This document shows positions 1 to 64,000 of a DNA stretch of 64,000 nt, piece by piece. A program made the translations under genes and the position numbers. The notes under the pieces are model-generated. The model searched no databases. It saw only the letters and a program-made list of their open reading frames with translations, and had not been told where the DNA came from. The stretch is from positions 1 through 64,000 of the forward strand of contig NZ_MBSO01000017.1 in NCBI RefSeq assembly GCF_001695835.1, written 5' to 3'. This DNA comes from Ensifer sp. LC11 (GTDB taxonomy: Bacteria; Pseudomonadota; Alphaproteobacteria; Rhizobiales; Rhizobiaceae). Position 1 is the first letter of the stretch, and the number at the start of each line of letters is the position of its first letter.

Positions 1-64
1 GAACCAGGCTGTCGAGCGTCACCATCTCGAGTGCGGTCTGTTCGGGAGCGGGTTTCTTCAACAT
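1..64 (-). CDS. transposase, IS1182-type, N-terminal 21 residues (cut by window edge)
   Basis: An ATG at 64-62 opens a frame that runs off the left edge. The readable residues begin MLKKPAPEQTALEMVTLDSL. The Glu-Met-Val-x-Leu-x-x-Leu-Val pattern near the N-terminus is, from memory, typical of IS1182-group DDE transposases, where it is followed by a Pro-x-Asp-His motif lying outside the window. Only 21 codons are visible, so catalytic residues cannot be checked. The gene points away from the BTLCP peptidase gene. Confidence 0.5.
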   Translation of the reverse strand, partial: MLKKPAPEQTALEMVTLDSLV

Positions 65-117
65 AACCCAGTGAATCAAAAACCCCCGGCAAACGCCAGA
101 GGTTTGTCAGCAGTCTG
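1..117 (-). mobile_element. probable end of an IS1182-type insertion sequence
   Basis: The partial transposase at 1-64 is preceded (reading minus) by about 50 bp without a gene, up to a segment at 101-117 whose minus-strand reading is CAGACTGCTGACAAACC. This resembles the outer inverted repeat seen in this IS group. The exact outer boundary is inference: neither the other end nor a target-site duplication can be seen here. Confidence 0.35.
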
Positions 118-118
118 G

Positions 119-137
119 GGGCCGGTTCAACCGGCCC
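119..137. terminator. perfect GC-rich dyad downstream of the BTLCP gene
   Basis: GGGCCGGTT and AACCGGCCC are perfect 9-bp arms around a single C. The dyad lies between the stop of the peptidase gene (165) and the presumed IS end. There is no clear T tract for minus-strand transcripts, so it may be a weak terminator or part of the target-site region. Confidence 0.4.
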
Positions 138-164
138 TTTCTGGAAGTCTTGCCTCGCTCTGGC

Positions 165-785
165 TCAGTTGCCGACCGAACCGACCACGATTTCCGTGCC
201 GTTTTCGATGGTGACCCAGCGGCCGCTGTGGTTCGAGGCCTGGCGCTTCAGATAGCGGTAGGGGGTATGGGTCCAGAGCTTGACGCCGTTTTCGAGGTTG
301 TCGAGCACGAAGTCGCCCTGCGACGTGCGCACGGTCAGCACCGCATGGCCCTCGCCATCGGGCTTGCGAACGACGGTGATCAGGAGGTCGCTGGCGGAGA
401 AGCCCTTTTTCACCAGGCGCTTGCGCTTTTCGAGCACGAAGTCCTCGCAGTCGCCGGCGCTATCCGGGTAGGACCAGACCTCATCCCTGCCGTGCAGTTC
501 CAGGTCGGTGACCGGCATGATCTCGCGGTTAACGGTCGCATTCACCTGCCGGATGGTAGCCCATCCGCGCTCCGTCACGCGCGGAGCAACCGTGCCCTTG
601 GACTTCACACTGCATTCGCTCTTGTACTTCTGGCAGAATTCATAGTGCCCGATCGGCTGCGAAGTCGCCGAGCCGGTCTGCATCCAAGGAGAGGAACCCG
701 CCTGTGCGGGGATTGCCGTGTTTGCTGAAATGAAAAGTGCGCAAAACGCCGCGATACTTCCCTTAACCCCAGTCCAAGACGCCAT
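165..785 (-). CDS. BTLCP / transglutaminase-like cysteine peptidase, exported
   Basis: A 206-residue protein with an N-terminal signal sequence (about residues 1-29, ending in an Ala-x-Ala-type site). The core carries the Cys-His-Asp order of bacterial transglutaminase-like cysteine peptidases (BTLCP, peptidase family C93): Cys in Gly-Asp-Cys-Glu-Asp, His in Gly-His-Ala-Val, Asp in Val-Leu-Asp-Asn. LapG of the c-di-GMP biofilm system belongs to this superfamily, but no LapD partner is nearby, so the substrate is unknown. It probably acts in the periplasm. A CtrA-type box lies about 110 bp upstream, and the gene ends close to an IS element. Confidence 0.85.
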   Translation of the reverse strand: MASWTGVKGSIAAFCALFISANTAIPAQAGSSPWMQTGSATSQPIGHYEFCQKYKSECSVKSKGTVAPRVTERGWATIRQVNATVNREIMPVTDLELHGRDEVWSYPDSAGDCEDFVLEKRKRLVKKGFSASDLLITVVRKPDGEGHAVLTVRTSQGDFVLDNLENGVKLWTHTPYRYLKRQASNHSGRWVTIENGTEIVVGSVGN

Positions 786-893
786 ACAAATCCCCTGCGA
801 CGCGGCATGCCGGCTCTTCGTGTCCGGACGTATTCGCGCAATCCTGAGTTGAAGGCAGCTTGTTTAGGTCGTCCCCTGGCGCTGCTCTAATCG

Positions 894-908
894 TTAATAA
901 AGAGTTAA
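894..908. promoter_or_regulatory. CtrA-type box TTAA-N7-TTAA
   Basis: The sequence TTAATAAAGAGTTAA matches the alphaproteobacterial CtrA consensus (two TTAA half-sites with a 7-bp spacer) exactly. It sits 109-123 bp upstream of the BTLCP start in an otherwise gene-free 288-bp interval. A GANTC methylation site (925-929) lies 17 bp away. That CtrA binds here is inference. Confidence 0.5.
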
Positions 909-1073
909 TAACGTCGGGGCGGTGGAGTCAATCGCCGGAATAGCGACATCGGGTTTTATGGTTAAGGCTGGCGCCTGACGCGCACGAAGCCGTTGCCGCA
1001 GGTGTTGTGCGGCGCCTGGCCCTATCGGAAGGAGAGGTTGTCGAGAAGTGGAGGGGCGTATGCTTCCGCCGCC

Positions 1074-1874
1074 TCAGGCAAGCATTGCGGCGATCGCCTG
1101 TTTCATTTTAGCAATGTCTTCTTCACGTGACAGGCGATGATCGCCATCGCGAATGAGCGTCATGACGACGTCATCGCCGGGCAGGTGCTCCATCAGCCGC
1201 AGGGCGTGCGCATAAGGCACATCGGGGTCGCGCATGCCCTGCAGAATGTGCACCGGGCAGCCGGTCGTGATTGTGCCGTCGAGCACCCGGTTGGCCCGGC
1301 CGTCCTCGATCAGGGCCCGGGTGAAGATGTTCGGCTCCGGGCTGTATTCGGACGGTTCCTCGAAGTAGCCGCGCTCGGAAAGCGAGGACTTCTCGGCCTC
1401 CGTGAGATTGGGCTCGATCAGTTCTGCGGTGAAATCCGGCGCCGGCGCGATCAGCACCAGGCCGGCGACGCGGTCTCCGTCGCCGCGCCGCCTAAGCTCC
1501 TGGATGACCCGCAAACCGATCCAGCCACCCATCGACGAGCCGATCAGGACGAGGCGGCCGGGGGCGGCGTGATCGATGACGGCAAGGCTTTCTTCGAGCC
1601 AGCGCGAGATCGTGCCATCCCTGAAAGCGCCGCCGGAGGATCCGTGGCCGGAGTAATCGAAGCGCACACAGGTCGCACCCCGCTCCATGGCGAAGCGCTC
1701 GACCTCGACCGCTTTGGTGCCGGTCATATCCGAGCGATAGCCGCCGAGCCACACGAGCGTCGGCTGACCGGAGGGCTTCTCCGGGTGCCGCACGCCCATT
1801 GCGATCCTGCGCCGGGCCTCCGCTGCGCCGACCTCAATGAAGCTGATTTCCGTCTCGGCTGGCGTGTTCTGCAT
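1074..1874 (-). CDS. alpha/beta hydrolase (carboxylesterase / thioesterase-like)
   Basis: A 266-residue protein of the alpha/beta hydrolase fold. The nucleophile elbow is Gly-Ser-Ser-Met-Gly-Gly, the likely acid is in Arg-Asp-Pro-Asp-Val-Pro and the base in Asp-Gly-Asp-His-Arg-Leu, in the expected order. The oxyanion region reads Trp-Leu-Gly-Gly-Tyr. The overall layout resembles the ABHD10/esterase branch; the natural substrate cannot be read from sequence. The start at 1874 is preferred because GGAG lies 9 nt upstream; TTG (1889) and ATG (1880) further upstream have no well-placed ribosome site. The gene is divergent from infC and carries no signal peptide, so it is probably cytoplasmic. Confidence 0.8.
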   Translation of the reverse strand: MQNTPAETEISFIEVGAAEARRRIAMGVRHPEKPSGQPTLVWLGGYRSDMTGTKAVEVERFAMERGATCVRFDYSGHGSSGGAFRDGTISRWLEESLAVIDHAAPGRLVLIGSSMGGWIGLRVIQELRRRGDGDRVAGLVLIAPAPDFTAELIEPNLTEAEKSSLSERGYFEEPSEYSPEPNIFTRALIEDGRANRVLDGTITTGCPVHILQGMRDPDVPYAHALRLMEHLPGDDVVMTLIRDGDHRLSREEDIAKMKQAIAAMLA

Positions 1875-2080
1875 GCCCATTCTCTCCAAAGGCCCGTTTT
1901 GCTGGCGAATTTCTTTCTAAAACAGATTCGTCTTGGTATCGACAGGTGGTGATTTTCCTTGCGAGCCGTGCTATTGACTCTGGCGTCGCAATTCACACAT
2001 TGCCGTCGGTGACAGATTCAGGCGCTTCGTTTGGGATCGCGCCGGCGAACGAATTAAACAACATTTCGGAAATAGCTCGA

Positions 2081-2086
2081 GGAGAG
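2081..2086 (+). promoter_or_regulatory. ribosome binding site of infC
   Basis: GGAGAG lies 7 nt upstream of an ATT codon (2094) and fixes it as the infC start in preference to the first in-frame ATG at 2208. Confidence 0.75.
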
Positions 2087-2093
2087 TACGACC

Positions 2094-2630
2094 ATTCGCA
2101 GACCGTTCAAAGCGGACGCCCCAGTCAAGGAGGGGCCGCGCTCAAACAAGGAAATCCGGGTTCCCCGCGTTCAACTTATCGATGCCGAAGGCCAGAATAT
2201 CGGCAACGTGCCAATCGACCAGGCGCTCCGCATGGCGGAAGAAGCCGGTCTTGATCTGGTTGAGATCGCACCGAACTCCGAACCGCCGGTGTGCAAGATT
2301 CTGGATCTGGGCAAGCTGAAATACGCCAACCAGAAGAAGGCGGCCGAAGCGCGCAAGAAGCAGAAGATCGTCGAAATCAAAGAAATCAAGATGCGCCCGA
2401 ACATCGACACGCATGACTATGACGTGAAGATGAAGGCGATGAATCGGTTCTTTGAAGACGGCGACAAGGTCAAGGTCACGCTGAAGTTCCGCGGCCGCGA
2501 AATGGCGCACCAGGAACTGGGCATGAAGCTTCTGCTCCAGGTCAAGGACGACACCCAGGCGATCGCCAAGGTGGAGGCCGAGCCCAAGCTCGAAGGCCGC
2601 CAGATGATGATGGTTCTGGCGCCGCGCTGA
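2094..2630 (+). CDS. infC: translation initiation factor IF-3
   Basis: A 178-residue protein; the length is right for IF-3 only if translation begins at ATT 2094. IF-3 binds the 30S subunit, prevents 50S joining and proofreads start-codon selection. The frame reads Arg-Arg-Pro-Phe-Lys, then the conserved Asn-Lys-Glu-Ile-Arg-Val-Pro-x-Val-x-Leu-Ile block, the lysine-rich linker, and the C-terminal domain with Lys-x-Arg-Pro-x-Ile-x-x-His-Asp-Tyr-Asp. The ATG at 2208 would remove most of the N-terminal domain. A non-AUG start is known to make infC sensitive to IF-3 level (autoregulation), and this is likely here. A strong terminator follows directly, so infC is separate from rpmI-rplT. Confidence 0.95.
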
Positions 2631-2655
2631 GCCGTTGCAAGCATCGAATCGATGA

Positions 2656-2679
2656 AAGCCGCCTCCGGGCGGCTTTTTT
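2656..2679 (+). terminator. rho-independent terminator of infC
   Basis: The stem AAAGCCGCC / GGCGGCTTT closes a short TCCG loop and runs straight into a T6 tract, 26 bp after the infC stop. Confidence 0.85.
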
Positions 2680-2795
2680 CGTTGTTGGGGCCAGCCGCCG
2701 CCGCCTGACAAAATGCTGACAACCGCCCTCAGCGATCTGTCAGGGGACGAATGTCATTCTCCGGGTGTCACGCAATCGGGAGAAGGACCAGAGAT

Positions 2796-3293
2796 ATGTA
2801 TGCAGCGTTGCGCAAGGTTTTACTCGTTTCCACCGCCGGCATTTGCGGGCTGGTGGCGGCGCCTCTCGGCTTGTCTTTGGCTGCGAACGGCCCTGCTCAT
2901 CCCCTGTCGATCGCCGCGCTTGCCGACGATGACGACGATGATCGTGGCGGCTCGGGTGGCGATCGTGACGACCGTGATCGCGACGACGATCGCGGCCAGG
3001 ACGATGACGACGACAATGATGATGACGACCGGGGCCTAGGCCCTCGCGATGATGACGATGACGATTTCGACGACGCGCGTGATCCGCATGAGATCGAGTT
3101 GCGGGTTTCCGATGAGAGCCTTCGCGGCCTGCGCAATGGATCGCTGGTCGCGGTCGACAATCTTGGCCGCGTCCTTGAGGTTGACGTGGACTACGAGCGT
3201 GGCATCCGGATCGTGACGGGCGAGCCGTACGACAGCGATATCCGTCGCAACCCGGGGCCGGTCACCAGCGTCTCGATCCGCCCGGCGCCCTGA
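2796..3293 (+). CDS. secreted Asp-rich protein, first gene of the PepSY/two-component module
   Basis: A 165-residue protein with no recognised full-length family. Residues 1-42 form a long signal sequence (basic start, hydrophobic stretch with Leu/Val/Ala). Residues 44-93 contain about 30 aspartates broken only by Arg, Gly and a few others, a polyanionic tract able to bind Ca2+, Mg2+ or other cations. Residues 98-165 form a small folded-looking domain (Glu-Leu-Arg-Val-Ser ... Val-Leu-Glu-Val-Asp-Val-Asp-Tyr) resembling a short PepSY-like half, but this is not certain. The start at 2796 is chosen for the AGAAGGA site upstream; an earlier in-frame start (2751) would spoil the signal peptide. 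The similar acidic PepSY gene and the two-component pair downstream suggest a shared signalling role. Confidence 0.75.
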   Translation: MYAALRKVLLVSTAGICGLVAAPLGLSLAANGPAHPLSIAALADDDDDDRGGSGGDRDDRDRDDDRGQDDDDDNDDDDRGLGPRDDDDDDFDDARDPHEIELRVSDESLRGLRNGSLVAVDNLGRVLEVDVDYERGIRIVTGEPYDSDIRRNPGPVTSVSIRPAP

Positions 3294-3386
3294 CGTGTTC
3301 GGAATGGCCCCGGCGCATTCACCCCGCACCATGCGCCGGAGCAAGGGTCGCTCGCCACCAGCCCGCCCGGCGGTTCGACCCGGCCA

Positions 3387-3429
3387 GCGCATACCCCCCG
3401 TGCCGACCCCGGCGCTGGGGGTATGTGCG
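3387..3429. repeat. inverted repeat between the two Asp-rich genes
   Basis: GCGCATACCCCC (3387-3398) pairs with GGGGGTATGTGC (3417-3428), with one mismatch in 12 and an 18-base loop. There is no T run after it. It could be a processing or attenuation hairpin of the upstream transcript, or an operator. The rest of 3294-3585 shows no gene. Confidence 0.45.
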
Positions 3430-3508
3430 TTGCTGGTCTTGTCGGCGCGGCTGGCGTAGGTTCGCGTTGGCAACCGCAGGCTGCTTGAAGGCAAGTGGGC
3501 ATCTCGTC

Positions 3509-3537
3509 TTGACGGATCGTTCCGCATACGCGCTAAG
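3509..3537 (+). promoter_or_regulatory. possible sigma-70 promoter for the PepSY - two-component genes
   Basis: TTGACG (3509-3514) and GCTAAG (3532-3537) are 17 bp apart. The -35 box is good and the -10 weak. Its position about 50 bp before the second Asp-rich gene would give that gene and the regulator pair their own transcript. Confidence 0.3.
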
Positions 3538-3585
3538 GAAAAGCCCGCTGAACGGAACGAGGGGCAATTGCGACCGGATGAAGCC

Positions 3586-4068
3586 ATGGCGATGACACGA
3601 CGAAACCTGATCGCGCTCCTTTGCTGTTCGCTTGTGCTTTCGCTTGCGCCGCAGCCCGGCGGTTCGGCCGCATTGGCCGAGGACGACGATTCGGACGACG
3701 GCGGTTCGGGCGGCGGGGGTGGTCATGGCGGCGGCTCGGGGAGCGGTGGTCACGGTAGCGATGATGACGACGACGATGACGATGATGCCGATGACGACGA
3801 TGAGGTTGGTCGGGACGGTGCCGGCCGCGGCCGCCGGAGTGACCAGGAGCGCGCGCGGGCAGGGGTCGAAAAGGGTGACATCCTGCCGTTGAAGGATGTT
3901 CTGCGGCTTGTCGACGAGGACAGGTACGGCACCGTCATCGCGATCGATCTCAAGCGCTCGGGCGGCGGGGAGATCTACAGGCTGCGCACGCGCGACCGAC
4001 AGGGCACCATCCGCAACCTGCGCATCGACGCGCGGACCGGCAAATTCATGAACATCTTCGGTTTCTGA
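3586..4068 (+). CDS. secreted acidic PepSY-domain protein
   Basis: A 160-residue protein (from ATG 3586). Residues 1-30 are a signal sequence or anchor (Leu-Ile-Ala-Leu-Leu-Cys-Cys core). Residues 32-73 alternate Asp runs (up to 9 in a row) with Gly/His/Ser repeats, a metal-binding look. Residues 94-160 form a PepSY domain: Asp-Ile-Leu-Pro-Leu-Lys-Asp-Val-Leu ... Ile-Tyr-Arg-Leu-Arg-Thr-Arg-Asp ... Ile-Asp-Ala-Arg-Thr-Gly. PepSY proteins next to PhoPQ-like two-component genes are common and are thought to modulate the sensor. The response regulator begins 7 bp after this stop, which argues for one operon. A TTG at 3568 and an ATG at 3592 are alternative starts. Confidence 0.8.
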   Translation: MAMTRRNLIALLCCSLVLSLAPQPGGSAALAEDDDSDDGGSGGGGGHGGGSGSGGHGSDDDDDDDDDADDDDEVGRDGAGRGRRSDQERARAGVEKGDILPLKDVLRLVDEDRYGTVIAIDLKRSGGGEIYRLRTRDRQGTIRNLRIDARTGKFMNIFGF

Positions 4069-4075
4069 GGACGGA

Positions 4076-4741
4076 ATGCGGATTCTTCTGGCAGAAGACG
4101 ATCCCAACATCGCAGCGCACGTGGCAACCAGGCTTGAGGCGGAAGGCTATGGCGTCGATACGCTTGTCCATGGGCCCGACATCTGGGAGCAGGGCGAAAG
4201 CGGTAACTACGCCCTGGTCATCCTCGACCTCGGTCTGCCGGGTATGGACGGGCTGTCGATCCTCAAGCGCTGGCGGCAGGCGGGAGTGGAGACGCCGGTC
4301 CTGGTCCTGACGGCGCGCGGCTCCTGGATGGAGCGGGTAGACGGCTTCGATGCCGGTGCCGACGACTATTTGCCGAAACCTTTTCGTGCCGAGGAGCTGC
4401 TGGCGCGGATGAGGGCTCTGCTGCGGCGCGCCGGTCCCCGTCTGGCATCGGTGCGCGCAGCCGGCCGCTTCACGCTGGACGAAGCCACCCGGCGCGTGAC
4501 CTTCGACGGGCAGCCGCTTGAGCTCAGCCCGCTCGAATACCGCATGCTTGCCCTGATGGTCACGCGCAAGGGAGAGGTTGTCACCCCGCTCGAACTGGCG
4601 AGCCACGTTCAGGGGCGGGATGACGATGCGGCCAAGAACGCCGTCGAGGCAATGGTCGCGCGCCTGCGCAAGAAAACCGAGAGCGGTGCGATCGAAACGC
4701 GGCGCGGATTTGGCTACGTGTTGCCGGATGGCACGGCATGA
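4076..4741 (+). CDS. OmpR/PhoB-family response regulator
   Basis: A 221-residue protein. The receiver domain (1-115) has the acidic pair Glu7-Asp8-Asp9, phospho-acceptor Asp51 in Leu-Asp-Leu-Gly-Leu-Pro-Gly-Met-Asp-Gly, Thr in Leu-Thr-Ala-Arg, and Lys in Leu-Pro-Lys-Pro-Phe. The winged-helix DNA-binding domain (about 125-218) carries Leu-Ser-Pro-Leu-Glu-Tyr-Arg and the closing Arg-Arg-Gly-Phe-Gly-Tyr-Val-Leu. Its stop overlaps the kinase start (ATGA), so the two are translationally coupled. By domain layout it is PhoP-like. Targets are unknown, but the acidic PepSY genes upstream are natural candidates. Confidence 0.93.
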   Translation: MRILLAEDDPNIAAHVATRLEAEGYGVDTLVHGPDIWEQGESGNYALVILDLGLPGMDGLSILKRWRQAGVETPVLVLTARGSWMERVDGFDAGADDYLPKPFRAEELLARMRALLRRAGPRLASVRAAGRFTLDEATRRVTFDGQPLELSPLEYRMLALMVTRKGEVVTPLELASHVQGRDDDAAKNAVEAMVARLRKKTESGAIETRRGFGYVLPDGTA

Positions 4742-6105
4742 TCCGCTCGCTCAGGCTGCGGCTTGCAATCGGCGCGTCGGTTGCCATCGGCCTGGTGCTT
4801 TTGGTGGTGTGGTATTCCTTAAGTAGCCTCTTCACCGGCTACGTCGTCGGTCGCTATCGCGCCGAAATGGCAACCCTCGTCGATACGGTCGCCGCCCAGG
4901 TGAGGGTGCGCAACGACCAGCTCGTGTTGCCGCGCGAGCCGGCCGACCCGCGTTTGAGCCTGCCTGCCGGCGGTCGCTACTGGCAGCTCAGCCGCGATGG
5001 CGGCGCTCCCATTCGTTCGCGCTCCCTGTGGGATACGGTGATCGACATCGGTCAGGCGTCCGCGCCACGCCATTTGGGTTTTCTGGAGGTGGAGGGGCCG
5101 GACGGGGCGCCGGTCCTGGTCTACCAGCAAAGCCTGACGCTTGGTGAAGGGGTGGGCGCCCGGCGGTTCGCGGTTGCGGCTGGCTTTTCGCGCGGCGAGC
5201 TCGACGATGCGCTTTCCGCCTTTCACGGCCAGATCCGGCTAATGCTGCTGGCAACCGCCCTCGTGCTTGCCGGTGCAGCACTCCTGCAAGGCGCGCTCGG
5301 GCTCGCGCCGCTCGCACGCCTGCGAGAGCGGGCGGCGCGCGTTCGTTCCGGCGAGGAGAGGGACTTCGGTTCGGCGGGCCCAAGCGAGGTGCAGCCGCTC
5401 GTCAGTGAGATCAACCTCCTGCTTGCCGAGCGCGAAACGGCGCTCGCGCAGGCGCGTGCCCGCGCCAGCGATCTTGCTCATGGATTGAAGACGCCGCTGA
5501 CTGTGCTTGCACAGCTTGCCGAGAGCCTGCCACAGGAGCAGCGCGCGATTGCCCTCGAACAGGTCGACCTCGTGCGGCAGCGCGCCGACCGCCAACTTCA
5601 GGCCGCCCGCATGGGTGTCGAGCGCATGGCAACGACCTCGATCGCCAGCCTTGGCAACAAGCTGGTCAGTGTCTTGCGCCCGGTGACCGCCGAGCGTGGC
5701 GTTGCCTGGGAGATAGACGTTGATCCGTCGATCTCGCTCGACGTTGATCCGGCCGATCTGGCGGAATGTCTCGGCAACCTGCTCGACAACGCTGCCAGAT
5801 GGGCGCAGGCGCGCATCCGCCTTTCGGCTGAAGAGGATCACGGTCGGGTGCGGATCGCCATCGGCGACGACGGCCCCGGTGTTGCCGAGAGCGACCGGGA
5901 ACACGTGATGCGCCGTGGAGCGCATGGCAGCGCCGCCGGTCCTGCCTCTGCCTCGGGCTCGGGGCTGGGGCTGGCGATCAGTGCCGATATAGCCGAGGCC
6001 TACGGGGCGGTCCTTTCTCTCGGCCAATCGCCGTTGGGCGGTCTTGAGGCGGCGCTGGCTTTCGATGCGCGCGGCCGTCGTCACCGGCCACGTGATCCGG
6101 CTTAA
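4738..6105 (+). CDS. PhoQ-like sensor histidine kinase
   Basis: A 455-residue membrane kinase. TM1 is at about 9-31, a periplasmic sensor region at about 32-160, and TM2 at about 165-190, followed by a HAMP-like linker and the catalytic core. His248 in Leu-Ala-His-Gly-Leu-Lys-Thr-Pro-Leu is the phosphorylation site. The N box is Leu-Gly-Asn-Leu-Leu-Asp-Asn-Ala-Ala, and the G boxes are Asp-Asp-Gly-Pro-Gly-Val and Gly-Ser-Gly-Leu-Gly-Leu-Ala-Ile. The H-box type matches PhoQ-like kinases. It overlaps the regulator gene by 4 bp. The periplasmic domain could meet the acidic PepSY proteins or the cations they bind; that link is inference. Confidence 0.92.
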   Translation: MIRSLRLRLAIGASVAIGLVLLVVWYSLSSLFTGYVVGRYRAEMATLVDTVAAQVRVRNDQLVLPREPADPRLSLPAGGRYWQLSRDGGAPIRSRSLWDTVIDIGQASAPRHLGFLEVEGPDGAPVLVYQQSLTLGEGVGARRFAVAAGFSRGELDDALSAFHGQIRLMLLATALVLAGAALLQGALGLAPLARLRERAARVRSGEERDFGSAGPSEVQPLVSEINLLLAERETALAQARARASDLAHGLKTPLTVLAQLAESLPQEQRAIALEQVDLVRQRADRQLQAARMGVERMATTSIASLGNKLVSVLRPVTAERGVAWEIDVDPSISLDVDPADLAECLGNLLDNAARWAQARIRLSAEEDHGRVRIAIGDDGPGVAESDREHVMRRGAHGSAAGPASASGSGLGLAISADIAEAYGAVLSLGQSPLGGLEAALAFDARGRRHRPRDPA

Positions 6106-6209
6106 GACGCGACTGCCTCCAAGCCGCTTCGGAGTGCCGCCGGATGCGTTGGATCAGCGCGCCGGCAACGCCCCGGCTGTTGCACGCAAACGCATTGTCG
6201 ATTCACCAG

Positions 6210-6238
6210 TTGCGCTTTTTTGGATGTGCGGTTATAAG
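6210..6238 (+). promoter_or_regulatory. promoter of rpmI-rplT
   Basis: TTGCGC (6210-6215), a 17-bp spacer containing a T6 run, then TATAAG (6233-6238). This would leave a leader of about 100 nt before rpmI, which could hold the ribosomal-protein autoregulatory structure common upstream of rpmI-rplT; I could not fold it convincingly. Confidence 0.5.
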
Positions 6239-6341
6239 CCCCCGTCCGAACGGTCCGGCAGGGCATGCCGTGGCCGTTCTTAACGCTGGAAATGGACCTC
6301 GTCTGTCCGTTTCGAATTCTTAAGAACAATGGAGTAGCAAA

Positions 6342-6545
6342 ATGCCCAAGATGAAGACGAAATCGTCTGCCAAGAAGCGGTTCAAGATCACCGCGACCGG
6401 CAAGGTTCGTGCAGCAGCTGCTGGCAAGCGCCACGGCATGATCAAGCGTACCAACAAGTTCATCCGCGACGCACGTGGAACCATGGTTCTCGCGGAACCT
6501 GATGGCAAGAAGGTCATCAAGAACTACCTGCCCAACGGTCTCTAA
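6342..6545 (+). CDS. rpmI: 50S ribosomal protein L35
   Basis: A 67-residue, strongly basic protein with the L35 signature [14 protein letters not shown] and the central Ala-Gly-Lys-Arg-His. GGAG lies 8 nt before the ATG. rplT follows after 39 bp in the usual operon order. L35 is a component of the large ribosomal subunit. Confidence 0.98.
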
Positions 6546-6584
6546 GACTTTCAGGCATTTTGGACACGTTAAGGAGATCATGAC

Positions 6585-6989
6585 ATGGCACGTGTAAAAC
6601 GCGGCGTAACCGCTCACGCCAAGCACAAGAAGACACTCAAGGCAGCCAAGGGCTTCTACGGCCGCCGCAAGAACACCATCCGCGCTGCAAAGGCTGCGGT
6701 TGATCGTTCCAAGCAGTTCGCTTACCGCGACCGCAAGGTCAACAAGCGCAATTTCCGCGCTCTCTGGATCCAGCGCATCAACGCTGCCGTCCGCGAATTC
6801 GGCCTGACCTATGGCCGCTTCATCGACGGTCTGAACAAGGCTGGCATCGAAGTCGACCGCAAGGTTCTGTCCGACATGGCGATCCATGAGCCGGCAGCAT
6901 TCGGCGCCCTCGTCGAAGCTTCCAAGAAGGCGCTTGCCTATCTCAAGGAAGCCGGCACGGCCAACGAATTTGAAAGCGCTGTTCGTTAA
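6585..6989 (+). CDS. rplT: 50S ribosomal protein L20
   Basis: A 134-residue L20 with a typical basic N-terminus (Met-Ala-Arg-Val-Lys-Arg-Gly-Val) and the conserved Phe-Tyr-Gly-Arg-Arg-Lys-Asn and Trp-Ile-Gln-Arg-Ile-Asn-Ala-Ala blocks. It binds 23S rRNA early in 50S assembly and in many bacteria represses its own operon. AAGGAG is placed 9 nt before the start. A terminator follows at 7031. Confidence 0.98.
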
Positions 6990-7030
6990 GCCAGCGTTTT
7001 CCCAAAACCGTTCTTGAAATTTTGGTGGGA

Positions 7031-7066
7031 AACCCGCGCTGGCAGGGCTGGCGCGGGTTTTTCTTA
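7031..7066 (+). terminator. rho-independent terminator of rpmI-rplT
   Basis: AACCCGCGC (7031-7039) pairs with GCGCGGGTT (7051-7059), followed by a T-rich tract. It lies 42 bp after rplT and just before the next gene, so the kinase-like gene must be read from its own promoter or by read-through. Confidence 0.85.
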
Positions 7067-7081
7067 TTCTGCGGGACGAAA

Positions 7082-7903
7082 GTGTACGACGATCGACAAG
7101 GACCAGCGGCGGTTCCAGATCTTGACGACGAGGATATGAAGGCTCTGCTGGCAGCGCTTGCTGCCGGCAGGGAACGTGTTGAGCGCTGCGAGCTCAAGGA
7201 TCGTACGGTCTGGATCAAGCGCTACCGGCGCCCCGGTCCGCGCCTGGGCTCCCGGGCCCTGGCGTTTGCCTCCCGCTTTGGCGGCCTCGCCATGTTGCGG
7301 CCCTCTCCGCTGCTCGACATCGACGGCATGATCGAGCGCGAGGTTCGCCAGATCGAATGTTTCTCTGCGGCCGGGTTCAGGACGCCGCAGATCGTTTATC
7401 GCGGCCCGACTGTGCTGGTCCTCACCCATCTCGGGCTGCCGGTCAGCAAGCATATGGGCCCGTTGCGCGAAAGCGATTCCGAAGCGCATGACCAGCTGCT
7501 TGTGCGTTGCGCCGCTGAGCTCGGGCGTCTGCACGCCGCGGGGCTCTGCCATGGCCGACCGCATCCGCGCGATTTCGCGATCGACGAAGACGCCTTCGGC
7601 TTTCTCGATTTCGAGGAAGTTCCGGCAACGGTAATGCCGCTGGCGACGGCCCAGGCGCGAGACGTGTGGCTGTTGTTCCTGCAGGTGGCGAGCCGAGCGC
7701 TGCGGCCCGAGACGCCAGACCGCGCATTTGCGGCCTGGAAGCTCGCTGCTCCGACCCAGGCGGTTCACGCGCTTGGCGAAATGATGCCGGCCATCACCCG
7801 TTTGCTGCCGCTTGCGCGCTTCCTGCTGCGCCTTCGGCAGGGACAGGACCTCATTCGCTTCATCGCGGCGACTGCCTATCTGGCGAACGCCACGCAATCA
7901 TAA
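7082..7903 (+). CDS. protein-kinase-like (BUD32/WaaP-type) protein with degenerate catalytic loop
   Basis: A 273-residue protein if it starts at GTG 7082 (GGGA 5-8 nt upstream); a start upstream of this would fall inside the rplT terminator. It resembles small kinase-fold proteins of the BUD32/lipopolysaccharide-kinase group: a Val-Trp-Ile-Lys strand near residue 45 (ATP lysine), an Arg-Leu-His-Ala-Ala-Gly-Leu-Cys-His-Gly catalytic-loop entry, and Phe-Leu-Asp-Phe-Glu in the metal-binding position. The usual Asp after His-Gly is Arg (His-Gly-Arg-Pro-His-Pro-Arg-Asp-Phe), so activity is doubtful unless the later Asp substitutes. The substrate is unknown. It lies between rplT and pheS. Confidence 0.6.
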   Translation: MYDDRQGPAAVPDLDDEDMKALLAALAAGRERVERCELKDRTVWIKRYRRPGPRLGSRALAFASRFGGLAMLRPSPLLDIDGMIEREVRQIECFSAAGFRTPQIVYRGPTVLVLTHLGLPVSKHMGPLRESDSEAHDQLLVRCAAELGRLHAAGLCHGRPHPRDFAIDEDAFGFLDFEEVPATVMPLATAQARDVWLLFLQVASRALRPETPDRAFAAWKLAAPTQAVHALGEMMPAITRLLPLARFLLRLRQGQDLIRFIAATAYLANATQS

Positions 7904-7961
7904 TTCCTGACGACTAGAACCGATATAGAACCGAACCCATTCCCGCATCGAGGCAGACAGA

Positions 7962-9044
7962 ATGAGCGAACTGGAAACACTGGAACGGACACTGCTGGCG
8001 GACATCGATGCTGCCGGCGACGAAGGATCGATCGAGACGGTGCGCGTCAACGCGCTCGGCAAGAAGGGCTCGATCTCCGAGCTCCTGAAGACGCTGGGCA
8101 CCATGACGCCGGAAGAGCGCCAGACGCGCGGCGCACAGATCAACGCGCTGAAGAACACGGTCGCCGAGGCGATTTCCGCCCGCAAGGCGGCGCTGAAGGA
8201 CCAGGCGATCGCCGAGCGCCTGGCGCGCGAGACGGTTGACATCAGCCTGCCTGTCCGATCCTCGCCCGCCGAGCGCGGCCGTATTCATCCGATCAGCCAG
8301 ATCGTTGACGAGATCACCGCGATCTTCGGCGACATGGGCTTCTCGATCGCCGAAGGTCCTGACATCGAGACCGACTATTACAATTTTACGGCGCTCAACT
8401 TCCCCGAGGGCCATCCGGCGCGCGAGATGCACGACACTTTCTTCTTCAATCCGGACGAGAAGGGCGAGCGCAAGGTGCTGCGCACGCACACCTCGCCGGT
8501 GCAGATCCGCACCATGGAAGCGCAGCAGCCGCCGATCCGCATCATTATTCCCGGCAAGACCTACCGCCAGGATTCCGACGCGACCCATTCGCCGATGTTC
8601 CACCAGGTCGAAGGCCTGGTGATCGACAAGACCGCGAATGTCGCCAACATGCGCTGGGTGCTGGAAGAATTCTGCAAGGCCTTCTTCGAGGTCGACCAGG
8701 TGACGATGCGTTTCCGCCCGTCCTTCTTCCCCTTCACCGAGCCGTCCTTCGAGGTCGATATCCAGTGCGACCGCTCCGGCCCGATCGTCAAGTTCGGCGA
8801 GGGCACCGACTGGATGGAGATCCTCGGCTGCGGCATGGTGCATCCGAACGTGCTGCGCTCCGGCGGGCTCGACCCGGACGAGTACCAGGGCTTTGCCTGG
8901 GGCATGGGCCTCGACCGCATCGCCATGCTGAAATACGGCATGCCGGACCTGCGTGACTTCTTCAACGCCGACGTTCGCTGGATGACCCACTACGGCTTCC
9001 GCCCGCTCGACATGCCGACGCTGTTCGGCGGTCTCTCGGCCTGA
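7962..9044 (+). CDS. pheS: phenylalanine--tRNA ligase alpha subunit
   Basis: A 360-residue catalytic subunit of the alpha2-beta2 enzyme that charges tRNA-Phe. An N-terminal coiled-coil region (about 1-90) precedes the class II core. Motif 2 lies around Thr-His-Thr-Ser-Pro-Val-Gln and motif 3 reads Gly-Met-Gly-Leu-Asp-Arg-Ile-Ala-Met. The Tyr-Tyr-Asn-Phe-x-Ala-Leu-Asn-x-Pro-x-x-His-Pro-Ala-Arg stretch is characteristic. GAGG lies about 8 nt before the ATG. pheT follows after 33 bp. Confidence 0.98.
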
Positions 9045-9077
9045 TTGCGCGCAGAAACAAAGGACACAGGTGAAATC

Positions 9078-11504
9078 ATGAAATTCACGCTTTCCTGGCT
9101 CAAGGACCACCTTGAAACCGACGCTTCGCTGGAAGAGATCTGCGCGCGCCTGACGATGATCGGGCTCGAGGTGGAAGACGTCGACGACAAGGCCGCCTTC
9201 AAGCCCTTCGTCATCGCCAAGGTCGTCTCCGCCGAGCAGCATCCGAATGCCGACAAGCTTCGGGTGCTGATGGTCGATACCGGCGGCGGCGCTCCGGTCC
9301 AGGTCGTCTGCGGTGCGCCGAATGCGCGCGCGGGCCTCGTCGGCGCTTTCGCAGCCCCGGGCACCTATGTGCCCGGTATCGACGTCACTCTTGCTGTTGG
9401 CACCATCCGTGGTGTCGAAAGCCGCGGCATGATGTGCTCGGAAAAGGAACTGCAGATCTCCGACGATCACAACGGCATTATCGACCTTCCTGCCGATGCG
9501 CCCGTCGGCACGAGCTATGCCACTTACGCCGGCCTCGACGATCCGATGATCGAGATCAACCTCACGCCGAACCGCCCGGACTGCACCAGCGTCTACGGCA
9601 TTGCCCGCGATCTCGCGGCCTCCGGCCTCGGCACGTTGAAGGCGCGTAAGGCGCCGTCCTTCGCCGTCGAAGGCGAAACACCGGTGAAGTTGACGCTCGA
9701 CCTCGGCGAAGACAGGCATCTTTGCCCCGGCTTTTCGCTGCGGCTGGTGCGCGGCGTCAAGAACGGCCCATCGCCGAAGTGGATGCGGCAGCGGCTGCTG
9801 GCGATCGGCCTGCGCCCGATCAACGCGCTGGTCGACATCACCAACTACATGACCTTCGATCAGGGTCGGCCGATGCACGTCTTCGACGCCGCCAAGGTCA
9901 AGGGCAATCTGACCGTTCGTCACGCCAAGGACGGCGAGACCGTGCTGGCGCTCGACCAGCGCGAATACAAGCTTGGCCCCAACAACGTCGTCATCTCCGA
10001 CGAAAAGGCGATCGAATCGATCGGCGGCGTCATGGGCGGCGAACATTCCGGCTGCGACGAGAACACCACCGACGTGCTGATCGAATCGGCGCTATGGGAT
10101 CCGATGAACATCGCCAAGACCGGCCGCACGCTCGGCATCATCACCGATGCGCGCTACCGCTTCGAGCGTGGCGTCGATCCGGAATACATGGTGCCCGGCC
10201 TCGAACGCACCACCGAGCTGGTGCTCGAACTCTGCGGCGGCAAGGCGGCCAAGGCGGAAGTGGTCGGCTATGCCGGCTACCAGCCGAAGCTCGTCGATTT
10301 CCCGGTTTCCGAAGTGAAGCGGCTGACCGGCCTCGAAGTTTCCTCGGAGGAAAGCGTCTCGATCCTGAAGAAACTCGGCTTCGGCGTCGAAGGCTCGGGC
10401 GAGCGTTTCAAGGTTTCGGTTCCGTCCTGGCGCCCGGATGTCGACGGCAAGGCCGATCTCGTTGAAGAGGTCATGCGTATTCACGGCGTCGACAACATCG
10501 TCGCAGCGCCGCTGCCGAGCCACGGCACGGTCAACGGCAAGATCCTGACGACGTTGCAGATCCGCACACGCCTTGCCAAGCGCACGCTGGCGAGCCGCGG
10601 CATGCTCGAGGCCGTCACCTGGTCGTTCATCTCCGAGGATCAGGCGAAGCTCTTCGGCGGCGGCTCAGCCGCGCTGAAGCTCGCCAACCCGATCGCGTCC
10701 GATATGTCCGACATGCGCCCGTCGCTATTGCCGGGTCTGCTGACCGCTGCCCAGCGCAACGCCGACAAGGGTTTTGGTGACGTCGCGCTCTTCGAGGTGT
10801 CCGGTACCTATGAGGGCGATACGCCGGATGCCCAGCGTCGCGTTGCCGGCGGCATCCGCCGCGGTACGGCCTCGCTCACCGGTGCTGGTCGCCTCTGGTC
10901 GAATGCGGCCAGGGGCGGCGGAAAGCCGGTCGACGTCTTCGACGCCAAGGCCGACGCGATTGCCGTGCTTGAAGCCTGCGGCGTGCCACTGGGCAACGTC
11001 CAGTTCGAGCCGGGCAGTCCTGCCTGGTATCATCCGGGCCGCTCCGGCACGATCAAGCTCGGGCCGAAGATCGTTCTCGGCACTTTCGGCGAGTTCCACC
11101 CGAAGACGCTCGAAGCGCTCGACGTCTCGGGCGCGCTCTGCGGCTTCGAGATCTATGTCGACGCCATGCCGGAACCGAAGAAGAAGGCGACCCGCACCAA
11201 GCCGGCGCTCGACCTTTCGCCGTTCCAGGCGGTGAAGCGCGACTTTGCCTTCGTCGTCGACAGGGCGATCGAGGCAGGCGCCATCCTGCGCGCGGCTTCC
11301 GGTGCCGACCGCAAGCTGGTCACCGGCGTCAGCGTTTTCGACGTCTTCGAGGGCGCGTCGCTCGGTGAAGGCAAGAAGTCGATCGCCATCGAAGTCACCA
11401 TCCAGCCGGTCGAGCGCACGCTGACCGATGAGGACTTCGAGGCGCTCACCGCCAAGATCGTTGCCAATGTGACGAAGACGACCGGCGGCGTGCTGCGCGC
11501 CTGA
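9078..11504 (+). CDS. pheT: phenylalanine--tRNA ligase beta subunit
   Basis: An 808-residue protein starting Met-Lys-Phe-Thr-Leu-Ser-Trp-Leu at 9078 (AGGACACAGG upstream). The frame is open further back to the pheS stop, but the 9078 start matches the family. Domains: EMAP-type tRNA-binding fold (about 40-150), B3/B4 editing region, B5 DNA-binding-like domain, core, and the C-terminal ferredoxin-like anticodon-binding domain (last about 95 residues, ending in Thr-Asp-Glu-Asp-Phe-Glu-Ala-Leu). It forms the heterotetramer with PheS and proofreads Tyr-tRNA-Phe. Confidence 0.98.
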
Positions 11505-11523
11505 TCCGCACAGATACGGGATC

Positions 11524-11564
11524 AAACGAAGCGGGCCACTGCATTGCAGCGGCCCGCTTCGTTT
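11524..11564. terminator. bidirectional terminator between pheT and a convergent VOC gene
   Basis: AAACGAAGCGGGCC (11524-11537) and GGCCCGCTTCGTTT (11551-11564) are perfect 14-bp arms around a 13-base loop, exactly filling the gap between two convergent genes. Confidence 0.85.
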
Positions 11565-11569
11565 GTGGT

Positions 11570-11968
11570 TCATTCCGTGCGCTGCATCAGCTCGATCCGG
11601 TTGCCGAAGGGATCGCTGACGTAACATCTGAAGTATCCGGCGAGTGGTTCGTCATATGCAATCTCCACGCCGCCGGCTTCGAGCCTGAGGATCAGTCGGT
11701 CGAGATCGTCGGCCAGGAAAGCTGGATGGGCTTTGCGCGCCGGCACGAAGTCGCGCTCGATGCCGAGATGCAGGCGGATGCCGCCCTGCTCGAACCAGCA
11801 GCCACCGCGCACGAGAAGATTGGCCGGTTTGGCGACCTCCGTCAGCCCCAGCAGTCCGCCATAGAAGCCGCGCGCGGCGTCTTCGCCGCCTTCCGGCATT
11901 GCGAGCTGCACGTGCTCGATGGCGACGAGCCTGCCGGTGGCTTGGAGAGGCTGTGTCAAATCCTTCAC
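11570..11968 (-). CDS. VOC-family (glyoxalase/bleomycin-resistance fold) protein
   Basis: A 132-residue protein with two beta-alpha-beta-beta-beta halves: Ile-Glu-His-Val-Gln-Leu-Ala-Met ... Phe-Tyr-Gly-Gly-Leu-Leu-Gly-Leu ... Leu-His-Leu-Gly ... Tyr-Val-Ser-Asp-Pro-Phe-Gly-Asn-Arg-Ile-Glu-Leu-Met. His and Glu are placed as in metal-binding VOC members. The specific reaction is not readable. Its ATG overlaps the stop of the upstream NTF2-like gene by 4 bp, so the two are probably co-translated. Confidence 0.8.
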   Translation of the reverse strand: MKDLTQPLQATGRLVAIEHVQLAMPEGGEDAARGFYGGLLGLTEVAKPANLLVRGGCWFEQGGIRLHLGIERDFVPARKAHPAFLADDLDRLILRLEAGGVEIAYDEPLAGYFRCYVSDPFGNRIELMQRTE

Positions 11969-12324
11969 CCGTGCAGGTGGTAGATCTTGTTGACGATCAC
12001 CCAGCGTCCGTCGATCTTCACCAGCGACAGATGGTCGGAAAAGCGCTCGCCGGCGAAACTGTCGACCACCTTCACGGTTGCGGCGTCGCCGGTAATGTCG
12101 ATCTTCTGCACGTCCATCTCCGGCTGCGTCCCGGGAGGCGAGGCACCGGTCTCGATGATCGCCTTGATGAATCCGTCACGTGTCATCCACTCAAGCGCGC
12201 CCTTGTAGTTGCCGATGATTGCCGCGTCGGGATGAAAGGCCTTGCGCAGGGCACCCTCGTTGGCAAAGGCCATGCCATCCACATAGAGGTGCACCACCGC
12301 GCTGATCGCCTGCTCGTCGGACAT
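11965..12324 (-). CDS. NTF2-like / lumazine-binding-like family protein
   Basis: A 119-residue cone-fold (SnoaL/NTF2) protein: Ala-Ile-Ser-Ala-Val-Val-His-Leu-Tyr-Val-Asp-Gly-Met near the N-terminus, Phe-His-Pro-Asp-Ala-Ala in the middle, and Leu-Ser-Leu-Val-Lys-Ile-Asp-Gly-Arg-Trp-Val-Ile-Val-Asn-Lys-Ile-Tyr-His at the end. The last block is typical of the putative lumazine-binding group (PF12893). It is a two-gene unit with the VOC protein. No ligand can be assigned. Confidence 0.75.
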   Translation of the reverse strand: MSDEQAISAVVHLYVDGMAFANEGALRKAFHPDAAIIGNYKGALEWMTRDGFIKAIIETGASPPGTQPEMDVQKIDITGDAATVKVVDSFAGERFSDHLSLVKIDGRWVIVNKIYHLHG

Positions 12325-12422
12325 TCTCTCTCCTCCCCGATTGTTGCTTGTGGATCAGAGGTAGTGCGTCCCACGGGAATTTCGATGGGTCTCTCCGCCT
12401 GGTCGGGCGGAGAGAGTTTGGC

Positions 12423-13418
12423 TCAACGGTTGGTGAGCGCCAGGGATGCGTCGGTGTAGCGTTTGCCGGCAACCAATGCCGGGGAGAGGGCGGCGGCAAG
12501 CCGGCTCGATTCATCGGCTGAAAGGCTGATATGCGCGGCGGCCGCATTCTGTTCCAGATGGTCGAGCTTGCGGGCGCCGGGGATCGGGACGATGAAGTCG
12601 CCCTGGTTGACCACCCAGGCGAGCGCCAGTTGAGCAGCGGTCACACCCTTCTCCTGCGCCAGCGCCTGGAGCGTTTCGACCAGTCGCACGTTGGCGTCGA
12701 AGTTTTCCGCCTGGAAGCGGGGCAGCGAGCGGCGGAAATCATCGGTCTCCAGATCTTCGGCCTTGCGAATGGCGCCGGTCAGCATGCCGCGACCAAGCGG
12801 GCTATAGGGAACGAAGCCGATGCCGAGCTCGCGGCAGGTAGAAAGCACCTCCGCTTCCGGGTCCCGTGACCACAGCGAGTACTCGCTCTGGACGGCGGCG
12901 ATCGGATGGATCTTGTGGGCCCGGCGGATGGTGGCGGCACTTGCTTCCGAAAGGCCGAGCGTCCGCACCTTGCCCTCGCGCACCAGTTCCGCCATGGCGC
13001 CGACGGTTTCCTCGATCGGAACGTCAGGGTCGACGCGATGCTGGTAGTAGAGGTCGATGACATCGGTCCCGAGCCGCTTGAGCGAGGCTTCCGCCACTGC
13101 CTTGGCATGCTCTGGCCGCCCATCGACACCCTTGATCGCCTGGGCCGCAGGAACGCCCGGCTCGATGCGGAAGCCGAATTTCGTGGCGATCGTCACCTTG
13201 TCACGCACGGGTCCAAGCGCCTTGCCGAGCAGCTTCTCGTTTTCAAAGGGCCCATAGACCTCTGCCGTGTCGAAGAAGGTGATGCCGAGGTCGATGGCCC
13301 GGTGGAGCGTGCGGATCGATTCCGCCTCATCCGTGGCGCCATAGGCGAAGCTCATGCCCATGCAGCCGAGGCCAATGGTGGAGACGGTAAGGTCATTCCC
13401 AAGTTTGCGGGTCTTCAT
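12423..13418 (-). CDS. aldo/keto reductase
   Basis: A 331-residue NADPH-dependent oxidoreductase of the TIM-barrel aldo/keto reductase family (YajO/IolS-like branch). The catalytic tetrad is visible: Asp in Phe-Asp-Thr-Ala-Glu-Val-Tyr, Tyr in the same motif, Lys in Ala-Thr-Lys-Phe-Gly, His in Tyr-Tyr-Gln-His-Arg-Val-Asp. Start 13418 gives the family N-terminus Met-Lys-Thr-Arg-Lys-Leu-Gly and has AGGGAAA upstream. It is divergent from a LysR gene that probably regulates it. The substrate is unknown. Confidence 0.88.
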
Positions 13419-13653
13419 GTCGTTTCCCTGTCTGGCTGGCACGCGTCGAAACAAACACGCTGGGAGCGCATGTCCATTCGTTCGATGCGTGAAGTGGTGG
13501 TCGAGGTGCTGCCGCGCCCCTTCAGGCGGGCGGCGTAGCCACCGCTCGGACGCGCTCCTTGCTCCGTTGTCGGCGACGAGTGAAGAATAGGACGGCCACC
13601 GGCACTTTGAAAATCACTGTCAATTCTCACAGGCTGTTCTATTATTTCGATCA

Positions 13654-14544
13654 ATGAACAGGACGCAGCTCTCCCAACTCGCGGTGCTGGCCGCCGTTGC
13701 CGCCCATGGCAGTTTTCGCGCTGCCGCGCGCGAGCTGGGCGTGGCGCCGTCGGCTATCAGCCACGCCGTCGGCAGCCTCGAGGCGAGCCTCGGCATTCGG
13801 CTGCTTTCGCGCACCACGCGCAGCGTGGCGCCAACGGAGGAGGGACACCGGCTGCTGGAAAGGCTGGCGCCGGCGCTCGACGAGATTGCCCACGCGCTGG
13901 AAGCCGCTGCCGACGCCCGTGAGCGGCCGGCCGGAAACCTGCGCATCACCGCGCCGCGCTTCGCTGCCGATCTCATCCTTGCGCCGCGGCTGGGTGCCTT
14001 CCTCGATCTCTATCCGGAGATTGTTCTGGAAATCGCCAACGAGGATGGTTTCACCGATATCGTCGAACAGGGTTATGACGCAGGCATCAGGCTCGGCGAA
14101 AGCCTCGAAGCCGACATGATCGCGGTGAAGGTCGGGCCGGAACTCGAAAGTGCGGTCGTCGCATCCGCTGATTACTTCGAGCGCTACGGCCGGCCGCAGC
14201 ATCCGCGCGATCTCGCGCGGCATCGCTGCATCCGGCGGCGCTTCTCCAACGGCACGCTCTATCGCTGGGAGTTCGAGAAGGATGGCGAAGAGCTGACGGT
14301 ATCGGTCGAAGGGCCGCTGATCCTCGGCGAGGATCGCCCGATCATCAAGGCGGCGATCGGCGGCGCAGGTTTGGCCTATCTCTTTCTGTCGCGCGTCGAG
14401 ACCTCGATCGCAGAAGGGCGGCTGGAGCGGGTGCTTGAGGACTGGTGCGCGCCCTATGCCGGTCCCTTTCTCTACTATCCGAGCCGCCGGCAGATGCGGC
14501 CGGCATTGCGCGCCTTCATCGATTTCTTCCGCTACGGCAAATAG
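13654..14544 (+). CDS. LysR-family transcriptional regulator
   Basis: A 296-residue protein with an N-terminal winged HTH (about 4-63: Leu-Ala-Val-Leu-Ala-Ala-Val-Ala-Ala-His-Gly-Ser-Phe-Arg-Ala-Ala-Ala) and a C-terminal substrate-binding domain containing Gly-Tyr-Asp-Ala-Gly-Ile-Arg-Leu-Gly-Glu, typical of the AaeR/DsdC-like LysR branch. It is divergent from the aldo/keto reductase across 235 bp, the usual geometry for LysR control. It is similar in layout to the LysR gene at 42202. Confidence 0.9.
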   Translation: MNRTQLSQLAVLAAVAAHGSFRAAARELGVAPSAISHAVGSLEASLGIRLLSRTTRSVAPTEEGHRLLERLAPALDEIAHALEAAADARERPAGNLRITAPRFAADLILAPRLGAFLDLYPEIVLEIANEDGFTDIVEQGYDAGIRLGESLEADMIAVKVGPELESAVVASADYFERYGRPQHPRDLARHRCIRRRFSNGTLYRWEFEKDGEELTVSVEGPLILGEDRPIIKAAIGGAGLAYLFLSRVETSIAEGRLERVLEDWCAPYAGPFLYYPSRRQMRPALRAFIDFFRYGK

Positions 14545-14641
14545 CGGTCGGTCAGGAAACGGGTGGTGCTTTGGCGCTTGAGCTGGAAAGTCGTTGGCAG
14601 GCGGACGTGCGGTCCCGTGTTGAGATCGAAAGGGGAGAACG

Positions 14642-15277
14642 ATGAAGAAACCCGGCTCGATGAAGGGGCTTGAAGATCTCGGTCGGGTGCGGCTGTCCAG
14701 GAACTTCTTTTTCCGCGAGTTCCTGCATTCGGAGATTGCCGATTTTTATCGCATCCCGAACATTCCTGACGATCCGGATCTGGCCATCGAGGCGGGACGG
14801 CGTCTCTGCGAGGAGTTGCTGGAACCGCTGGAGGCGACCTTCGGCCGGCTGGTCATTCGGTCAGGTTACCGCAACCGTGCCGTCAACGGCTTCGGCAATG
14901 CCAATGGCCTGAACTGCTCCACCAATGCGGCGTCTGCGGCCGACCATATCTGGGACATGCGCGACGCCGACGGATGCATCGGCGCCACCGCTTGCATCGT
15001 CATTCCCTGGGTCTGGGACCGGCGCGGCGACATCGGCGGCTGGCAGTCGATCGCCTGGTGGATACACGACCATTTGCCCTATGCCTCGCTCTGCTTCTTC
15101 CCGAAGCTCTGGGCTTTCAACATCCAGTGGCACGAGCGGCCCGCGCGGCGGATCATGAGTTTTGTCGAGCCACGGGGCGTGCTGACGAAAGCCGGCATGG
15201 CAAACCAGACCGGCAGCCACACCGGTGCTTACGCCGGGTTCCCGGATCTGAGGATGGTGCCGAAATTGACCTTGTAG
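14642..15277 (+). CDS. putative M15-like peptidase / hypothetical protein
   Basis: A 211-residue cytoplasmic-looking protein with GGGGAG just upstream of the ATG. The segment Ala-Ala-Asp-His-Ile-Trp-Asp-Met-Arg-Asp-Ala-Asp and the later Trp-His-Glu recall the His-x6-Asp ... His zinc ligands of M15 D-Ala-D-Ala peptidases. An Arg-Ser-Gly-Tyr-Arg motif before them also fits that fold. The assignment is tentative; it could be a phage-type lysis or cell-wall protein. Its 3' end overlaps the convergent GNAT gene by 49 bp. Confidence 0.55.
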   Translation: MKKPGSMKGLEDLGRVRLSRNFFFREFLHSEIADFYRIPNIPDDPDLAIEAGRRLCEELLEPLEATFGRLVIRSGYRNRAVNGFGNANGLNCSTNAASAADHIWDMRDADGCIGATACIVIPWVWDRRGDIGGWQSIAWWIHDHLPYASLCFFPKLWAFNIQWHERPARRIMSFVEPRGVLTKAGMANQTGSHTGAYAGFPDLRMVPKLTL

Positions 15278-15702
15278 CGCACATGCGCGTCGGTCCCGGA
15301 GTAGCGGTCATAGAGCCGCCGCGCCGTGGCATTGTCGGCTTCGGTGTACCAGTAGAGCCGATCCCAGTCCTTGTCCCGGCAGAGCGCGATCAGGTCGTCG
15401 ATCATGGCGCGTGCGACACCCTGGCCGCGTGAAGCGGGATCGACATAGAGATCCTCGATGTAGCAGATCGGCCGCCGGAAGAAGGTGGCGAGCTGCTCCT
15501 GGCAGATCGCGAAGCCGACCGCTTGCCCGTCGAGGATCGCCAGGCGTGCAAAGAGCGGCGTCGACGGATCGATGAGCCGGCTCCAGGTGAGGTCGATGAT
15601 GTCCTCGGCGAGATAGGTGCCGGAGAAGGCGACATAGCCGGTCCAGAGGCGGCGCCAGTCCGCCTCGTCGCGATCAGCCGCAGCGCGTATCGTCAATGCC
15701 AT
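15229..15702 (-). CDS. GNAT-family N-acetyltransferase
   Basis: A 157-residue acetyl-CoA transferase. The CoA loop is Arg-Gly-Gln-Gly-Val-Ala after Leu-Tyr-Val-Asp-Pro-Ala-Ser, and the C-terminal Leu-Tyr-Trp-Tyr-Thr-Glu-x-x-Asn-x-x-Ala-x-x-Leu-Tyr-Asp-Arg block is typical. Start 15702 gives the normal GNAT N-terminus; the frame is open upstream into the aldo/keto reductase gene but has no family similarity there. It lies 19 bp after the reductase stop, probably one transcript. Its last 49 bp overlap the convergent gene. Confidence 0.85.
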   Translation of the reverse strand: MALTIRAAADRDEADWRRLWTGYVAFSGTYLAEDIIDLTWSRLIDPSTPLFARLAILDGQAVGFAICQEQLATFFRRPICYIEDLYVDPASRGQGVARAMIDDLIALCRDKDWDRLYWYTEADNATARRLYDRYSGTDAHVRYKVNFGTILRSGNPA

Positions 15703-15721
15703 TATATCGGTCTTGCTCCCG

Positions 15722-16672
15722 TCACTCGCCGACATCGTTGAGTTGTCGGATCGCTTCATCCGACAACTCGAGTTCGGCAGAACGAATGAGGCTCTCCAAT
15801 TGCGCGAGGCTGGTGGCGCTGGCGATCGGGGCGGTGATGCCCTTGCGCGTGCGGACCCAGGCGAGCGCAACTTCGGCCTGGGTTGCGCCGGTCTCCGCCG
15901 CGATGTCGTCGAGCACGCCGAGAATGCGCATGCCGCGGCCGTCAAGATACTTCTCGACGCCGCTGCCACGCGCCGAGCCTTCGAGATCCTTGTGCGTGCG
16001 GTATTTTCCCGACAGGAAACCGCGTGCCAGCCCGAAATAGCTGATGACGCCGATCTCCTCGGAAATGCAGAGGTCGCGCAGCGGCCCCTCGAAGGCGTGG
16101 CGGTCGTAAAGATTGTATTCCGGCTGCAAGACCTGGTAGCGCGGCAGGCCCTGGTTTGCGGAAACGTCGAGCGCCTCGCGCAGTTGCAGCGAGTTCAGGT
16201 TGGAGGCGCCGATCGCCCGGACCTTGCCCTCCGTCAGCAACTCGTCGTAGGCCGCAAGCGTTTCCTCGTAAGGCGTGTCCGGATCGGGCCAATGGGAGAG
16301 GTAGAGATCGATATGGTCGGTCTTGAGCCGCTTCAGCGAATCTTCGACCGCCTGCAGGATCCAGCGCCGCGAAAGCCCCTTGCGGTCGGGCCCGAGTTCC
16401 GAGCCGACCTTGGTGACGATCACCGCCTTGTCGCGCGGCCGGCCCGACTGTTTCAGCCATTTGCCGATGATCGTTTCGGATTCGCCGCCCTGGTTGCCGG
16501 GTGCCCAGGAGGAATAGACATCGGCCGTGTCGATGGCGTTGAATCCGGCATCGAAAAAGGCGTCGAGCAGGGCAAAAGAGGTCTTCTCGTCGGCGGTCCA
16601 GCCGAAGACGTTGCCGCCGAAGACGAGTGGTGCGATTGTCAGGTTGGTGCGGCCAAGTCTCAGTTTTTCCAT
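15722..16672 (-). CDS. aldo/keto reductase
   Basis: A 316-residue aldo/keto reductase (PF00248) starting Met-Glu-Lys-Leu-Arg-Leu-Gly-Arg at 16672, with GGAG 7 nt upstream. Catalytic residues: Asp-Thr-Ala-Asp-Val-Tyr, Lys in Val-Thr-Lys-Val-Gly, His in Tyr-Leu-Ser-His-Trp-Pro. It belongs to the group of larger barrel proteins related to voltage-gated potassium-channel beta subunits. The substrate is unknown. It is divergent from the Gfo/Idh/MocA gene; a perfect palindrome (16821-16832) lies between them. Confidence 0.88.
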   Translation of the reverse strand: MEKLRLGRTNLTIAPLVFGGNVFGWTADEKTSFALLDAFFDAGFNAIDTADVYSSWAPGNQGGESETIIGKWLKQSGRPRDKAVIVTKVGSELGPDRKGLSRRWILQAVEDSLKRLKTDHIDLYLSHWPDPDTPYEETLAAYDELLTEGKVRAIGASNLNSLQLREALDVSANQGLPRYQVLQPEYNLYDRHAFEGPLRDLCISEEIGVISYFGLARGFLSGKYRTHKDLEGSARGSGVEKYLDGRGMRILGVLDDIAAETGATQAEVALAWVRTRKGITAPIASATSLAQLESLIRSAELELSDEAIRQLNDVGE

Positions 16673-16820
16673 GGTTTCGCTCCATTGGACTGGATGAAAG
16701 CACATTGCGATCGGGAGGATGCCAGGGAAAGATAGGGCAGATAAGCTGACATTGTCACCCGTCCTTCGGCATTTTTCTGAGCACGGCTCATCGCCGCCGA
16801 ACCGAAGTCTGCCGCTTGAT

Positions 16821-16832
16821 AGGTACGTACCT
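16821..16832. promoter_or_regulatory. perfect 12-bp palindrome AGGTACGTACCT, possible operator
   Basis: It lies in the 198-bp divergent gap between the aldo/keto reductase and the Gfo/Idh/MocA gene, 39 bp before the latter's start. No regulator gene adjoins, so the binding protein would be encoded elsewhere. Confidence 0.4.
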
Positions 16833-16870
16833 CGGCGCTAGTCTCTCTCACCAAATCAGGGAGCTCCATC

Positions 16871-17857
16871 ATGTTACGTTTCGGAATTCTGTCGACGGCC
16901 AGGATCGGCCGCGACCTCGTCGTGCCGGCCATCCAGGATGCCGAAAACGCCGTTGTATCGGCTGTCGCCAGCCGCGACTTCGCCAAGGCGCGGGCCATGG
17001 CTGACCGCTTCTCGGCGCCGCACGCATTCGGGTCCTACGAGGAGATGCTGGCGTCGGATGTCATCGATGCGGTCTATATCCCGCTGCCGACGGCGCAGCA
17101 TGTGGAATGGTCGGTCAAGGCCGCCAATGCCGGCAAGCACGTGCTCTGCGAAAAGCCGATCGCGCTGCGTGCCTCCGAGATCGATACGCTGATTGCGGCG
17201 CGTGACCGCAACGGCGTGCTGATCGCCGAAGCCTTCATGGTCACCTATAGCCCCGTCTGGCGCAAGGTGCGTTCGCTGATCGCCGAGGGTGCGATCGGCC
17301 GGCTGCGTCACGTGCAAGGCGCTTTCACCTACTACAACCGTGACCCTGGCAACATGCGCAACATCCCGGCGCTCGGCGGCGGCGGCCTGCCGGATATCGG
17401 CGTCTACCCGACGATCACCACCCGCTTTGTCACGGCCAAGGAACCGGTGCGCGTGCAGGCGAGCACCGACCGCGATCCGGAGTTCGGCACCGACATCTAT
17501 TCGAGCGTGCGGGCTGATTTCGGTGACTTCGAGCTGAGTTTTTACATCTCCACCCAACTCGCCGGCCGCCAGATCATGGTCTTCCACGGTGACAAGGGTT
17601 TCATCGAGGTGAAGTCGCCGTTCAATGCCGATCGCTACGGTCGCGAGGAAGTGGAGCTCACCAATCAGAACCACGCCCAGTCCCAGCTCTTCCGCTTCCA
17701 GGACGCGCGCCAGTACAAGCTACAGGCGGAGGCCTTCGCCCGAGCCGCCAAGGGCGAGCCGGAAGAGGTCGTGACGCTCGAAAACTCGCGGCTCAATCAG
17801 AAATTCATCGATGCCATCTATCGCGCCAGCGACAAGGACGGTTGGGAGACGATCTGA
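16871..17857 (+). CDS. Gfo/Idh/MocA-family oxidoreductase
   Basis: A 328-residue NAD(P)-dependent dehydrogenase. The Rossmann N-terminus reads [10 protein letters not shown], and the family signature Cys-Glu-Lys-Pro-Ile-Ala-Leu provides the conserved Lys. The C-terminal Gfo domain (about 130-320) has [11 protein letters not shown]. Such enzymes oxidise sugars or polyols; the substrate is not evident. CAGGGAGCTCC precedes the start. A strong hairpin follows the stop. Confidence 0.9.
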
Positions 17858-17863
17858 CCGCAC

Positions 17864-17903
17864 AGGCAAGTGGCCCGCCGGTTGGCCGGCGGGCCACTTG
17901 CCT
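17864..17903. terminator. bidirectional terminator, perfect 18-bp stem
   Basis: AGGCAAGTGGCCCGCCGG (17864-17881) is exactly complementary to 17886-17903 around a TTGG tetraloop. It fills the gap between two convergent genes and ends in TCTTCCT on the plus strand. Confidence 0.85.
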
Positions 17904-17921
17904 CTTCCTGATCTCTTGCGA

Positions 17922-18335
17922 TCATCCTCTCAAGGCAATCGCCGTCCGCTCCCGCGCCAGGCCCCGTACCTTGAAGAACAGGAAGTCGGCGACCGTGATC
18001 AAGCCGATGACGATGAAACCTATGCCAGCGACCGAGAGCGATGGGTAAGCCGCGACAAGCAGCGCGAGGCTCGCCACCTGCCAGAGCACGTCGCCGGTTA
18101 TGCTGATGCGCGCCGCCGTCGTGACCGGGCCGCCGTTGCGCGCTGCCGAAAGGTGGAAGATCCCCCAGAATATCAGCCCGACACCGAGCACTTTCATCAT
18201 GGCCGGCGTTGCGGCGGGACTGAAGAGCGCGGCAAGCGGCGCCGCACCGAGGATCAGCACGGCGCCGACGGCGAGCGAGTAGGCGCCGTCGGCGAGGAAG
18301 GTCTTGTTGAGCAGGCTGCGGTTCGAGAGGGTCAT
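17922..18335 (-). CDS. small integral membrane protein, function unknown
   Basis: A 137-residue protein with four predicted membrane segments (about 14-36, 44-62, 78-98, 100-122) and a basic C-terminus (Arg-Gly-Leu-Ala-Arg-Glu-Arg). I do not recognise a named family. It is divergent from an XRE regulator, with a palindrome between the two starts, which suggests control by that regulator. Confidence 0.75.
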   Translation of the reverse strand: MTLSNRSLLNKTFLADGAYSLAVGAVLILGAAPLAALFSPAATPAMMKVLGVGLIFWGIFHLSAARNGGPVTTAARISITGDVLWQVASLALLVAAYPSLSVAGIGFIVIGLITVADFLFFKVRGLARERTAIALRG

Positions 18336-18394
18336 CGGTCGGATCCGTCCGTTTGTCGATGGCTGGAGATTGCCGGCTCGGCGTCATCAAACCA

Positions 18395-18411
18395 ATTACC
18401 TCCAAGGTAAT
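18395..18411. promoter_or_regulatory. operator-like dyad ATTACCT-N3-AGGTAAT
   Basis: Perfect 7-bp arms with a CCA spacer lie 60 bp upstream of the membrane-protein start and 50 bp upstream of the XRE start. The position suits control of both divergent genes. Confidence 0.45.
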
Positions 18412-18460
18412 GGATTTTGCCCGCGGCGCGGGCCACTCTCCGGAAAAACGGAGAATCGGC

Positions 18461-19240
18461 ATGCAATTCGGTAATCACCTGAAGGAATGGCGCGGGCATC
18501 GCCGCATGAGCCAGCTCGATCTGGCCGTGGCGGCGGGCATATCGGCGCGCCACCTGTCCTTCCTCGAAACCGGGCGCTCCAAACCCTCGGAAGGCATGAT
18601 CCTGCGGCTGGCTTCGGTGCTGGATATCCCGGCGCGCGACCAGGGCACGCTGTTTTCCGCAGCCGGCTATCGACCGCGCATGGCGACGCGGCCCGCCGCC
18701 GGGCTTGATGCCATGCCCCCGGCCGTCGCCAACGCCATCAGGCTCATCCTGGCCCGTCACGATCCCTATCCCGGCCTGGTGCTCGACCACGAATATACGC
18801 TGCTCGTCGTCAATCCGGCGCTGGCGAGCCTGGCGGCCGCAGCCGACGTGCCTTTCCAGCCGGGCGAGAATTTTCTCGATGCCTTCCTTGGCAACGACAA
18901 TGTTCAAAGGCTGGTCCTGAACTGGGAAGCGGCCGCAGCAGATCTCGTGCAGCGCGTGCGCACCGAGGCCTGGCTGCAGGGGCCGCGCAGCCGCCTCGGC
19001 AAGCGCCTGGAAAAAGCCGCGTCTAATCCCGCCGTGGAGCGCGCCATTGAAAACCACCCCGATACGGACCGGTTGCCGGTGCTGCCGATCGACCTCGATA
19101 TCGGCGGCTTGCGCTTAAGCTTCATCACCACGCTGCAGACCTTCGGCTCGACCCAGGATGCCCTGGTCGAGGGCGTTCTGATTGAATCCTTCTTCCCGGC
19201 GGACGAGGAGACCAAGGCGTTTTTCGAGCGGAAGGGATGA
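18461..19240 (+). CDS. XRE-family regulator with MmyB-like ligand domain
   Basis: A 259-residue protein. The N-terminal Cro/cI HTH (about 5-65) contains Met-Ser-Gln-Leu-Asp-Leu-Ala-Val-Ala-Ala-Gly-Ile-Ser-Ala-Arg-His-Leu-Ser-Phe-Leu-Glu-Thr-Gly-Arg. The rest matches the MmyB-like, PAS-related ligand-binding domain (Tyr-Pro-Gly-Leu-Val-Leu-Asp-His-Glu-Tyr). Start 18461 is preferred because GGAGA precedes it by 6 nt; the open frame upstream would run through the operator. Targets are probably itself and the divergent membrane protein. Confidence 0.88.
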   Translation: MQFGNHLKEWRGHRRMSQLDLAVAAGISARHLSFLETGRSKPSEGMILRLASVLDIPARDQGTLFSAAGYRPRMATRPAAGLDAMPPAVANAIRLILARHDPYPGLVLDHEYTLLVVNPALASLAAAADVPFQPGENFLDAFLGNDNVQRLVLNWEAAAADLVQRVRTEAWLQGPRSRLGKRLEKAASNPAVERAIENHPDTDRLPVLPIDLDIGGLRLSFITTLQTFGSTQDALVEGVLIESFFPADEETKAFFERKG

Positions 19241-19260
19241 GCCAACACATTTGAAACGTC

Positions 19261-19294
19261 GACGGAAGAACGCTTCACACCTTTTCTGGAATTG
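19261..19294 (+). repeat. dispersed intergenic repeat, copy 1
   Basis: A degenerate copy of the element whose shared core is GGAAAACCGCTTCRCAC followed by TTTCCTGGAATTG. It follows the XRE gene by 20 bp. Other copies: 26038, 36646 and 63156. Confidence 0.5.
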
Positions 19295-19336
19295 TTCTCG
19301 AGCATGCCGCTCTCAAGCGGACGCCAGCTTCGTGTT

Positions 19337-19549
19337 CTACCGGCGGTCACGCTGCAGGCCGATGGCGATGGCGCCGCAAAGCGCCAGTGCGACGCCCATA
19401 TTGTAGGCGCCGATTGCTGCGGTTGCCTGGATCCAGTCTCCGCCGAGGCCTGCCAGTGCCAGCACCGCCATGCCGGCCAACAGGCAGGCGCGCGTCGATC
19501 TGAGGCCGCATGCGAGGATACCGAGAAGGAACGAGGCGATGACGATCAT
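19337..19549 (-). CDS. 70-residue membrane protein, possible
   Basis: Two hydrophobic segments (about 1-35 and 43-64) and an Arg-Asp-Arg-Arg end. It begins 23 bp after the SMR-type gene and would be the last gene of the glycosyltransferase operon. I know no family, and the ribosome site is weak, so it may not be a gene. Confidence 0.45.
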   Translation of the reverse strand: MIVIASFLLGILACGLRSTRACLLAGMAVLALAGLGGDWIQATAAIGAYNMGVALALCGAIAIGLQRDRR

Positions 19550-19572
19550 GGGGTGCTGATCCCGGCCATCCC

Positions 19573-19941
19573 TTAAGCGTTGATGATGATCATGCCGCTG
19601 ATGATCAGCGCGGCGCCGAAGGCGTAGCGCAGCGTCACCGCCTCGCCGAGGAAAACGGCGGCAAGCAGCGGCACGATGCAGAACGTCAGGGCCATGAAGG
19701 AATAGGCGATTGTCAGCGGCACCGACTTGATCGTGAAGATCCAGATGATGGTGCCGATGCCGTAGACGGCCAAGGCGGTATGCAAGGTCGGGCTGAGCGC
19801 AAGCGCCAACAGCCCTTGCGCATTGGCGTCACCGGTCTTGGCACTTGTCAGCTTGAAGAGGATCTGTCCGGCAGAGATCAGCACCGGTGTGAAGACCAGT
19901 CCGATCCAGACGGTGGGGGCGAGACTGAGATTCATCGCCAT
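19573..19941 (-). CDS. SMR/EamA-type small membrane transporter, putative lipid-linked sugar flippase
   Basis: A 122-residue protein with four membrane segments: about 9-28, 47-68, 74-96 and 102-121. The half-EamA layout (Ser-Ala-Gly-Gln-Ile-Leu-Phe-Lys; Thr-Ile-Ala-Tyr-Ser-Phe-Met-Ala-Leu) is that of SMR proteins, including ArnE/ArnF, which move undecaprenyl-phosphate aminoarabinose across the inner membrane. It starts 3 bp after the methyltransferase stop, in an operon with a polyprenyl-phosphate glycosyltransferase. The flippase role is therefore inferred from context. Confidence 0.78.
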   Translation of the reverse strand: MAMNLSLAPTVWIGLVFTPVLISAGQILFKLTSAKTGDANAQGLLALALSPTLHTALAVYGIGTIIWIFTIKSVPLTIAYSFMALTFCIVPLLAAVFLGEAVTLRYAFGAALIISGMIIINA

Positions 19942-19944
19942 GCC

Positions 19945-20649
19945 TTACGCCGCCGAAGCTTTGTCTTCGCGATAGTAGATATCGCGGCCGATATCGATGC
20001 ACTCATGCTCGGCTGGAACGGGGTGGACCGCCCTGAGGAAGGAGTGGGTATAGGGGAAGAAGTTGAAGTGCGGATTGAAGGTGTAGCGGTATTCGCGCTC
20101 GCGCGGCACCACGATGATCAGACGCCGGCGGGTGATCCGGCGCAGCTCGGCGATCGCCTTGCGGTAGTCGAGAATGTGCTCGATGACGTGGGTGCAGACG
20201 ACGGTATCGAATTCACCGTCCGCAAACGGCAGGTCTTCGATCATCGCCGCGCGGTATTCCACGCCTTCGATGGCAGCAGCGTCGTCGACGGCGAAGTCGA
20301 CGCCCGTCAGTCTCCCGACCCTGGGGTTGGCCGCGCGGATCCGCTTCAACAGGACGCCGGTGCCGCAGCCGACATCGCAGACGCTCTCGCCGGCGACGCT
20401 TGCCGCGATTTTGCGCACGCAGGCTTCGGAATTGTCCGTTCCCTCATGAACGCGCGGATGTTTCCGGTAGAGGTCTTCATATTCACCGGCTGACAGGAAG
20501 GGTGCCCGCGCGCGAAACTCGGCGAGATGCGCGATATGCTTGCCCCAGGCGAGGCTCGCCATGCCCTTGAAAAGGCGCGAGTCCCTTAAGATCGGTGGAA
20601 TGACGTCTTCGATGAGGAAGCGTATGCGGTTGGTCGTTTCCCGGTTCAT
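19945..20649 (-). CDS. class I SAM-dependent methyltransferase
   Basis: A 234-residue protein. Motif I is Val-Cys-Asp-Val-Gly-Cys-Gly-Thr-Gly-Val-Leu-Leu; the later Phe-Asp-Thr-Val-Val-Cys-Thr-His-Val-Ile-Glu-His matches Methyltransf_11 (PF08241). The start ATG at 20649 overlaps the glycosyltransferase stop (ATGA). The frame continues open upstream inside the glycosyltransferase gene, but that part is a shadow. It probably methylates the sugar or lipid intermediate made by its neighbours; this is inference. Confidence 0.85.
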   Translation of the reverse strand: MNRETTNRIRFLIEDVIPPILRDSRLFKGMASLAWGKHIAHLAEFRARAPFLSAGEYEDLYRKHPRVHEGTDNSEACVRKIAASVAGESVCDVGCGTGVLLKRIRAANPRVGRLTGVDFAVDDAAAIEGVEYRAAMIEDLPFADGEFDTVVCTHVIEHILDYRKAIAELRRITRRRLIIVVPREREYRYTFNPHFNFFPYTHSFLRAVHPVPAEHECIDIGRDIYYREDKASAA

Positions 20650-21653
20650 CCGCGGCGTTCCCCAACAATTCTTGCCATCGGCTGCGTCGCGGTTGCGCGG
20701 TCCTCGCTCTTGCCGATCTCCGAGGATGCGACCCGCGCGGGGGTCGCGATATAGTGCAGCCGAAGTTGTTCCGTGCGGGCGCGCGAGACCGAATCGAGGA
20801 TCAGGCCAGCCGTGAACATCATGATCGACACCAGAAGCAGGGCCAGCGAGAGGACCCAGGTCGGCATGCGGGGGACGAGCCCGGTCGCGAAGTATTCGAG
20901 CAGGACCGGCGTCATGAAGGCTGTGCTTGCGGCCAGAAACGCCAGGCTGATGAGGCCGAAGAAAGTGAATGGCCGCGTTTCCTTCATCAGCATCACGAAG
21001 GTCCAGAGGATCTTGGCGCCATCCTTGAAGGTTGACAGCTTGGAATGGGATCCCTCCGGGCGCCGACCGTAATCGAGTTCGAGTTCGGCCACCGGCAGTT
21101 TCAGCCGTGAAGCGTGCACCGACATCTCGGTCTCGATTTCGAACCCGTTGGAAACGGCCGGGAAACTCTTGGCAAAGCGACGCGAAAAAACGCGGTAGCC
21201 GGAGAAAATGTCGTTGAAATCGGTCCCGAATATCGACCGGTAGAGGATGTTGAAAATCCTGTTGCCGAAGGCGTGACCCTGCCGGCCGGCGTCGTTGTGA
21301 ACGCCGCGGCGCGTCCCGACAACCATGTCGGCGCGTTCGGTGATCAGCGTGCGCACGAGGTCTTCCGCATCGGTCGGGCAATAGGTGCTGTCGCCGTCGG
21401 CCATGACATAGATGTCGGCGTCGATGTCGGCGAGCATGCGGCGCACCACGTGCCCCTTGCCCTGCCTGCGTTCCCGCACGACGGTCGCACCGGCGAGCAT
21501 GGCTTTGAGAGCCGTGCCGTCCGTCGAGTTGTTGTCGTAGACGTAGATACGCGCGGTCGGCAGCGCCGCCTGGAAGCCCAGGACGACTTGTCCGATGGTC
21601 GATGCCTCGTTGTAGCAAGGCAGGAGAACGGCGATGTTGAAGCGGTCGAACAT
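20646..21653 (-). CDS. family 2 glycosyltransferase, polyprenyl-phosphate sugar synthase type
   Basis: A 335-residue protein. The GT-A domain (about 1-220) begins Ile-Ala-Val-Leu-Leu-Pro-Cys-Tyr-Asn-Glu, has Val-Tyr-Asp-Asn-Asn-Ser-Thr-Asp-Gly-Thr and the metal-binding Ala-Asp-Gly-Asp-Ser-Thr (DxD), and then Phe-Ser-Gly-Tyr-Arg-Val-Phe-Ser, typical of DPM1/ArnC-like enzymes. Two C-terminal membrane helices (about 232-255 and 268-292) anchor it. It would load a sugar on undecaprenyl phosphate at the inner face. It is first gene of a tight four-gene set and divergent from the GT-C protein. Confidence 0.88.
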   Translation of the reverse strand: MFDRFNIAVLLPCYNEASTIGQVVLGFQAALPTARIYVYDNNSTDGTALKAMLAGATVVRERRQGKGHVVRRMLADIDADIYVMADGDSTYCPTDAEDLVRTLITERADMVVGTRRGVHNDAGRQGHAFGNRIFNILYRSIFGTDFNDIFSGYRVFSRRFAKSFPAVSNGFEIETEMSVHASRLKLPVAELELDYGRRPEGSHSKLSTFKDGAKILWTFVMLMKETRPFTFFGLISLAFLAASTAFMTPVLLEYFATGLVPRMPTWVLSLALLLVSIMMFTAGLILDSVSRARTEQLRLHYIATPARVASSEIGKSEDRATATQPMARIVGERRG

Positions 21654-21825
21654 CCGGAAGGCTCGGTTCGAGTTGGGTTGCGGCCATCATAGGCGGCAGG
21701 GTGTTAACAAGACGCCAAGGGCCGGGGCGCCAGGCCGTTCGACGAGGGCGATCACGGGCTGCGGTTTTACGCTTTCTTGATCGCGAGCTCTTAGTATGTG
21801 GCCCCGGATCGAGAGGGCAGGACCT

Positions 21826-23646
21826 ATGTCGAGCGACACGGCGACACTATCGGAAATGGCGGCGACGCGAAGGACGGGGCGACTGTGGTCGAGCCTGCCG
21901 TGGATGGTGCTCCTCTACGGACTTCCGACCATCCTCCTGCTCGTCGTCCGGTTTCGCGGCGCGACCGACTATGTGGGGCGCGACAACGACGACGTCATGC
22001 GGTTGGTCGAGGTCCGCGATCTCCTGGCCGGCCAAAGCTGGTTCGACCTGACGCAAATCCGTCTGGGCCTCGAGGGCGGCACGCTGATGCACTGGTCGCG
22101 TCTGATCGACCTGCCGATCGCCGCGTTGATATCCCTCTTTCGGCCCTTTGCCGGCGCCGCGCAGGCCGAAGTCCTGGCGCTGGCGGTCTGGCCGATCTTC
22201 CTCGCCGTTCCGCTGCTGGCGGCAATGGGCCTTGCCGGGCGACGCGCCGGCGGCACCGCGGCCATGCATTTCTGCCTGGTCCTGACGGCTGTCTTCATCT
22301 CCACGTCGAACCGGTTTCTGGGAGGGGCGATCGATCACCACAACGTGCAGCTGGTCCTGGCCGCCGTGCTTACGGCGATGCTGGTCGACCGGCAGTTCCA
22401 CGCCTCAAGCTATGCCATTGCCGGCGCGGCCGCCGCGCTTGCAATCGCGGTCGGGGCGGAAACGACACCCTTCGTGGCCGTGGTCTGCGCCATTGTAGCC
22501 TGTCAATGGGTCATCGTCGGGCAAGCGGCGGCGCGCGCGACGGTCGCCTTCGGCCTTTCGCTCGCGTCGAGCCTCAGCGTCATCTTCTTTGCGACCGTTC
22601 CGCCGCGGCTCTATCTGGCCGTGACCTGCGACAATCTCTCGATCGCTTTTTATGCCTTGGCGCTGGCCGGTGGTCTCCTGCTGTCGCTCGCAGCCGCTCT
22701 GACAAGCGGTCGTTCGCGGGCGGTGCGGTTTGCGGCACTCGGCGGCTGCGGCCTCGGCGTCGTCGCCGTGGCACTTGCGGTCGCGCCGCAGTGCCTGGGC
22801 AATCCGCTGGCCAGTCTCGACCCATTGCTTGTCGAACTCTGGCTCGACCATGTCATCGAGGCCCGTTCCTTCCTTGCCTTGCTCGGACAGGAGCCGGCGA
22901 ACCTCGGCGCCTATTATTTCACCGGCGCCTTCGCCTCGGCCATCTGCATCTGGCGCATCTGGCGCCGCGACCGGGTCGGCCTCAGCCTCGTCCTCTTCGC
23001 TCTGGTGTTCTCGAGTCTCGCGATCGCGCTAGTCCAGGTTCGCGGCATGGCTTTCTCCAATCTGCTGGCCATCGTGCCGATTTCGCTGCTGCTTTCGGAT
23101 CTCCGGGTGTTGTCCGGCGGTGGAACCGCCCGTGCGGGGGCGTCCCTGCTTTACGTCGGCGCGCTCGTCATTTCCGTTCCGGCGGTTTGGGCCGTTGCCG
23201 GAGCGCTCGCCGAAACGGGGATCGGCGAACTTGCAGCGACAGAAACCGAGCTCACCAACGGCGAGGCGTGCCTGGCAAAAGGTGCGCTTGCCGATCTGCA
23301 AGGCCTGGCGCCGTCGCTCGTTGTCGGCCCGTCGGATGCGGGCGCGACACTCCTTCGCCGCACCCGACACCGCGTGCTCAGCGCGCCCTACCATCGAAAC
23401 GCGGGCGGCATGCTGGAGGAGTTGAAAATCGGCCTGGCGCAGCCAGAGGACGCAGCTGCCATGCTGCGCAGGCTTGGACATCCGATCCTCGCCTTCTGCG
23501 CCGCCGACGTTCAGACGCAACTGATCGTCGCCCGTGCCCCGCAAGGGCTCTATGCGGCGTTGGCTGCCGGGCGTGTCCCGGCCTTCCTGTCACCTTTGCC
23601 GGTTTCGCAAGGTTCGCCCATCCAGCTTTTTACCCTGAAACCCTGA
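21826..23646 (+). CDS. GT-C-type integral membrane glycosyltransferase with STT3-like motifs
   Basis: A 606-residue protein with a TM helix at about 25-42, some ten more helices to about residue 445, and a soluble C-terminal domain (about 460-606). The first periplasmic loop has Gly-Arg-Asp-Asn-Asp-Asp (51-56), the acidic motif of GT-C enzymes; Gly-Ala-Ile-Asp-His-His-Asn at about 157-163 sits where STT3/PglB proteins have their second acidic motif. No Trp-Trp-Asp motif of true oligosaccharyltransferases is visible. It would use a lipid-linked sugar as donor and transfer it in the periplasm. The start at 21826 (AGGAC upstream) is preferred over an upstream one at 21796. Confidence 0.75.
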   Translation: MSSDTATLSEMAATRRTGRLWSSLPWMVLLYGLPTILLLVVRFRGATDYVGRDNDDVMRLVEVRDLLAGQSWFDLTQIRLGLEGGTLMHWSRLIDLPIAALISLFRPFAGAAQAEVLALAVWPIFLAVPLLAAMGLAGRRAGGTAAMHFCLVLTAVFISTSNRFLGGAIDHHNVQLVLAAVLTAMLVDRQFHASSYAIAGAAAALAIAVGAETTPFVAVVCAIVACQWVIVGQAAARATVAFGLSLASSLSVIFFATVPPRLYLAVTCDNLSIAFYALALAGGLLLSLAAALTSGRSRAVRFAALGGCGLGVVAVALAVAPQCLGNPLASLDPLLVELWLDHVIEARSFLALLGQEPANLGAYYFTGAFASAICIWRIWRRDRVGLSLVLFALVFSSLAIALVQVRGMAFSNLLAIVPISLLLSDLRVLSGGGTARAGASLLYVGALVISVPAVWAVAGALAETGIGELAATETELTNGEACLAKGALADLQGLAPSLVVGPSDAGATLLRRTRHRVLSAPYHRNAGGMLEELKIGLAQPEDAAAMLRRLGHPILAFCAADVQTQLIVARAPQGLYAALAAGRVPAFLSPLPVSQGSPIQLFTLKP

Positions 23647-23721
23647 GCGGCGCCTGCCTTTGGCGGGTGGATAGCTGAACGGATATGCTGGTCTTCGACG
23701 AAGGGTGCGGTAAAAGAAGCC

Positions 23722-25326
23722 ATGGCTTCTTTCTTCGACAGCGATTCTCCGAGCAATCTCACCGAGTATTCGGTCAGCGAGCTTTCGGGCTCGATCAAGC
23801 GAACGGTCGAACAGGCCTTCGATCAGGTGCGTGTGCGCGGCGAGATTTCCGGTTATCGCGGCCCGCATTCGTCGGGGCACGCCTATTTCGCGCTCAAGGA
23901 CGACCGGGCGCGCATCGATGCGGTGATCTGGAAGGGCACGTTCTCGCGTCTGCGCTTCCGCCCTGAAGAGGGTATGGAGGTGATCGCGACCGGCAAGGTC
24001 ACGACCTTCCCCGGTTCGTCGAAGTACCAGCTCGTCATCGAGACGATGGAGCCGGCTGGTGCCGGCGCCTTGATGGCGCTGCTGGAGGAACGCAAGCGCA
24101 AGCTTGCCGCCGAAGGCCTCTTCGATGCCGGCCGCAAGCGTCCGCTGCCCTACATGCCCAAGGTGATCGGCGTCGTGACCTCGCCGACGGGTGCGGTCAT
24201 CCGCGATATCCTGCACCGTATCGCCGACCGTTTTCCCGTCCATGTCGTCGTCTGGCCGGTTCGGGTCCAGGGCGATGGTTCAGGCGACGAGGTGGCAGCG
24301 GCAATCCGCGGCTTCAACGACATCGAACCAGGCGGGGCGATTGCCCGGCCGGACGTGCTGATCGTCGCGCGCGGCGGCGGCAGCCTCGAGGATCTCTGGG
24401 GCTTCAACGACGAGGCTGTGGTTCGCGCCGCCGCCGCTTCTCAGATCCCGTTGATATCTGCGGTCGGACACGAGACCGACTGGACATTGATCGACTATGC
24501 CGCCGACCAGCGCGCGCCGACGCCGACGGGGGCTGCGGAAATGGCGGTGCCGGTCAGGGCCGATCTTGAAGCGGGAGTTTCCGGCCTTTCGGCGCGCCTC
24601 AAGGCGGCAGTCGGGCGGCAGATGGACAATCGCCGTCAGGCGGTGCGAGCGCTCGCGCGTGCTCTGCCATCCCTCGACCAGTTGCTGGCGCTGCCGCGCC
24701 GCCGCTTTGACGAGGCGGCGCTCGGTCTCGGGCGCGGCCTTCAGATGAACACCGCCAATAAAAGGCGCCAGTTCGAACGTGTCTCGGCCGAGTTGCGGTC
24801 CGATCTTCTCAAGGGCAAGCTCTCGGAGCGCCGCCAGCGCATCGTCGACGCCATGCACAAGGCCGAGCGCATCGTCGAGCGCCAGGTGCATCGCGGCGAA
24901 GCACGCGTGTCGGCGGCAGACGCAGCCTTGCGCGCGCTGCCGTCGCGTCTTGTCGGCCAGATCCATCGGGCATCGGACCGCGTTGGCGGGCTTGCCGCCC
25001 GCTCCGATGCGGCCGTGCGCGCCGATGTTCGCCGTTTGCGCAGCGTCATCGTCGCTCAGGACCGCATCCTGCAGTCGCTCTCCTATCGCAACGTGCTGCA
25101 GCGCGGCTTCGCGCTGGTCAGGGACGCTGACGGTGGTCCGGTGCGCCAGGCGGCTGCCGTTGCTCCGGGCATGACGCTCAGCCTGGAGTTTGCCGATGGC
25201 CGCGTCTCGGCAGTCGCCGGCGAGGGTGGCGGCGAACCCGTTTCGCAAACGCCAGCGCCCCGCAAGAAGCCGGCGAAGGACCCGGAGCCAACGGGAGGGG
25301 CGCCGAAGCAGGGCAGTCTTTTTTAG
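23722..25326 (+). CDS. xseA: exodeoxyribonuclease VII large subunit
   Basis: A 534-residue protein. The N-terminal OB fold (about 10-110) carries Val-Arg-Gly-Glu-Ile-Ser-Gly; the catalytic region has [13 protein letters not shown], [11 protein letters not shown] and Ser-Ala-Val-Gly-His-Glu-Thr-Asp. A long coiled-coil section follows, and the tail is Pro/Lys-rich and longer than in E. coli. With XseB, encoded elsewhere, it degrades single-stranded DNA from both ends. A terminator follows. Confidence 0.96.
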
Positions 25327-25337
25327 CCGGGCCAAGC

Positions 25338-25371
25338 TTTGCCGGCGCGGCGACAACGCCGCACCGGCAAA
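25338..25371 (+). terminator. hairpin after xseA
   Basis: 14-base arms (25338-25351 and 25358-25371) beginning TTTGCCGG / ending CCGGCAAA, one mismatch, 6-base loop; 12 bp after the xseA stop. Confidence 0.6.
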
Positions 25372-25419
25372 GCCAGTGCCACGCAGGCACTGTCCGTTGA
25401 CTGATCATCAGGGAGAACC

Positions 25420-26010
25420 ATGCGTATCCTGCTCGTGCTTGCTCACCCGCTCGAAGACAGTTTTGCCGCGAGCGTCGCGCGCGAAGCGCAATCGGTTTTG
25501 GAAACAAGCGGCCATTCCGTCGATCTGCTCGATCTCTACCGGGAAGACTTCGATCCGCGCCTGAGCTTGGCGGAACGTGGCACCTACTTCACCGACAACT
25601 ACGATGCCAGCTCAACAGCCGGCTTGATCGCGCGGCTGCAGGCGGCAGACGGACTGGTTCTGGTCTTTCCGCAGTGGTGGTTCAATTTTCCGGCGATCCT
25701 GAAAGGCTTCTTCGATCGGGTCTTTGCGCCCGGCGTCGCCTTCGACAATGATCCGGCCGGCGGCCGCATCATCCCGCGCCTTCACAACATCAAGCTTTTC
25801 TGGGCGCTGACGACGACCGGTTCGCCCTGGTGGGTGGTGCACCTCTATATGGGCAATCCGGTGAAACGGCTGCTGAAGCGCGGCATCGCCGCTTTCTGCG
25901 CCAAGGGATTGAACTTCCGCATGCTCGCGTTGCACGACATGGATCGTGCAACGGATGCCAAACGCAAAGCGCATCTGGACCGCGTCCGCCGGCTGGTCGC
26001 CACCATCTGA
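25420..26010 (+). CDS. NAD(P)H-dependent quinone oxidoreductase, flavodoxin-like fold
   Basis: A 196-residue protein of the NQO1/KefF/MdaB family (PF02525). N-terminal Ile-Leu-Leu-Val-Leu-Ala-His-Pro-Leu-Glu-Asp-Ser-Phe binds the FMN/FAD phosphate, and Val-Phe-Pro-Gln-Trp-Trp-Phe-Asn-Phe-Pro-Ala-Ile-Leu-Lys-Gly-Phe-Phe-Asp-Arg-Val is the family signature. It reduces quinones or similar electrophiles by two electrons in the cytoplasm. AGGGAGA precedes the start. The convergent MarR gene lies 64 bp away, separated by a dispersed repeat. Confidence 0.9.
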   Translation: MRILLVLAHPLEDSFAASVAREAQSVLETSGHSVDLLDLYREDFDPRLSLAERGTYFTDNYDASSTAGLIARLQAADGLVLVFPQWWFNFPAILKGFFDRVFAPGVAFDNDPAGGRIIPRLHNIKLFWALTTTGSPWWVVHLYMGNPVKRLLKRGIAAFCAKGLNFRMLALHDMDRATDAKRKAHLDRVRRLVATI

Positions 26011-26037
26011 TCGGGTCCCTTGAAAGTACGCAGCGCC

Positions 26038-26074
26038 GGACGGAAAACCGTTTCACATGTTTCCTGGAACTGCG
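26038..26074 (+). repeat. dispersed intergenic repeat, copy 2
   Basis: GGACGGAAAACCGTTTCACA followed by TGTTTCCTGGAACTGCG. It fills the gap between two convergent gene ends and stops right at the MarR stop codon. Confidence 0.6.
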
Positions 26075-26557
26075 TTACTCGAACGCCGCGAGATACTTGC
26101 GCAACAGGCAGTCGAGTGCCGTGCGCTCCTCCGGCGACAGCGCCGAAACGACCCGGTGCTGGTTTGCCACATGCGCTGTCGCCGCCTCATCGACACGGCT
26201 CAACCCTTCTTCCGTCAGGGCGATGATGACGCTGCGTCTGTCCTCGGGATTGGCGATCCGTTCGACCAGACCGGCCTTTTCCAGTTGGTCGATGCGGTTG
26301 GTCATCGTGCCGGAACTCACCATGGTCGTATCCAAGAGTTCACCGGGCGAGAGCCGATAGGGCGCGCCGGACCGCCGCAGCGTCGCCAGCACATCGAAGC
26401 TTGAGGCGTTGAGGCCACGTTCGGAAAAGCTCTTGTCTATCTCGCGGGCGATATGGGCCGAGAGCCGCGACAGGCGGCCGAGAAGGCCCATGGCCGACAC
26501 GTCCAGATCCGGCCGTTCCCGGTTCCATTGGGCCAGTATCCTGTCGACGCGATCCAT
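26075..26557 (-). CDS. MarR-family transcriptional regulator
   Basis: A 160-residue winged-helix regulator: Leu-Gly-Arg-Leu-Ser-Arg-Leu-Ser-Ala-His-Ile near the N-terminus, Leu-Asn-Ala-Ser-Ser-Phe-Asp-Val-Leu-Ala-Thr-Leu-Arg-Arg, recognition helix around Met-Val-Ser-Ser-Gly-Thr-Met-Thr-Asn-Arg-Ile-Asp-Gln-Leu-Glu, and wing Asn-Pro-Glu-Asp-Arg-Arg-Ser. Start 26557 has GGAGG 5 nt upstream; ATGs at 26569 and 26572 are alternatives. It is divergent from an EamA transporter, with two near-identical 17-bp sites between them, so it very likely represses the transporter and itself. Confidence 0.9.
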   Translation of the reverse strand: MDRVDRILAQWNRERPDLDVSAMGLLGRLSRLSAHIAREIDKSFSERGLNASSFDVLATLRRSGAPYRLSPGELLDTTMVSSGTMTNRIDQLEKAGLVERIANPEDRRSVIIALTEEGLSRVDEAATAHVANQHRVVSALSPEERTALDCLLRKYLAAFE

Positions 26558-26588
26558 CAAAGCCTCCATCATTTTCCTCAGCATAGAG

Positions 26589-26642
26589 TATCTTGACATA
26601 GAGATAAACCGTGGTAGGTTCAATTTATCTTGATATAGAGAT
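26589..26642. promoter_or_regulatory. two direct-repeat MarR operator sites
   Basis: TATCTTGACATAGAGAT (26589-26605) and TATCTTGATATAGAGAT (26626-26642) differ at one base, are 37 bp apart, and each contains ATCT/AGAT dyad ends. They fill the 100-bp gap between the divergent MarR and EamA genes; a third, partial TTCTTGAGAT follows. Confidence 0.7.
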
Positions 26643-26657
26643 TCTTGAGATAAAGAT

Positions 26658-27536
26658 ATGAGCACGAACCGAACCGTCGACCTCGCCTTGACCGCACTCG
26701 CTCCGGCCATCTGGGGCAGTACCTACCTCGTGACCACAGAGTTTCTGCCCGCCGGCTACCCGCTGACGGTTGCGATGCTGCGCGCCTTGCCTGCCGGGCT
26801 CCTCCTGTTGCTGATCGTCCGGCGCCTCCCCGAGGGCATCTGGTGGCCGCGCACCTTCATCCTCGGCGCGCTCAACTTCTCCTTTTTCTGGGCGATGTTG
26901 TTTGTCTCGGCTTACCGGTTGCCGGGCGGCGTCGCTGCCACGGTCGGCGCCGTCCAGCCACTGATCGTCATCCTGCTGTCGCGTGTCTTTCTCGGCTCGC
27001 CCATTCGCACCCTCAGTGTCGTCGCCGGCCTTGCCGGCATCGTCGGCGTCGGTCTCCTGGTGCTGACACCTGGGGCGACGCTCGATCCGCTCGGCGTTCT
27101 TGCCGGTCTTGCCGGCGCCGTCTCCATGGCCTTCGGCACAGTGCTCAGCCGTCACTGGGCGCCGCCCGTGCCCCCGCTCACTTTCACCGCCTGGCAGCTG
27201 GCGGCGGGCGGTCTGCTGCTGGTGCCGGTGGTGCTGTTCTTCGAGCCATCCCTGCCGTCGCTGACGGTGGCAAACATGCTCGGCCTTGCCTATCTCGGCC
27301 TGATCGGCGCGGCCTTCACTTACCTGCTGTGGTTTCGTGGACTGTCGCGCCTTGAGCCGTCGGCCGTCTCGCCGCTGGGGTTCCTCAGCCCGGTCGTCGC
27401 CATCCTGCTCGGCTGGGGCGTGCTTGGCGAGCAACTGACGCCGGTCCAGGCGCTCGGCATCCTCGTCGTCTTCGTCAGCGTCTGGCTCAGTCAGCGCGCG
27501 CAGCTGCTGCCGAAGGTGCGGCCGGCCCGCGCTTGA
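26658..27536 (+). CDS. EamA/DMT-family transporter
   Basis: A 292-residue protein with ten membrane helices in two EamA repeats (about 8-135 and 148-280). Features: Leu-Ala-Pro-Ala-Ile-Trp-Gly-Ser-Thr-Tyr in helix 1; Gly-Ala-Leu-Asn-Phe-Ser-Phe-Phe-Trp in helix 3; Leu-Gly-Phe-Leu-Ser-Pro-Val-Val-Ala-Ile-Leu-Leu-Gly-Trp in the second repeat. It probably exports a metabolite or drug; the substrate would be the signal of the divergent MarR regulator. Confidence 0.9.
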   Translation: MSTNRTVDLALTALAPAIWGSTYLVTTEFLPAGYPLTVAMLRALPAGLLLLLIVRRLPEGIWWPRTFILGALNFSFFWAMLFVSAYRLPGGVAATVGAVQPLIVILLSRVFLGSPIRTLSVVAGLAGIVGVGLLVLTPGATLDPLGVLAGLAGAVSMAFGTVLSRHWAPPVPPLTFTAWQLAAGGLLLVPVVLFFEPSLPSLTVANMLGLAYLGLIGAAFTYLLWFRGLSRLEPSAVSPLGFLSPVVAILLGWGVLGEQLTPVQALGILVVFVSVWLSQRAQLLPKVRPARA

Positions 27537-27608
27537 GTGCGGACTTGCAACCATAGGGCGGGCGCTTCACATTGGCGGGAACCTTAATCCTTGGGAAGCG
27601 CTGCCCTG

Positions 27609-28238
27609 ATGACCGAGCACCTGACGCCGGCGCATTATTCCGATCTCCTCCGTTTCGCCAGGCGGCAGAGTCGCCGCGCGGCCGAAGCGGAGGATTTGCT
27701 GCATGAAGCGCTGATCGTCGCGCTCAAGGCCGGACGATTTCCAACCGGCGGCGATCGGGCCTGGTTCTGCGGCGTCATCCGCAAGCTCGCCACGATGCAG
27801 GCGCGCACGGCCGCTCGTCGCCTTGGCCGCGAACAGCAGATGGAGGTGCCGGAACCGGAAGAGGAGCGTTCTGGAGATCCGTTGATTTTCGCGACCACGC
27901 TTCCGGCCAGCCTCCGGATCGTGATGCTGCTTGCGATCGCCGGTCACAATCGCCTCGAAATTCGCCATCTCCTCGGCATTTCCGACGACGCGCTACGCCA
28001 GCGCATCCTGATGCTGCGCCGCGCGTGGCGTGATGCCGGCCACGGCGAGACCAGTCTGGAACTGACGGGGCTGCGCTATCCGCTCGAAAGCGGCCGCATC
28101 CGCCAGGCACTGCTGCCGGTCACGCGGAGCGGCCGCGCCGCTTTTGCCAGCCACGATCCGGATGGTCATCTCTTCGCGATCAATTTTTCACCGCGCGCGT
28201 CTCACGAAACGGCAACCGGCGGCAACAAGCCGGCGTAA
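27609..28238 (+). CDS. ECF-type sigma factor, without an adjacent anti-sigma gene
   Basis: A 209-residue protein. Sigma region 2 (about 10-75) has Ala-Glu-Ala-Glu-Asp-Leu-Leu-His-Glu-Ala-Leu-Ile-Val-Ala and Ala-Trp-Phe-Cys-Gly-Val-Ile-Arg-Lys-Leu-Ala; region 4 (about 95-145) reads Leu-Pro-Ala-Ser-Leu-Arg ... Glu-Ile-Arg-His-Leu-Leu-Gly-Ile-Ser-Asp-Asp-Ala-Leu-Arg-Gln-Arg. A C-terminal extension (about 150-209) may be regulatory. A VOC gene follows 21 bp later. The start at 27609 is chosen over an in-frame TTG at 27591. Confidence 0.78.
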   Translation: MTEHLTPAHYSDLLRFARRQSRRAAEAEDLLHEALIVALKAGRFPTGGDRAWFCGVIRKLATMQARTAARRLGREQQMEVPEPEEERSGDPLIFATTLPASLRIVMLLAIAGHNRLEIRHLLGISDDALRQRILMLRRAWRDAGHGETSLELTGLRYPLESGRIRQALLPVTRSGRAAFASHDPDGHLFAINFSPRASHETATGGNKPA

Positions 28239-28259
28239 CAAACAGAAAGGGAGCAACCA

Positions 28260-28658
28260 ATGCTGTCGAAACCACGTATCGGGGCCATCTGCTATTTCGT
28301 CTCGGATCTCGCCCGAACGGAAGCCTTCTATGGTGATGTTCTTGGTCTCAAGGTCCAGCGCATGGAGGACGACGAAGCCGGCAGCTGGCTGATGGCGAAG
28401 ATAGAAGACGAGGTCGAGCTGGTCTTCTTCGTTGCGGAAAGCAAGCCGGGCAACACGCCGATCGTCGTCTTCGATCTCGCCGAGGGCGGCATCGACGATG
28501 TGGTCACCGGCCTCGCTGAAAAGGGGACGACGATCGTCACGCCGGTCAGCCATGCGCCCGGCGGCTGGTCGGCGGAATTCGCCGATCCGGATGGCCACGT
28601 GCTGTCACTCTATCAGTCGGCGCAGATGCCGCGTCTCAAGCGCGCGGCCAACGGCTGA
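28260..28658 (+). CDS. VOC-family protein
   Basis: A 132-residue glyoxalase-fold protein: Gly-Ala-Ile-Cys-Tyr-Phe-Val-Ser-Asp-Leu-Ala-Arg-Thr-Glu-Ala-Phe-Tyr at the N-terminus and Phe-Ala-Asp-Pro-Asp-Gly-His-Val-Leu-Ser-Leu-Tyr at the end. AAGGGAG precedes the ATG, and the gene is probably co-transcribed with the sigma factor. The reaction is unknown; in similar ECF-linked pairs such proteins are thought to be regulatory or detoxifying. Confidence 0.82.
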   Translation: MLSKPRIGAICYFVSDLARTEAFYGDVLGLKVQRMEDDEAGSWLMAKIEDEVELVFFVAESKPGNTPIVVFDLAEGGIDDVVTGLAEKGTTIVTPVSHAPGGWSAEFADPDGHVLSLYQSAQMPRLKRAANG

Positions 28659-28680
28659 CCGAACGCAACTTGCTGAAGAC

Positions 28681-28709
28681 TCGGCCGCCGCAGGATATGC
28701 GGCGGCCGA
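28681..28709. terminator. bidirectional terminator
   Basis: TCGGCCGCCGCA (28681-28692) and TGCGGCGGCCGA (28698-28709) form a perfect 12-bp stem with a GGATA loop, 22 bp after the VOC stop and 9 bp before the convergent aminopeptidase stop. Confidence 0.8.
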
Positions 28710-28718
28710 TGGATCAAA

Positions 28719-29972
28719 TCAGGCCCATTCGCCCTTTCGCATAACCGGAACTCGGCTGCCGTCGGCGCGCACGCCGTCGATGTCGACCTGGCCCGAGCCG
28801 ATCATCCAGTCGATGTGGATCAGGCTCGAATTGCCGCCCTGGGCGCGAATCTGTTCCGGCGTCAGCTTGATGTCGTCGACGAAGCAGCCCGAATAGCACT
28901 GGCCGAGCGCGATATGGCACGAGGCGTTTTCGTCAAAGAGCGTATTGTAGAACAGGATGCCGCTGGCCGAGATCGGCGAGGAATGCGGCACCAGCGCCAC
29001 TTCGCCGAGCCGGCGCGCGCCCTCGTCGGTGTCGAGCACCTTGTTGAGCACTTCCTCGCCGCGCGACGCCTTGGCCTCGACGATCCGGCCGCCCTCGAAG
29101 CGCACCTGGATGTTGTCGATCAGCGTGCCCTGGTGTGAAAGCGGCTTGGTCGAGGAGACGTGACCCTCGACGCGCAGCGCATGCGGCGTGGTGAAGACCT
29201 CTTCGGTCGGGATGTTCGGGTTGCAGGTAACGCCGTTCTTGGCTTCCGACGCGCCGCCGCACCACAGATGGCCGTCGGCCAATCCCACGGTCAGGTCGGT
29301 GCCGGGGCCGGTGAAGTGCAGCGCCGCAAAGCGCTCGCCATTCAGCCAGGCCGAACGTCGGGCGAGATTCGCATTGTGCTCCTTCCAGGCCGCGACCGGG
29401 TCGGCGACATCGACGCGCGAGGCGGCGAAAATGGCGTTGGCGAGCTTCTCGACTGCAACGTCTTCCGCATCGTTCGGGAAGACGAGCTTCGCCCAGGACG
29501 GGTTCGGATAGGAGACGATGTTCCAGTTGATGTCGAAGTTCGAGATCTTTTCGAGCGCCGGCTTGTAGGCGATCGAGTTCGCCTTGTTGGCGCGCGCGAC
29601 CTTGGCCGGATCCTCAGCCGACAGCATCATCGGGTTGTCGCCGGAGATCGCAAGGCGCGCAGCGCCACCAGCAAAGGCCTCGGCCATGCCCTTGAAGAGC
29701 CAGTCGCTCGCCCGGTCGAAGCTTTCATCCGGCGCGTAGGCGTAACGCGCCAGCGTCGTATCCTCGTCGGAGTAGAGCGTCGTGACCAGGCCTGCGCCCG
29801 CCTTGTAGGCGTGCTTTGTGATCAGGCGAACCAGCGGCATTGCCGCGACCGGCGCGGTCATCACCAGGTCCTGGCCGCGCTGCAGCTGCAGGCCGACCTG
29901 GATCGCGACCTCCGCGAGCTTGTCGAGTTTCACAGGGTCGATGGGATTGGGCGTGTTGGCGGGATAGGTCAT
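28719..29972 (-). CDS. M29-family metallo-aminopeptidase (aminopeptidase T/S type)
   Basis: A 417-residue protein of the thermophilic aminopeptidase family M29 (PF02073). Glu in Arg-Val-Glu-Gly-His-Val-Ser-Ser-Thr, His in Val-Pro-His-Ser-Ser-Pro-Ile-Ser and Ala-Ser-Cys-His-Ile-Ala-Leu-Gly, and His-Ile-Asp-Trp-Met-Ile-Gly-Ser match the family's metal-ligand blocks. Start 29972 is chosen (AGGCAG upstream); an open extension to 30194 has no family match. It is cytoplasmic and would trim peptides during turnover. Confidence 0.92.
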   Translation of the reverse strand: MTYPANTPNPIDPVKLDKLAEVAIQVGLQLQRGQDLVMTAPVAAMPLVRLITKHAYKAGAGLVTTLYSDEDTTLARYAYAPDESFDRASDWLFKGMAEAFAGGAARLAISGDNPMMLSAEDPAKVARANKANSIAYKPALEKISNFDINWNIVSYPNPSWAKLVFPNDAEDVAVEKLANAIFAASRVDVADPVAAWKEHNANLARRSAWLNGERFAALHFTGPGTDLTVGLADGHLWCGGASEAKNGVTCNPNIPTEEVFTTPHALRVEGHVSSTKPLSHQGTLIDNIQVRFEGGRIVEAKASRGEEVLNKVLDTDEGARRLGEVALVPHSSPISASGILFYNTLFDENASCHIALGQCYSGCFVDDIKLTPEQIRAQGGNSSLIHIDWMIGSGQVDIDGVRADGSRVPVMRKGEWA

Positions 29973-30045
29973 GATCTGCCTGTCTTTTGAATTCGGAAGA
30001 AGAAGATTTAGGGCGCTTTGCGGCGAAAATGAAGCGTGGTTGCAA

Positions 30046-30933
30046 TCAGCGCGCGCCGAGCGCAGCGCGCACCCGCTCGACATTGCTCCGGTGCACGGCC
30101 TCGTAGGGCTGGAAGTAGTGGATTGCGCCCGTGGAGATTTCCTCGGCAACGAAATCCTTGAGTGAACCGACCGGGGCGCCGACCGAGATCGCATGCGTCA
30201 GCCGCTCGATATAGCGCCGGTTGGCATCGATCAGGTCCGGCCCATAGCCGCCGCTGGCGATGCGCTCGCGGTCGCCATGAGAAGGCAGGATCTTGGCGAT
30301 CGGCCATTGGCGCAGACGCGCGAGTTCCGCGATATGCGTCGCTGTCTGATCGGCTTCGCTGACGTAGGTGACTGTGTCTTCGAGCGTATCGCCCGCAAAA
30401 AGCAGCCGCTCCTCGGGCAGCCAGATCACGTTGCCGTCGGCGCTGTGGATGGCGAAGTAATGGAGCTCCACCTGCCGCTGTCCGACGGTCAGTGTCAGCG
30501 TCTCCGCAAACAGCCGGTTGGGCATGACGAGCGGCCGGATCGGCGGCGTTGCCGCTTCGATCTTCTCCCGGTTTTCCTCAAGGCGCTCCGCGGTCAGGTT
30601 GAGCGCGATGATCTCGCAATCGGCAAAGGCCGCATTTCCTGCCACATGGTCCTTGTGCCAGTGGCTGAGCACGACGCGGATCGTGGTGACGCCGAGACCT
30701 TCGAGATGTCCGCGGATCGCCCGGGCATGGTCGAGCGAGATATGGGTATCATAGACCAACGCCTCGTTGCCGCCGACGATCGCATAGGAGGCGATGCCGA
30801 GCTCGTAGGCGCCGTCATCGAGCCAGTTCGACACCTGCGAATAAAGCCGCACCCCGGCGACGCGCCCGTCATAATAGGCGTAGATGCCGGGGTAGGGCTC
30901 CAGGATCGTCAAGGTCGATGTCATATTCGTCAA
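30046..30933 (-). CDS. MBL-fold metallohydrolase
   Basis: A 295-residue metallo-beta-lactamase-fold protein. The zinc motif His-Trp-His-Lys-Asp-His lies near residue 92; further ligands are His in Phe-Ala-Ile-His-Ser-Ala-Asp-Gly, Asp in Leu-Phe-Ala-Gly-Asp-Thr and His in Leu-Pro-Ser-His-Gly-Asp. The TTG at 30933 is taken as start because GGAGG lies 8 nt upstream; the ATG at 30924 would be 17 nt away. The substrate is unknown. Confidence 0.88.
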   Translation of the reverse strand: MTNMTSTLTILEPYPGIYAYYDGRVAGVRLYSQVSNWLDDGAYELGIASYAIVGGNEALVYDTHISLDHARAIRGHLEGLGVTTIRVVLSHWHKDHVAGNAAFADCEIIALNLTAERLEENREKIEAATPPIRPLVMPNRLFAETLTLTVGQRQVELHYFAIHSADGNVIWLPEERLLFAGDTLEDTVTYVSEADQTATHIAELARLRQWPIAKILPSHGDRERIASGGYGPDLIDANRRYIERLTHAISVGAPVGSLKDFVAEEISTGAIHYFQPYEAVHRSNVERVRAALGAR

Positions 30934-31018
30934 GTTGCGCTCCTCCGGCAGGACTTGGTCCCTGTCATAGGCCAGCAGAGCGCAAAACTGAAGGGCCGCA
31001 TCATTCGGCTCAATCGGC

Positions 31019-31699
31019 TCAGGCTCGCCCGGCGCGCAGCAGGTATGCGTCGTGATCCGAAAGGAACGCCATGAGCCGCTCGCCGTAGTCGGCCGTCACC
31101 GCCGCCCTGACGCTCGGCCGTTCCGCAAGCGCCCTGCGCCAGGCGCCAACGCGGTCGAGCCCGTCGAAGACGCGGTGATCGGCGAGCGTGTCGAACAGGT
31201 CGAAGTAGCGGAAGATCGGCGCGAACGTCGCATCGACGAGCGAGAAGGCGTCGCCGGCAAAATAGGGACCTTCACCGAGCGCCGTCTCGACGGTCGCGAA
31301 TTTGCCGGTGATCGCCTGGCGTTTCAGCTCGTAGGTTTCCGCGTCCTTGGCGGTTTCGAATCCCCAGAGATCCGAAAGGATCGACGAGCCGAACTCCATC
31401 CATCCGCGATGGCGGGCGCGCTTGAACGGATTTGCCGGGTGCAGCTTCGGGCCGCCCTGGGTTTCCTCGACATATTCGGCGATGACGGAGCTTTCGAACA
31501 GCACCGCCTCGCTGCCTTCCTGCGGTACCTGAAGCAGCGGCACCTTGCCGAGCGGCGAGATCTTCAGGAACCAGTCGGGCTTGGCTTTGAGGTCGATATA
31601 GGTCCGTTCGAAGCGAACGCCCTTTTCGTCGAGCGCGATCGAGGCGCGCTGCACATAGGGGCAGAGATGGTGGCTGACGAGGGTAAGCGTGGCGGTCAT
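31019..31699 (-). CDS. glutathione S-transferase
   Basis: A 226-residue GST. The thioredoxin-like N-domain (about 1-80) has Cys-Pro-Tyr-Val-Gln-Arg, Leu-Gly-Lys-Val-Pro-Leu-Leu-Gln and Phe-Glu-Ser-Ser-Val-Ile-Ala-Glu-Tyr for glutathione binding; the helical C-domain has Phe-Ser-Leu-Val-Asp-Ala-Thr-Phe-Ala-Pro. The Cys in Cys-Pro-Tyr suggests an omega/beta-like GST. AGGAGA precedes the ATG. It is divergent from a MarR gene with twin operators, so it is probably induced by an electrophile. Confidence 0.9.
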   Translation of the reverse strand: MTATLTLVSHHLCPYVQRASIALDEKGVRFERTYIDLKAKPDWFLKISPLGKVPLLQVPQEGSEAVLFESSVIAEYVEETQGGPKLHPANPFKRARHRGWMEFGSSILSDLWGFETAKDAETYELKRQAITGKFATVETALGEGPYFAGDAFSLVDATFAPIFRYFDLFDTLADHRVFDGLDRVGAWRRALAERPSVRAAVTADYGERLMAFLSDHDAYLLRAGRA

Positions 31700-31725
31700 G
31701 TGCGGTCTCCTGGTCAAGGTAGGTA

Positions 31726-31782
31726 GATGCAGTTGCATGTATGTAGGCTTGCGTTGATTTTCAAGATGGATGTAATTGCATC
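31726..31782. promoter_or_regulatory. twin palindromic MarR operators
   Basis: GATGCAGTTGCATG (31726-31739) and GATGTAATTGCATC (31769-31782) are near-palindromes 43 bp apart in the divergent GST-MarR gap. The second ends one base before the MarR start used here. Confidence 0.65.
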
Positions 31783-31783
31783 T

Positions 31784-32239
31784 ATGACGAAAGAAGCGAA
31801 AGCAGCCGGGAACCGCCCCGGACCGGAAACCACTGAGGTCTGGATCGGGCTGATGCGCGCCCGTGAGCGGGTGCTTGCGCGCATCGAAGCCGACTTCAAG
31901 GCTGCCGCCTTGCCGCCGCTCGGTTGGTACGATGTGCTGTGGGAACTGGTTCAGGCGGAAGACGGGCGGCTGCGCCCCTATGAGATCGAAGCGCGCACGC
32001 TGCTTGCCCAATACAATCTCTCGCGTCTGATCGACCGCCTGGCCAAGGAGGGGCTGGTCCGTCGCGAGGCCTTCGATGCCGATGGTCGTGGACAATGGGT
32101 TGTCATCACCGAGGCCGGTAGGGCGATGCGCGAACGCATGTGGCTAACTTACGGCCCGTCGATCGACGCGCATGTCGGGGAGAGGCTGAGCGAAGACGAG
32201 GCGCGGCAACTGGCTGCGTTGCTGGCGAAGCTGCGGTAG
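31784..32239 (+). CDS. MarR-family transcriptional regulator
   Basis: A 151-residue protein: Trp-Ile-Gly-Leu-Met-Arg-Ala-Arg-Glu-Arg-Val, Leu-Gly-Trp-Tyr-Asp-Val-Leu-Trp-Glu-Leu, recognition region Leu-Leu-Ala-Gln-Tyr-Asn-Leu-Ser-Arg-Leu-Ile-Asp-Arg-Leu, wing Phe-Asp-Ala-Asp-Gly-Arg-Gly. The start is uncertain: ATGs at 31727 (reasonable AAGG upstream) and 31766 are in frame, but using them would place the operator inside the gene. The divergent GST is the probable target. Confidence 0.88.
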   Translation: MTKEAKAAGNRPGPETTEVWIGLMRARERVLARIEADFKAAALPPLGWYDVLWELVQAEDGRLRPYEIEARTLLAQYNLSRLIDRLAKEGLVRREAFDADGRGQWVVITEAGRAMRERMWLTYGPSIDAHVGERLSEDEARQLAALLAKLR

Positions 32240-32267
32240 ATCTTGGTTATCCGGCCGTGCTGGGATT

Positions 32268-32420
32268 TGCCCCTCACCCTAGCCCTCTCCCCGCCCGCCG
32301 GGAGAGGGGACCCACGATACGATTAGCTATTCGTTTTTCTCATCTGGTTTGGCGGGGTGCCGCAACCTCCCTTCTCCCCGCCTGCGGGGAGAAGGTGGCC
32401 GGCAGGCCGGATGAGGGGCA
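32268..32420. repeat. RIME-like mosaic palindromic element
   Basis: A 153-bp element bounded by TGCCCCTCA (32268-32276) and its inverse TGAGGGGCA (32412-32420). Inside are two hairpins: CCCTCTCCC/GGGAGAGGG (32283-32308) and CCTTCTCCCCGC/GCGGGGAGAAGG (32370-32395, 2-base loop). This composition is that of the RIME-type intergenic mosaic elements described in rhizobia. It lies between a MarR gene and a convergent phosphatase gene; the 32240-32448 gap holds nothing else. Confidence 0.7.
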
Positions 32421-32448
32421 GTTCAAGGTGGCGCAATCCGCGCCCGCC

Positions 32449-33036
32449 TCAACTGCTGAGCCCGAACGATTTCTCCAGCGCTTCCCAGGCCTCGTCCATG
32501 GCAAAGGTGCCGGAGAGATAGGGCAGGGCCACATGACCGTAGAGCGGCGAAAGCTGCCACTCGGCGGTCTCCTCATCGACGCCGGCGATCTGCTGCAGGT
32601 AGATCGTCGAGACGAGGCCGGTGCGGTCGGCGCCAGCCCGGCAATGGATCAGTAGCGGCTTTGGCGCGTCTCTCAGGATCGCCATCAGGGCGTCGGTTTC
32701 CTTGCGGTCGATTTCCGTCGAGGCCGACATCGGGAAATTGATGAGCCGGATACCGTTCTGTGCGGCCGCCGCAACTTCGTCGCGGTACCAGCGCTCATCC
32801 GTCTTCTCGCCGCGCAGATTGAGAATGGTGCGGATGCCGTAGGCCTTGGAATAGGCGGCAATTGCCTCGGGGCCTGGCTGGGCCGAGCGATAAACCTCGC
32901 CGGCAACGAGCGTGTGGAAATTGCCGGTCCATTGCAGGCCGGCAAGGTAAAGAGCCAAACTCGCGCCAAGCGCAGCGGTGATAAAGGCGAGGCGCTTCAG
33001 GACACGCTTCACACGCAGAAGATTGGCAGATGCCAT
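32449..33036 (-). CDS. dual-specificity/tyrosine phosphatase-like protein, membrane-anchored
   Basis: A 195-residue protein with an N-terminal hydrophobic segment (about 13-36) and a phosphatase domain carrying the Cys-x5-Arg signature His-Cys-Arg-Ala-Gly-Ala-Asp-Arg-Thr-Gly. Arg-Ser-Ala-Gln-Pro and Leu-Asn-Leu-Arg-Gly-Glu upstream fit the bacterial PTP-like group. The domain would lie outside the cytoplasm if the segment is a signal anchor. The substrate (protein or phospholipid) is unknown. An in-frame ATG at 33066 is an alternative start. Confidence 0.82.
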   Translation of the reverse strand: MASANLLRVKRVLKRLAFITAALGASLALYLAGLQWTGNFHTLVAGEVYRSAQPGPEAIAAYSKAYGIRTILNLRGEKTDERWYRDEVAAAAQNGIRLINFPMSASTEIDRKETDALMAILRDAPKPLLIHCRAGADRTGLVSTIYLQQIAGVDEETAEWQLSPLYGHVALPYLSGTFAMDEAWEALEKSFGLSS

Positions 33037-33160
33037 GAATGAACCCCGAGGCCGGCCCGCTGTCATACGTATCAGCAGGATGCGGGCGGAGCAGCGCCCG
33101 CGCTTCTCACCCTGCTTCAGCCGCTGCTATAGGGCATCCGTGATGTTTTGATGGCAAGGG

Positions 33161-33634
33161 TCAGGCGATGAGCGGGGCCGCGACCGCCTTCAGCGCGGCC
33201 TGGGCATCGCGCGGTGCAAGCCGCACCTGCAGCCCGCGTTGCCCGCCGTTGATATAGACCTGCGCTTCGGCAACGGCTGCTTCCTCGATTGCCGTTGGTA
33301 CCACCTTCTTTTGCCCGAACGGGCTGATGCCGCCGACGTGGTAGCCGGTCAAACGCTCGGCATCGGCCGGCTTCATCATCGCGGCCGACTTGCCGCCAAA
33401 GGCGGCGGCGAGCTTCTTCATGCTGACTTCGCGATCGGAGGGCACGACGCAGCAGACCGGCTTGCCGTCGACCTCGGCCATCAGCGTTTTCAGCACACGG
33501 CACGGATCCTCGCCGAGGGCTTCGGCCGCCTGCAGGCCGACGCGCTCGGCATTGGGGTTATAATCATAGGTGTGGACGCTGAAGGCGACGCCGGCTTTTG
33601 CGAGCGTCTGTGTGGCACGCGTGGTCTTTGACAT
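33161..33634 (-). CDS. ybaK: Cys-tRNA(Pro) deacylase YbaK
   Basis: A 157-residue YbaK/EbsC protein that hydrolyses mischarged Cys-tRNA-Pro. The conserved Lys in Val-Leu-Lys-Thr-Leu, Val-Val-Pro-Ser-Asp-Arg-Glu-Val, and Gly-Tyr-His-Val-Gly-Gly-Ile-Ser-Pro-Phe-Gly-Gln-Lys-Lys are all present, and the length matches. It precedes nothing tightly; the ArsC-like gene ends 29 bp upstream. Confidence 0.93.
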   Translation of the reverse strand: MSKTTRATQTLAKAGVAFSVHTYDYNPNAERVGLQAAEALGEDPCRVLKTLMAEVDGKPVCCVVPSDREVSMKKLAAAFGGKSAAMMKPADAERLTGYHVGGISPFGQKKVVPTAIEEAAVAEAQVYINGGQRGLQVRLAPRDAQAALKAVAAPLIA

Positions 33635-33663
33635 CGACTTCGCTCCGGATTGAGGCGCGCAAA

Positions 33664-34017
33664 CTATGCAGTGGCGAGCAGGGCCTCATAAAGCTCCGGC
33701 TTGAAACCGATCAGCACATTGCCATCGGCTTCAAGCACCGGGCGCTTGATCATCGACGGCTGTGCCAGCATCAAGGCGATCGCCTTTTCCTGGTCGAGAT
33801 CCTGCCTGTCGGCCTCATCGAGCTTGCGGAAGGTCGTGCCGGCACGGTTGAGCACGGTTTCCCAGCCGGCCTCCTTGCACCAGCTTTCGAGATGCGGGCG
33901 GTCGATGCCCTCGGCCTTGTAGTCATGGAAGCGATAGGCGATGCCGCGGCCGTCGAGCCAGGTGCGCGCCTTCTTCATCGTGTCGCAGTTCTTGATGCCG
34001 TAGATCGTAACCGTCAT
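33664..34017 (-). CDS. ArsC/Spx-family reductase-like protein (YffB type)
   Basis: A 117-residue thioredoxin-fold protein: Ile-Tyr-Gly-Ile-Lys-Asn-Cys-Asp-Thr-Met-Lys-Lys-Ala, then His-Asp-Tyr-Lys, Gly-Thr-Thr-Phe-Arg-Lys-Leu and Lys-Arg-Pro-Val. The lone Cys in Asn-Cys-Asp-Thr matches YffB rather than true arsenate reductases. Its function in the family is poorly defined (thiol reductase). Start 34017 is the family start; an upstream extension looks spurious. Confidence 0.88.
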   Translation of the reverse strand: MTVTIYGIKNCDTMKKARTWLDGRGIAYRFHDYKAEGIDRPHLESWCKEAGWETVLNRAGTTFRKLDEADRQDLDQEKAIALMLAQPSMIKRPVLEADGNVLIGFKPELYEALLATA

Positions 34018-34127
34018 GCCATGTCCCAACATCGTGGCGCGCGTCTCAGGAAACCGTCCGGAATCGCGCAATTTCAAAGCGTGGCAGGAGTGATAGCGTC
34101 CCGGCGCGCTCGAGGGAAGACGTTGCC

Positions 34128-34760
34128 TCAGGTCACGCCGGCATAGCGGCCTGGCCTGTGGTTGATCGCCAGCGTCATGTTGACGACGGCGGCTCCAACG
34201 ACCGAAAGAACGAGGTTTGCGGGCGGCAAGACGAAGAAGGCTGCGGCGAGAATGGCAAGATCGACGCCGAGCTGGAAGTAGCCGGCGCGGATGCCGAATT
34301 TCTCCTGGAGATAGATCGCCACGATGTTGATGCCGCCAAGCCCGGTGCGATGGCGGAAGAGAATGAGCAGGCCCGTGCCCATCAGCCCGCCGCCGACGAC
34401 GGCCGCATAGATCGGATCAAGCCGGGCGATTTCCACCCAGCCGGCCGTCAGCCGTGAAAACAGCGACACCAGACTGACGGCGAGGAACGTGCGCAGCGCA
34501 AACATCCAGCCGAGCCTTTTGACCGCCAGGATGTAGAAGGGCAGGTTGACGAGGGAAAAGACCAGCCAGAACTCGGCACCGGTCGCATATTGCAGGAGCA
34601 GCGCCAGGCCGGACGTGCTGCCGGTCAAGAGCATCGCCTTGCTGTAGATGATGACGCCGAGCGACATGATCAGCGTGCCCGTCAGGATTGCCAGCGCATC
34701 CTCGTAGAGGCGATGGCGCGCGGCGGGAATTTCGGGCACGTCGATGCTTCGCTCGGCCAT
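34128..34760 (-). CDS. YitT-family membrane protein
   Basis: A 210-residue protein with five or six membrane helices and the YitT-type motifs Gly-Ser-Thr-Ser-Gly-Leu-Ala-Leu-Leu and Thr-Gly-Leu-Gly-Gly-Ile-Asn-Ile-Val-Ala. The function is not established in the family. It starts 7 bp after the aminotransferase stop, so the two form an operon; transport of an amino-acid-related metabolite is a guess. Confidence 0.85.
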   Translation of the reverse strand: MAERSIDVPEIPAARHRLYEDALAILTGTLIMSLGVIIYSKAMLLTGSTSGLALLLQYATGAEFWLVFSLVNLPFYILAVKRLGWMFALRTFLAVSLVSLFSRLTAGWVEIARLDPIYAAVVGGGLMGTGLLILFRHRTGLGGINIVAIYLQEKFGIRAGYFQLGVDLAILAAAFFVLPPANLVLSVVGAAVVNMTLAINHRPGRYAGVT

Positions 34761-34767
34761 CTTGTCC

Positions 34768-35937
34768 TCAGAGGTCCTTGAACTTGGCGATGACGCCGTC
34801 GACTTCCGCCGTCTTCAAACCGGCGATGTTGATGCGGCCGGAGCCGGGCATGTAGATGCCGTGCTCGTTCCTCAGCCGCATGACGTCGGCCTCGGCGAGC
34901 GGCAGCAGCGAGAACATGCCTTCCTGGCCGGCGACGGCGCCGAGCGCCTGCCAGCGGTCGCGCAGGCCCTCGGCGAGCGCCCGACGGATGTTGGTGATGC
35001 GCAGCCGCATGGTTTCAAGCTCTTGCCTCCAGTCGCGCGAGAGTTCCGCGTCGGAAAGGATCAAACGCACGATGGCCGCACCATGATCCGGCGGCATCGA
35101 ATAGCTGGTGCGGGCAAGGCCGGCGAGGTTGGAGCGGACCGTGTCGGCCGAGGAAGCCGAACTGGTGACCGCAAAGATGGCACCGGCGCGCTCGCGATAG
35201 AGGCCGAACGATTTGGAGCAGGAAACGGCAACCAGCGCCTCCGGTACAACGCCGATCAGGTGGCGAAGCCCAGCGACGTCCTCGTCGAGACCGCGGCCAA
35301 AACCCTGATAGGCAAGATCGACGAGCGGCAGCAGGCCGCGCTCGGCGATGACGGTGGCAAGCTCCATCCATTGTGCGTCGGTGATGACGCCGCCCGTCGG
35401 GTTGTGGCAGCTCGCATGCAGGAGAACGGCGTCGCCGGCTGCAGCGCCCTGCAGCGCAGTCATCATGTTGTCGAAGAGTACCGTCTGCGACGGCACGTCG
35501 AAGAACGGGTAACCTGCGGGCTCAAGGCCCGCCGCCTTGAAGATGCTTGCATGGTTCGCCCAGCTCGGCAGCCCGATCCAGATGCGCTTGCCGCCCATCT
35601 GGCGGATGAGGTCGGCCGCAAGCCGCAGTGCCCCCGAACCCCCGGGCGTCTGCACGCCGGCAACGTGGCTGCGATCGACGGTGTCGCCGCCGACCAGCGT
35701 CCAGAGGTGGTCGACGAAGACGAGATCGCCTTCCGGGCCGACATAGGCCTTGCTGTCCTGGCTTTCAAGCAGGCGCTTCTCAGCCGCTTTGACCGCGCGG
35801 AAGATCGGCGTGTGACCGGTTTCGTCGCGGTAAACGCCGACGCCGAGATCGACCTTTCCGGGGCGCTCGTCCTTGCGGTAGAGCCCGATCAGGGCCAGCA
35901 ACGGATCATCGGGTTGGCGGGTCAGAGCGTCGAACAT
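34768..35937 (-). CDS. aromatic/aspartate aminotransferase (class I, TyrB-like)
   Basis: A 389-residue PLP enzyme. The Schiff-base Lys lies in Ser-Cys-Ser-Lys-Ser-Phe-Gly-Leu-Tyr-Arg-Glu-Arg-Ala-Gly, Asn in Cys-His-Asn-Pro-Thr-Gly, Asp/Tyr in Val-Asp-Leu-Ala-Tyr-Gln-Gly-Phe-Gly, and the N-terminal Leu-Gly-Val-Gly-Val-Tyr-Arg-Asp block is present. These fit the AspC/TyrB subfamily. It transfers the amino group of Phe/Tyr (or Asp) to 2-oxoglutarate. It is divergent from an Lrp-family gene with repeated TTTGCGCA sites between, so it is probably amino-acid regulated. Start 35937 (AGGGGAG upstream) is chosen over 36087. Confidence 0.9.
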   Translation of the reverse strand: MFDALTRQPDDPLLALIGLYRKDERPGKVDLGVGVYRDETGHTPIFRAVKAAEKRLLESQDSKAYVGPEGDLVFVDHLWTLVGGDTVDRSHVAGVQTPGGSGALRLAADLIRQMGGKRIWIGLPSWANHASIFKAAGLEPAGYPFFDVPSQTVLFDNMMTALQGAAAGDAVLLHASCHNPTGGVITDAQWMELATVIAERGLLPLVDLAYQGFGRGLDEDVAGLRHLIGVVPEALVAVSCSKSFGLYRERAGAIFAVTSSASSADTVRSNLAGLARTSYSMPPDHGAAIVRLILSDAELSRDWRQELETMRLRITNIRRALAEGLRDRWQALGAVAGQEGMFSLLPLAEADVMRLRNEHGIYMPGSGRINIAGLKTAEVDGVIAKFKDL

Positions 35938-36042
35938 GCCGGAAAATCTCCCCTTGAATGGCAGCGATGCGATATCGGTCGAGAAAGCCTGCCGGCCGCC
36001 GTTCCTCCGGCCGCCCTGCGACTTCCTTCTTAGGTCAGGATC

Positions 36043-36135
36043 GGCGCAAAATCGATGAGATTTTTGCCATGGAGACAATGTTGACATCGCACAATTTGCG
36101 CAAAATCCTGCATATCATTTGCTGATTTGCGCACA
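36043..36135. promoter_or_regulatory. cluster of TTTGCGC-type Lrp/AsnC sites
   Basis: Three related sites fill the divergent gap: 36043-36068 (AAAATC-GATGA-GATTTT core with GGCGC/GCC flanks), 36095-36104 (palindrome TTTGCGCAAA), and 36125-36134 (ATTTGCGCAC). The regular spacing suits multimeric Lrp-type binding. Confidence 0.5.
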
Positions 36136-36147
36136 TGGAGTTTGGGC

Positions 36148-36621
36148 ATGGTCGAGAAGGTATCGATGGAGCTGGATCAGGTCGACCGGCGGATCATCCG
36201 GCTGCTGGTCGAGGATGCTTCGCTGAGCAACAACGAGCTCGCCGCCAAGGTCGGGCTCTCGCCGGCGCCGCTGTCGCGTCGCCTCGCCAGGCTTTATGCG
36301 GCGGGCATCATTCGCCAGACGGTCGTGGTCGATCCGAAGGCCGCCGGCATCGGCTTCCAGGCTTTTGTCGAGGTGACTCTGGAGCGAACGGCCAGCAAGG
36401 TCGGCCACCGCTTTATCGAAATGGTCGCTCGCATGCCTGAGGTCGTCGAATGTCATACGGTTGCCGGTGACTTCGATTTTCTTCTGAAGATCGCGGTGCG
36501 CGACGTTGCCGACTACAAGCGGCTGCTCTGGAGCGAGTTCGAACAAATCTCCGAGATCAAGACGCTGCGCTCGACCATCCTGCTCGACAGCCCGAAGATG
36601 ACGGCCGCCACGGTGGCGTGA
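36148..36621 (+). CDS. Lrp/AsnC-family regulator
   Basis: A 157-residue protein. HTH (about 10-58): Leu-Asp-Gln-Val-Asp-Arg-Arg-Ile-Ile-Arg-Leu-Leu ... Leu-Ser-Asn-Asn-Glu-Leu-Ala-Ala-Lys-Val-Gly-Leu-Ser-Pro-Ala-Pro-Leu-Ser-Arg-Arg. RAM ligand domain (about 70-145): Val-Glu-Cys-His-Thr-Val-Ala-Gly-Asp-Phe-Asp-Phe-Leu-Leu-Lys. GGAG lies 7 nt before ATG 36148; ATG 36166 also has a site. It probably controls the divergent aminotransferase and itself in response to an amino acid. Confidence 0.92.
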   Translation: MVEKVSMELDQVDRRIIRLLVEDASLSNNELAAKVGLSPAPLSRRLARLYAAGIIRQTVVVDPKAAGIGFQAFVEVTLERTASKVGHRFIEMVARMPEVVECHTVAGDFDFLLKIAVRDVADYKRLLWSEFEQISEIKTLRSTILLDSPKMTAATVA

Positions 36622-36645
36622 CGGCCGCTGAACATTTAGACGTCG

Positions 36646-36675
36646 GGGCGGAAAACCGCTCCGCACATTTCCTCG
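36646..36675 (+). repeat. dispersed intergenic repeat, copy 3
   Basis: GGGCGGAAAACCGCTCCGCA followed by CATTTCCTCGG. It lies between the Lrp gene and the convergent M14-type gene, ending 7 bp before the latter's stop codon. Confidence 0.55.
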
Positions 36676-36681
36676 GGTGTC

Positions 36682-37740
36682 TTAGGCCTCGAGCGGACCC
36701 GGTTTGCGCACGGCGCCGGAGGGCTGGGCACAGGCGATCTTCATCAGGTCCGAGCGACGGCGCGCAAGACGGGTTGAGACACGGGTGACGATCAGCCCGT
36801 CCTGCGGCGCGCGCACTTCGAGCGCGCCATTGGTCTGGCCGGGACGCGCAAGAATGGTGGCCAGCAGGTCGCCGGCCCTCACCCTCTCGCCGATGTCGCG
36901 ATGGAACAGGATGGCGCCGGCTTCGGGCGCCCGGATCATCTCGATATTGTCGAGCGGCGCGATGACGCCTGCAAATGGGGCGAGCGCATCGGTGTCGCCG
37001 GAGATGGCACCGCGCGCCACGAGGAAGCGGAACACGCCTTCGGCGTCCTTGCTGGCAAGTTCCGGATAGACGTCGCGCGTGCCGCGCAGCTCGACCGTCA
37101 CCGACAGGCGACCGGGAAGCCGGGTTTTCTTCTGCCCGGTTTCGTATTTCCAGGCGTAGGCGACGGCCTCCTCGAAGGCGGAGCTTTCACCGTCCGAAAG
37201 GAACACCGCCTCCATGTCGAGCGCCGAGGCGAGGTCGCCTGCTTCCGGCCAGAAGGCGTCGTCGATATAGGCGTATTGCAGTGCCTCGTCGTCGCAATGG
37301 AGATCCAGCATCAGGTCGGCGCCGAGCGCCACGTGCAGCAGCTGCCGCTTTAGCCGGTCGGTCGCCGAATGGCGGTCGAGATCGTCGATCAGGCTGTCGC
37401 GGTCGGCGAGCGAAATCAGCGGGAAGTCGCGGTTGAAGTTGGTGCGGGATCCGAGATCGAACCGGCCCTGCAACTCGCCGAAATGCGATTGCGCCGTGCC
37501 GATCGGGTTTGCCTGGGGCACGACGGTGATGTCGCCGAGGATGCCGCCGTTCTTTTCCGCCTGCTGCAGTTTTTCAAGCAGGAAGTGTGCCAGCGCCGTG
37601 CCCGGCAGTTCGTTGGCATGCAGTGCCGCCTGGATGTAGGTCTTCGGTGCCGCGGCATTTCTGCCCTTGAAGCGGAAGACCGGTAGACGCCATTCGATGC
37701 CGGCCGTATCGCCGGCGATGATGATTTCGGAAATATCCAT
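36682..37740 (-). CDS. AstE/aspartoacylase-type (M14) amidohydrolase
   Basis: A 352-residue zinc hydrolase of the succinylglutamate desuccinylase/aspartoacylase family (PF04952). Zinc ligands His and Glu in Leu-His-Ala-Asn-Glu-Leu-Pro-Gly, His in Leu-Asp-Leu-His-Cys-Asp; catalytic Glu in Val-Thr-Val-Glu-Leu-Arg-Gly. The C-terminal lipoyl-like beta-barrel (about 255-330) is typical of family members acting on N-acylated amino acids such as N-acetyl-diaminobutyrate. The substrate is not certain. Confidence 0.88.
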   Translation of the reverse strand: MDISEIIIAGDTAGIEWRLPVFRFKGRNAAAPKTYIQAALHANELPGTALAHFLLEKLQQAEKNGGILGDITVVPQANPIGTAQSHFGELQGRFDLGSRTNFNRDFPLISLADRDSLIDDLDRHSATDRLKRQLLHVALGADLMLDLHCDDEALQYAYIDDAFWPEAGDLASALDMEAVFLSDGESSAFEEAVAYAWKYETGQKKTRLPGRLSVTVELRGTRDVYPELASKDAEGVFRFLVARGAISGDTDALAPFAGVIAPLDNIEMIRAPEAGAILFHRDIGERVRAGDLLATILARPGQTNGALEVRAPQDGLIVTRVSTRLARRRSDLMKIACAQPSGAVRKPGPLEA

Positions 37741-37910
37741 GGGCTCCTCCCGTATCGTTTATTGGTGGCGCTTATCGGCATTCCGGCTGCGCTCTGCAAG
37801 TCGCTAAGAACTGGGGTAGCACATCAGATTGCGCAGCTGTCGCTCTGGCTTTGACATCCGGGTCGGGCCTATTGTTCTTTGAAACCGCCAGCACAGGCAG
37901 GAGACGGCAC

Positions 37911-38537
37911 ATGATCCTGATCGGCCAATATGACTCTCCCTTCGTCCGTCGGGTGGGCATTGCCCTAACCCTTTACGGCATTGCGTTCGAGCATCGTCCC
38001 TGGTCTTCCTTCGGCAACGCCGATGAGATTCGGGCCTATAACCCGCTGACGCGTGTGCCGACCCTGGTCCTGGATGACGGGCTTGCCTTGACCGACAGCC
38101 ACATCATCCTCGACTATCTCGATAGCCTCGTATCCGACGAGCAAGTCATGTTTCCGCGATCCGAACCGGAGCGCCATCGGGCGCTGAGGATCGCCACGCT
38201 TGCCACGGGGCTCGGCGACAAGGCCGTCAGCCTGTTCTACGAGAATCGGTTACATGGCGAGGTCTCGGTCCTTTGGGTCGACCGCTGCCGCCGCCAGATC
38301 GAGGAGACGCTTGGCGTGCTCGAAGCAAGCCGCTCGCAAGGCGCGAGCAAGTATTGGTTCGGCGACCGCATCGGCCATGCCGACATCGCCGTCGCGGTCG
38401 TTCTTCGCTTCCTGCATGACGTGCACGCAAGTCTGGTCACCATCGCGAACTATCCGCACTTGCAGGCGCATGCGGAGACGCTGGAGGCGCTGCCCGTGTT
38501 CCAGACGATCAGCCAGCCGTTCATCCCGCCGGCGTGA
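37911..38537 (+). CDS. glutathione S-transferase
   Basis: A 208-residue GST: Ile-Gly-Gln-Tyr-Asp-Ser-Pro-Phe-Val-Arg-Arg-Val in the N-domain, Arg-Val-Pro-Thr-Leu-Val-Leu-Asp-Asp-Gly, Thr-Asp-Ser-His-Ile-Ile-Leu-Asp-Tyr-Leu; C-domain Ile-Gly-His-Ala-Asp-Ile-Ala-Val-Ala. Catalytic Ser in Ser-Pro-Phe is likely. GCAGGAGAC precedes ATG 37911. It stands alone, with a 170-bp upstream gap in which I could not identify a convincing promoter. Confidence 0.9.
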   Translation: MILIGQYDSPFVRRVGIALTLYGIAFEHRPWSSFGNADEIRAYNPLTRVPTLVLDDGLALTDSHIILDYLDSLVSDEQVMFPRSEPERHRALRIATLATGLGDKAVSLFYENRLHGEVSVLWVDRCRRQIEETLGVLEASRSQGASKYWFGDRIGHADIAVAVVLRFLHDVHASLVTIANYPHLQAHAETLEALPVFQTISQPFIPPA

Positions 38538-38566
38538 GGCTGCCGCAACCGGCAAGCAGATGCGCC

Positions 38567-39160
38567 TCAGTCAACGTGAACAGGCGCCGCAAGCGGCCAA
38601 CGCTTGAGGATCCTCCAGGTGCCCGTTCCCTTACGCGCATGGATCAGCACGAGTTCGCGTGCGGTAAAGGTAATGGGATCAGGAAGGCTGATCGCGGGCG
38701 CGGCCCTGACGGCACGGTACAGCGTCATATGGGGAACAGCCATTAGAGGGCGGTTCAAGCCAGTGACCTGCCGGACCAGCGCACTGAACCCAGGCGATGC
38801 CGCGTGCGTCGTCAGAACGCGCGGCCGGTCCGTGCCGTTGCCGTTGCTTTCCAGTCTATCAAGCTCGATCGCAACGGGCGGAAGATCCACGCGCGCACCG
38901 CGTCTCAGCGCATCGTCGACGGCAAGGTCGGGGAGGCCGCTTCCCTCCCAGCGCTTGTCGACGGATAGGTGCAATCGGTCGGGCATATAGAGGAAGCCGG
39001 AGACGGCCTGGTCGGCGAAGTCTCGTTCTGCAATCGTCATCGCCCGCCTTGCGACTTCTCTGTCCGGCAGCAATGAGAAGTAGAGGATGTCGATTACAGG
39101 CGCCCGGCCTGGGGCGCCGAGGTCAAAAGCGAGTTGGCCCGAAGACACGCCATTCTCCAT
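38567..39160 (-). CDS. 2H phosphoesterase / RNA 2',3'-cyclic phosphodiesterase-like (LigT fold)
   Basis: A 197-residue protein with two His-x-Ser/Thr motifs: His-Leu-Ser-Val (about residue 62) and His-Met-Thr-Leu (about residue 143), the hallmark of the 2H (LigT/2'-5' RNA ligase) superfamily. It would hydrolyse cyclic phosphodiesters in RNA ends or small nucleotides. The sequence around the motifs is divergent from ThpR, so the exact substrate is open. Confidence 0.8.
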   Translation of the reverse strand: MENGVSSGQLAFDLGAPGRAPVIDILYFSLLPDREVARRAMTIAERDFADQAVSGFLYMPDRLHLSVDKRWEGSGLPDLAVDDALRRGARVDLPPVAIELDRLESNGNGTDRPRVLTTHAASPGFSALVRQVTGLNRPLMAVPHMTLYRAVRAAPAISLPDPITFTARELVLIHARKGTGTWRILKRWPLAAPVHVD

Positions 39161-39287
39161 CGCAAGTCAAAGTGACCGCGCCACCGCAGCACTTCAGTTG
39201 TACGTCGACCAGAGATGGGAATGCAGGCGGGCCGCGCCAAGGCTCGCGGGAGGCGAGTACCGGCGCCGCAAGGGCGTTACAGCGCTC

Positions 39288-39701
39288 TCACATCGGCGGC
39301 ATCGTCTCGAACTTCGCAAGGGCCGGATCGAGGCGGTCCCAATCATGCCCGCGGGCGGTGTAGGTCACGACCTGAGGTCGGTAGCGACTTGGATCGTCAA
39401 GGCTTGCCGCGCGTATGGTGAAGAATTCGGGCATGGCCGCGAAGGTCATGTAGACGGGCGAGCCGCAGGTAGGGCAGAAGCCGCGGGTCTTCACTTTGCC
39501 GCTGTCGGCGACCATGTCCCAGAGCGTCGCTTCACCTTCGAGTTTCACGCCGTCGCGGCGGAATGTCATATGCGAGCCATGTCCGGTGCCGCTCTCGTGC
39601 TGGCAGTCGCGGCATTGGCAATCGTTCGAGAACACCGGTTCTCCTGAAATTTCGTAGCGGATAGCGCCGCAGGCGCATCCACCGATATAGGGCTTGCTCA
39701 T
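39288..39701 (-). CDS. GFA-family (CENP-V/GFA domain) zinc protein
   Basis: A 137-residue protein of the glutathione-dependent formaldehyde-activating (GFA) fold. Zinc cysteines in Gly-Cys-Ala-Cys-Gly-Ala-Ile-Arg-Tyr, Cys-Gln-Cys-Arg-Asp-Cys and Cys-Pro-Thr-Cys-Gly-Ser-Pro. GGAGG precedes ATG 39701 by 6 nt. It is downstream of the broken SRPBCC gene and the ArsR gene on the same strand; most family members are of unknown function. Confidence 0.88.
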   Translation of the reverse strand: MSKPYIGGCACGAIRYEISGEPVFSNDCQCRDCQHESGTGHGSHMTFRRDGVKLEGEATLWDMVADSGKVKTRGFCPTCGSPVYMTFAAMPEFFTIRAASLDDPSRYRPQVVTYTARGHDWDRLDPALAKFETMPPM

Positions 39702-39826
39702 ATCTGCCTCCGGTTTCTGGCACAGCAAGGCCTGCACGCGTCGCGATGCGCGGCGGCGACAGTTCTCTTCGATTGTTTCGGTGTTGGTGGCTGCCGGACC
39801 GTCGAAACGACGATCCGGCTCTGGCC

Positions 39827-40293
39827 TTAGTTCTCTTCGTCGGTGACGGCGCCGAGGCGCGACAGGACCTTCGGCCAGCCGTTGCTCATGTTGCTGAACG
39901 CCGTGTCGTTCTTCGGCACAACGAAGCCGGAATGAACGAGACGAAGGCGCGTGCCGTTGTCGACCTTGGTGAGCGTCCAGGTGACACCGTGTCGAGACGG
40001 GAGCCGTAGCCGATATTGCCCTCATCTCCCCCCTTCCAGGAATAGGCAAAGCGCTCGTTGGGGCGTACCTCCACCACCCGGCATTGGATTGTCCCATCCC
40101 AGGCGCCGGCCGGCGTCGTCTGGAAGGTGAAGCGGGTGCCCTCGACGGGTGCAAAGCCTGTCGGCGGCATGATCCAGCGACCCATTAGGTCGCCATTGGT
40201 CAAGGTCTTCCAGATCGTCTCGGGTGCATGCGGCAACACCTCGTCGATGACGATGTCCTGTGTCTCGATTTTCAAGGCTGCTGCGTCGGTCAT
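39827..40293 (-). pseudogene. SRPBCC/AHSA1-family gene disrupted by a one-base frameshift
   Basis: The frame from ATG 40293 encodes an AHSA1-type domain (Ile-Val-Ile-Asp-Glu-Val-Leu-Pro-His-Ala-Pro-Glu-Thr-Ile-Trp ... Phe-Ala-Tyr-Ser-Trp-Lys-Gly-Gly) but leaves the family at about 39985. Reading on from 39985 with one extra base restores Val-Thr-Trp-Thr-Leu-Thr-Lys-Val-Asp-Asn-Gly-Thr-Arg-Leu-Arg-Leu-Val-His-Ser-Gly-Phe and runs to a TAA at 39829-39827. One base is missing between 39985 and 39986, so the gene is either a recent pseudogene or a sequencing error. Its start overlaps the ArsR stop by 4 bp, the classic ArsR-AHSA1 pair. Confidence 0.82.
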
Positions 40294-40622
40294 GGATCGA
40301 TCTCCTTGAGAAGATTGCGCAGATTGGCAAAGCGGTCGCGCCAGAAGCTGCCATAGTGGCTCATCCAGTCGACGAGAGGCGCCAGCCCCTCGGGCTCGGC
40401 GCGGTAATAGACGTTCCGTCCCTCCGGGCGTTCGGCGACCAGCCCGGCCTGCTTGAGTGACTTGAGGTGCTGGGAAATCGCACCCTGCGTCACCCCACTG
40501 CCGCGGGTCAGTTCGACCACGGTGATTTCGTTGGCGCTGGCGATGCGCTCAAACACGGCCCGTCGGGTCGGATCGGAAAGGGCGCGCATGACTGTCGTGA
40601 TGGGGGCGGTTTCGATCATCAT
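40290..40622 (-). CDS. ArsR-family transcriptional regulator
   Basis: A 110-residue winged-helix repressor: Ala-Leu-Ser-Asp-Pro-Thr-Arg-Arg-Ala-Val-Phe-Glu-Arg, Gln-Gly-Ala-Ile-Ser-Gln-His-Leu-Lys-Ser-Leu-Lys recognition helix, Arg-Pro-Glu-Gly-Arg-Asn-Val-Tyr-Tyr wing. No Cys metal site, so it is of the non-metal ArsR group that accompanies AHSA1 proteins. The start at 40622 (or ATG 40619) lies immediately next to a large operator palindrome and lacks a clear ribosome site, so it may be leaderless. Confidence 0.9.
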   Translation of the reverse strand: MMIETAPITTVMRALSDPTRRAVFERIASANEITVVELTRGSGVTQGAISQHLKSLKQAGLVAERPEGRNVYYRAEPEGLAPLVDWMSHYGSFWRDRFANLRNLLKEIDP

Positions 40623-40625
40623 GTA

Positions 40626-40671
40626 AAAATCAATAGTCGATACTAATTGATTAGTCAATGCTATTGATTTT
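40626..40671. promoter_or_regulatory. nested coaxial palindrome, ArsR operator candidate
   Basis: Outer arms AAAATCAATAG (40626-40636) and CTATTGATTTT (40661-40671) are perfect; an inner palindrome ACTAAT-TG-ATTAGT (40642-40655) shares the same centre. It begins 4 bp from the ArsR start codon, so binding would block its promoter. Confidence 0.7.
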
Positions 40672-40799
40672 GGCCGCACGCATGCGGAGGCGCTATCGAA
40701 AATGAAGAAGGGCATGCCAGAGAGGCATGCCCCGAAACATCGATGCGCCCAGGACGGGCGGCTGCCTTGCGCGCCGCCCGCCTCGCCATCGCATTCGTC

Positions 40800-41534
40800 T
40801 CAATGCGGACTTGCCGTCGGGCGAACGACGATCTCGCTGACGTCGACATCCTCGGGCTGGCCGATGGCGTAGGCGATCGAGGAGGCGATGGCGTCCGGGC
40901 TGATACAGATTGCGCGCCAGGCCTTCATTGCGTCTTTGGCAATCGGATCGCTGATGGTGTCCGCAAGTTCGGACGTCGTCGTTCCGGGCGAGATGACGGT
41001 AACGCGGATGCGATCGGTTTCCTGCCGCAGGCCGTCCGAAATCGCGCGGACGGCGAACTTGGTGGCGCAATAAACTGCGGCTGTCGGTGAAACGGAATGG
41101 CCGCCGATCGAAGACACGTTGATGATCTGGCCCGAACCCTGCGCGTTCATGATCGGGAGCGCGGCCGCTATTCCGTACAGAACGCCCTTGATGTTGACGT
41201 CGATCATCCGGTCCCATTCCTCAACCTTCAGTGCCGCCAGCGGGGACAGCGGCATGACGCCGGCGTTGTTGACAATCACATCCAGCCGCCCGTACTCGGT
41301 CTCGGCGAACCGGGCAAAGGCGACCATCTCGTCGCGCTTGGTGACGTCGAGCGTGCGAAAGCGCACCTCGCCGCCGGTGGCGGCAATTGCGGCGGCGATG
41401 CGCTCCAGCCGGCCGGCGCGGCGCGCGCCGATGACGACCTTGGCTCCGCCGGCTGCCAGCATCCTGGCGGTGGCCTCGCCAATGCCGCTGCTTGCGCCGG
41501 TGATCGCCACGACTTTGTCTCTTACACTGCTCAT
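40800..41534 (-). CDS. SDR-family oxidoreductase
   Basis: A 244-residue classical short-chain dehydrogenase: cofactor loop Thr-Gly-Ala-Ser-Ser-Gly-Ile-Gly (about 12-19), Asn-Asn-Ala-Gly (about 88-91), catalytic Ser in Asn-Val-Ser-Ser-Ile-Gly-Gly, and Tyr-Cys-Ala-Thr-Lys. AAGGAGA precedes ATG 41534. It lies downstream of the Atu4866-type gene; a LysR gene is divergent from that. The substrate is unknown. Confidence 0.93.
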
Positions 41535-41698
41535 CGTTTTCTCCTTAGGATAGATCGGTTTGCGGCAGCAGCAGTTCCGCCGGTGCTGCGAACGTCCGTG
41601 GGCGCTGCTCTGCAAAGGGTTGGGTCGTTGCCGGTAAGGTACCGGTCTTCCGATGGATGGCTGTTGCGGCTATCCGGCTGGCCGCGAGGGATCTCGGT

Positions 41699-42070
41699 TC
41701 AGCGACGGCGAAGGATCATGCCGCCATGATGCAAGGTGTTGCGGTCCACAAAGACCCCGTCCGCCGTGAAGCCGGTATCGTCCCAATAGTCGATGTGTGT
41801 CCCGTTGACCGCGTAACGCCCCTGATAGGCACTCTCCCGATCGCCTCGCGCTTCGTCGTAGCGTCCATTCGCCAGCAGCTCGTGACGCACATGACCGTCA
41901 TCGGTCACCCACATTCCCACATAAGGATGCTCTGCCATTTCGCTTTCGCCTTTCGTCAGTCGGGTTTTCTCACCGGGTCGCGCATCACCTGAAGCCGCAA
42001 CGGCCACGCCGCAGGCGACCATGGCGGCGAGCGAGAACCCGGCGACGTGACGGGAAGGGAACACTGCCAT
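41699..42070 (-). CDS. Atu4866-domain protein, exported
   Basis: A 123-residue protein. Residues 1-30 look like a signal sequence; the rest matches the small Atu4866 domain (Tyr-Val-Gly-Met-Trp-Val-Thr-Asp-Asp-Gly-His-Val-Arg ... His-Ile-Asp-Tyr-Trp-Asp-Asp-Thr-Gly-Phe-Thr-Ala-Asp-Gly) known from Agrobacterium and relatives. Start 42070 is preferred (GGAGAC 5 nt upstream); ATG 42082 is in frame. The function is unknown. Its partners are the SDR downstream and the divergent LysR. Confidence 0.82.
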   Translation of the reverse strand: MAVFPSRHVAGFSLAAMVACGVAVAASGDARPGEKTRLTKGESEMAEHPYVGMWVTDDGHVRHELLANGRYDEARGDRESAYQGRYAVNGTHIDYWDDTGFTADGVFVDRNTLHHGGMILRRR

Positions 42071-42183
42071 TTCTGTCTCCATTCGCTTTGCGCAGGCGTC
42101 GATCCCGATGGTTTGTTTCGCCCGGTGAGAGGAAAGATAGAAAACCGGATATGATCGATAAAGTTGCCAATCGAAGATGACGT

Positions 42184-42200
42184 GGTTAGTATTGCTAACC
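42184..42200. promoter_or_regulatory. LysR-box dyad GGTTAG-N5-CTAACC
   Basis: Perfect 6-bp arms immediately before the LysR ATG (42202), in the gap divergent to the Atu4866-SDR unit. It is placed for autorepression. Confidence 0.55.
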
Positions 42201-42201
42201 A

Positions 42202-43116
42202 ATGACCGATGCTCTCGAAGGAATGTCCACGTTCATCGCAGTCGCGGAAGCGCGCAGTTTCCGGCTCGCGGGGGAGCGGCTTGGCGTGACCCGTTCAGCC
42301 GTCAGCCAGGGCTTGCAGCGGCTGGAGGATCGCTTGGGCGTGGCGCTCGTCCAGCGCACCACGCGAAGCGTCCGGCTGACGGAAGCCGGCGAGCAGCTCT
42401 ATGCCAGCGCGCGGCCTGCGCTCACGGATCTCGTGACCGCCTTACGGACTGTGCAGGAACTCCGCGCGCGCCCAAGGGGCCTGCTTCGTCTCAGTGTCTC
42501 CTCGATCGCCGAGAGCTTCCTGTCAGGCCCGGCGCTGACCGCGTTCATCGAGGACTATCCCGACATCAGCGTCGATCTCACGGTTACCGATGAGGAGTAC
42601 GACATTGTGCGCGAAGGCTTCGACGCCGGCGTCCGGCTCGGCGAGGTGGTCGAAAAGGATATGATCGCCATTCCGGTGTCGGCGGAGCAGCAGCAGGTGG
42701 CCGTGGCGTCTGAACATTATCTGGCGCGACGCGGCATTCCTCAGCATCCGCGCGACCTGCTTTCGCACACTTGCATCGGCTGGCGGGCGAGGCCGGACAT
42801 TGCGCCCTATCGATGGGAGTTTACCGAGTTCGGCCGCGACTTCGACGTTTCGGTCGAACCGCGCGTGACGACCAACGACATGAGCACGATGATCCGCCTC
42901 GCCTGTTCCGGCGCTGGCATCACCTTCGGCATGCGCGAGACTTTTCAGACCTACATCGAGAAAGGCGAGCTGACGCCGCTTCTGGAGGCGTTTTGCCCGC
43001 CGTTCCCCGGCTTCTATCTCTACTATCCGCGCCGGCAGCAGCAGCCGCCAAAGCTGCGTGCGCTCGTCGAGCATCTGCGGCAGTGGAACCGGCGGCACGG
43101 CCCGACGGCGCCTTAG
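42202..43116 (+). CDS. LysR-family transcriptional regulator
   Basis: A 304-residue LysR protein: HTH about 6-65 (Phe-Ile-Ala-Val-Ala-Glu-Ala-Arg-Ser-Phe-Arg-Leu-Ala-Gly), effector domain with Gly-Phe-Asp-Ala-Gly-Val-Arg-Leu-Gly-Glu. It is the same LysR branch as the gene at 13654. It probably controls the divergent Atu4866-SDR unit through the dyad just upstream of its start. Confidence 0.92.
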   Translation: MTDALEGMSTFIAVAEARSFRLAGERLGVTRSAVSQGLQRLEDRLGVALVQRTTRSVRLTEAGEQLYASARPALTDLVTALRTVQELRARPRGLLRLSVSSIAESFLSGPALTAFIEDYPDISVDLTVTDEEYDIVREGFDAGVRLGEVVEKDMIAIPVSAEQQQVAVASEHYLARRGIPQHPRDLLSHTCIGWRARPDIAPYRWEFTEFGRDFDVSVEPRVTTNDMSTMIRLACSGAGITFGMRETFQTYIEKGELTPLLEAFCPPFPGFYLYYPRRQQQPPKLRALVEHLRQWNRRHGPTAP

Positions 43117-43149
43117 TGGCGGCCCAGCCGTGGCGCAACGCGGCCAGTG

Positions 43150-44283
43150 TCAGCCATGAATGCCCAGATCCTTGACAAAAGCGCGCAGATCACTTGCCAG
43201 AAGTTCTGGCTGCTCGAATCCCGGAAAGTGTCCGCCGCGTGGCATTTCCGTCCATCGCGTCACCTCGTACCATCGCTCGCCCCAGGATCGAGGTGCCGGC
43301 AGGATATCCGCAGGAAAAACGGCGACGGCAACCGGTGCACCCTGTTTTGGCGGCGGCAGCATCACGCCTGCATCGGCGAACGCTTCATAGTAGAGATACA
43401 TCGACGGTCCGATCGTGCCCGTCGCCCAATAGATCGTGAGCAGGGTGCAGATGACGTCAAGTGACAGAGCGCCGCTAGGCTCGGTGCGATCAGACCAGGC
43501 GTCGAGCTTCTCGGCGATCCATGCGGCGAGGCCGGCCGGCGAATCCAGCAGGGCGGCGGCAAGCGTCTGCGGTTTGCTGGCATGCAGCATGGCATAGGCA
43601 CCCTCCTGCGCCTGCCAGCGATGGGCGGCCTGGAGATAGGCTTCCTCCTCTGCGGTGATGTCGTGCGGCCGCGGATAGAACCAGTTCACGTTGACCATAT
43701 GGATGCCGAGCACCTGGGCCGCGTGGTTTGCCCGCAATCGCTCCACCACGCCGGCGCCCATGTCGCTGCCATGCGCGAGGAAGCGGGTGTAGCCGAGTTT
43801 CTTCATCAGTGCGGCCCACAGGGCGGCGATGCGGGTGATGTTCAGACCGGGTCCCTCTGGAAGTCCGGAAAATCCGTAACCGGGCAATGACGGAACGACG
43901 ACATCGAACGAAAGGCCATCGATGTCCTGCGTAAGGAGCGGAATGAGCGGCATCAGCTCCAGGAAACAACTCGGCCAGCCATTCGTCAGGATGATTGGAA
44001 CGCTGCTTCGTCCCTGTCCGCGCAGATGGAGGAAGTGGACGTCGACGCCGTCGATCTCCGCCTTGAACGCCGGCACGGCGTTGATGGCTGTCTCGGCTTT
44101 TCTCCAATCGAACGAAATCCAGTGCTGGACAATCTCGTTCAAACGCTCGGTCGAAACGCCAAGGTTCGTCGATGGCTTTGTCAGAACGCTGCTGATGCGG
44201 CTTTGTCTGAGGCGGTTTTGCAGGTCAGTGAGCACGTCTTGCGGTATGTCGACCTGAAAGGCTACCGGAGGGGCGATGTTCAT
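43150..44283 (-). CDS. epoxide hydrolase (EHN-domain alpha/beta hydrolase)
   Basis: A 377-residue protein with an N-terminal epoxide hydrolase domain (about 5-110) and alpha/beta hydrolase core. Nucleophile Asp in His-Gly-Ser-Asp-Met-Gly, oxyanion region Thr-Asn-Gly-Trp-Pro, base His in Arg-Gly-Gly-His-Phe-Pro-Gly-Phe-Glu, as in microsomal-type epoxide hydrolases. It hydrolyses an epoxide to a diol; the physiological substrate is unknown. Start 44283 has GAAGGAC upstream. It is divergent from a LysR gene, its likely regulator. Confidence 0.92.
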   Translation of the reverse strand: MNIAPPVAFQVDIPQDVLTDLQNRLRQSRISSVLTKPSTNLGVSTERLNEIVQHWISFDWRKAETAINAVPAFKAEIDGVDVHFLHLRGQGRSSVPIILTNGWPSCFLELMPLIPLLTQDIDGLSFDVVVPSLPGYGFSGLPEGPGLNITRIAALWAALMKKLGYTRFLAHGSDMGAGVVERLRANHAAQVLGIHMVNVNWFYPRPHDITAEEEAYLQAAHRWQAQEGAYAMLHASKPQTLAAALLDSPAGLAAWIAEKLDAWSDRTEPSGALSLDVICTLLTIYWATGTIGPSMYLYYEAFADAGVMLPPPKQGAPVAVAVFPADILPAPRSWGERWYEVTRWTEMPRGGHFPGFEQPELLASDLRAFVKDLGIHG

Positions 44284-44378
44284 GTTTGTCCTTCTCGTCA
44301 TTCTGTCGAGCCGGAGCTTGCCCTTCATAAGGGAGAAAAGAAATTGCATGTCATTGGCGATCAGCTATTCATGTTTGA

Positions 44379-45269
44379 ATGGTAGTCTCGCCTGACTGGT
44401 CGCTTTATCGTTCATTCCTCGCTGTCCTGAGAGAGGGGTCGCTGTCGGGCGCCGGCCGTGTGCTCGGCGTGAGCCAACCGACGCTTGGTCGTCACATCGC
44501 GGCGCTTGAAGAGGCGCTCGGTCACAGGCTCTTTACCCGGTCTCCCGACGGGCTCATTCCGACCAGCGCGGCAAAGATGCTGCGTCCCCGGGCTGAAGAA
44601 CTCGCAGCCGCGGCCGACGCCCTGTTGCGAGCCGCCTCCGGACTTCCGGCGGACGACGTCGGAACGGTACGGATCGCGACCAGTGAAATCGTAGCGGCGG
44701 AAGTCGTTGCCCCTGTTCTGGCAGGGTTGCAGTGCGACCATCCGGGGATCGTCGTGGAACTGGCTGTCAGCAATCGCCTGGAAGATCTGTTGCGCCGCGA
44801 TGCCGATATCGCAATCCGCATGGCGCAACCGCAGCAGGACGCCCTGTTGGCAAGGCGCATCGGCGACGTGGACCTCGGCCTGTTTGCCGCTACGGCCTAT
44901 TTGAAGACGCGTCCGGCGCCGCAAAGCGTGGAAGAGCTTCTCGACGCGCATGCCATCGTCGGCTTCGATATCCCGCTTTCCTACACGCGCACATTCCAGC
45001 TGCAGGGGCGACCTGTGACGCGGGAGCGTTTCTCCTACCGCACCGACAGTGATACCGGACAGTTCGCGGCAATCCGTTCCGGTTGCGGGATCGGCGTGTG
45101 CCACGGCCCGCTCGCCCGGCGAGAGGGGCTTACGCCAGTACTTCCCGCGGTCTTTTCTCCCAAGATTGGCATGTGGCTGTGCATGCATGAGGATCAGAAG
45201 AACGTTCCCCAGTGCCGCCTGGTTTTCGATTATCTCGCAATGGGTTTGCGGTCCTATGTGAACAGCTAG
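44379..45269 (+). CDS. LysR-family transcriptional regulator
   Basis: A 296-residue protein: HTH about 6-65 (Ser-Leu-Tyr-Arg-Ser-Phe-Leu-Ala-Val-Leu-Arg-Glu-Gly-Ser-Leu-Ser-Gly-Ala-Gly) and substrate domain with Asp-Ile-Ala-Ile-Arg-Met. There is no strong Shine-Dalgarno before ATG 44379. It is divergent from the epoxide hydrolase across 95 bp. Confidence 0.9.
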   Translation: MVVSPDWSLYRSFLAVLREGSLSGAGRVLGVSQPTLGRHIAALEEALGHRLFTRSPDGLIPTSAAKMLRPRAEELAAAADALLRAASGLPADDVGTVRIATSEIVAAEVVAPVLAGLQCDHPGIVVELAVSNRLEDLLRRDADIAIRMAQPQQDALLARRIGDVDLGLFAATAYLKTRPAPQSVEELLDAHAIVGFDIPLSYTRTFQLQGRPVTRERFSYRTDSDTGQFAAIRSGCGIGVCHGPLARREGLTPVLPAVFSPKIGMWLCMHEDQKNVPQCRLVFDYLAMGLRSYVNS

Positions 45270-45362
45270 CTCGGAACGCTCGGCTCTTTAGCGGTTTCAA
45301 CCGAGAAAGGGGCGAGCACCAGGGCCCGCCACTCTGTTTTCAACTGTGATCTTTGCTTGCGC

Positions 45363-46121
45363 TTATTCGCTTGCTTGAGCCGCCTGTTCGATCAGGGCGG
45401 CGACGGCGTCGGGCTTCGAGACATAGACGGCGTGGCTGCCGGCGGTCTCGACGACGGTCGAGCCTGCACGCTTTGCCATCAGGCGCTGAGCGGCCGGCGG
45501 GATCATGTGGTCGTCGGTGGCGACGAGATAGAAGCTCGGCTTTTCCTTCCAGGCCGGAGTGGTGACGGCACCGGCTGCCGCTTCGACACCCCACGGAACC
45601 TGCGAGTCGGCCATGAAGGCGGCAAGCTCGGGATCGACGTCGGCTGCAAACGCGGCGGCGAACTTCGCTTTGTCGAGCGCCAGGAAACCATCGACCGGCG
45701 GCAGGATCGGCGGAACCGGTGCACCGGCGGGCGGGTTGGCGATGAGCGTGGAAACCGACTCGCCCTTATCCGGTGCGAAGGCAGCGATGTAGACCACGGA
45801 CTTCACCTTTTGGTCGGTGCCGGCTTCCGAAACGACCACGCCGCCATAGGAGTGGCCGACGAGTACGACCGGGCCATCCTGTGCGGCGATCGCACGCTTT
45901 GTGACGGCGACGTCGCCGGCAAGCGTAAGGGTCGGGTTCTGGACGATGGTGACGTTGTAACCATCCTTCTTGAGGATGTTGTAGACGCCCTGCCAGCCGG
46001 AACCATCAACGAAGCCGCCGTGGACGAGAACGACATTCTTGGCGGCAGGGGCGGCCTGGGCCGGAGTGAGTGCGCTTGCGGAAAGTGCGAATGCGGCGGC
46101 GGTAATGAGGGTCTTGATCAT
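45363..46121 (-). CDS. exported alpha/beta hydrolase
   Basis: A 252-residue protein. Signal peptide about 1-23 (Thr-Pro-Ala-Gln-Ala-Ala). Oxyanion region His-Gly-Gly-Phe-Val-Asp-Gly-Ser-Gly-Trp, nucleophile Gly-His-Ser-Tyr-Gly-Gly, acid in Ala-Thr-Asp-Asp-His-Met-Ile-Pro, base in Gly-Ser-His-Ala-Val-Tyr. It is related to the periplasmic esterase group often paired with redox-sensing regulators. It is divergent from an OhrR-type gene with paired operators between. Confidence 0.88.
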   Translation of the reverse strand: MIKTLITAAAFALSASALTPAQAAPAAKNVVLVHGGFVDGSGWQGVYNILKKDGYNVTIVQNPTLTLAGDVAVTKRAIAAQDGPVVLVGHSYGGVVVSEAGTDQKVKSVVYIAAFAPDKGESVSTLIANPPAGAPVPPILPPVDGFLALDKAKFAAAFAADVDPELAAFMADSQVPWGVEAAAGAVTTPAWKEKPSFYLVATDDHMIPPAAQRLMAKRAGSTVVETAGSHAVYVSKPDAVAALIEQAAQASE

Positions 46122-46146
46122 TTCGGGTCTCCTTGAGTTGAATTTG

Positions 46147-46237
46147 TTTTCGCGAAAATTGTTATCGCGATAATCATCATGTACGCCGACTCGATTTTGT
46201 TGTAAAGATACTTTTTATCGCGATATTGATTTTCGCG
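46147..46237. promoter_or_regulatory. paired composite operators for the OhrR-type regulator
   Basis: The 23-bp segment 46151-46173 (CGCGAAAAT ... ATCGCGATAA) recurs inverted at 46215-46237 with 20 of 23 bases matching. Each half contains palindromic words: TTTTCGCGAAAA (46147-46158), TTATCGCGATAA (46162-46173), TATCGCGATA (46216-46225). They fill the gap between the hydrolase and the OhrR gene. Confidence 0.7.
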
Positions 46238-46269
46238 GAGCAGAGCACGCAACCCTTCCGGAGCCCACG

Positions 46270-46716
46270 ATGAGCGACGACCCCACGACCCTGCCGCTGG
46301 ACAGCCAGCTCTGTTTCTCGATCTATTCGGCGTCGATCGCCATCAACCGTGTCTACAAGCCCATGCTTGACGCCCTGGGCGTGACCTATACGCAGTATCT
46401 CGTGCTCAGCACGCTCTGGGAGAAGGACGGCCTGACGATCTCGGCGATCGCCGATCGGCTGAGCCTGGAATCGAGCACGATCACGCCGGCCGTCAAAAGA
46501 CTTGAGGCTGCAGGTTTTCTCGGTCGACATCGCAGCGTCACGGATGAGCGGCAGGTGGAAGTCCATCTCACCGCGAAAGGTCGCGATCTCCACATCAAGA
46601 CCGGCTGCCTGACCGACTCCCTGCTTGAGCATTCAGGCTTCACGGTGCCGGAGATGATCGATCTCAACGAGCGGGTTCGCAAACTGCGCGAGGGCATGCG
46701 GGTGGCAGTGAAGTAA
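46270..46716 (+). CDS. OhrR-type MarR-family redox regulator
   Basis: A 148-residue protein closely following the OhrR layout: Leu-Asp-Ser-Gln-Leu-Cys15-Phe-Ser-Ile-Tyr with the peroxide-sensing Cys at the same place as Bacillus OhrR Cys15, Tyr-Lys-Pro-Met-Leu-Asp-Ala-Leu-Gly-Val-Thr-Tyr-Thr-Gln-Tyr-Leu-Val-Leu, and recognition helix Ser-Ser-Thr-Ile-Thr-Pro-Ala-Val-Lys-Arg-Leu. A second Cys113 could form a disulfide. No ohr gene is near; the divergent exported hydrolase is the likely target. Confidence 0.88.
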   Translation: MSDDPTTLPLDSQLCFSIYSASIAINRVYKPMLDALGVTYTQYLVLSTLWEKDGLTISAIADRLSLESSTITPAVKRLEAAGFLGRHRSVTDERQVEVHLTAKGRDLHIKTGCLTDSLLEHSGFTVPEMIDLNERVRKLREGMRVAVK

Positions 46717-46751
46717 CGCCGCATTTCCAGGCGGCGGTGGCCGAAAGCAAA

Positions 46752-46777
46752 AAAGGGCGCGCCGAAGCACGCCCTTT
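46752..46777 (-). terminator. rho-independent terminator of guaA
   Basis: AAAGGGCG / CGCCCTTT stem with a 10-base loop; on the minus strand it ends in a T6 tract, 35 bp after the guaA stop. Confidence 0.85.
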
Positions 46778-46812
46778 AATTTCTATCGCTGACGCCGGAA
46801 ACGCGTCCGCGC

Positions 46813-48375
<1,563 letters not shown>

Positions 48376-48469
48376 TGGGGGCCTTCAAACAAGCTTGATC
48401 ATGGCGAGCCTTTAATGAAAGGCCGCCATCAGCGCAACAATTCAATTGCACCCCGACAATTCCGGGGTT

Positions 48470-49108
48470 TCAGAGCCGGATTTCGCCGTTCGAAACCGCA
48501 TTTTCCAACCGGTCGATCACTTCAGCAAGCTTCTCGTCGATGACGTGCAGATATTCCGTCCAGTCGCTGACGTGCTTGAGTTCCGCCTTGCCGTCGGAAA
48601 TACCGCGAAGCGCAATCAAGGCAACGCCGAAGGACTGGCAGGCGCGCAGAACCGCGAAGGTCTCCATCTCCACCATGTCGGCATCGATCGCCTCGTAGGC
48701 CGCACCCGAGACGATGTTGGCGCCGGTCGAAAGCCGCGCCTCCGGCACGCCGGGAATTCTGTGCGGCAGCGGCACCACCGCCGGCAGGTCGAGGAAGGGC
48801 GTCCTGCCCTTTTCGAAGCCGAGCGGCGAGGCATCCATGTCGCGATAGCCGACGGAAACGGCCTGGTAGACTTCCGTCTGCTCGAGTGTGGCAGCGCCGG
48901 CCGAGCCGAGCGAGACCACGAGATCCGGCAGAGACTGTCGCGCTGCGAGTTCGGCAAGCGTGCGCGTCAGCGAGACGGCTGCCTCGACCGGCCCGACGCC
49001 GGTCATCAGCGGCTGGATACGCTCCTTGAGGTGCGGCCCGTATTCGGCATCGACCGCCATGACATAGAGAAGCCTGCGCCCGGCGACGCCCTTGATGCCA
49101 AAACTCAT
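48470..49108 (-). CDS. 5'-methylthioadenosine/S-adenosylhomocysteine nucleosidase-like protein
   Basis: A 212-residue phosphorylase-superfamily protein. Gly-Val-Gly-Pro-Val-Glu-Ala-Ala near residue 38, Ser-Leu-Gly-Ser-Ala-Gly-Ala at about 66-72, substrate Met-Val-Glu-Met-Glu-Thr-Phe-Ala-Val at about 150-158, and catalytic Asp in Leu-Arg-Gly-Ile-Ser-Asp. It would cleave MTA/SAH to adenine. The ATG at 49108 overlaps the thioesterase stop by 4 bp. The frame continues open upstream, across the thioesterase gene and into the tspO remnant, but out of frame with both. Confidence 0.88.
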   Translation of the reverse strand: MSFGIKGVAGRRLLYVMAVDAEYGPHLKERIQPLMTGVGPVEAAVSLTRTLAELAARQSLPDLVVSLGSAGAATLEQTEVYQAVSVGYRDMDASPLGFEKGRTPFLDLPAVVPLPHRIPGVPEARLSTGANIVSGAAYEAIDADMVEMETFAVLRACQSFGVALIALRGISDGKAELKHVSDWTEYLHVIDEKLAEVIDRLENAVSNGEIRL

Positions 49109-49557
49109 CCTTCGATCCCCTCGCGACCGCGCACCACCATCATCGTTCCGGTCATCGAGGCGATCAGCTTCGCCGGACCGTCGGAGCGGATCGCGTAGCC
49201 GCGTCCGTCCGAGACGATGATCGTCGAACCGGGTTTGGTTACCTCGCCGCGAAACAGGAACCGCTCGCCGCGTCCGGGCGACAGCAGGTTGACCTTGAAC
49301 TCGATCGTCAGGATCGAGGCGTCGGGATCGATCACCGAATAGGCGGCATAGGTGCCAGCCGAATCCATTGCCGCCGAGATCACGCCCGCATGCAGGAAGC
49401 CGTGCTGCTGCGTCAGCTTGTCGTCGAAGGGCAGCTCGATCTCGACGGTGCCCTGCTCGACGAGCGTCAGTTCCGCGCCGATCGTGCGCATCGCCGCCTG
49501 GCGCGCGAAACTCTCGCGGATGCGCCTGCGGAAATCCGGGGGATCGATATCGTCCAT
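49105..49557 (-). CDS. PaaI-type hotdog thioesterase
   Basis: A 150-residue hotdog-fold protein with the signature His-Gly-Phe-Leu-His-Ala-Gly-Val-Ile-Ser-Ala-Ala-Met-Asp-Ser-Ala, whose Asp is the catalytic acid in 4-hydroxybenzoyl-CoA-type thioesterases, and a Phe-Lys-Val-Asn-Leu-Leu strand. It hydrolyses acyl- or aryl-CoA. It is translationally coupled to the nucleosidase gene. Confidence 0.88.
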   Translation of the reverse strand: MDDIDPPDFRRRIRESFARQAAMRTIGAELTLVEQGTVEIELPFDDKLTQQHGFLHAGVISAAMDSAGTYAAYSVIDPDASILTIEFKVNLLSPGRGERFLFRGEVTKPGSTIIVSDGRGYAIRSDGPAKLIASMTGTMMVVRGREGIEG

Positions 49558-49641
49558 CAGTCAACAAGACCCTGTTCGCTCGGCGGCACCATTGCCCCGC
49601 ACGTCGCCGGACAGTGGCATGGCCGTCAGGGTACGACAAGT

Positions 49642-49859
49642 TCAATTCATGAGGAAAATCGAGCCGTTGAGCATGGTCGCGAACGCCACCCAGGCGAGAT
49701 AGGGCAGGAACGTAGAGGATCGACCAGACCGGGGCGAAGATCCAGTCGGGCAGATTGAGGGCCGGTTTTGTGAGCGCCGGGGATGTTGGTGTAGCCCATA
49801 ACAAGGCCGAGGCCGAGAACGGTGGCGATGAAGGCCGCGTAGACGATGGTTCTTTTCAC
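49642..49859 (-). pseudogene. tspO: tspO (TspO/MBR tryptophan-rich sensory protein) remnant
   Basis: From GTG 49859 the frame reads Val-Lys-Arg-Thr-Ile-Val-Tyr-Ala-Ala-Phe-Ile, the first TspO helix, up to Thr-Asn-Ile-Pro-Gly. A second frame then continues Lys-Pro-Ala-Leu-Asn-Leu-Pro-Asp-Trp-Ile-Phe-Ala-Pro-Val-Trp-Ser-Ile-Leu-Tyr (TspO helix 2 region), and a third gives the C-terminal helix Leu-Pro-Tyr-Leu-Ala-Trp-Val-Ala-Phe-Ala-Thr-Met-Leu-Asn-Gly-Ser-Ile before a TGA at 49644-49642. An intact TspO has about 150-160 residues; only about 72 codons remain, so the middle helices are deleted and two frameshifts are present. Confidence 0.85.
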
Positions 49860-49944
49860 CGCTGCCACAGATAGAACAGACTTTCAGGCTTTCCAGCAGC
49901 GAACACTGTTTGGAAGCCGCTCTGCGGCACCTATATCAGGGGCC

Positions 49945-50499
49945 ATGAAGACCATCCGACGCATCGATATCCGGCCGGCCGGCCCTGATGACATCATGAT
50001 GATCGCCTCCGTTATCGTCGATACCTGGCGATCGACCTTCCGTGGGCTGATTTCCGATGGCTTTCTCGACGCCATGACGGTTGAGGAACAGGCCTTGCGA
50101 CATGCCCGGCGCATGCGCGTCGCCGACGTCTTCCACATGGTCGCGGTCGACATGAGCAGCAACCGGGTGATCGGCTTTGCCAATTATGGAAAGGCCCGCT
50201 CGATGCCGCCGCGCTTCGATCGCGAGCTCTATGCGCTCTATGTACTCGAAGAATTTCAAGGGGCGGGCATCGGCTCGGCGCTGGTGCGCAGCGTTGCGGC
50301 CCATTGCCGCGAACTGGGCGGCAAGTCGCTGTTTGCCTGGGTGCTTTCCAGCAACCCGAACAGGGCATTCTACGAGCATCTGGGTGCGACCGCCGTCGGC
50401 CAGGGCCAGGTCAGCCTCGGCGGCGAAAATCATGAGCAGATCGCCTATCGCTGGAATGATCTCGCAAGGCTTGCCGGCGAGGGCCGCTTCTCGGCCTGA
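49945..50499 (+). CDS. GNAT-family N-acetyltransferase
   Basis: A 184-residue protein: N-terminal Ile-Arg-Pro-Ala-Gly-Pro-Asp-Asp, CoA loop Gln-Gly-Ala-Gly-Ile-Gly-Ser-Ala-Leu after Leu-Tyr-Val-Leu-Glu-Glu-Phe, and Asn-Pro-Asn-Arg-Ala-Phe-Tyr-Glu-His-Leu-Gly-Ala near the end, all GNAT hallmarks. AGGGG lies just before ATG 49945. The acceptor is unknown. The convergent DUF1513 gene ends 13 bp away. Confidence 0.9.
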   Translation: MKTIRRIDIRPAGPDDIMMIASVIVDTWRSTFRGLISDGFLDAMTVEEQALRHARRMRVADVFHMVAVDMSSNRVIGFANYGKARSMPPRFDRELYALYVLEEFQGAGIGSALVRSVAAHCRELGGKSLFAWVLSSNPNRAFYEHLGATAVGQGQVSLGGENHEQIAYRWNDLARLAGEGRFSA

Positions 50500-50512
50500 G
50501 ATCGTCTTGGGG

Positions 50513-51598
50513 TTAAACCAACCGGACGATGTGCTGGTCCCAGGTGACACGGCTTTTCTGCTGCTTGAAGTGACCATCGTAGGAGGAAACGGCAAAACCG
50601 TGGTCGGCGGCAGCGACACCCGCGGCATCGACGACGCGCTCTTGCCTCAGCACCACACCGGTCCGTGCGTCGAGCGTCATCGCGACACCGCCCTTCGGCG
50701 AGGTCAGTCCAACAAGCCCTTCGCGGCGATTGACCGCGATCGCGCCGACATAGTTTGCCAGCGCTTCCGTCGTCCGCTCGGGCAGCGACAGGAACTTCAG
50801 GTCCTCGCCTTTGGAGAAGGATCCAACCAGCGGCGGCAGGTCGTTGCGCGCGCCCTCATACTGGCAGGCAAACCAGATCTCGCCCTTCGGGCCGATATCG
50901 ACGTGGCGCGTCGAAAGACGGCTGAGGTCGTCAGGCAACCCATGCTTCTGGACGAGCGCTCCGGTGCTGGTGTCGACCAGCGTCAGGCTCGGCTCCATAT
51001 GGTCGAGATTGAGCTTGGTGCGGCCGAAGTCCGGGTGGGTCTCGATGCCGCCATTGGCAATCGCGAGCAGTCGTCCGTTGGCAGCAAGCGTCATGTCGTG
51101 CGGGCCGATGCCGTAGGTCGGGAATTCGCCGATGCGGGTGAAGTTGTCGCTGCCGTCATAGATGCCGACCATGCCGCGGTTGCCGGCAAAGTCGTTTTCG
51201 GTCGCGTAGAGTAGCCGCCCGTCAGCCGAGAAGCAGCCATGGCCGTAGAAATGCCGACCCTCGGCCGCGGCGATGACCACCGGTTCGGCCGTGCTGTCGG
51301 TTGAAAGGATCATCGCGTAGGTGCCGGGCCGGCGGGCGAAGGCGACCGCCCGGCGGCTGACGGGCGAATAGGCCATGCCATGTGCCCGCGCCGGAAGCGT
51401 CGCACGGTCGATGATCTCGCCCGTCTCCGTCAGCGTCGCAACGCCATAGCTTCCGTCCGGCGCCATGAAGGCTGAGGCAAAGACGGCATCCGCCCTCGTG
51501 AGGGCGAAGGCGCGATCGGGTGCGAGGCTCGCCACCCAGGCCGCGCCCGCCATCGTCAGGAAACTGCGTCGGTCGATCAGTCCCGTGGTGGCCGTCAT
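50513..51598 (-). CDS. DUF1513 protein, Tat-exported
   Basis: A 361-residue protein. The N-terminus has the twin-arginine signal Asp-Arg-Arg-Ser-Phe-Leu-Thr-Met-Ala-Gly. The body is a propeller-like domain with several Tyr/Gly/Asp repeats (Gly-His-Gly-Cys-Phe-Ser; Gly-Ile-Gly-Pro-His-Asp-Met) typical of DUF1513, a family encoded with imelysins and diheme oxidoreductases. It is the last gene of the iron-linked set that starts at 56840, but a CorA gene lies between. A periplasmic iron or peroxide-linked role is inferred. Confidence 0.85.
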   Translation of the reverse strand: MTATTGLIDRRSFLTMAGAAWVASLAPDRAFALTRADAVFASAFMAPDGSYGVATLTETGEIIDRATLPARAHGMAYSPVSRRAVAFARRPGTYAMILSTDSTAEPVVIAAAEGRHFYGHGCFSADGRLLYATENDFAGNRGMVGIYDGSDNFTRIGEFPTYGIGPHDMTLAANGRLLAIANGGIETHPDFGRTKLNLDHMEPSLTLVDTSTGALVQKHGLPDDLSRLSTRHVDIGPKGEIWFACQYEGARNDLPPLVGSFSKGEDLKFLSLPERTTEALANYVGAIAVNRREGLVGLTSPKGGVAMTLDARTGVVLRQERVVDAAGVAAADHGFAVSSYDGHFKQQKSRVTWDQHIVRLV

Positions 51599-51671
51599 GC
51601 CATCCTCGCTTGCTTTAGAAACGCGCAGTCCCGAACGAGGCCGTCGGGGCTGCGAATGGCGGATGACGCGC

Positions 51672-52661
51672 TCAGAGCCAGCCGCGCCGCTTGAAGTAGA
51701 AATAGGGCACGATCGCCGAGATCACCATCAGCACCAGTGCCGCAGGATAGCCGAACTGCCATTGCAGCTCCGGCATCACCTCGAAGTTCATGCCGTAGAT
51801 CGAAGCGACCAGCGTCGGCGGCAGGAAGACGACGGCGGCAACCGAGAAGATCTTGATGATCTGGTTCTGCTCGAGATTGATGAGACCGAGCGTCGCGTCG
51901 AGCAGGAAGTTGATCTTGTTCGACAAAAACAGCGCGTGATCGCCAAGCGAAGTCGCGTCCCGCTGGATCAGCTTGATCCGCTGACGGCTTTCCTTTCCAG
52001 CCTTGCGCGGCCCCATGCCTTCGAGCGCCACATGATAGGCGACCAGCCGCCCGATGCTGACCAGGCTTTCGCGGATAACGGTCAGAAGGTCGCCCTTCTG
52101 GCCGATCTGCTCGATCAGCGATTGCAGGTCGCGCGTCTTCTTGGTGGCGCTGGCATTGGTCTTGCGGAACACTTCGCGCGAGATGGCGTCGACCTCGCTG
52201 CCGGCGCGCTCCAGCGCATCTGCGGTGCGGTCGATGATGGCTTCGAGAAGCCCCAGCATCACCAGCTCGCCGCTCTCGCAGATCTGGCCGTTGGCCTTCT
52301 GGATGCGGTTGGAGAAATTCTGGAACGGCTTGGGGTCCGCATGGCGGACCGTCACCAGCGTCGCCCCCTTGAGGATGAAGGTCACCGGCACCTTGACCGG
52401 GTAATCGCTGTCGAGCTTGGCGGCGGCCGTCATCGTCATGAATTCGGCGCCGTCCTCCTGATAGAGGCGGTCGGAAAGCTCGATCTCCTGCATCTCGTCG
52501 CGGGTCGGGATCTCGATGCCGAGCTGGCCCTCGACAAGGCGTGTTTCCTCGGCCGATGGATTGTAGAGATCATACCAGATGGCGGGCACTGGCGATGCAA
52601 TGCCGTCGATCATGTCGACGAGCACGAGATGGCTGTTCTGGCTTTTGTAGATGCGCAGCAT
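51672..52661 (-). CDS. CorA-family divalent cation (Mg2+) transporter
   Basis: A 329-residue protein with a long cytoplasmic domain and two C-terminal helices. The pore signature Tyr-Gly-Met-Asn-Phe follows the first helix (Val-Val-Phe-Leu-Pro-Pro-Thr-Leu-Val-Ala-Ser-Ile), and the end is Lys-Arg-Arg-Gly-Trp-Leu. Start 52661 has GGAG 6 nt upstream; ATG 52673 is an alternative. A 208-bp gap separates it from the imelysin gene upstream, so it may have its own promoter though inside the iron-linked gene set. Confidence 0.93.
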   Translation of the reverse strand: MLRIYKSQNSHLVLVDMIDGIASPVPAIWYDLYNPSAEETRLVEGQLGIEIPTRDEMQEIELSDRLYQEDGAEFMTMTAAAKLDSDYPVKVPVTFILKGATLVTVRHADPKPFQNFSNRIQKANGQICESGELVMLGLLEAIIDRTADALERAGSEVDAISREVFRKTNASATKKTRDLQSLIEQIGQKGDLLTVIRESLVSIGRLVAYHVALEGMGPRKAGKESRQRIKLIQRDATSLGDHALFLSNKINFLLDATLGLINLEQNQIIKIFSVAAVVFLPPTLVASIYGMNFEVMPELQWQFGYPAALVLMVISAIVPYFYFKRRGWL

Positions 52662-52869
52662 ATTGGGCTCCATAGGGCGAGTCATCCGACCGCCTGAAGC
52701 CCTGATCAATCAGGACCGGACGGTCGTGAGCGTGAAGGCTCGACTTCGACTGTCGGGGTTCATAGTGAGTTGGTCCTTGTGGTGAAACGTGCCCACGAGA
52801 GCGGACACGGGAAGCGCTTTGCGCCCAAAAGCCGTGATTGTCAACACCCGGTCCGAAGGGCTGTTTTTG

Positions 52870-53981
52870 TCAGTCGCCGTCGGCAAACGAGAAGCCGGCG
52901 CCAAGCCCGATCGCGCCGCCGAAATCCTTGTTCAACCGGTCGAGCAGGTCGTTGGTGTTGAGCGAGAGGAAAGCGAGTTTCGCGCGCTTGTCCTTGTCCG
53001 TAAGTGCCGCGTCGATCGGCCCGTCGATGTTGCCGGCCATGCCGATCACCGACTTGAAGACGAAATCGGCAGAGCCCGCGACCGAGCGGCTGTCTTCCGG
53101 CAGCAGGCTTTGCATGTCGGCGACGTCGAACAGCGTCTTCAGCCCCCGCACATTGCCGGCGATCGACGCCATGGTGTTGCCGGAGCGCCAGTAGATCGCC
53201 AGCTTCGGACGTCCCTTGTCGTCCCTGCCTTCGTAGAACGGCTTCAGCCGCTGATCCTTCACCGTCTCGACGCCATGCACGAGAATGCCGAGCAGTTCGG
53301 TGGCCGCCTCGCGATTGTCGCGGAACTCGGGATTGTCGGGGCCCGGATGTTTCCAGGCGGCCTGGATGCCGTCCGGCTTCTGCCATGCAGCCAGGAATTC
53401 GTTGGCGATGTCGTCGAGGTTCCTTGTAATCGCCAGGCCATAGCGGCAGCGGAAATCGCCGTCCTTGCCCGAAAGCACCTCTGAGCCCGTGCCGTAAAGC
53501 ACGTATTCGAGTGCGCCGAGCCCCTGCGCGGCGACGCTCTTGCCCTTGAGCTTTGCCACATCCGTGGCGCCGTCGTCCTTTTTCGAAAGGATCGCCTGCA
53601 CCTGCTTGAGGCCCGTGCTCTTGCGGTCGGGGTAGAAGAGGAAGCGTTCGAAGCGGTTCTGCTCGAGCGCTGGACCGAGCCTCACCACCTCGATCGCCGA
53701 CCAGGCGCCGACCAGATCGGAAAACGCGCCTTGAGCGTTTTCCAATGCGGGTCCCGAGGGCGCCTGGCAGAGCTTGGTGGTCGCTTCCGTCGCGGCCGCA
53801 GTCTTCTGCGACAGGTTGCGGTAGCCGGGGATGATGAAGGCGTCGACGGCCTTGGCCATGACGGTCGGCACGGCGGCCTCGTTGACGACCCGCGGGGAAA
53901 GCGCGCTTCCTTCCTGCGCCATCGCCGGTAGGGCAGCGGCACTCAGCGTGAGAGCAAGGGCAAACGAACGTAGGTGGGACA

Positions 53982-53982
<1 letters not shown>
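52870..53982 (-). CDS. imelysin-family protein B, exported, degenerate GxHxxE motif
   Basis: A 370-residue protein. Signal peptide about 1-22 (ending Ala-Met-Ala). Imelysin (peptidase M75/IrpA) fold with conserved Leu-Gly-Pro-Ala-Leu-Glu and Phe-Tyr-Pro-Asp-Arg blocks. The position of the family GxHxxE motif reads Gly-Leu-Gly-Ala-Leu-Glu, so the His is lost; it is probably not a metal-binding copy. The ATG overlaps the oxidoreductase stop (TGATG), giving translational coupling. The alternative in-frame extension to 54183 is a shadow. Confidence 0.85.
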
Positions 53983-55511
<1,529 letters not shown>

Positions 55512-55559
55512 CGGTGGAGGATCGGGCCGCACCGGTTCCGGGCGGCCCGCCTTTTCAGC

Positions 55560-56840
55560 TTATTGGAAGACGGCGTTAGGATTATCCAGGCTGTCGGAAC
55601 CTTCAAGTTCGACGGTGCCGAGATCCAGCGACGCAATGACGCGCTGCACGGTCTTGGCCTGGGCGATCAGGCCGTCGATCGCAGCCTGAACCGTGGCGTT
55701 GCCCTCGGCGTTGCCTTCGCCGATCATCTGGTCGTAGGCCTCGGTCGTTTCCGCGCGCTTGGCCATCGCCTGCATCTTCTCGACTGTGGTCGCGAGGTTG
55801 CCGGTCATCTCCTTGTCGAGTGCCGCATCCTTGGCGGCGACGAGTTCGGAGAGCGACGGGCCGGTCATCTTGGTGCCGTCGACGCGGGTGTATTCACCCG
55901 TGTAGGCCGACTGGATGCCGATCGCGTCATGCAGGTGCGAGTTGTGCGTGTTGTCGGAGAAGCAATCATGCTCTTCTTCCGGATCGTGCAGCAGCAGGCC
56001 AAGCTTCATGCGCTCGCCTGCAAGCTCACCGTATGAGAGCGAACCCATGCCGGTGAGGATTGCGACGAGGCCGGCCTTCGGATCAGCCTCGACCGCCTTC
56101 GTCGCGGCGCCATCTACCGTCCAGTTGGCGGTCATTTCCTTGAGGTCGGAAACCAGAAGCTCGGTGGCAGCCTTCAGATAGGCGGCGCGGCGATCGCAAT
56201 TGCCGCCGGTGCAGGCCTTGGTGTCGTAGTCCGTATAGGGGCGGTTGCCGGCGCCAGCCTTGGTGCCGTTCAGGTCCTGGCCCCAGAGCAGGAATTCGAT
56301 CGCGTGGTAGCCCGTCGCGACGTTCGCTTCGATGCCGCCAGCTTCCTGCAGCGTACCCGCCAGGAATTCCGGCGTGATGTTGGAGGCATCGACGTCCTTG
56401 CCGTCGATCTTGATCGTCTTGTTGGCGATCACGTTGGCGGTGAAGAGGGCGTTCTCGTCGCTCTCGCTGCCATAGCTCGGGTCGACATAGTCGATCAGGC
56501 CCTCGTCCAGCGGCCAGGCGTTGACCTTGCCTTCCCACTCGTCAACGATGGCGTTGCCGAAGCGATAGACTTCGGTTTCCTGATAGGGGTTGCGGGCTTT
56601 GAGCCAGGCTTCGCGCGCCGCCTTCAGCGTTTCCTCGCTCGGCGTTGCGATCAGCGCGTCAACCGCCTTATCGAGAGCTTCCGCCGTCGTCAGGGCGTCT
56701 TCGAACTTGGCATGCGCCACGGCGGCATAGTGCTTTACCACCGCGGCGGCATCGGTTGCGGCGTGGGCCGGCTGCAGGGCCAGCGCCGACGTTGCCGTCA
56801 TGAGCGCCAGCGCGGCGCCGCGGAAGAAATTCTTGGTCAT
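55560..56840 (-). CDS. imelysin-family protein A, exported
   Basis: A 426-residue protein. Signal peptide about 1-27 (Gln-Pro-Ala-His-Ala-Ala). The IrpA/EfeO-like motif Gly-Tyr-His-Ala-Ile-Glu-Phe-Leu-Leu-Trp-Gly-Gln-Asp contains GxHxxE intact, so this copy can bind metal, probably iron. Length and block order match imelysins (M75 family; proteolysis doubted). It has a strong GGAGAGGG before ATG 56840. First gene of the set; an iron-control-like box lies about 140 bp upstream. Confidence 0.9.
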   Translation of the reverse strand: MTKNFFRGAALALMTATSALALQPAHAATDAAAVVKHYAAVAHAKFEDALTTAEALDKAVDALIATPSEETLKAAREAWLKARNPYQETEVYRFGNAIVDEWEGKVNAWPLDEGLIDYVDPSYGSESDENALFTANVIANKTIKIDGKDVDASNITPEFLAGTLQEAGGIEANVATGYHAIEFLLWGQDLNGTKAGAGNRPYTDYDTKACTGGNCDRRAAYLKAATELLVSDLKEMTANWTVDGAATKAVEADPKAGLVAILTGMGSLSYGELAGERMKLGLLLHDPEEEHDCFSDNTHNSHLHDAIGIQSAYTGEYTRVDGTKMTGPSLSELVAAKDAALDKEMTGNLATTVEKMQAMAKRAETTEAYDQMIGEGNAEGNATVQAAIDGLIAQAKTVQRVIASLDLGTVELEGSDSLDNPNAVFQ

Positions 56841-56978
56841 GACCCTCTCCTGTTGCTTCCTTCGGCGCAGCCGAGCGAGCCCGCAAACGCGGCGTCGTTC
56901 AGGCGTCGGGCCATGAGAAAAGGCCCCGCCGGGCCTGCCTCTCATGAACCAAAAGCAAACTGGTGTCAAAGTGTATAG

Positions 56979-56994
56979 TTTAGAACGTATTCAA
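56979..56994. promoter_or_regulatory. ICE-like (Irr) box TTTAGAACGTATTCAA
   Basis: It resembles the rhizobial iron-control element (TTTAGAA-N2-3-TTCTAAA consensus); the first half is exact, the second half is degenerate. Its position upstream of the imelysin operon suits iron regulation; the binding protein is inferred. Confidence 0.4.
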
Positions 56995-57031
56995 TCTGAT
57001 GCGCGCCTTTTGACGGTTGTCAAAACTGGCA

Positions 57032-58321
57032 TCAACCCTTGCGTTGCATCAGGCAGAAGAAGAAGCCATCGGTGCCGGTCGAGGCGGGCGTCAGCGTCAC
57101 CGTCTTCATGTCCGCCGACCAGGGTTGCGGCTTGTCGGTGCCGAAGAGGGTCGCCCAGATGTCGGCCGCCGACAGGATTGCGAATTCCGGATTGTCCTCG
57201 CAGAAGCCATAGACCTGGGCTTCGTTTTCCTCAGGGAGAACCGAGCAGGTGACGTAGATCAGGTGACCGCCCGGCCGGACGAACTGTGCCGCACTCGCAA
57301 GCGCTTCCTCCTGCTGGGAGATGCGCTCTTCAAGGTTCTTCTGGTTGAGCCGCCACTTCGTGTCCGGGCGGCGGCGCCAGGTCCCGGTACCGGTGCAGGG
57401 GGCGTCAACGAGCACGCGGTCGAAGCGGCCGGCAAGCGGCGCGAGGCTGTCGGTCGATTCATGCACCTGTACGTTACGGGTGCCGGCGCGCTTCAGCCGC
57501 TCGATGATCGGCGCAAGGCGTTTGCGGTCGGTGTCGTAGGCGTGCACCTGGCCCTTGTTGTTCATCGCCGCCGACATGGCGAGCGTCTTGCCGCCGCCGC
57601 CGGCGCAATAGTCGAGCACCTGCTCGCCTTCCTGCGGGAAAGCGAGGTCGGCGACGATCTGCGAGCCTTCATCCTGAACCTCGAACCAGCCCTTCTGGAA
57701 GGAAAGCTCGGCGGTCACGTTGGGCAGGCGCGAGGCGCCTTCGCCGGCGGGGATGCGGATGCCGTTGCGGGCGATCGTCGCGGGCTCGGCGCCGCTGCGC
57801 TCCAGCGCCTTCAACACCTTGGCGCGCGAGGCCTTCAGCGTATTGGCGCGCAGGTCAAGCGTCGGGCGGCCGGCTAACGCCTTGGCTTCCTCGAGCCAGT
57901 CGTCGGAGAAGTTCTCTTCAAAAGAAGCCTGGACCCATTCGGGGATATCACCCTGGATGTGGGCGGCGGCGTCTTCGAGGCGGCGCGTGGCAAAAGCTTG
58001 CGCCATATCGGCCGACGGCATTTCCGGGGCGAATTTGTCGCCGTCGAGTTCGGCAGCCAGCGTTTCGGGCGAAAAGCCCCATTGGCGGTACATCACCGCA
58101 TGGCCGAGAGCCGTGGCGCTGTCGCTGTCCATCAGATAGGCGTGGGAGAGCTTCATGCGAAGCGCGTCGTAGACGATGTTGCCTATCGCGGATCGGTCGC
58201 CGGACCCGGCGAAGCGGTGGGAAAGGCCCCAATCCTTGAGTGCGTCTGCGACCGGGCGCTTCCGCTTTTCGATATCCTCAAGAACCTCAATGGCTCCAGC
58301 GAGCCTGCCGCCCAAACGCAT
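57032..58321 (-). CDS. RsmB/NOP-type rRNA (cytosine-5-)-methyltransferase
   Basis: A 429-residue protein: N-terminal NusB-like/PUA-like part (about 1-150), SAM-binding Asp-Tyr-Cys-Ala-Gly-Gly-Gly-Gly-Lys-Thr, and the two catalytic cysteines in Val-Asp-Ala-Pro-Cys-Thr-Gly-Thr-Gly and Val-Thr-Cys-Ser-Val-Leu-Pro-Glu-Glu-Asn. It methylates a cytosine in 16S rRNA (RsmB site probable, RsmF-like not excluded). It lies between two unrelated genes. Confidence 0.92.
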   Translation of the reverse strand: MRLGGRLAGAIEVLEDIEKRKRPVADALKDWGLSHRFAGSGDRSAIGNIVYDALRMKLSHAYLMDSDSATALGHAVMYRQWGFSPETLAAELDGDKFAPEMPSADMAQAFATRRLEDAAAHIQGDIPEWVQASFEENFSDDWLEEAKALAGRPTLDLRANTLKASRAKVLKALERSGAEPATIARNGIRIPAGEGASRLPNVTAELSFQKGWFEVQDEGSQIVADLAFPQEGEQVLDYCAGGGGKTLAMSAAMNNKGQVHAYDTDRKRLAPIIERLKRAGTRNVQVHESTDSLAPLAGRFDRVLVDAPCTGTGTWRRRPDTKWRLNQKNLEERISQQEEALASAAQFVRPGGHLIYVTCSVLPEENEAQVYGFCEDNPEFAILSAADIWATLFGTDKPQPWSADMKTVTLTPASTGTDGFFFCLMQRKG

Positions 58322-58458
58322 CTTCGATCAACTCCTTTTTCGCCGTGGTAACGGCGATAGCATCGAAGAGCAAGACGGCGGAGGAGATTAACCGCCGAGA
58401 ACGGTCTTTCTCAAGTAACCCACCCGACGATTGGCCGGGTGCCAGTATTATTTCAGGT

Positions 58459-58833
58459 TCAGGAATTGACGACGCGATAACAGATGCTGGCGTGCCCGGA
58501 GCGGATCATGCCGATCTGCGAGGCTGCTGCCTTGGAAAGATCGATCACACGGCCCCGGATGAACGGCCCACGATCGTTGATGCGAACGATGACGCTCTTG
58601 CCGTTGCGCTTGTTGGTGACCTGAACCTTGGTGCCGAACTTCAGGCTACGGTGGGCAGCCGTCAGGCGGGCGGCATTCATACGCTCGCCGGAAGCGGTCT
58701 TGGAGGTCAGCGCATACCAGGATGCGCCGCCGCAGCCGGTGCCGGCTGCATGGCTATCGGAAACGGAAACGAGACCGATGGCGGCCGTGAACAGCGCTGC
58801 AGCAGCAGCAGTCTTGATCTTCGCTGGCGACAA
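58459..58833 (-). CDS. RlpA-family septal ring protein, short form
   Basis: A 124-residue exported protein. The signal sequence runs about 1-27 (ending Ser-His-Ala-Ala) and the double-psi beta-barrel domain has [14 protein letters not shown], [10 protein letters not shown], Val-Arg-Ile-Asn-Asp-Arg-Gly-Pro-Phe and Val-Ile-Asp-Leu-Ser-Lys-Ala-Ala-Ala. There is no SPOR domain, so it is a short RlpA. The TTG at 58833 is preferred (GAGGGG 9 nt upstream); a TTG at 58854 is the alternative start. It acts on peptidoglycan in the envelope. Confidence 0.85.
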
Positions 58834-59292
58834 ACTGGCGATCCCCTCGGTCAATGCTTGGTTAAAATCTTCTGGGAACCGCTAATTGGGGCGAAAAATG
58901 GCGAAAACGTGCTTCAACCATTTACGATCTATTAGGCTTTATTAAAAAAGGACGAAAATTCAAAAACGAAGATCGTTTGAAATAGTTTAAAGGGAGCCCG
59001 GAAGGTCTTTGGAATCAGCGGTTGAACGTTGGAGGTCGCCTGCACGTGAGCGCAGCGTGCCGGTAAACGAAAAATTTCATTAAAAATTTCGAATTGGACG
59101 AAAATTCCGGAATCCGGATGGTCGAAAATTCATTACTAACGCACAGGTTGTATAAAATTCACCAAGTATCGAACGAATATCCCAAGAATGTCACAATTCC
59201 GGTGAAGCCGCCGTTGCCATTACTGACGAACTGACTGCCGGTTTTCTATAGGCACTAGGGGTTATGCTATCGCGCGGGCGCGGAGTTGCGTT
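58834..59292. other. AT-rich gene-free region upstream of the RlpA gene
   Basis: 459 bp without a convincing gene in either strand, clearly richer in A and T than its surroundings. It contains GACGAAAATTC at 58951-58961 and 59097-59107, and GTCGAAAATTC at 59121-59131, plus an ACGAAAAATTTC variant near 59067. It probably holds the rlpA promoter and possibly a small RNA or replication/regulatory site. Confidence 0.5.
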
Positions 59293-60168
59293 TCACTGTC
59301 CGCGCCAGGTGCCGGACTGCCAGAGCTGTGCAAGCGAGACGCGATAATCCGGATAGGCGAATTCGAAGCCGGTGGCGCGTATGTGCGCATTCGAAACCCG
59401 CTTGTTCTCGCCATAGAAGGAGCGGGCCATGGGCGAGAGTTCCGCCTGTTCGAAAGGGGTCTCCGGTGGCGGCTCGACGCCCATCAGCCGGGCGGCTTCG
59501 GTTACCACGTCCTGGGGCGGCGCCGGTTCGTTGTCGGTGATGTTGAAGACACCGGCAGTCCCATGGTCGGCGAGGTAGAGCGTAGCTGCGCCGATGTCCT
59601 CGACGCGGATACGGTTGAACACCTGGCCGGGCTTGATGAGTCGCCGGGCGGTACCGTTTTCGAGGTTGCAGAAGGCGTTGCGTCCGGGACCGTAGATGCC
59701 GGCCAGTCGGAGCACGGCGACCGGGATGTTCCGTTTGGCGCCGAAGGCGATCCAGGCGTCCTCCGCCTCCACCCGCTCGACCGAGCGGGCCGAGACCGGC
59801 TTGCGCAGCATATCCTCGGTGACCCATGCGCCGCCATGATCACCGTAGACGCCGACCGTCGAGAGGTAACCGATCCACGTGAGGTTCGGTGCCAGCCGCG
59901 CGAGGTCGGGGCTTGAGGCGCGAAACATCGGATCGCCGTCGCGCCCCGGTGCGATCGACTGGATCAGGTGCGTCGCCCGTCCGAGGGCGGTGGCAAGTTC
60001 GTCGGAAATCGTTTCGCCGTCGAAGAGGATCGGACGGACGCCGGCCTTCTCGAGCTTTGCCGTTTTCTCCGCGGTGCGCGTGGTGCCAACAACGCTTGTC
60101 GCTGTCGGAGCCATTGCGCGTGCGATTGCCAGGCCGGAATAACCGGCGCCAAGGATCAGGACATGCAT
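59293..60168 (-). CDS. NAD-dependent epimerase/dehydratase-like protein
   Basis: A 291-residue Rossmann protein: [10 protein letters not shown] at about 5-14, Tyr-Leu-Ser-Thr-Val-Gly-Val-Tyr-Gly at about 115-123, and [10 protein letters not shown]. It is an atypical SDR related to YeeZ-like proteins, which lack the Tyr-x3-Lys pair. Start 60168 overlaps queG by 13 bp, so it is third gene of a GST-queG-epimerase operon. The substrate is unknown. Confidence 0.88.
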
Positions 60169-61328
60169 CGGCTCACTCCCGCCATCTGCCATTCGTTGAG
60201 GACGTCTTCGTCCGTCTCTGGCTCGCATTGTTCAGCAATTTGCGCAAGCGCTGCCGGCGCGACCAATTGCGACAGGGCCCAGACAGCCATCGCCCGCACC
60301 ACGGGCGAGGCGTCGCTGATGCGCGCCTTGACCGCGGGCACGAGCGCTTGGTCGCCGGAATTGCCCGTGGCGATCAGCACGTTCCTGACAAAACGGTCTC
60401 GGCCGATGCGCTTGACCGGCGAGCCCGAGAACAGGCTGCGGAAGGTCGGGTCATCGAGATCGAGCAAGGTCTGGAGCGAAGGCGCCTTCAGATCGTCGCG
60501 CGCCTTCAGCTTCATCTCGGAGGCCGTCTGCGCGAACTTGTTCCAGGGGCAGGCGGCGAGACAGTCGTCGCACCCGTAGATGCGGTTGCCGATCAGCGGG
60601 CGAAGTTCCGGATCGATCGAACCCTTGTGCTCGATCGTCAGATAGGAAATGCAGCGCCGCGCGTCGATCTGATAGGGAGCAGGGAACGCGCCGGTCGGGC
60701 AGGCGTCGAGGCAGGCGCGGCAGGAGCCGCAATGGTCGCGCTCGGGCTCGTCGACGACGAGGTCCGCCGTCGTGAACAGGCTGCCGAGAAACAGCCAGGA
60801 GCCGAATTCCCGGCTGACCAGATTGGTATGTTTTCCCTGCCAACCGAGGCCGGCCTGTTCCGCCAGCGGCTTTTCCATGACGGGCGCCGTGTCGACGAAT
60901 ACCTTGACGTCCTCGCCGGCGCGGGCGGCAAAACGGGTCGCGACTTCCTTCAGCTTGCCCTTGATGATGTCGTGATAGTCACGGTTCTGGGCGTAGACCG
61001 AGATCGCGCCGCGGTCGGTCTGCTGAAGGATGCCGCGCGGATCGTCGTCCGGGCCGTAGTTCATCGCGAACATGACGACCGAGCGTACGTCGCTCCAGAG
61101 CACGCGCGGGTCCGAGCGCCGCTCGGCGGTCTCGGCCATCCAGTCCATGGTGCCGTGGAAGCCTTCGTCGAGAAAGTCCCTGAGCCGGGCCGGAGCTTGC
61201 GGAATGGCGTCGGGCCGGGTGACGCGACAGAGGTCGAAGCCCTTGTCGGCCGCCTCGGCCTTCAGGAACTCCGTCAGCTTCAGCCGCCGTCGATCCCCAA
61301 TGTCAGCCTTGGCAACGATGCCGGGCAC
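60156..61328 (-). CDS. queG: epoxyqueuosine reductase
   Basis: A 390-residue iron-sulfur/cobalamin enzyme that reduces epoxyqueuosine to queuosine in tRNA. Two 4Fe-4S clusters: [12 protein letters not shown] and Cys-Asp-Asp-Cys-Leu-Ala-Ala-Cys-Pro. Tyr-Gly-Pro-Asp-Asp-Asp-Pro-Arg-Gly precedes them, and a HEAT-like C-terminus (about 300-390) follows. A GTG at 61328 is chosen because GAGG lies 8-11 nt upstream; an ATG at 61358 would overlap the GST by 20 bp without a ribosome site. Confidence 0.94.
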
Positions 61329-61338
61329 GGTTTTCGCC

Positions 61339-62031
61339 TCAGAAGTCGAGATCCGCATAGTGCGGAACCGGGGTCACGCCGCGGACGCGCTCGGCAAGCA
61401 GCGGGCGGAAGGAGGGGCGGGACTTCAGCCGCTGGTACCACTCCTTGGCGGTCGGGGCATCCGACCAGTCGATTTCGCCGAGATAGTCGAGCACGGATAC
61501 AGTCGCGGCCGCGGCAAGATCAGCATAGGAAATCCGGTCGCCCGCAAGCCAGGTGCGCGAGCCGGCAAGCCAGGACAGGTACTTCATATGCTGGCGGATG
61601 TTGGCGCGGGAGGTGCGCAGCACCTTGCTGTCGGGCGCGCCGCCGCCCTGGTCGGGCGTCATCTGCAGCTTGAAGATCCGTTCGCGAACCAGCGGGCGCG
61701 TCACATCCGCTTCCATCTTGTGCAGGAACCACTCGACCAGCCGGCGGATTTCTGCGCGCTGGAACGGGTCCTCGGCCAGAAGCCGGCGATCTCGTTTCAT
61801 GATGCCGTTCGTCTCGTCGAGATACTCCGAGATGATCGTGGCGCCACAGAGCGCCCTCATACTGTCGTCAACATAGACAGGTAGGGTGCCGGCCGGGTTC
61901 AACGCCAGGAAGTCGCGCCGGTTCTCCCACGGCTGCTCCTCCGTCAGTTCCGTCTGATAGCCGTATTCCGAAAGGATCAGGCGAACGAACCGTGAAGCGG
62001 CGGACATGGGGTGGTGGTACAGTGTCGGCAT
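61339..62031 (-). CDS. glutathione S-transferase
   Basis: A 230-residue GST: [17 protein letters not shown], then Asn-Pro-Ala-Gly-Thr-Leu-Pro-Val-Tyr and Thr-Ile-Ile-Ser-Glu-Tyr-Leu in the N-domain; C-domain Ile-Ser-Tyr-Ala-Asp-Leu-Ala-Ala-Ala. Catalytic Ser likely. First gene of an operon with queG and an epimerase, 10 bp before the queG start. Confidence 0.9.
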
Positions 62032-62193
62032 CGATGATCTGGCTTCTCAGTGGCTTTTAGCTGGGGGCGTCAGCGTGGCGGCGCAAGCGTCTGGCCACGG
62101 CTCATGTGTTAGAGCTATAGAAATTTGTGGTGGCAAACACAAGCGAATCAGCCTTTTCCTCCCACTCCAAAACTCGTCAGGAAAATCTCATAT

Positions 62194-63000
62194 ATGGCGG
62201 ATCAATCGATCATCAGCGCGCTTGTCCTCGGGCTCATCGAGGGCTTGACGGAGTTTATCCCCGTCTCGTCGACGGCGCACGTCCTTCTCGCCGGCCACTT
62301 CCTCGGCTTCAAATCGCCGGGCAACACCTTTGCCGTCCTCATCCAGCTCGGCGCGATATTGGCGATCCTGCTGGTCTATTTCCAGAAGCTTCTGTCGATT
62401 GCCCTGGCGCTGCCGACGAGCGTCAAGGCGCGCCGCTTCGTCGTGTCCGTCCTGCTCGCCTTCCTGCCGGCGGCGATCATCGGCGCGATCGCCCATGACT
62501 TCATCAAGACGGTGCTGTTCGAAACGCCGATGTTGATCTGCGTCGTGCTGATCATCGGCGGCATCATCCTTTATGCGATCGACCACCTGCCGCTGCAGCC
62601 GCGCTACACGAACGTGATGGACTATCCGCCGTCGCTGGCGCTGAAGATTGGCCTGTTCCAGTGCCTGGCGATGATCCCCGGCACGTCGCGCTCGGGTGCC
62701 ACCATTGCCGGCGCGCTGCTGATGGGGACCGACAAGCGGTCGGCCGCGGAGTTCTCGTTCTTCCTGGCCATGCCGACCATGCTCGGCGCCTTCACGCTGG
62801 ACCTCTACAAGAACCGCGACGCGCTTTCCTTCGACGATTTCACCCTGATCGCCGTCGGCTTCATCGCTGCTTTCGCCGCCGGCATCTTCGTCGTGCGCTC
62901 GCTGCTCGATTTTGTTTCGCGCCGCGGTTTCACGCCATTCGCCATCTGGCGCATCATCGTCGGCACCGCCGGCCTGATCGGCCTTTGGCTGCTCGGCTGA
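62194..63000 (+). CDS. uppP: undecaprenyl-diphosphatase UppP/BacA
   Basis: A 268-residue membrane phosphatase recycling the cell-wall lipid carrier. Signatures: [14 protein letters not shown] at residues 16-29, and Pro-Gly-Thr-Ser-Arg-Ser-Gly-Ala-Thr at about 168. About eight helices. AGGAAA lies 9 nt before ATG 62194. It is followed by a strong terminator. Confidence 0.96.
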
Positions 63001-63027
63001 GCGAAAACCAGGCGCTCAATACGACAG

Positions 63028-63058
63028 AAGGCGCGTTTCCGACGCGCCTTTTTCTTTG
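63028..63058 (+). terminator. rho-independent terminator of uppP
   Basis: AAGGCGCGT (63028-63036) pairs with ACGCGCCTT (63042-63050) around TTCCG, followed by a T-rich tract. Confidence 0.88.
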
Positions 63059-63073
63059 AGCTCAAGGGTCCGC

Positions 63074-63116
63074 CAAAAACAAAGCCGCGTGCGTCTCAAG
63101 GAGAAACGCACGCGGC
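63074..63116 (-). terminator. rho-independent terminator of the small-protein gene
   Basis: GCCGCGTGCGT / ACGCACGCGGC perfect 11-bp stem with 11-base loop; on the minus strand it is followed by TTTGTTTTTGG. It terminates transcription coming from 63382. Confidence 0.8.
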
Positions 63117-63155
63117 CACTGGCCCCCGCCAATAACTCTAATATGCCCTTCCAAA

Positions 63156-63200
63156 GCAATTCCAGGAAAAGTGCGAAGCGGTTTTCCGTCCGGAATTGCG
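63156..63200 (-). repeat. dispersed intergenic repeat, copy 4, with hairpin arms
   Basis: On the minus strand it reads GGACGGAAAACCGCTTCGCA followed by CTTTTCCTGGAATTG, the best copy of the repeat. Arms CAATTCC/GGAATTG and GGAAAA/TTTTCC can pair, so it forms a hairpin. Confidence 0.65.
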
Positions 63201-63220
63201 TGACCTGAAGGGCGCCGGCC

Positions 63221-63382
63221 TTAGTTGCCGGAAAGATCGATCGACGCGGTCGTGCACGGATCGACGCCATAGGCCGGCGCGCAATCCTTGCCGCTGCTCG
63301 CGACCGTGTTCGGCGCGATGAATGAGCCAGCCAGAATGATCAGTGCCGCACACGCAAAAAAGATTGCGATCGACTTGCCCAT
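63221..63382 (-). CDS. 53-residue small exported or membrane protein
   Basis: The frame runs ATG 63382 to TAA 63221: Met-Gly-Lys-Ser-Ile-Ala-Ile-Phe-Phe-Ala, a hydrophobic segment to about residue 22, then a small domain with two Cys (Lys-Asp-Cys-Ala-Pro ... Asp-Pro-Cys-Thr-Thr). GAAAGG lies about 10 nt upstream, and a proper terminator follows on the same strand. No family known. Confidence 0.65.
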   Translation of the reverse strand: MGKSIAIFFACAALIILAGSFIAPNTVASSGKDCAPAYGVDPCTTASIDLSGN

Positions 63383-63616
63383 GGACGCTATGCCTTTCGA
63401 GATTGATGCTGCCGCCGCCGTACTTGGGATCGTGGCGCGAGGCGGTGTTTATTCGCTGGGTATGTCATGATCAATATCAGGACATGTTGAATCTGCGGTA
63501 AATGCCATTCGCTTTTGCAACTGAGGCAGAACTGCAACGCTGTTACCGCAATACAACAGAAAACGGCCGCCAGTGGTTCCGGCGACCGTTCGTAGAAAGG
63601 CGATGATCTGCAGAAG

Positions 63617-64000
63617 TCAGGAGGAGCGTCCGCTGCGGGTGTACTGGCCCTGCGGGCGGTAGCGCACCAGATAGGTCGGCAGGATCGGCTCCAGCATCGT
63701 CGCATCGATGCCGATACCGGCAAGCGTGCGTCCTTCAGAATCCGCCTTTGCCGAGACGACATTGTCGGATTTCAGCAACACCACCTGGTCGGCGGTGAGT
63801 GGCGGCGTGATGAAGGGGACCATGGACGCGACGCTGCCGATGAAGGACGCGATGCCGAAGGGCAATGAGACGAGCGTGCGCTTGCGATCGATCGTATTCA
63901 GCATGATCTCGAGACAGTCGCGGAAGCTCAAGACATCCGGGCCGCCGAGTTCATAGATCTTGCCCTTGGCGATCTTGCCGTCGACAGCGCGCGCCACTGC
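63617..64000 (-). CDS. NDUFA9-like NAD(P)-binding protein, C-terminal part (5' end outside window)
   Basis: About 128 C-terminal residues are visible; the gene enters from the right edge. Gly-Lys-Ile-Tyr-Glu-Leu-Gly-Gly-Pro-Asp-Val-Leu-Ser, then Val-Ser-Leu-Pro-Phe-Gly-Ile-Ala and Pro-Pro-Leu-Thr-Ala-Asp-Gln-Val-Val-Leu-Leu are typical of the complex I NDUFA9-type SDR family. The 63383-63616 gap before the small gene shows no gene. Confidence 0.8.
   Translation of the reverse strand, partial: AVARAVDGKIAKGKIYELGGPDVLSFRDCLEIMLNTIDRKRTLVSLPFGIASFIGSVASMVPFITPPLTADQVVLLKSDNVVSAKADSEGRTLAGIGIDATMLEPILPTYLVRYRPQGQYTRSGRSS

Follow-up and report, generated by a model that had tools for sequence, protein, structure and literature searches.

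PepSY proteins encoded beside two-component pairs are widespread, and few of them have been studied. In Vibrio cholerae DbfQ is reported to bind the DbfS sensor with a Kd of 30 nM, in a cascade under positive feedback, and dbfQRS-like neighbourhoods are described across phyla, some with two DbfQ-like proteins upstream (PMC12714742). DbfRS is reported to respond to membrane-damaging antimicrobials. In Pseudomonas aeruginosa two small secreted genes, PA2659 and PA2658, precede the BqsRS/CarRS pair; BqsS is reported to sense Fe2+, and only PA2658, the nearer gene, is predicted to bind it (PMC12714742). In Sinorhizobium meliloti FeuN is reported to bind and restrain FeuQ, and FeuPQ to respond to the peptide NCR247 (PMC12714254). 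UipA and LanP are described as metal-binding PepSY proteins with acidic metal-binding faces, UipA adjoining the pair UipRS. A literature search, whose scope left out most subscription papers, gave no paper on the operon described here among the matches listed.

The window, i.e. the whole stretch of Ensifer sp. LC11 DNA that was analysed, is 64,000 nucleotides long. In it four plus-strand genes in the order P1-P2-RR-HK sit between infC and rpmI-rplT. The upstream neighbour, infC (IF3, ATT start, plus strand, 2094..2630), is conserved, lies outside the module and is followed by its own terminator at about 2655-2681; downstream come rpmI (6342..6545, plus strand) and rplT, from 6585. P1 (2796..3293, 165 aa) and P2 (3586..4068, 160 aa) encode secreted-type proteins, RR (4076..4741) an OmpR/PhoB-type response regulator and HK (4738..6105) a membrane sensor histidine kinase; the domain matches of the last two are clear (PF00072 and PF00486 in RR, PF02518 in HK). 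As the original prediction had stated, 7 bp separate the P2 stop (end 4068) from the RR start (4076), and the kinase gene overlaps that of the regulator, its start at 4738 running into the RR stop at 4739-4741.

By analogy, the operon looks like a variant of the recently described envelope-sensing switch. It shares with dbfQRS the small secreted-type PepSY gene directly upstream of RR and HK and, as we infer, the positive feedback reported there (PMC12714742); DbfQRS-like modules are recognised by a small PepSY gene within four genes of RR/HK, and P2, being PepSY-like, is such a gene. It differs in the long acidic Gly/Asp linker of P2, in the extra acidic protein P1, without PepSY match, that heads the operon, and in that binding to the sensor was measured for DbfQ and is predicted for P2. 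The resemblance to the P. aeruginosa locus lies in the two small genes upstream of the two-component pair and in the nearer gene, PA2658 being the predicted partner of BqsS and P2 the constant partner in the modules compared here; however, both P. aeruginosa proteins are reported as PepSY proteins, unlike P1, and the ExxE Fe2+ motif reported for BqsS is absent from HK residues 33-165. FeuN is a small periplasmic protein reported to restrain its kinase (PMC12714254), as P2 may do, but it has no acidic tract. Homology of FeuN with P1 or P2 was rejected, since a FeuN-like ORF had no profile similarity to either (hhalign probability 0.1 and 0.5%). UipA and LanP have PepSY domains, comparable to the PepSY-like domain of P2, but in tandem, and the descriptions consulted mention no poly-Asp tract.

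The explanation that we favour, with moderate confidence in the whole of it, is that the four genes form an envelope-signalling operon (operator, P1, hairpin, P2, RR, HK), driven from the operator, in which P2 restrains HK, P1 is an accessory, and the sensor does not lie in the Asp/Gly tracts, which serve as flexible acidic spacers that are particular to a clade. Directly observed are the gene linkage, the conservation of operator and hairpin, and which parts of the proteins are conserved. The most likely circuit is an autoregulated one, with P2 restraining the kinase and P1 as an abundant acidic accessory. Phosphorylated RR would bind the CTGACA-N5-CTGACA repeat before P1 and drive its own operon, and the hairpin would make P1 more abundant than P2-RR-HK. 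P2 would be exported, its PepSY-like domain would bind the periplasmic sensor of the kinase, and bound P2 would shift HK towards its phosphatase state, the effect that DbfQ has on DbfS, until envelope disturbance or metal relieves the restraint. P1 would be co-induced as an output or as an outer feedback element. The precedents of DbfRS and BqsRS make a signal from the envelope or from cations plausible.

Judged by gene neighbourhoods, the constant core of the module is P2-RR-HK. Of 66 loci (L001 and L009-L073), 64 have a PepSY-like gene immediately before RR, or 56 of 58 without 8 duplicates, a sample that is not random because it was drawn from the best kinase matches; each listing of kinase relatives holds at most 30 loci, the best by kinase score, one of them from 232 of 397 genomes with a match. 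No PepSY gene was found in the other two of the 58 modules (L053 and L063). P2 is the predicted partner of the sensor domain by analogy. Co-variation was rejected as a sign of this pairing because it is not sensor-specific: over 38 pairs, PepSY co-varied with the sensor no more strongly than with the catalytic domain (partial r 0.42 and 0.45).

The original prediction spoke of a PhoPQ-like kinase, but HK is not a PhoQ. It has a periplasmic sensor at about residues 33-165, an invariant His248 and an HATPase region at 337-438. Among family models its core is closest to PhoQ, and RR is closest to PmrA, a likeness to the enterobacterial PhoPQ/PmrAB systems in which both scores fall far under the family cut-offs. 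Against the full-length PhoQ model HK scored 129.6 bits (cut-off 497), aligning over residues 172-445 only, and neither Pfam nor the PhoQ models matched a PhoQ periplasmic sensor in it. The sensor of PhoQ carries an acidic patch; that of HK has none, with 15 acidic and 14 basic residues, and an acidic residue recurs in 60% or more of the sequences only at E43, D70, D99 and E154. PhoQ identity was rejected on these grounds. Structural matches of the kinase model found by VIA cover mainly residues 288-447. The nearest paralogue in the same genome is L002 (31% identity, E 9.9e-36), which its gene order makes a separate, likely FeuPQ candidate.

P1 is the new element: as far as its sequence tells, a second, co-conserved secreted acidic protein with an uncharacterised domain. 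It has 37 Asp in 165 residues, 30 of them within residues 44-93, and P1 and P2 rank first and second in Asp density (50-residue stretch) when the window's 224 ORFs with 100 aa or more are compared; the third-ranked ORF has 13. This confirms that two Asp-rich secreted-type proteins are present; their predicted export is read from a basic n-region, a hydrophobic core and an A-x-A motif. In P1 a signal region (residues 1-43) is followed by the Asp tract (44-98) and a C-terminal domain (about 96-165), and the AF2 model has pLDDT block means of 74-90 at residues 101-165 and low values elsewhere. The C-terminal domain gave no match in a Pfam search and no clear match in the PDB, where neither Foldseek (best E 0.092) nor VIA-align (best Z 3.3) yielded a convincing one. 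A weak hhalign link to the P2 domain (92.6% over 39 columns) comes from a one-against-one comparison. Among 297 genomes of the family, the domain turned up in 12, always as part of a P1-P2-RR-HK operon, which bears out the predicted linkage of the acidic pair with the regulator pair. Absence of the pair beside homologous kinases had been named as evidence against the original prediction; such absence applies to P1, confined to Rhizobiaceae operons of this type, and not to P2, which is nearly always present beside related kinases. For a large alphaproteobacterial branch the comparison defines which part of the module is constant, and adds a candidate operator together with a second secreted protein that is conserved alongside it.

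In the P1-P2 gap a strong hairpin (3387..3428, plus strand) with 19-nt arms has a folding energy of -44.9 kcal/mol (z -7.07). All 20 examined gaps have a hairpin, and in 18 it outdoes every one of 60 shuffled sequences; this survey excluded L042 and L043, where P1 is off the contig, as well as L040 and L045, which have assembly gaps. The hairpin is probably a partial terminator or an element of mRNA processing or stability, and it suggests an excess of P1.

It is possible, if rather unlikely, that the tracts are low-complexity expansions of GAC/GAT and Gly codons serving as mere spacers, and that P1 has no signalling role. The tract DNA in the window is built of GAC/GATGAC-type repeat units, L041 has 17.5 copies of a 27-bp unit, the fredii clade has lost the C-terminal domain of P1, and the whole module is gone from 2 of 16 genomes of the genus, one of which keeps an HK remnant. 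Such drift would not account for the retention of P1 together with operator and hairpin across six genera, or for tails whose letters vary between relatives while their net acidity is kept.

P2 has 27 Asp in 160 residues, 19 of them in one 50-residue stretch, and consists of a linker with Gly/His/Asp runs (about residues 35-80) and a PepSY-like domain (about 83-160). The PepSY domain originally assigned to it holds in part: we call P2 PepSY-like because its own score against PF03413 (17.3 bits) is below the gathering cut-off of 24, but 8 of 10 scanned relatives in the same gene position exceed this cut-off. The N-termini of the PepSY-like proteins look signal-like by eye. In the E. adhaerens group the PepSY part is 81-91% identical to that of the window P2 and the linker 30-69%. 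Among 55 modules whose kinase is of the same type (the 66 loci minus the 8 duplicates, the window, L053 and L063), 21 have an acidic linker, 13 a neutral or near-neutral one and 3 a basic one, and in 18 hardly any linker is left (fewer than 12 residues). The tandem poly-Asp arrangement, presented as unusual, is true of this clade and not beyond it, and the tracts, outside the core, look like a changeable decoration. Poly-Asp is the form that a rapidly changing linker takes in one clade, which makes the contact between PepSY domain and sensor, and not the tract, the feature to study by experiment.

These data weigh against the idea of the original prediction, which we now regard as improbable, that divalent cations bound to the poly-Asp tracts are buffered for the kinase sensor or presented to it. 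The charge of the linker is not kept, the better conserved part of P2 is the PepSY domain, the sensor is neither acidic nor furnished with ExxE, and some P1 tails are nearly neutral (L130 -3, L044 -4). The idea does draw on the net negative tails of all 17 P1s with the C-terminal domain (-3 to -31) and of 4 of 5 fredii-type P1s (the remaining one spans an assembly gap), on the metal-binding UipA and LanP, on the Fe2+ sensing reported for BqsS, and on a paralogous PepSY-RR-HK set that has a heavy-metal P-type ATPase downstream of it on another Ensifer replicon.

Doubtful, too, is a role of induced P1, with the P2 tail, as an electrostatic decoy that soaks up periplasmic cationic antimicrobial peptides or polycations while the kinase senses the envelope damage they cause. 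The tail charges of -22 to -31 in the E. adhaerens group, the excess of P1 suggested by the hairpin, and the reported responses of S. meliloti FeuPQ to NCR247 (PMC12714254) and of DbfRS to antimicrobials would fit, but the two nearly neutral tails would not. More speculative still, P1 might be the first of a novel class of secreted accessories in signalling. It would be an intrinsically disordered acidic 'sponge' that bears a small docking domain and is over-produced under autoregulation, and jointly with the PepSY protein it would determine how much free cationic ligand (metal or antimicrobial peptide) the kinase encounters. If this were true, the circuit would sense the saturation of its own acidic buffer, and net charge would be under selection, the letters themselves would not.

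Returning to the favoured autoregulated operon, the array at 2705..2744 (no strand assigned) is the putative binding site of the module's own RR. It comprises the 11-bp direct repeat CTGACA-N5-CTGACA (2705-2721), then CTCAGC and CTGTCAG. The repeat lies upstream of P1 in 22 of 22 P1-type operons, window included, and the array is invariant in 15 of 15 aligned promoters. The circuit is directly testable by a reporter because this candidate operator has been identified. Of 32 distant modules, 19 have the repeat in reverse-complement form before the PepSY gene, against an expectation of 0.02 and a count of 0 of 32 for the HK-coding control, and 13 lack it in exact form; this set leaves out L023 (contig end), L046 (P1 type), L053, L063 and the P1-type loci. 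UzcRS was rejected as the same system, as its reported motif CATTAC-N6-TTAA (PMC8963506) differs from the CTGACA repeat.

On the reverse strand the operator reads TGTCAG-N5-TGTCAG, which is close to the Pho box consensus. That PhoB and not the local RR binds these repeats is very improbable: TGTCA-N6-TGTCA does occur 19 times in the genome (1 in the control), but in each of the 19 distant modules with the repeat before the PepSY gene a G follows the first TGTCA, and the full CTGACA form matches exactly at only 2 places in the 6.2-Mb genome (0 for the reversed-pattern control). It must be noted that the repeat is not proof of the local RR, because it is Pho-box-like and a site resembling it lies before a gene for an acyltransferase, also in a genome without the module. 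This site, presumably a Pho box, is present in 13 of the 16 genomes of the genus, 61-76 bp upstream of the acyltransferase gene, and is absent from the 130 bp upstream in L107, L108 and L109; the gene was rejected as a target of the module, since G008, which lacks the module, also has the repeat. The other exact CTGACA-N5-CTGACA site in the genome precedes a TctC-like gene (L074) and probably belongs to a TctD-type regulator.

The window covers the opening 64,000 bases of contig 17 in a 6.2-Mb genome. In it the operon lies between infC and rpmI-rplT, and at this locus the closest named relatives in the GTDB species collection are Ensifer adhaerens and its allies. Two acidic genes, encoding the secreted-type proteins P1 (2796-3293) and P2 (3586-4068), precede a response regulator (RR, 4076-4741) and a sensor kinase (HK, 4738-6105), both with clear Pfam domains. 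As the original prediction had it, the pair is exceptionally rich in aspartate, with 30 Asp in residues 44-93 of P1 and 19 within 50 residues of P2, far over the 13 of the next ORF among the 224 in the window, RR starts 7 bp after P2, and HK overlaps RR by 4 bp. The PepSY domain ascribed to P2 was recovered less directly: P2 itself scored 17.3 bits against the Pfam model, below the cut-off of 24, but 8 of the 10 scanned proteins holding its gene position elsewhere passed.

Relatives of the kinase came from three sets: 61 genomes near the window, the GTDB species collection, which gave 16 named loci, and 397 genomes of the order, 232 of them with a match. The best by kinase score were taken, at most 30 loci each from the 61-genome and order sets. 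Among these best kinase matches a PepSY-like gene in the same orientation stood directly before RR at 64 of 66 loci with the kinase (56 of 58 without eight duplicates), and since the loci were chosen by kinase score, the count speaks for this kinase type, not for all kinases. Nineteen P2-type sequences, two of them from more distant loci (L024 and L028), went into the PepSY profile. For the expected co-occurrence of the acidic pair with the regulators the outcome was split: P2 nearly always accompanied them, P1 only in Rhizobiaceae operons of this type. The C-terminal domain of P1, used alone as query, was present in 12 of 297 family genomes, from 6 of 109 genera. The operon is real and conserved, and is of the PepSY-two-component kind with P1 as an extra accessory protein.

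The kinase was present in 14 of 16 genus genomes. Because the infC-rpmI gap is short in genome G008, and in G014 (L115, 1921-2310) retains a fragment coding for the C-terminus of the module kinase, the module is dispensable and has been lost in both; in G014, an Ensifer genome, the remnant is a scar left by that loss. In other genera related operons occupy the same infC-rpmI site (L131-L133), and infC also precedes L129.

The domain at the C-terminus of P1 (residues ~96-165, with the motif G-S-L-x-A-V-D-x-L-G-R-x-L-E-V) was always found within a P1-P2-RR-HK operon (12/12 genomes). It had no match in Pfam, and its AlphaFold model, fairly confident at residues 101-165 (block means 74-90), was unmatched among known structures (Foldseek best E 0.092, VIA-align best Z 3.3); a weak profile link connects it to P2's own domain. 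In the fredii-clade P1 the signal region is homologous, the C-domain was not found at E 1e-3, and a Gly/Thr/Ser repeat makes up the tail. In Rhizobium sp. Root1334 most of P1 consists of 17.5 copies of a 27-bp unit (L041, 2140-2612), a repeat that likely differs in length among strains. The tail carried a net charge of -3 to -31 in all 17 P1s with the C-domain. Four fredii-type P1s, one of them (L045) partly masked, had -28, -22, -21 and -10; the fifth (L040, +3) spans an assembly gap. It may be the charge of P1 that is kept, not the letters. The net-acidic tail is the best evidence for the proposed role of poly-Asp, although it is not proof of function, because such a bias is frequent in disordered secreted tails. 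We found no description of a P1-like accessory in the literature on PepSY, two-component or Asp-rich proteins that was searched, mostly outside subscription journals.

For P2 the poly-Asp idea is weakened. Among the 55 distinct modules other than the window, L053 and L063, the signal-to-PepSY stretch was acidic in 21, near-neutral in 13 and basic in 3 (long Arg/Lys runs, e.g. L026 and L027), and had fewer than 12 residues in 18, when classed by plain charge counts with the signal end set roughly. In the fredii clade it is without Asp runs. Among P2 orthologues of the E. adhaerens group the PepSY part is 81-91% identical vs 30-69% for the linker. As linker charge and length vary while the PepSY part stays, the function of the module is not due to the aspartate run of P2. 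Many PepSY proteins (32/55 by a crude count) have a twin-arginine in the signal n-region, in P2 (window 3586-3680) as T-R-R-N-L-I-A. Tat export of these proteins is possible, and would fit a protein loaded prior to export.

The kinase had been called PhoPQ-like; PhoQ identity was ruled out by sensor and by score. Acidic and basic residues number 15 and 14 in its sensor (residues 33-165), which lacks an ExxE and carries conserved acidic positions E43, D70 and D99 and the signature Y-W-Q...R-S-R-S-L-W-D. In an Ensifer genome another replicon carries a paralogous PepSY-RR-HK module (L113, 4130-8489). A heavy-metal P-type ATPase (TIGR01525 above cut-off) comes after this module, a hint of metals as the signal for this paralogue only, and a divergent b-type cytochrome gene comes before it.

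According to PMC12714742, the PepSY protein DbfQ of V. cholerae binds the DbfS sensor with a Kd of 30 nM, probably pushes it toward phosphatase, and belongs to a cascade that has positive feedback. P. aeruginosa has two PepSY proteins upstream of BqsRS, and the paper predicts binding to BqsS for the nearer one alone. FeuN of S. meliloti binds FeuQ and holds it in check, as PMC12714254 states. By analogy with DbfQ and FeuN, P2, the nearer protein here, would be a periplasmic brake of the kinase, and P1, the farther, a non-essential accessory.

The P1-P2 gap contains a hairpin (3387-3428) with 19-nt arms (-44.9 kcal/mol, z -7.07). Strong hairpins occurred in 20 of 20 such gaps (L040 and L045, with assembly gaps, and L042 and L043, with P1 off the contig, set aside), 18 of them beating all 60 shuffles. 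Their sequences differ markedly among genera, and some gaps have a T-rich tail after the hairpin, others not. The argument rests on recurrence, since double changes in the E. adhaerens group are few (2 of 16 pairs). The hairpin is probably either a terminator of partial strength or a stabilising element, and would raise P1 over the regulators.

Before P1 lies a repeat block (2705-2744). In an alignment of 15 P1 promoters it is invariant and reads CTGACA-N5-CTGACA, then CTCAG and TGTCAG, with a phasing of about 11 bp, and TGACA-N6-TGACA is upstream of 22/22 P1-type operons with upstream DNA at hand. The reverse complement, TGTCA-N6-TGTCA, was found within 450 bp upstream of the PepSY domain in 19 of 32 distant P1-less modules (left aside were L023, at a contig end, L053 and L063, where no PepSY gene was found, and the P1-type loci, L046 among them), vs 0.02 expected from shuffles and 0/32 in the HK coding control; four further distant modules have CGTCAG as first half at a similar distance. 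Sites of OmpR-family regulators are usually tandem repeats one helical turn apart, so autoregulation through this putative operator is the simplest reading.

A caveat to this reading is that the block resembles a Pho box, and that the window genome holds 19 TGTCA-N6-TGTCA sites vs 1 in the control. The full CTGACA form occurs at only two, the second preceding a TctC-like gene (TGTCAGCTAAATGTCAG, L074 1501-1517), about 4 kb from a kinase gene (L004); TctD-type regulators may use the same repeat type. One of the 19 is a TGTCAG-type repeat that looks like a phosphate-regulon site: of 16 genus genomes (L095-L110), 13 have it about 61-76 bp upstream of a gene for a PlsC-like acyltransferase, even one genome without the module. 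In several distant modules CTGACA-N5-CTGACA also occurs just after the kinase gene (L026 2908, L047 2842, L049 2854, L055 2863 and L067 2905, kinase-strand coordinates), where it possibly serves a convergent or downstream gene.

Follow-up and report, generated by a model that had tools for sequence, protein, structure and literature searches.

Described systems and the layout of the locus

Described three-component systems combine a polyprenyl-phosphate-sugar synthase, a small flippase and a GT-C enzyme, with SMR-type flippases among them (PMC11127046). The locus analysed here lies in a 64,000-nucleotide stretch of DNA from Ensifer sp. LC11, a soil bacterium of the Rhizobiaceae; we call the whole stretch the window. 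Judged by sequence and by structural model, it holds a GT2 of synthase type that is AglJ-like over its full length, a small protein of the GtrA/SMR class and a GT-C enzyme. It likely encodes a three-component system for extracytoplasmic glycosylation, with a transferase of the STT3/AglB type and an added methylation step. Gtr-type O-antigen modification likewise uses a polyprenyl-phosphate-sugar synthase, a small flippase and a GT-C enzyme, but the present locus has a GT-C protein of STT3/AglB type, an SMR protein in the place of GtrA in the host genome, and an added methyltransferase. The ArnC-ArnE/F-ArnT system for lipid A aminoarabinose also comprises a GT2, an SMR flippase of the kind that the ArnE-like locus protein resembles, and a GT-C enzyme with a related fold (ArnT, Z 18.9). 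However, the locus GT-C protein has no match to the Pfam PMT family and fits STT3/AglB clearly better (Z 26.4), and no Ara4N biosynthesis genes were seen beside the locus.

Archaeal N-glycosylation of the Haloferax type, by AglJ and AglB, resembles the locus in that the GT2 scores best with AglJ and the GT-C protein combines an STT3/AglB fold with an EL2 D-x-H of AglB type and a C-terminal domain like that of AglB. It differs in that the locus GT2 falls under the AglJ cut-off, the GT-C protein is without WWD, no further sugar-adding enzymes are present, the flippase is a small GtrA/SMR protein, and a methyltransferase belongs to the operon. The DPY19 C-mannosyltransferases pair an STT3-like fold (Z 21.5 with the locus protein) with a monophosphate-linked single-sugar donor, as in entry 7zli, CeDPY19 with Dol25-P-Man, but they score below STT3/AglB in the structural comparison and are eukaryotic. 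Within the bacterial family of the host, galacturonosylation of rhizobial LPS by RgtA-E relies on GT-C enzymes that use a GT2-made polyprenyl-phosphate sugar; RgtA-D are presumably ArnT/PMT-type enzymes at loci other than the GT2/GT-C pair. A literature search, largely without subscription papers, found nothing on rhizobial versions of the locus.

Table 1. Features of the locus, with positions in the window.
Feature	Position	Strand	Assignment
p70	19337-19549	-	70-aa membrane protein, family-less; accessory at most
SMR/EamA-type protein	19573-19941	-	ArnE-like; probable polyprenyl-phosphate-sugar flippase
Methyltransferase	19945-20649	-	Class I SAM methyltransferase (Methyltransf_11)
GT2	20646-21653	-	Probable polyprenyl-monophosphate sugar synthase, AglJ/GtrB/DPM1 type
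GT-C protein, 616 aa	21796-23646	+	STT3/AglB type, proposed transferase
Codons of N64-D65-D66, EL1 acidic site of GT-C protein	21985-21993	+	Aligned with PglB-type EL1 Asp
Codons of D180-H181-H182-N183, EL2 D-x-H site of GT-C protein	22333-22344	+	Aligned with DTD (PglB-type) and DNE (human STT3A)

The coordinates confirm the tight packing described in an earlier note on this DNA, with a minus-strand set of four genes divergent from the GT-C gene (Table 1): the GT2 stop and methyltransferase start codons overlap by 4 bases, 3 bases separate the methyltransferase stop from the SMR start, and 23 bases the SMR stop from the p70 start. The GT-C open reading frame has an alternative possible start at 21826. 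In comparisons with six relatives dN/dS was 0.25–0.36 for p70 and 0.08–0.19 for the other four genes, so that all five look genuine, p70 being the most relaxed; GT-C (~0.17) changes faster than GT2 (~0.09). A scan for promoters and terminators gave nothing beyond chance level, and the sequence between the divergent genes folded no better than shuffled sequence, giving no sign of a structured RNA there. A plasmid or phage origin was considered and rejected, there being no phage match and plasmid homologues in just four records. One plasmid-borne homologue of the GT-C protein carries the annotation 'AcrB/AcrD/AcrF family protein'.

Fold and catalytic positions of the GT-C protein

An STT3-like transferase had been suggested from the sequence alone, and the fold of the AlphaFold2 model (pLDDT 91.5) supports this. 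Its best structural match is yeast Stt3 (Z 26.4 over 511 residues), followed by AglB (Z 25.8), with DPY19, PglB and ArnT ranking below and the top matches consisting exclusively of GT-C enzymes. The C-terminal part (residues 488–615) matches the AglB-S2 domain (Z 11.9), and a wide profile of 41 family members finds archaeal AglB C-terminal domains (E 8.2e-7 and 2.9e-5). Profile-profile comparison of the family with PglB-type proteins gave E 2.5e-5 across EL1-EL2; with the narrow profile, built from 55 orthologues, hhalign gave no meaningful match to these proteins, so the wide profile was needed, and the narrow profile found no STT3 in the PDB. The protein itself has no sequence match in Pfam, NCBIfam or the PDB, and its 55 orthologues are likewise without a Pfam STT3 match. 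A single family member, L134, matches Pfam STT3 (E 9e-4), the best score among the 41 distant members being 19.2 bits against a cut-off of 24.5. From model and profiles together, the GT-C protein is most likely an unrecognised bacterial relative of STT3/AglB, the enzyme of archaeal and eukaryotic N-glycosylation. No STT3-family protein was found in the host genome, and thus there is no classical oligosaccharyltransferase there for the GT2 to serve.

The acidic motifs that had been pointed out in this protein, Asp-Asp and Asp-His-His-Asn, are present as D63-N-D65-D66 and D180-H181-H182-N183. D65, D66, D180, H181, H182 and N183 are invariant among the 55 orthologues, and D65, D180, H181 and H182 are kept at 96–100% in a 56-member set reaching down to ~20% identity, which argues that the motifs are not due to chance. 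D65 and R416 are invariant in the 41-member set; in the alignments D65 pairs with the EL1 Asp of PglB-type proteins, R416 with the EL6 Arg of STT3A, and D180-x-H182 with both the DTD of PglB-type proteins and the D-x-E of human STT3A. In oligosaccharyltransferases the EL5 Glu contacts the acceptor Asn. Its candidate counterpart E355, in the loop preceding helix 367–389 of the model, is invariant in the 55 orthologues and kept at 86% in the wide set, and the surrounding consensus 'vsEaqp' resembles SVSEHQP, a resemblance that HMMER did not reproduce as a column-for-column alignment. The WWD(YG) motif, which reads the +2 Ser/Thr of the sequon, is absent: the position aligns to PSDAG, with neither Trp present. 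We therefore do not call the GT-C protein an oligosaccharyltransferase, an assignment rejected both for the missing WWD and for the scores below the Pfam STT3 cut-off, and the term 'STT3-like' holds for the fold and most catalytic positions but not for sequon recognition. Among related enzymes, archaeal AglB also carries His in the second position of its EL2 motif, and in DPY19 an EL5 Glu is not clearly recognisable (PMC6801728).

Gene linkage and the partner proteins

Among 199 Rhizobiaceae genomes the GT-C gene is found in 99, the GT2 gene in 91 and both in 86 (Fisher p 2e-35), and the two are adjacent in 85 of these 86, as they also are in three genomes outside the class (L148-L150). The neighbourhood conservation on which the earlier note had made its reading depend thus extends, for this pair, far beyond the genus. 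The GT-C family occurs in 48 of 385 genomes of the class and in 44 of 299 from a phylum-wide draw that includes some outside it. In Rhizobiaceae GT-C lies on the opposite strand to GT2, at L098 and L148-L150 the two are co-directional, and further loci have other arrangements, so the linkage survives rearrangement. Many distant GT-C paralogues have no adjoining GT2, hence the pairing is not universal; the neighbours of these solitary copies are mostly housekeeping genes and give no hint of an acceptor.

The GT2 matches Glycos_transf_2 in Pfam (E 9e-14) and, as its best-scoring NCBIfam family, AglJ TIGR04182 over residues 7–298 (E 6.6e-63), although it misses the equivalog cut-off (212.8 vs 325 bits). 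It is single copy in the host genome at E 1e-10, and by its family matches is probably a polyprenyl-monophosphate sugar synthase.

The SMR protein is closest to ArnE (E 1.1e-13) and ArnF (E 6e-10) in NCBIfam and also matches EamA in Pfam (E 6e-4), all under cut-off. GtrA and/or SMR adjoins the pair at 91 of 93 GT2/GT-C loci; SMR presence changes ~10 times on the GT-C tree, and SMR occupies the place held by GtrA at other loci. This repeated exchange supports the SMR protein as a flippase, probably of a polyprenyl-phosphate sugar, and its GQ-x-LFK motif is preserved in distant loci. Five Rhizobium loci and L025 carry SMR alongside a GtrA lacking the NRxFTF motif, yet at L035 and L046 the motif is likewise lost with no SMR gene present, so the case for SMR having replaced GtrA is not clear-cut.

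The methyltransferase (Methyltransf_11, E 4.6e-16 in Pfam) occurs in 12 of the 199 Rhizobiaceae genomes, in all 12 no more than 3 kb away from the GT2/GT-C pair. SMR accompanies it in each of the 23 loci that have it, and distant loci L098, L111 and L112 combine GT-C, GT2 and SMR without it. It probably acts on a lipid-linked or nucleotide sugar. The p70 protein has no Pfam match and an NCBIfam match at chance level, and orthologues at the same place are limited to close relatives (L002-L006 and L059). The gene set had been put forward as one unit, which stands for the conserved core of GT2, GT-C and flippase-type protein but not for the optional methyltransferase or for p70.

The proposed pathway and its alternatives

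In the proposed system the GT2, working at the cytoplasmic face, would charge a polyprenyl monophosphate with a single sugar taken from a nucleotide sugar, the methyltransferase would methylate this sugar once it is lipid-bound or shortly before, the ArnE-like SMR protein would flip the lipid-linked sugar across the inner membrane, and the GT-C protein would transfer it in the periplasm to an envelope acceptor. D65, D180, H182 and E355 may serve metal and acceptor, and R416 the lipid phosphate. Computation supplies the fold, the conserved catalytic positions, the gene linkage, the GtrA/SMR exchangeability and the restriction of the methyltransferase to the locus; each of these reactions, like the donor type, the sugar and the acceptor, is our inference.

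For the acceptor, a glycan or lipid and a protein appear about equally likely. A narrower version of the main reading, compatible with it, would make the locus an equivalent of Gtr, Arn or Rgt acting on LPS core, lipid A, O-antigen or exopolysaccharide, with an STT3 shape merely by descent, and we give this close to an even chance. A monosaccharide-donor three-component layout is the classical plan of O-antigen modification (PMC11127046), the loss of WWD fits a glycan or lipid acceptor as well, and the patchy presence of GT-C (99/199 genomes), with its faster change than GT2, resembles surface variation. However, the EL5 Glu appears to be retained as E355, the C-terminal domain is AglB-like, and no LPS or EPS genes were seen beside the pair. 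A minimal protein glycosylation of Alphaproteobacteria, in which an AglJ-like GT2, a flippase and a WWD-less AglB-like transferase would deliver a single sugar, methylated at this locus, from a polyprenyl-monophosphate donor to a non-classical site on envelope proteins, is a tentative and rather doubtful version.

The GT-C protein is unlikely to be a true oligosaccharyltransferase that takes a diphosphate-linked oligosaccharide from elsewhere, with the GT2 engaged in another step. Its best structural matches are indeed oligosaccharyltransferases with such donors, and R416 matches a pyrophosphate-binding Arg, but its constant partners are a single GT2 and a small GtrA/SMR flippase, with no oligosaccharide assembly cluster, and the same fold in DPY19 uses a monophosphate-linked single sugar. 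It is very unlikely that the SMR protein is a drug efflux protein and the methyltransferase a small-molecule enzyme, both in the operon by chance: weak SMR matches to Qac/EmrE-type models and similar methyltransferase scores against many unrelated methyltransferases would fit this, but SMR has several times taken the place of GtrA, the pair keeps SMR in the distant loci without the methyltransferase, and the methyltransferase was not found away from the locus in the 199 Rhizobiaceae genomes. That the divergent GT-C gene is a mere neighbour outside the pathway, as its strand in Rhizobiaceae and the solitary paralogues might suggest, is scarcely credible given its adjacency to GT2 in nearly all genomes with both and the co-directional and other arrangements elsewhere.

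The three-component reading with an STT3/AglB-type transferase concerns a widespread GT-C family that has no Pfam model, and the link to STT3/AglB, with the partner genes, offers a testable function for many unannotated genes in bacteria whose surface sugars matter in plant symbiosis. The natural GtrA/SMR swaps make it possible to test flippase function directly; such function has, to our knowledge, rarely been shown. The family also bears on the spread of the STT3 fold between monosaccharide and oligosaccharide transfer, and, should the acceptors prove to be proteins, it would represent STT3-related protein glycosyltransferases of bacteria that go unrecognised in Pfam and NCBIfam.

Gene layout and family assignments

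The earlier note had placed five genes here, and all five open reading frames are present at its positions. The overlap and short gaps between the four minus-strand genes give them the look of an operon. The source genome (6.2 Mb) carries a single GT-C gene and a single GT2 gene of this type; a search of it for classical STT3 found none. Its GT-C protein shares 74–78% identity with the counterparts in Ensifer adhaerens L18, E. sesbaniae and Ensifer sp. Root278.

Features of the window and of comparable loci in other genomes (L-numbers)
Feature	Position	Strand	Length	Remarks
GT2	20646-21653	-	335 aa	first of four-gene row
Methyltransferase	19945-20649	-	234 aa	4-base overlap with GT2
SMR-type protein	19573-19941	-	122 aa	3-base gap after methyltransferase
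Membrane protein p70	19337-19549	-	70 aa	23-base gap after SMR gene
GT-C	21796-23646	+	616 aa	start 142 bases from GT2 start; xseA next
XRE-type regulator	18353-19240			convergent to p70
Gfo/Idh-like oxidoreductase	16871-17857
Small membrane protein, Rhizobium	L014:9845-10087	-
Small membrane protein, Rhizobium	L018:9824-10123	-
Small membrane protein, Rhizobium	L021:9771-10043	-

The GT2 protein belongs to family 2 (Pfam, NCBIfam), its top model being archaeal AglJ, matched over the full length (E 6.6e-63) at 213 bits, under the cut-off of 325. The same databases place the SMR protein nearest the flippase subunits ArnE and ArnF, under both cut-offs, while the methyltransferase is of class I with no specific subfamily assigned. 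By sequence, the GT-C protein matched no family in Pfam or NCBIfam, nor any relevant PDB sequence.

The XRE-type regulator has an MmyB-like ligand-binding domain; outside the window's relatives, L079 is the one locus that has it at this position. The Gfo/Idh-like gene adjoins the GT2/flippase genes in most of 80 loci from named organisms (our neighbourhood set), which may be mere old gene order. In Rhizobium loci the interval from GT-C to xseA holds small membrane proteins of ~80–100 aa, of which the L021 protein gives a weak match (25 bits) to the p70 profile.

Descent of the GT-C protein

The GT-C protein, the predicted transferase, is a descendant of the STT3/AglB line that has kept most of the catalytic residues and lost the sequon reader. 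It was modelled with AlphaFold2 from an alignment with 55 orthologues (pLDDT 91.5, pTM 0.91), and all 22 Foldseek matches below E 0.001 are STT3, AglB, PglB, DPY19 or STT3-containing complexes. A second structure aligner placed yeast Stt3 first (Z 26.4; 3.7 Å over 511 residues), followed by AglB (25.8), DPY19 (21.5), PglB (19.8), ArnT (18.9) and AftD (15.6); the gap separating the STT3 and AglB scores is at noise level, and both lie well above ArnT. For the last domain (residues 488–615), the C-terminal domain of AglB-S2 on its own is a match at Z 11.9.

Searched against the PDB, a wide profile of 41 diverse family members picked up the C-terminal domains of two A. fulgidus AglB entries (E 8.2e-7 and 2.9e-5); its match to full-length STT3A was weak (0.13) and had the EL2 and EL6 residues in register. 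Profile–profile comparison with eight PglB-type proteins from the phylum gave E 2.5e-5 across EL1–EL2; in it D65 lines up with the EL1 Asp, and D180 and H182 with both Asp of DTD. Archaeal AglB likewise has histidine at the second EL2 position (PMC6801728), and residue roles were taken from PMC7226087 and PMC6801728. The family member at L134 has DHDD in EL2 and a Pfam STT3 match (E 9e-4). By position and motif, E355 is the putative EL5 Glu. The WWD position aligns to PSDAG, with neither tryptophan kept, and a family-specific YHR motif (residues 532–534) lies downstream. C492 and C568 of the C-terminal domain, invariant in the 41-member set, may form a disulfide. A Sphingomonas plasmid homologue (NZ_CP155751.1, 198823-200451) carries the label 'AcrB/AcrD/AcrF family protein', which is probably wrong.

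Exchange of flippase-type genes and distribution

Across the 80 loci the GT2/GT-C pair is near-constant and the variable gene is that behind GT2. Rhizobium (R. johnstonii 3841, L018, among them), Agrobacterium, Neorhizobium and others carry GtrA there; Ensifer/Sinorhizobium and a small number of other organisms carry the methyltransferase plus SMR. Among 93 pair-bearing loci, 65 have GtrA only, 15 SMR and methyltransferase, eight all three, three SMR only and two none; methyltransferase without SMR occurs in none. On a quick GT-C protein tree SMR presence changed about 10 times and methyltransferase presence eight, counts that are rough because of long branches. Distant loci L098, L111 and L112 have GT-C, GT2 and SMR and lack the methyltransferase. 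GtrA lacks its NRxFTF motif in some Rhizobium loci carrying SMR and methyltransferase; the motif is not lost in L072/L074, and is lost in L035/L046, which are without SMR. In one Hoeflea genome (L072:5655-6715) the methyltransferase and SMR genes, oppositely oriented, lie close to a GtrA that is intact, an arrangement that looks like insertion of the two as one unit.

Among 199 Rhizobiaceae genomes, 99 have GT-C and 91 GT2; 86 have both, adjacent in 85; the methyltransferase is present in 12 genomes, in all of them ≤3 kb from the pair. Of 385 genomes sampled from the class, 48 have the GT-C family, as do 44 of 299 sampled phylum-wide, among which are a few from outside the class; in three of these (L148–L150) the same GT2 type directly adjoins GT-C. 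At several distant loci GtrA adjoins GT-C without GT2, or GT-C genes form tandem pairs. L096 (3806-9404) has two tandem family members behind GtrA and an FAD amine-oxidase-like gene; this may be a related system that also oxidises the sugar. Two further GtrA genes share one genome (L122, G000:C6 near 85129; L123, G000:C1 near 174100); one of them overlaps another kind of GT2 (104 bits), and the two may represent at least one separate three-component system.

Proposed pathway

In three-component extracytoplasmic glycosylation, polyprenyl phosphate is charged and flipped and a GT-C enzyme transfers the sugar (PMC11127046), a plan matched by the parts of this locus. GT2 would charge polyprenyl phosphate with a sugar. 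The SMR protein would flip the lipid-linked sugar, a role best supported by its interchange with GtrA at a single position. The GT-C enzyme would transfer the sugar to an acceptor, with the odds close to even between a glycan or lipid and a protein. As the methyltransferase always accompanies SMR, its substrate may be the sugar, and the methylated lipid would be handled preferentially by SMR. The unusual part of the system is its transferase, which belongs to the STT3/AglB line.
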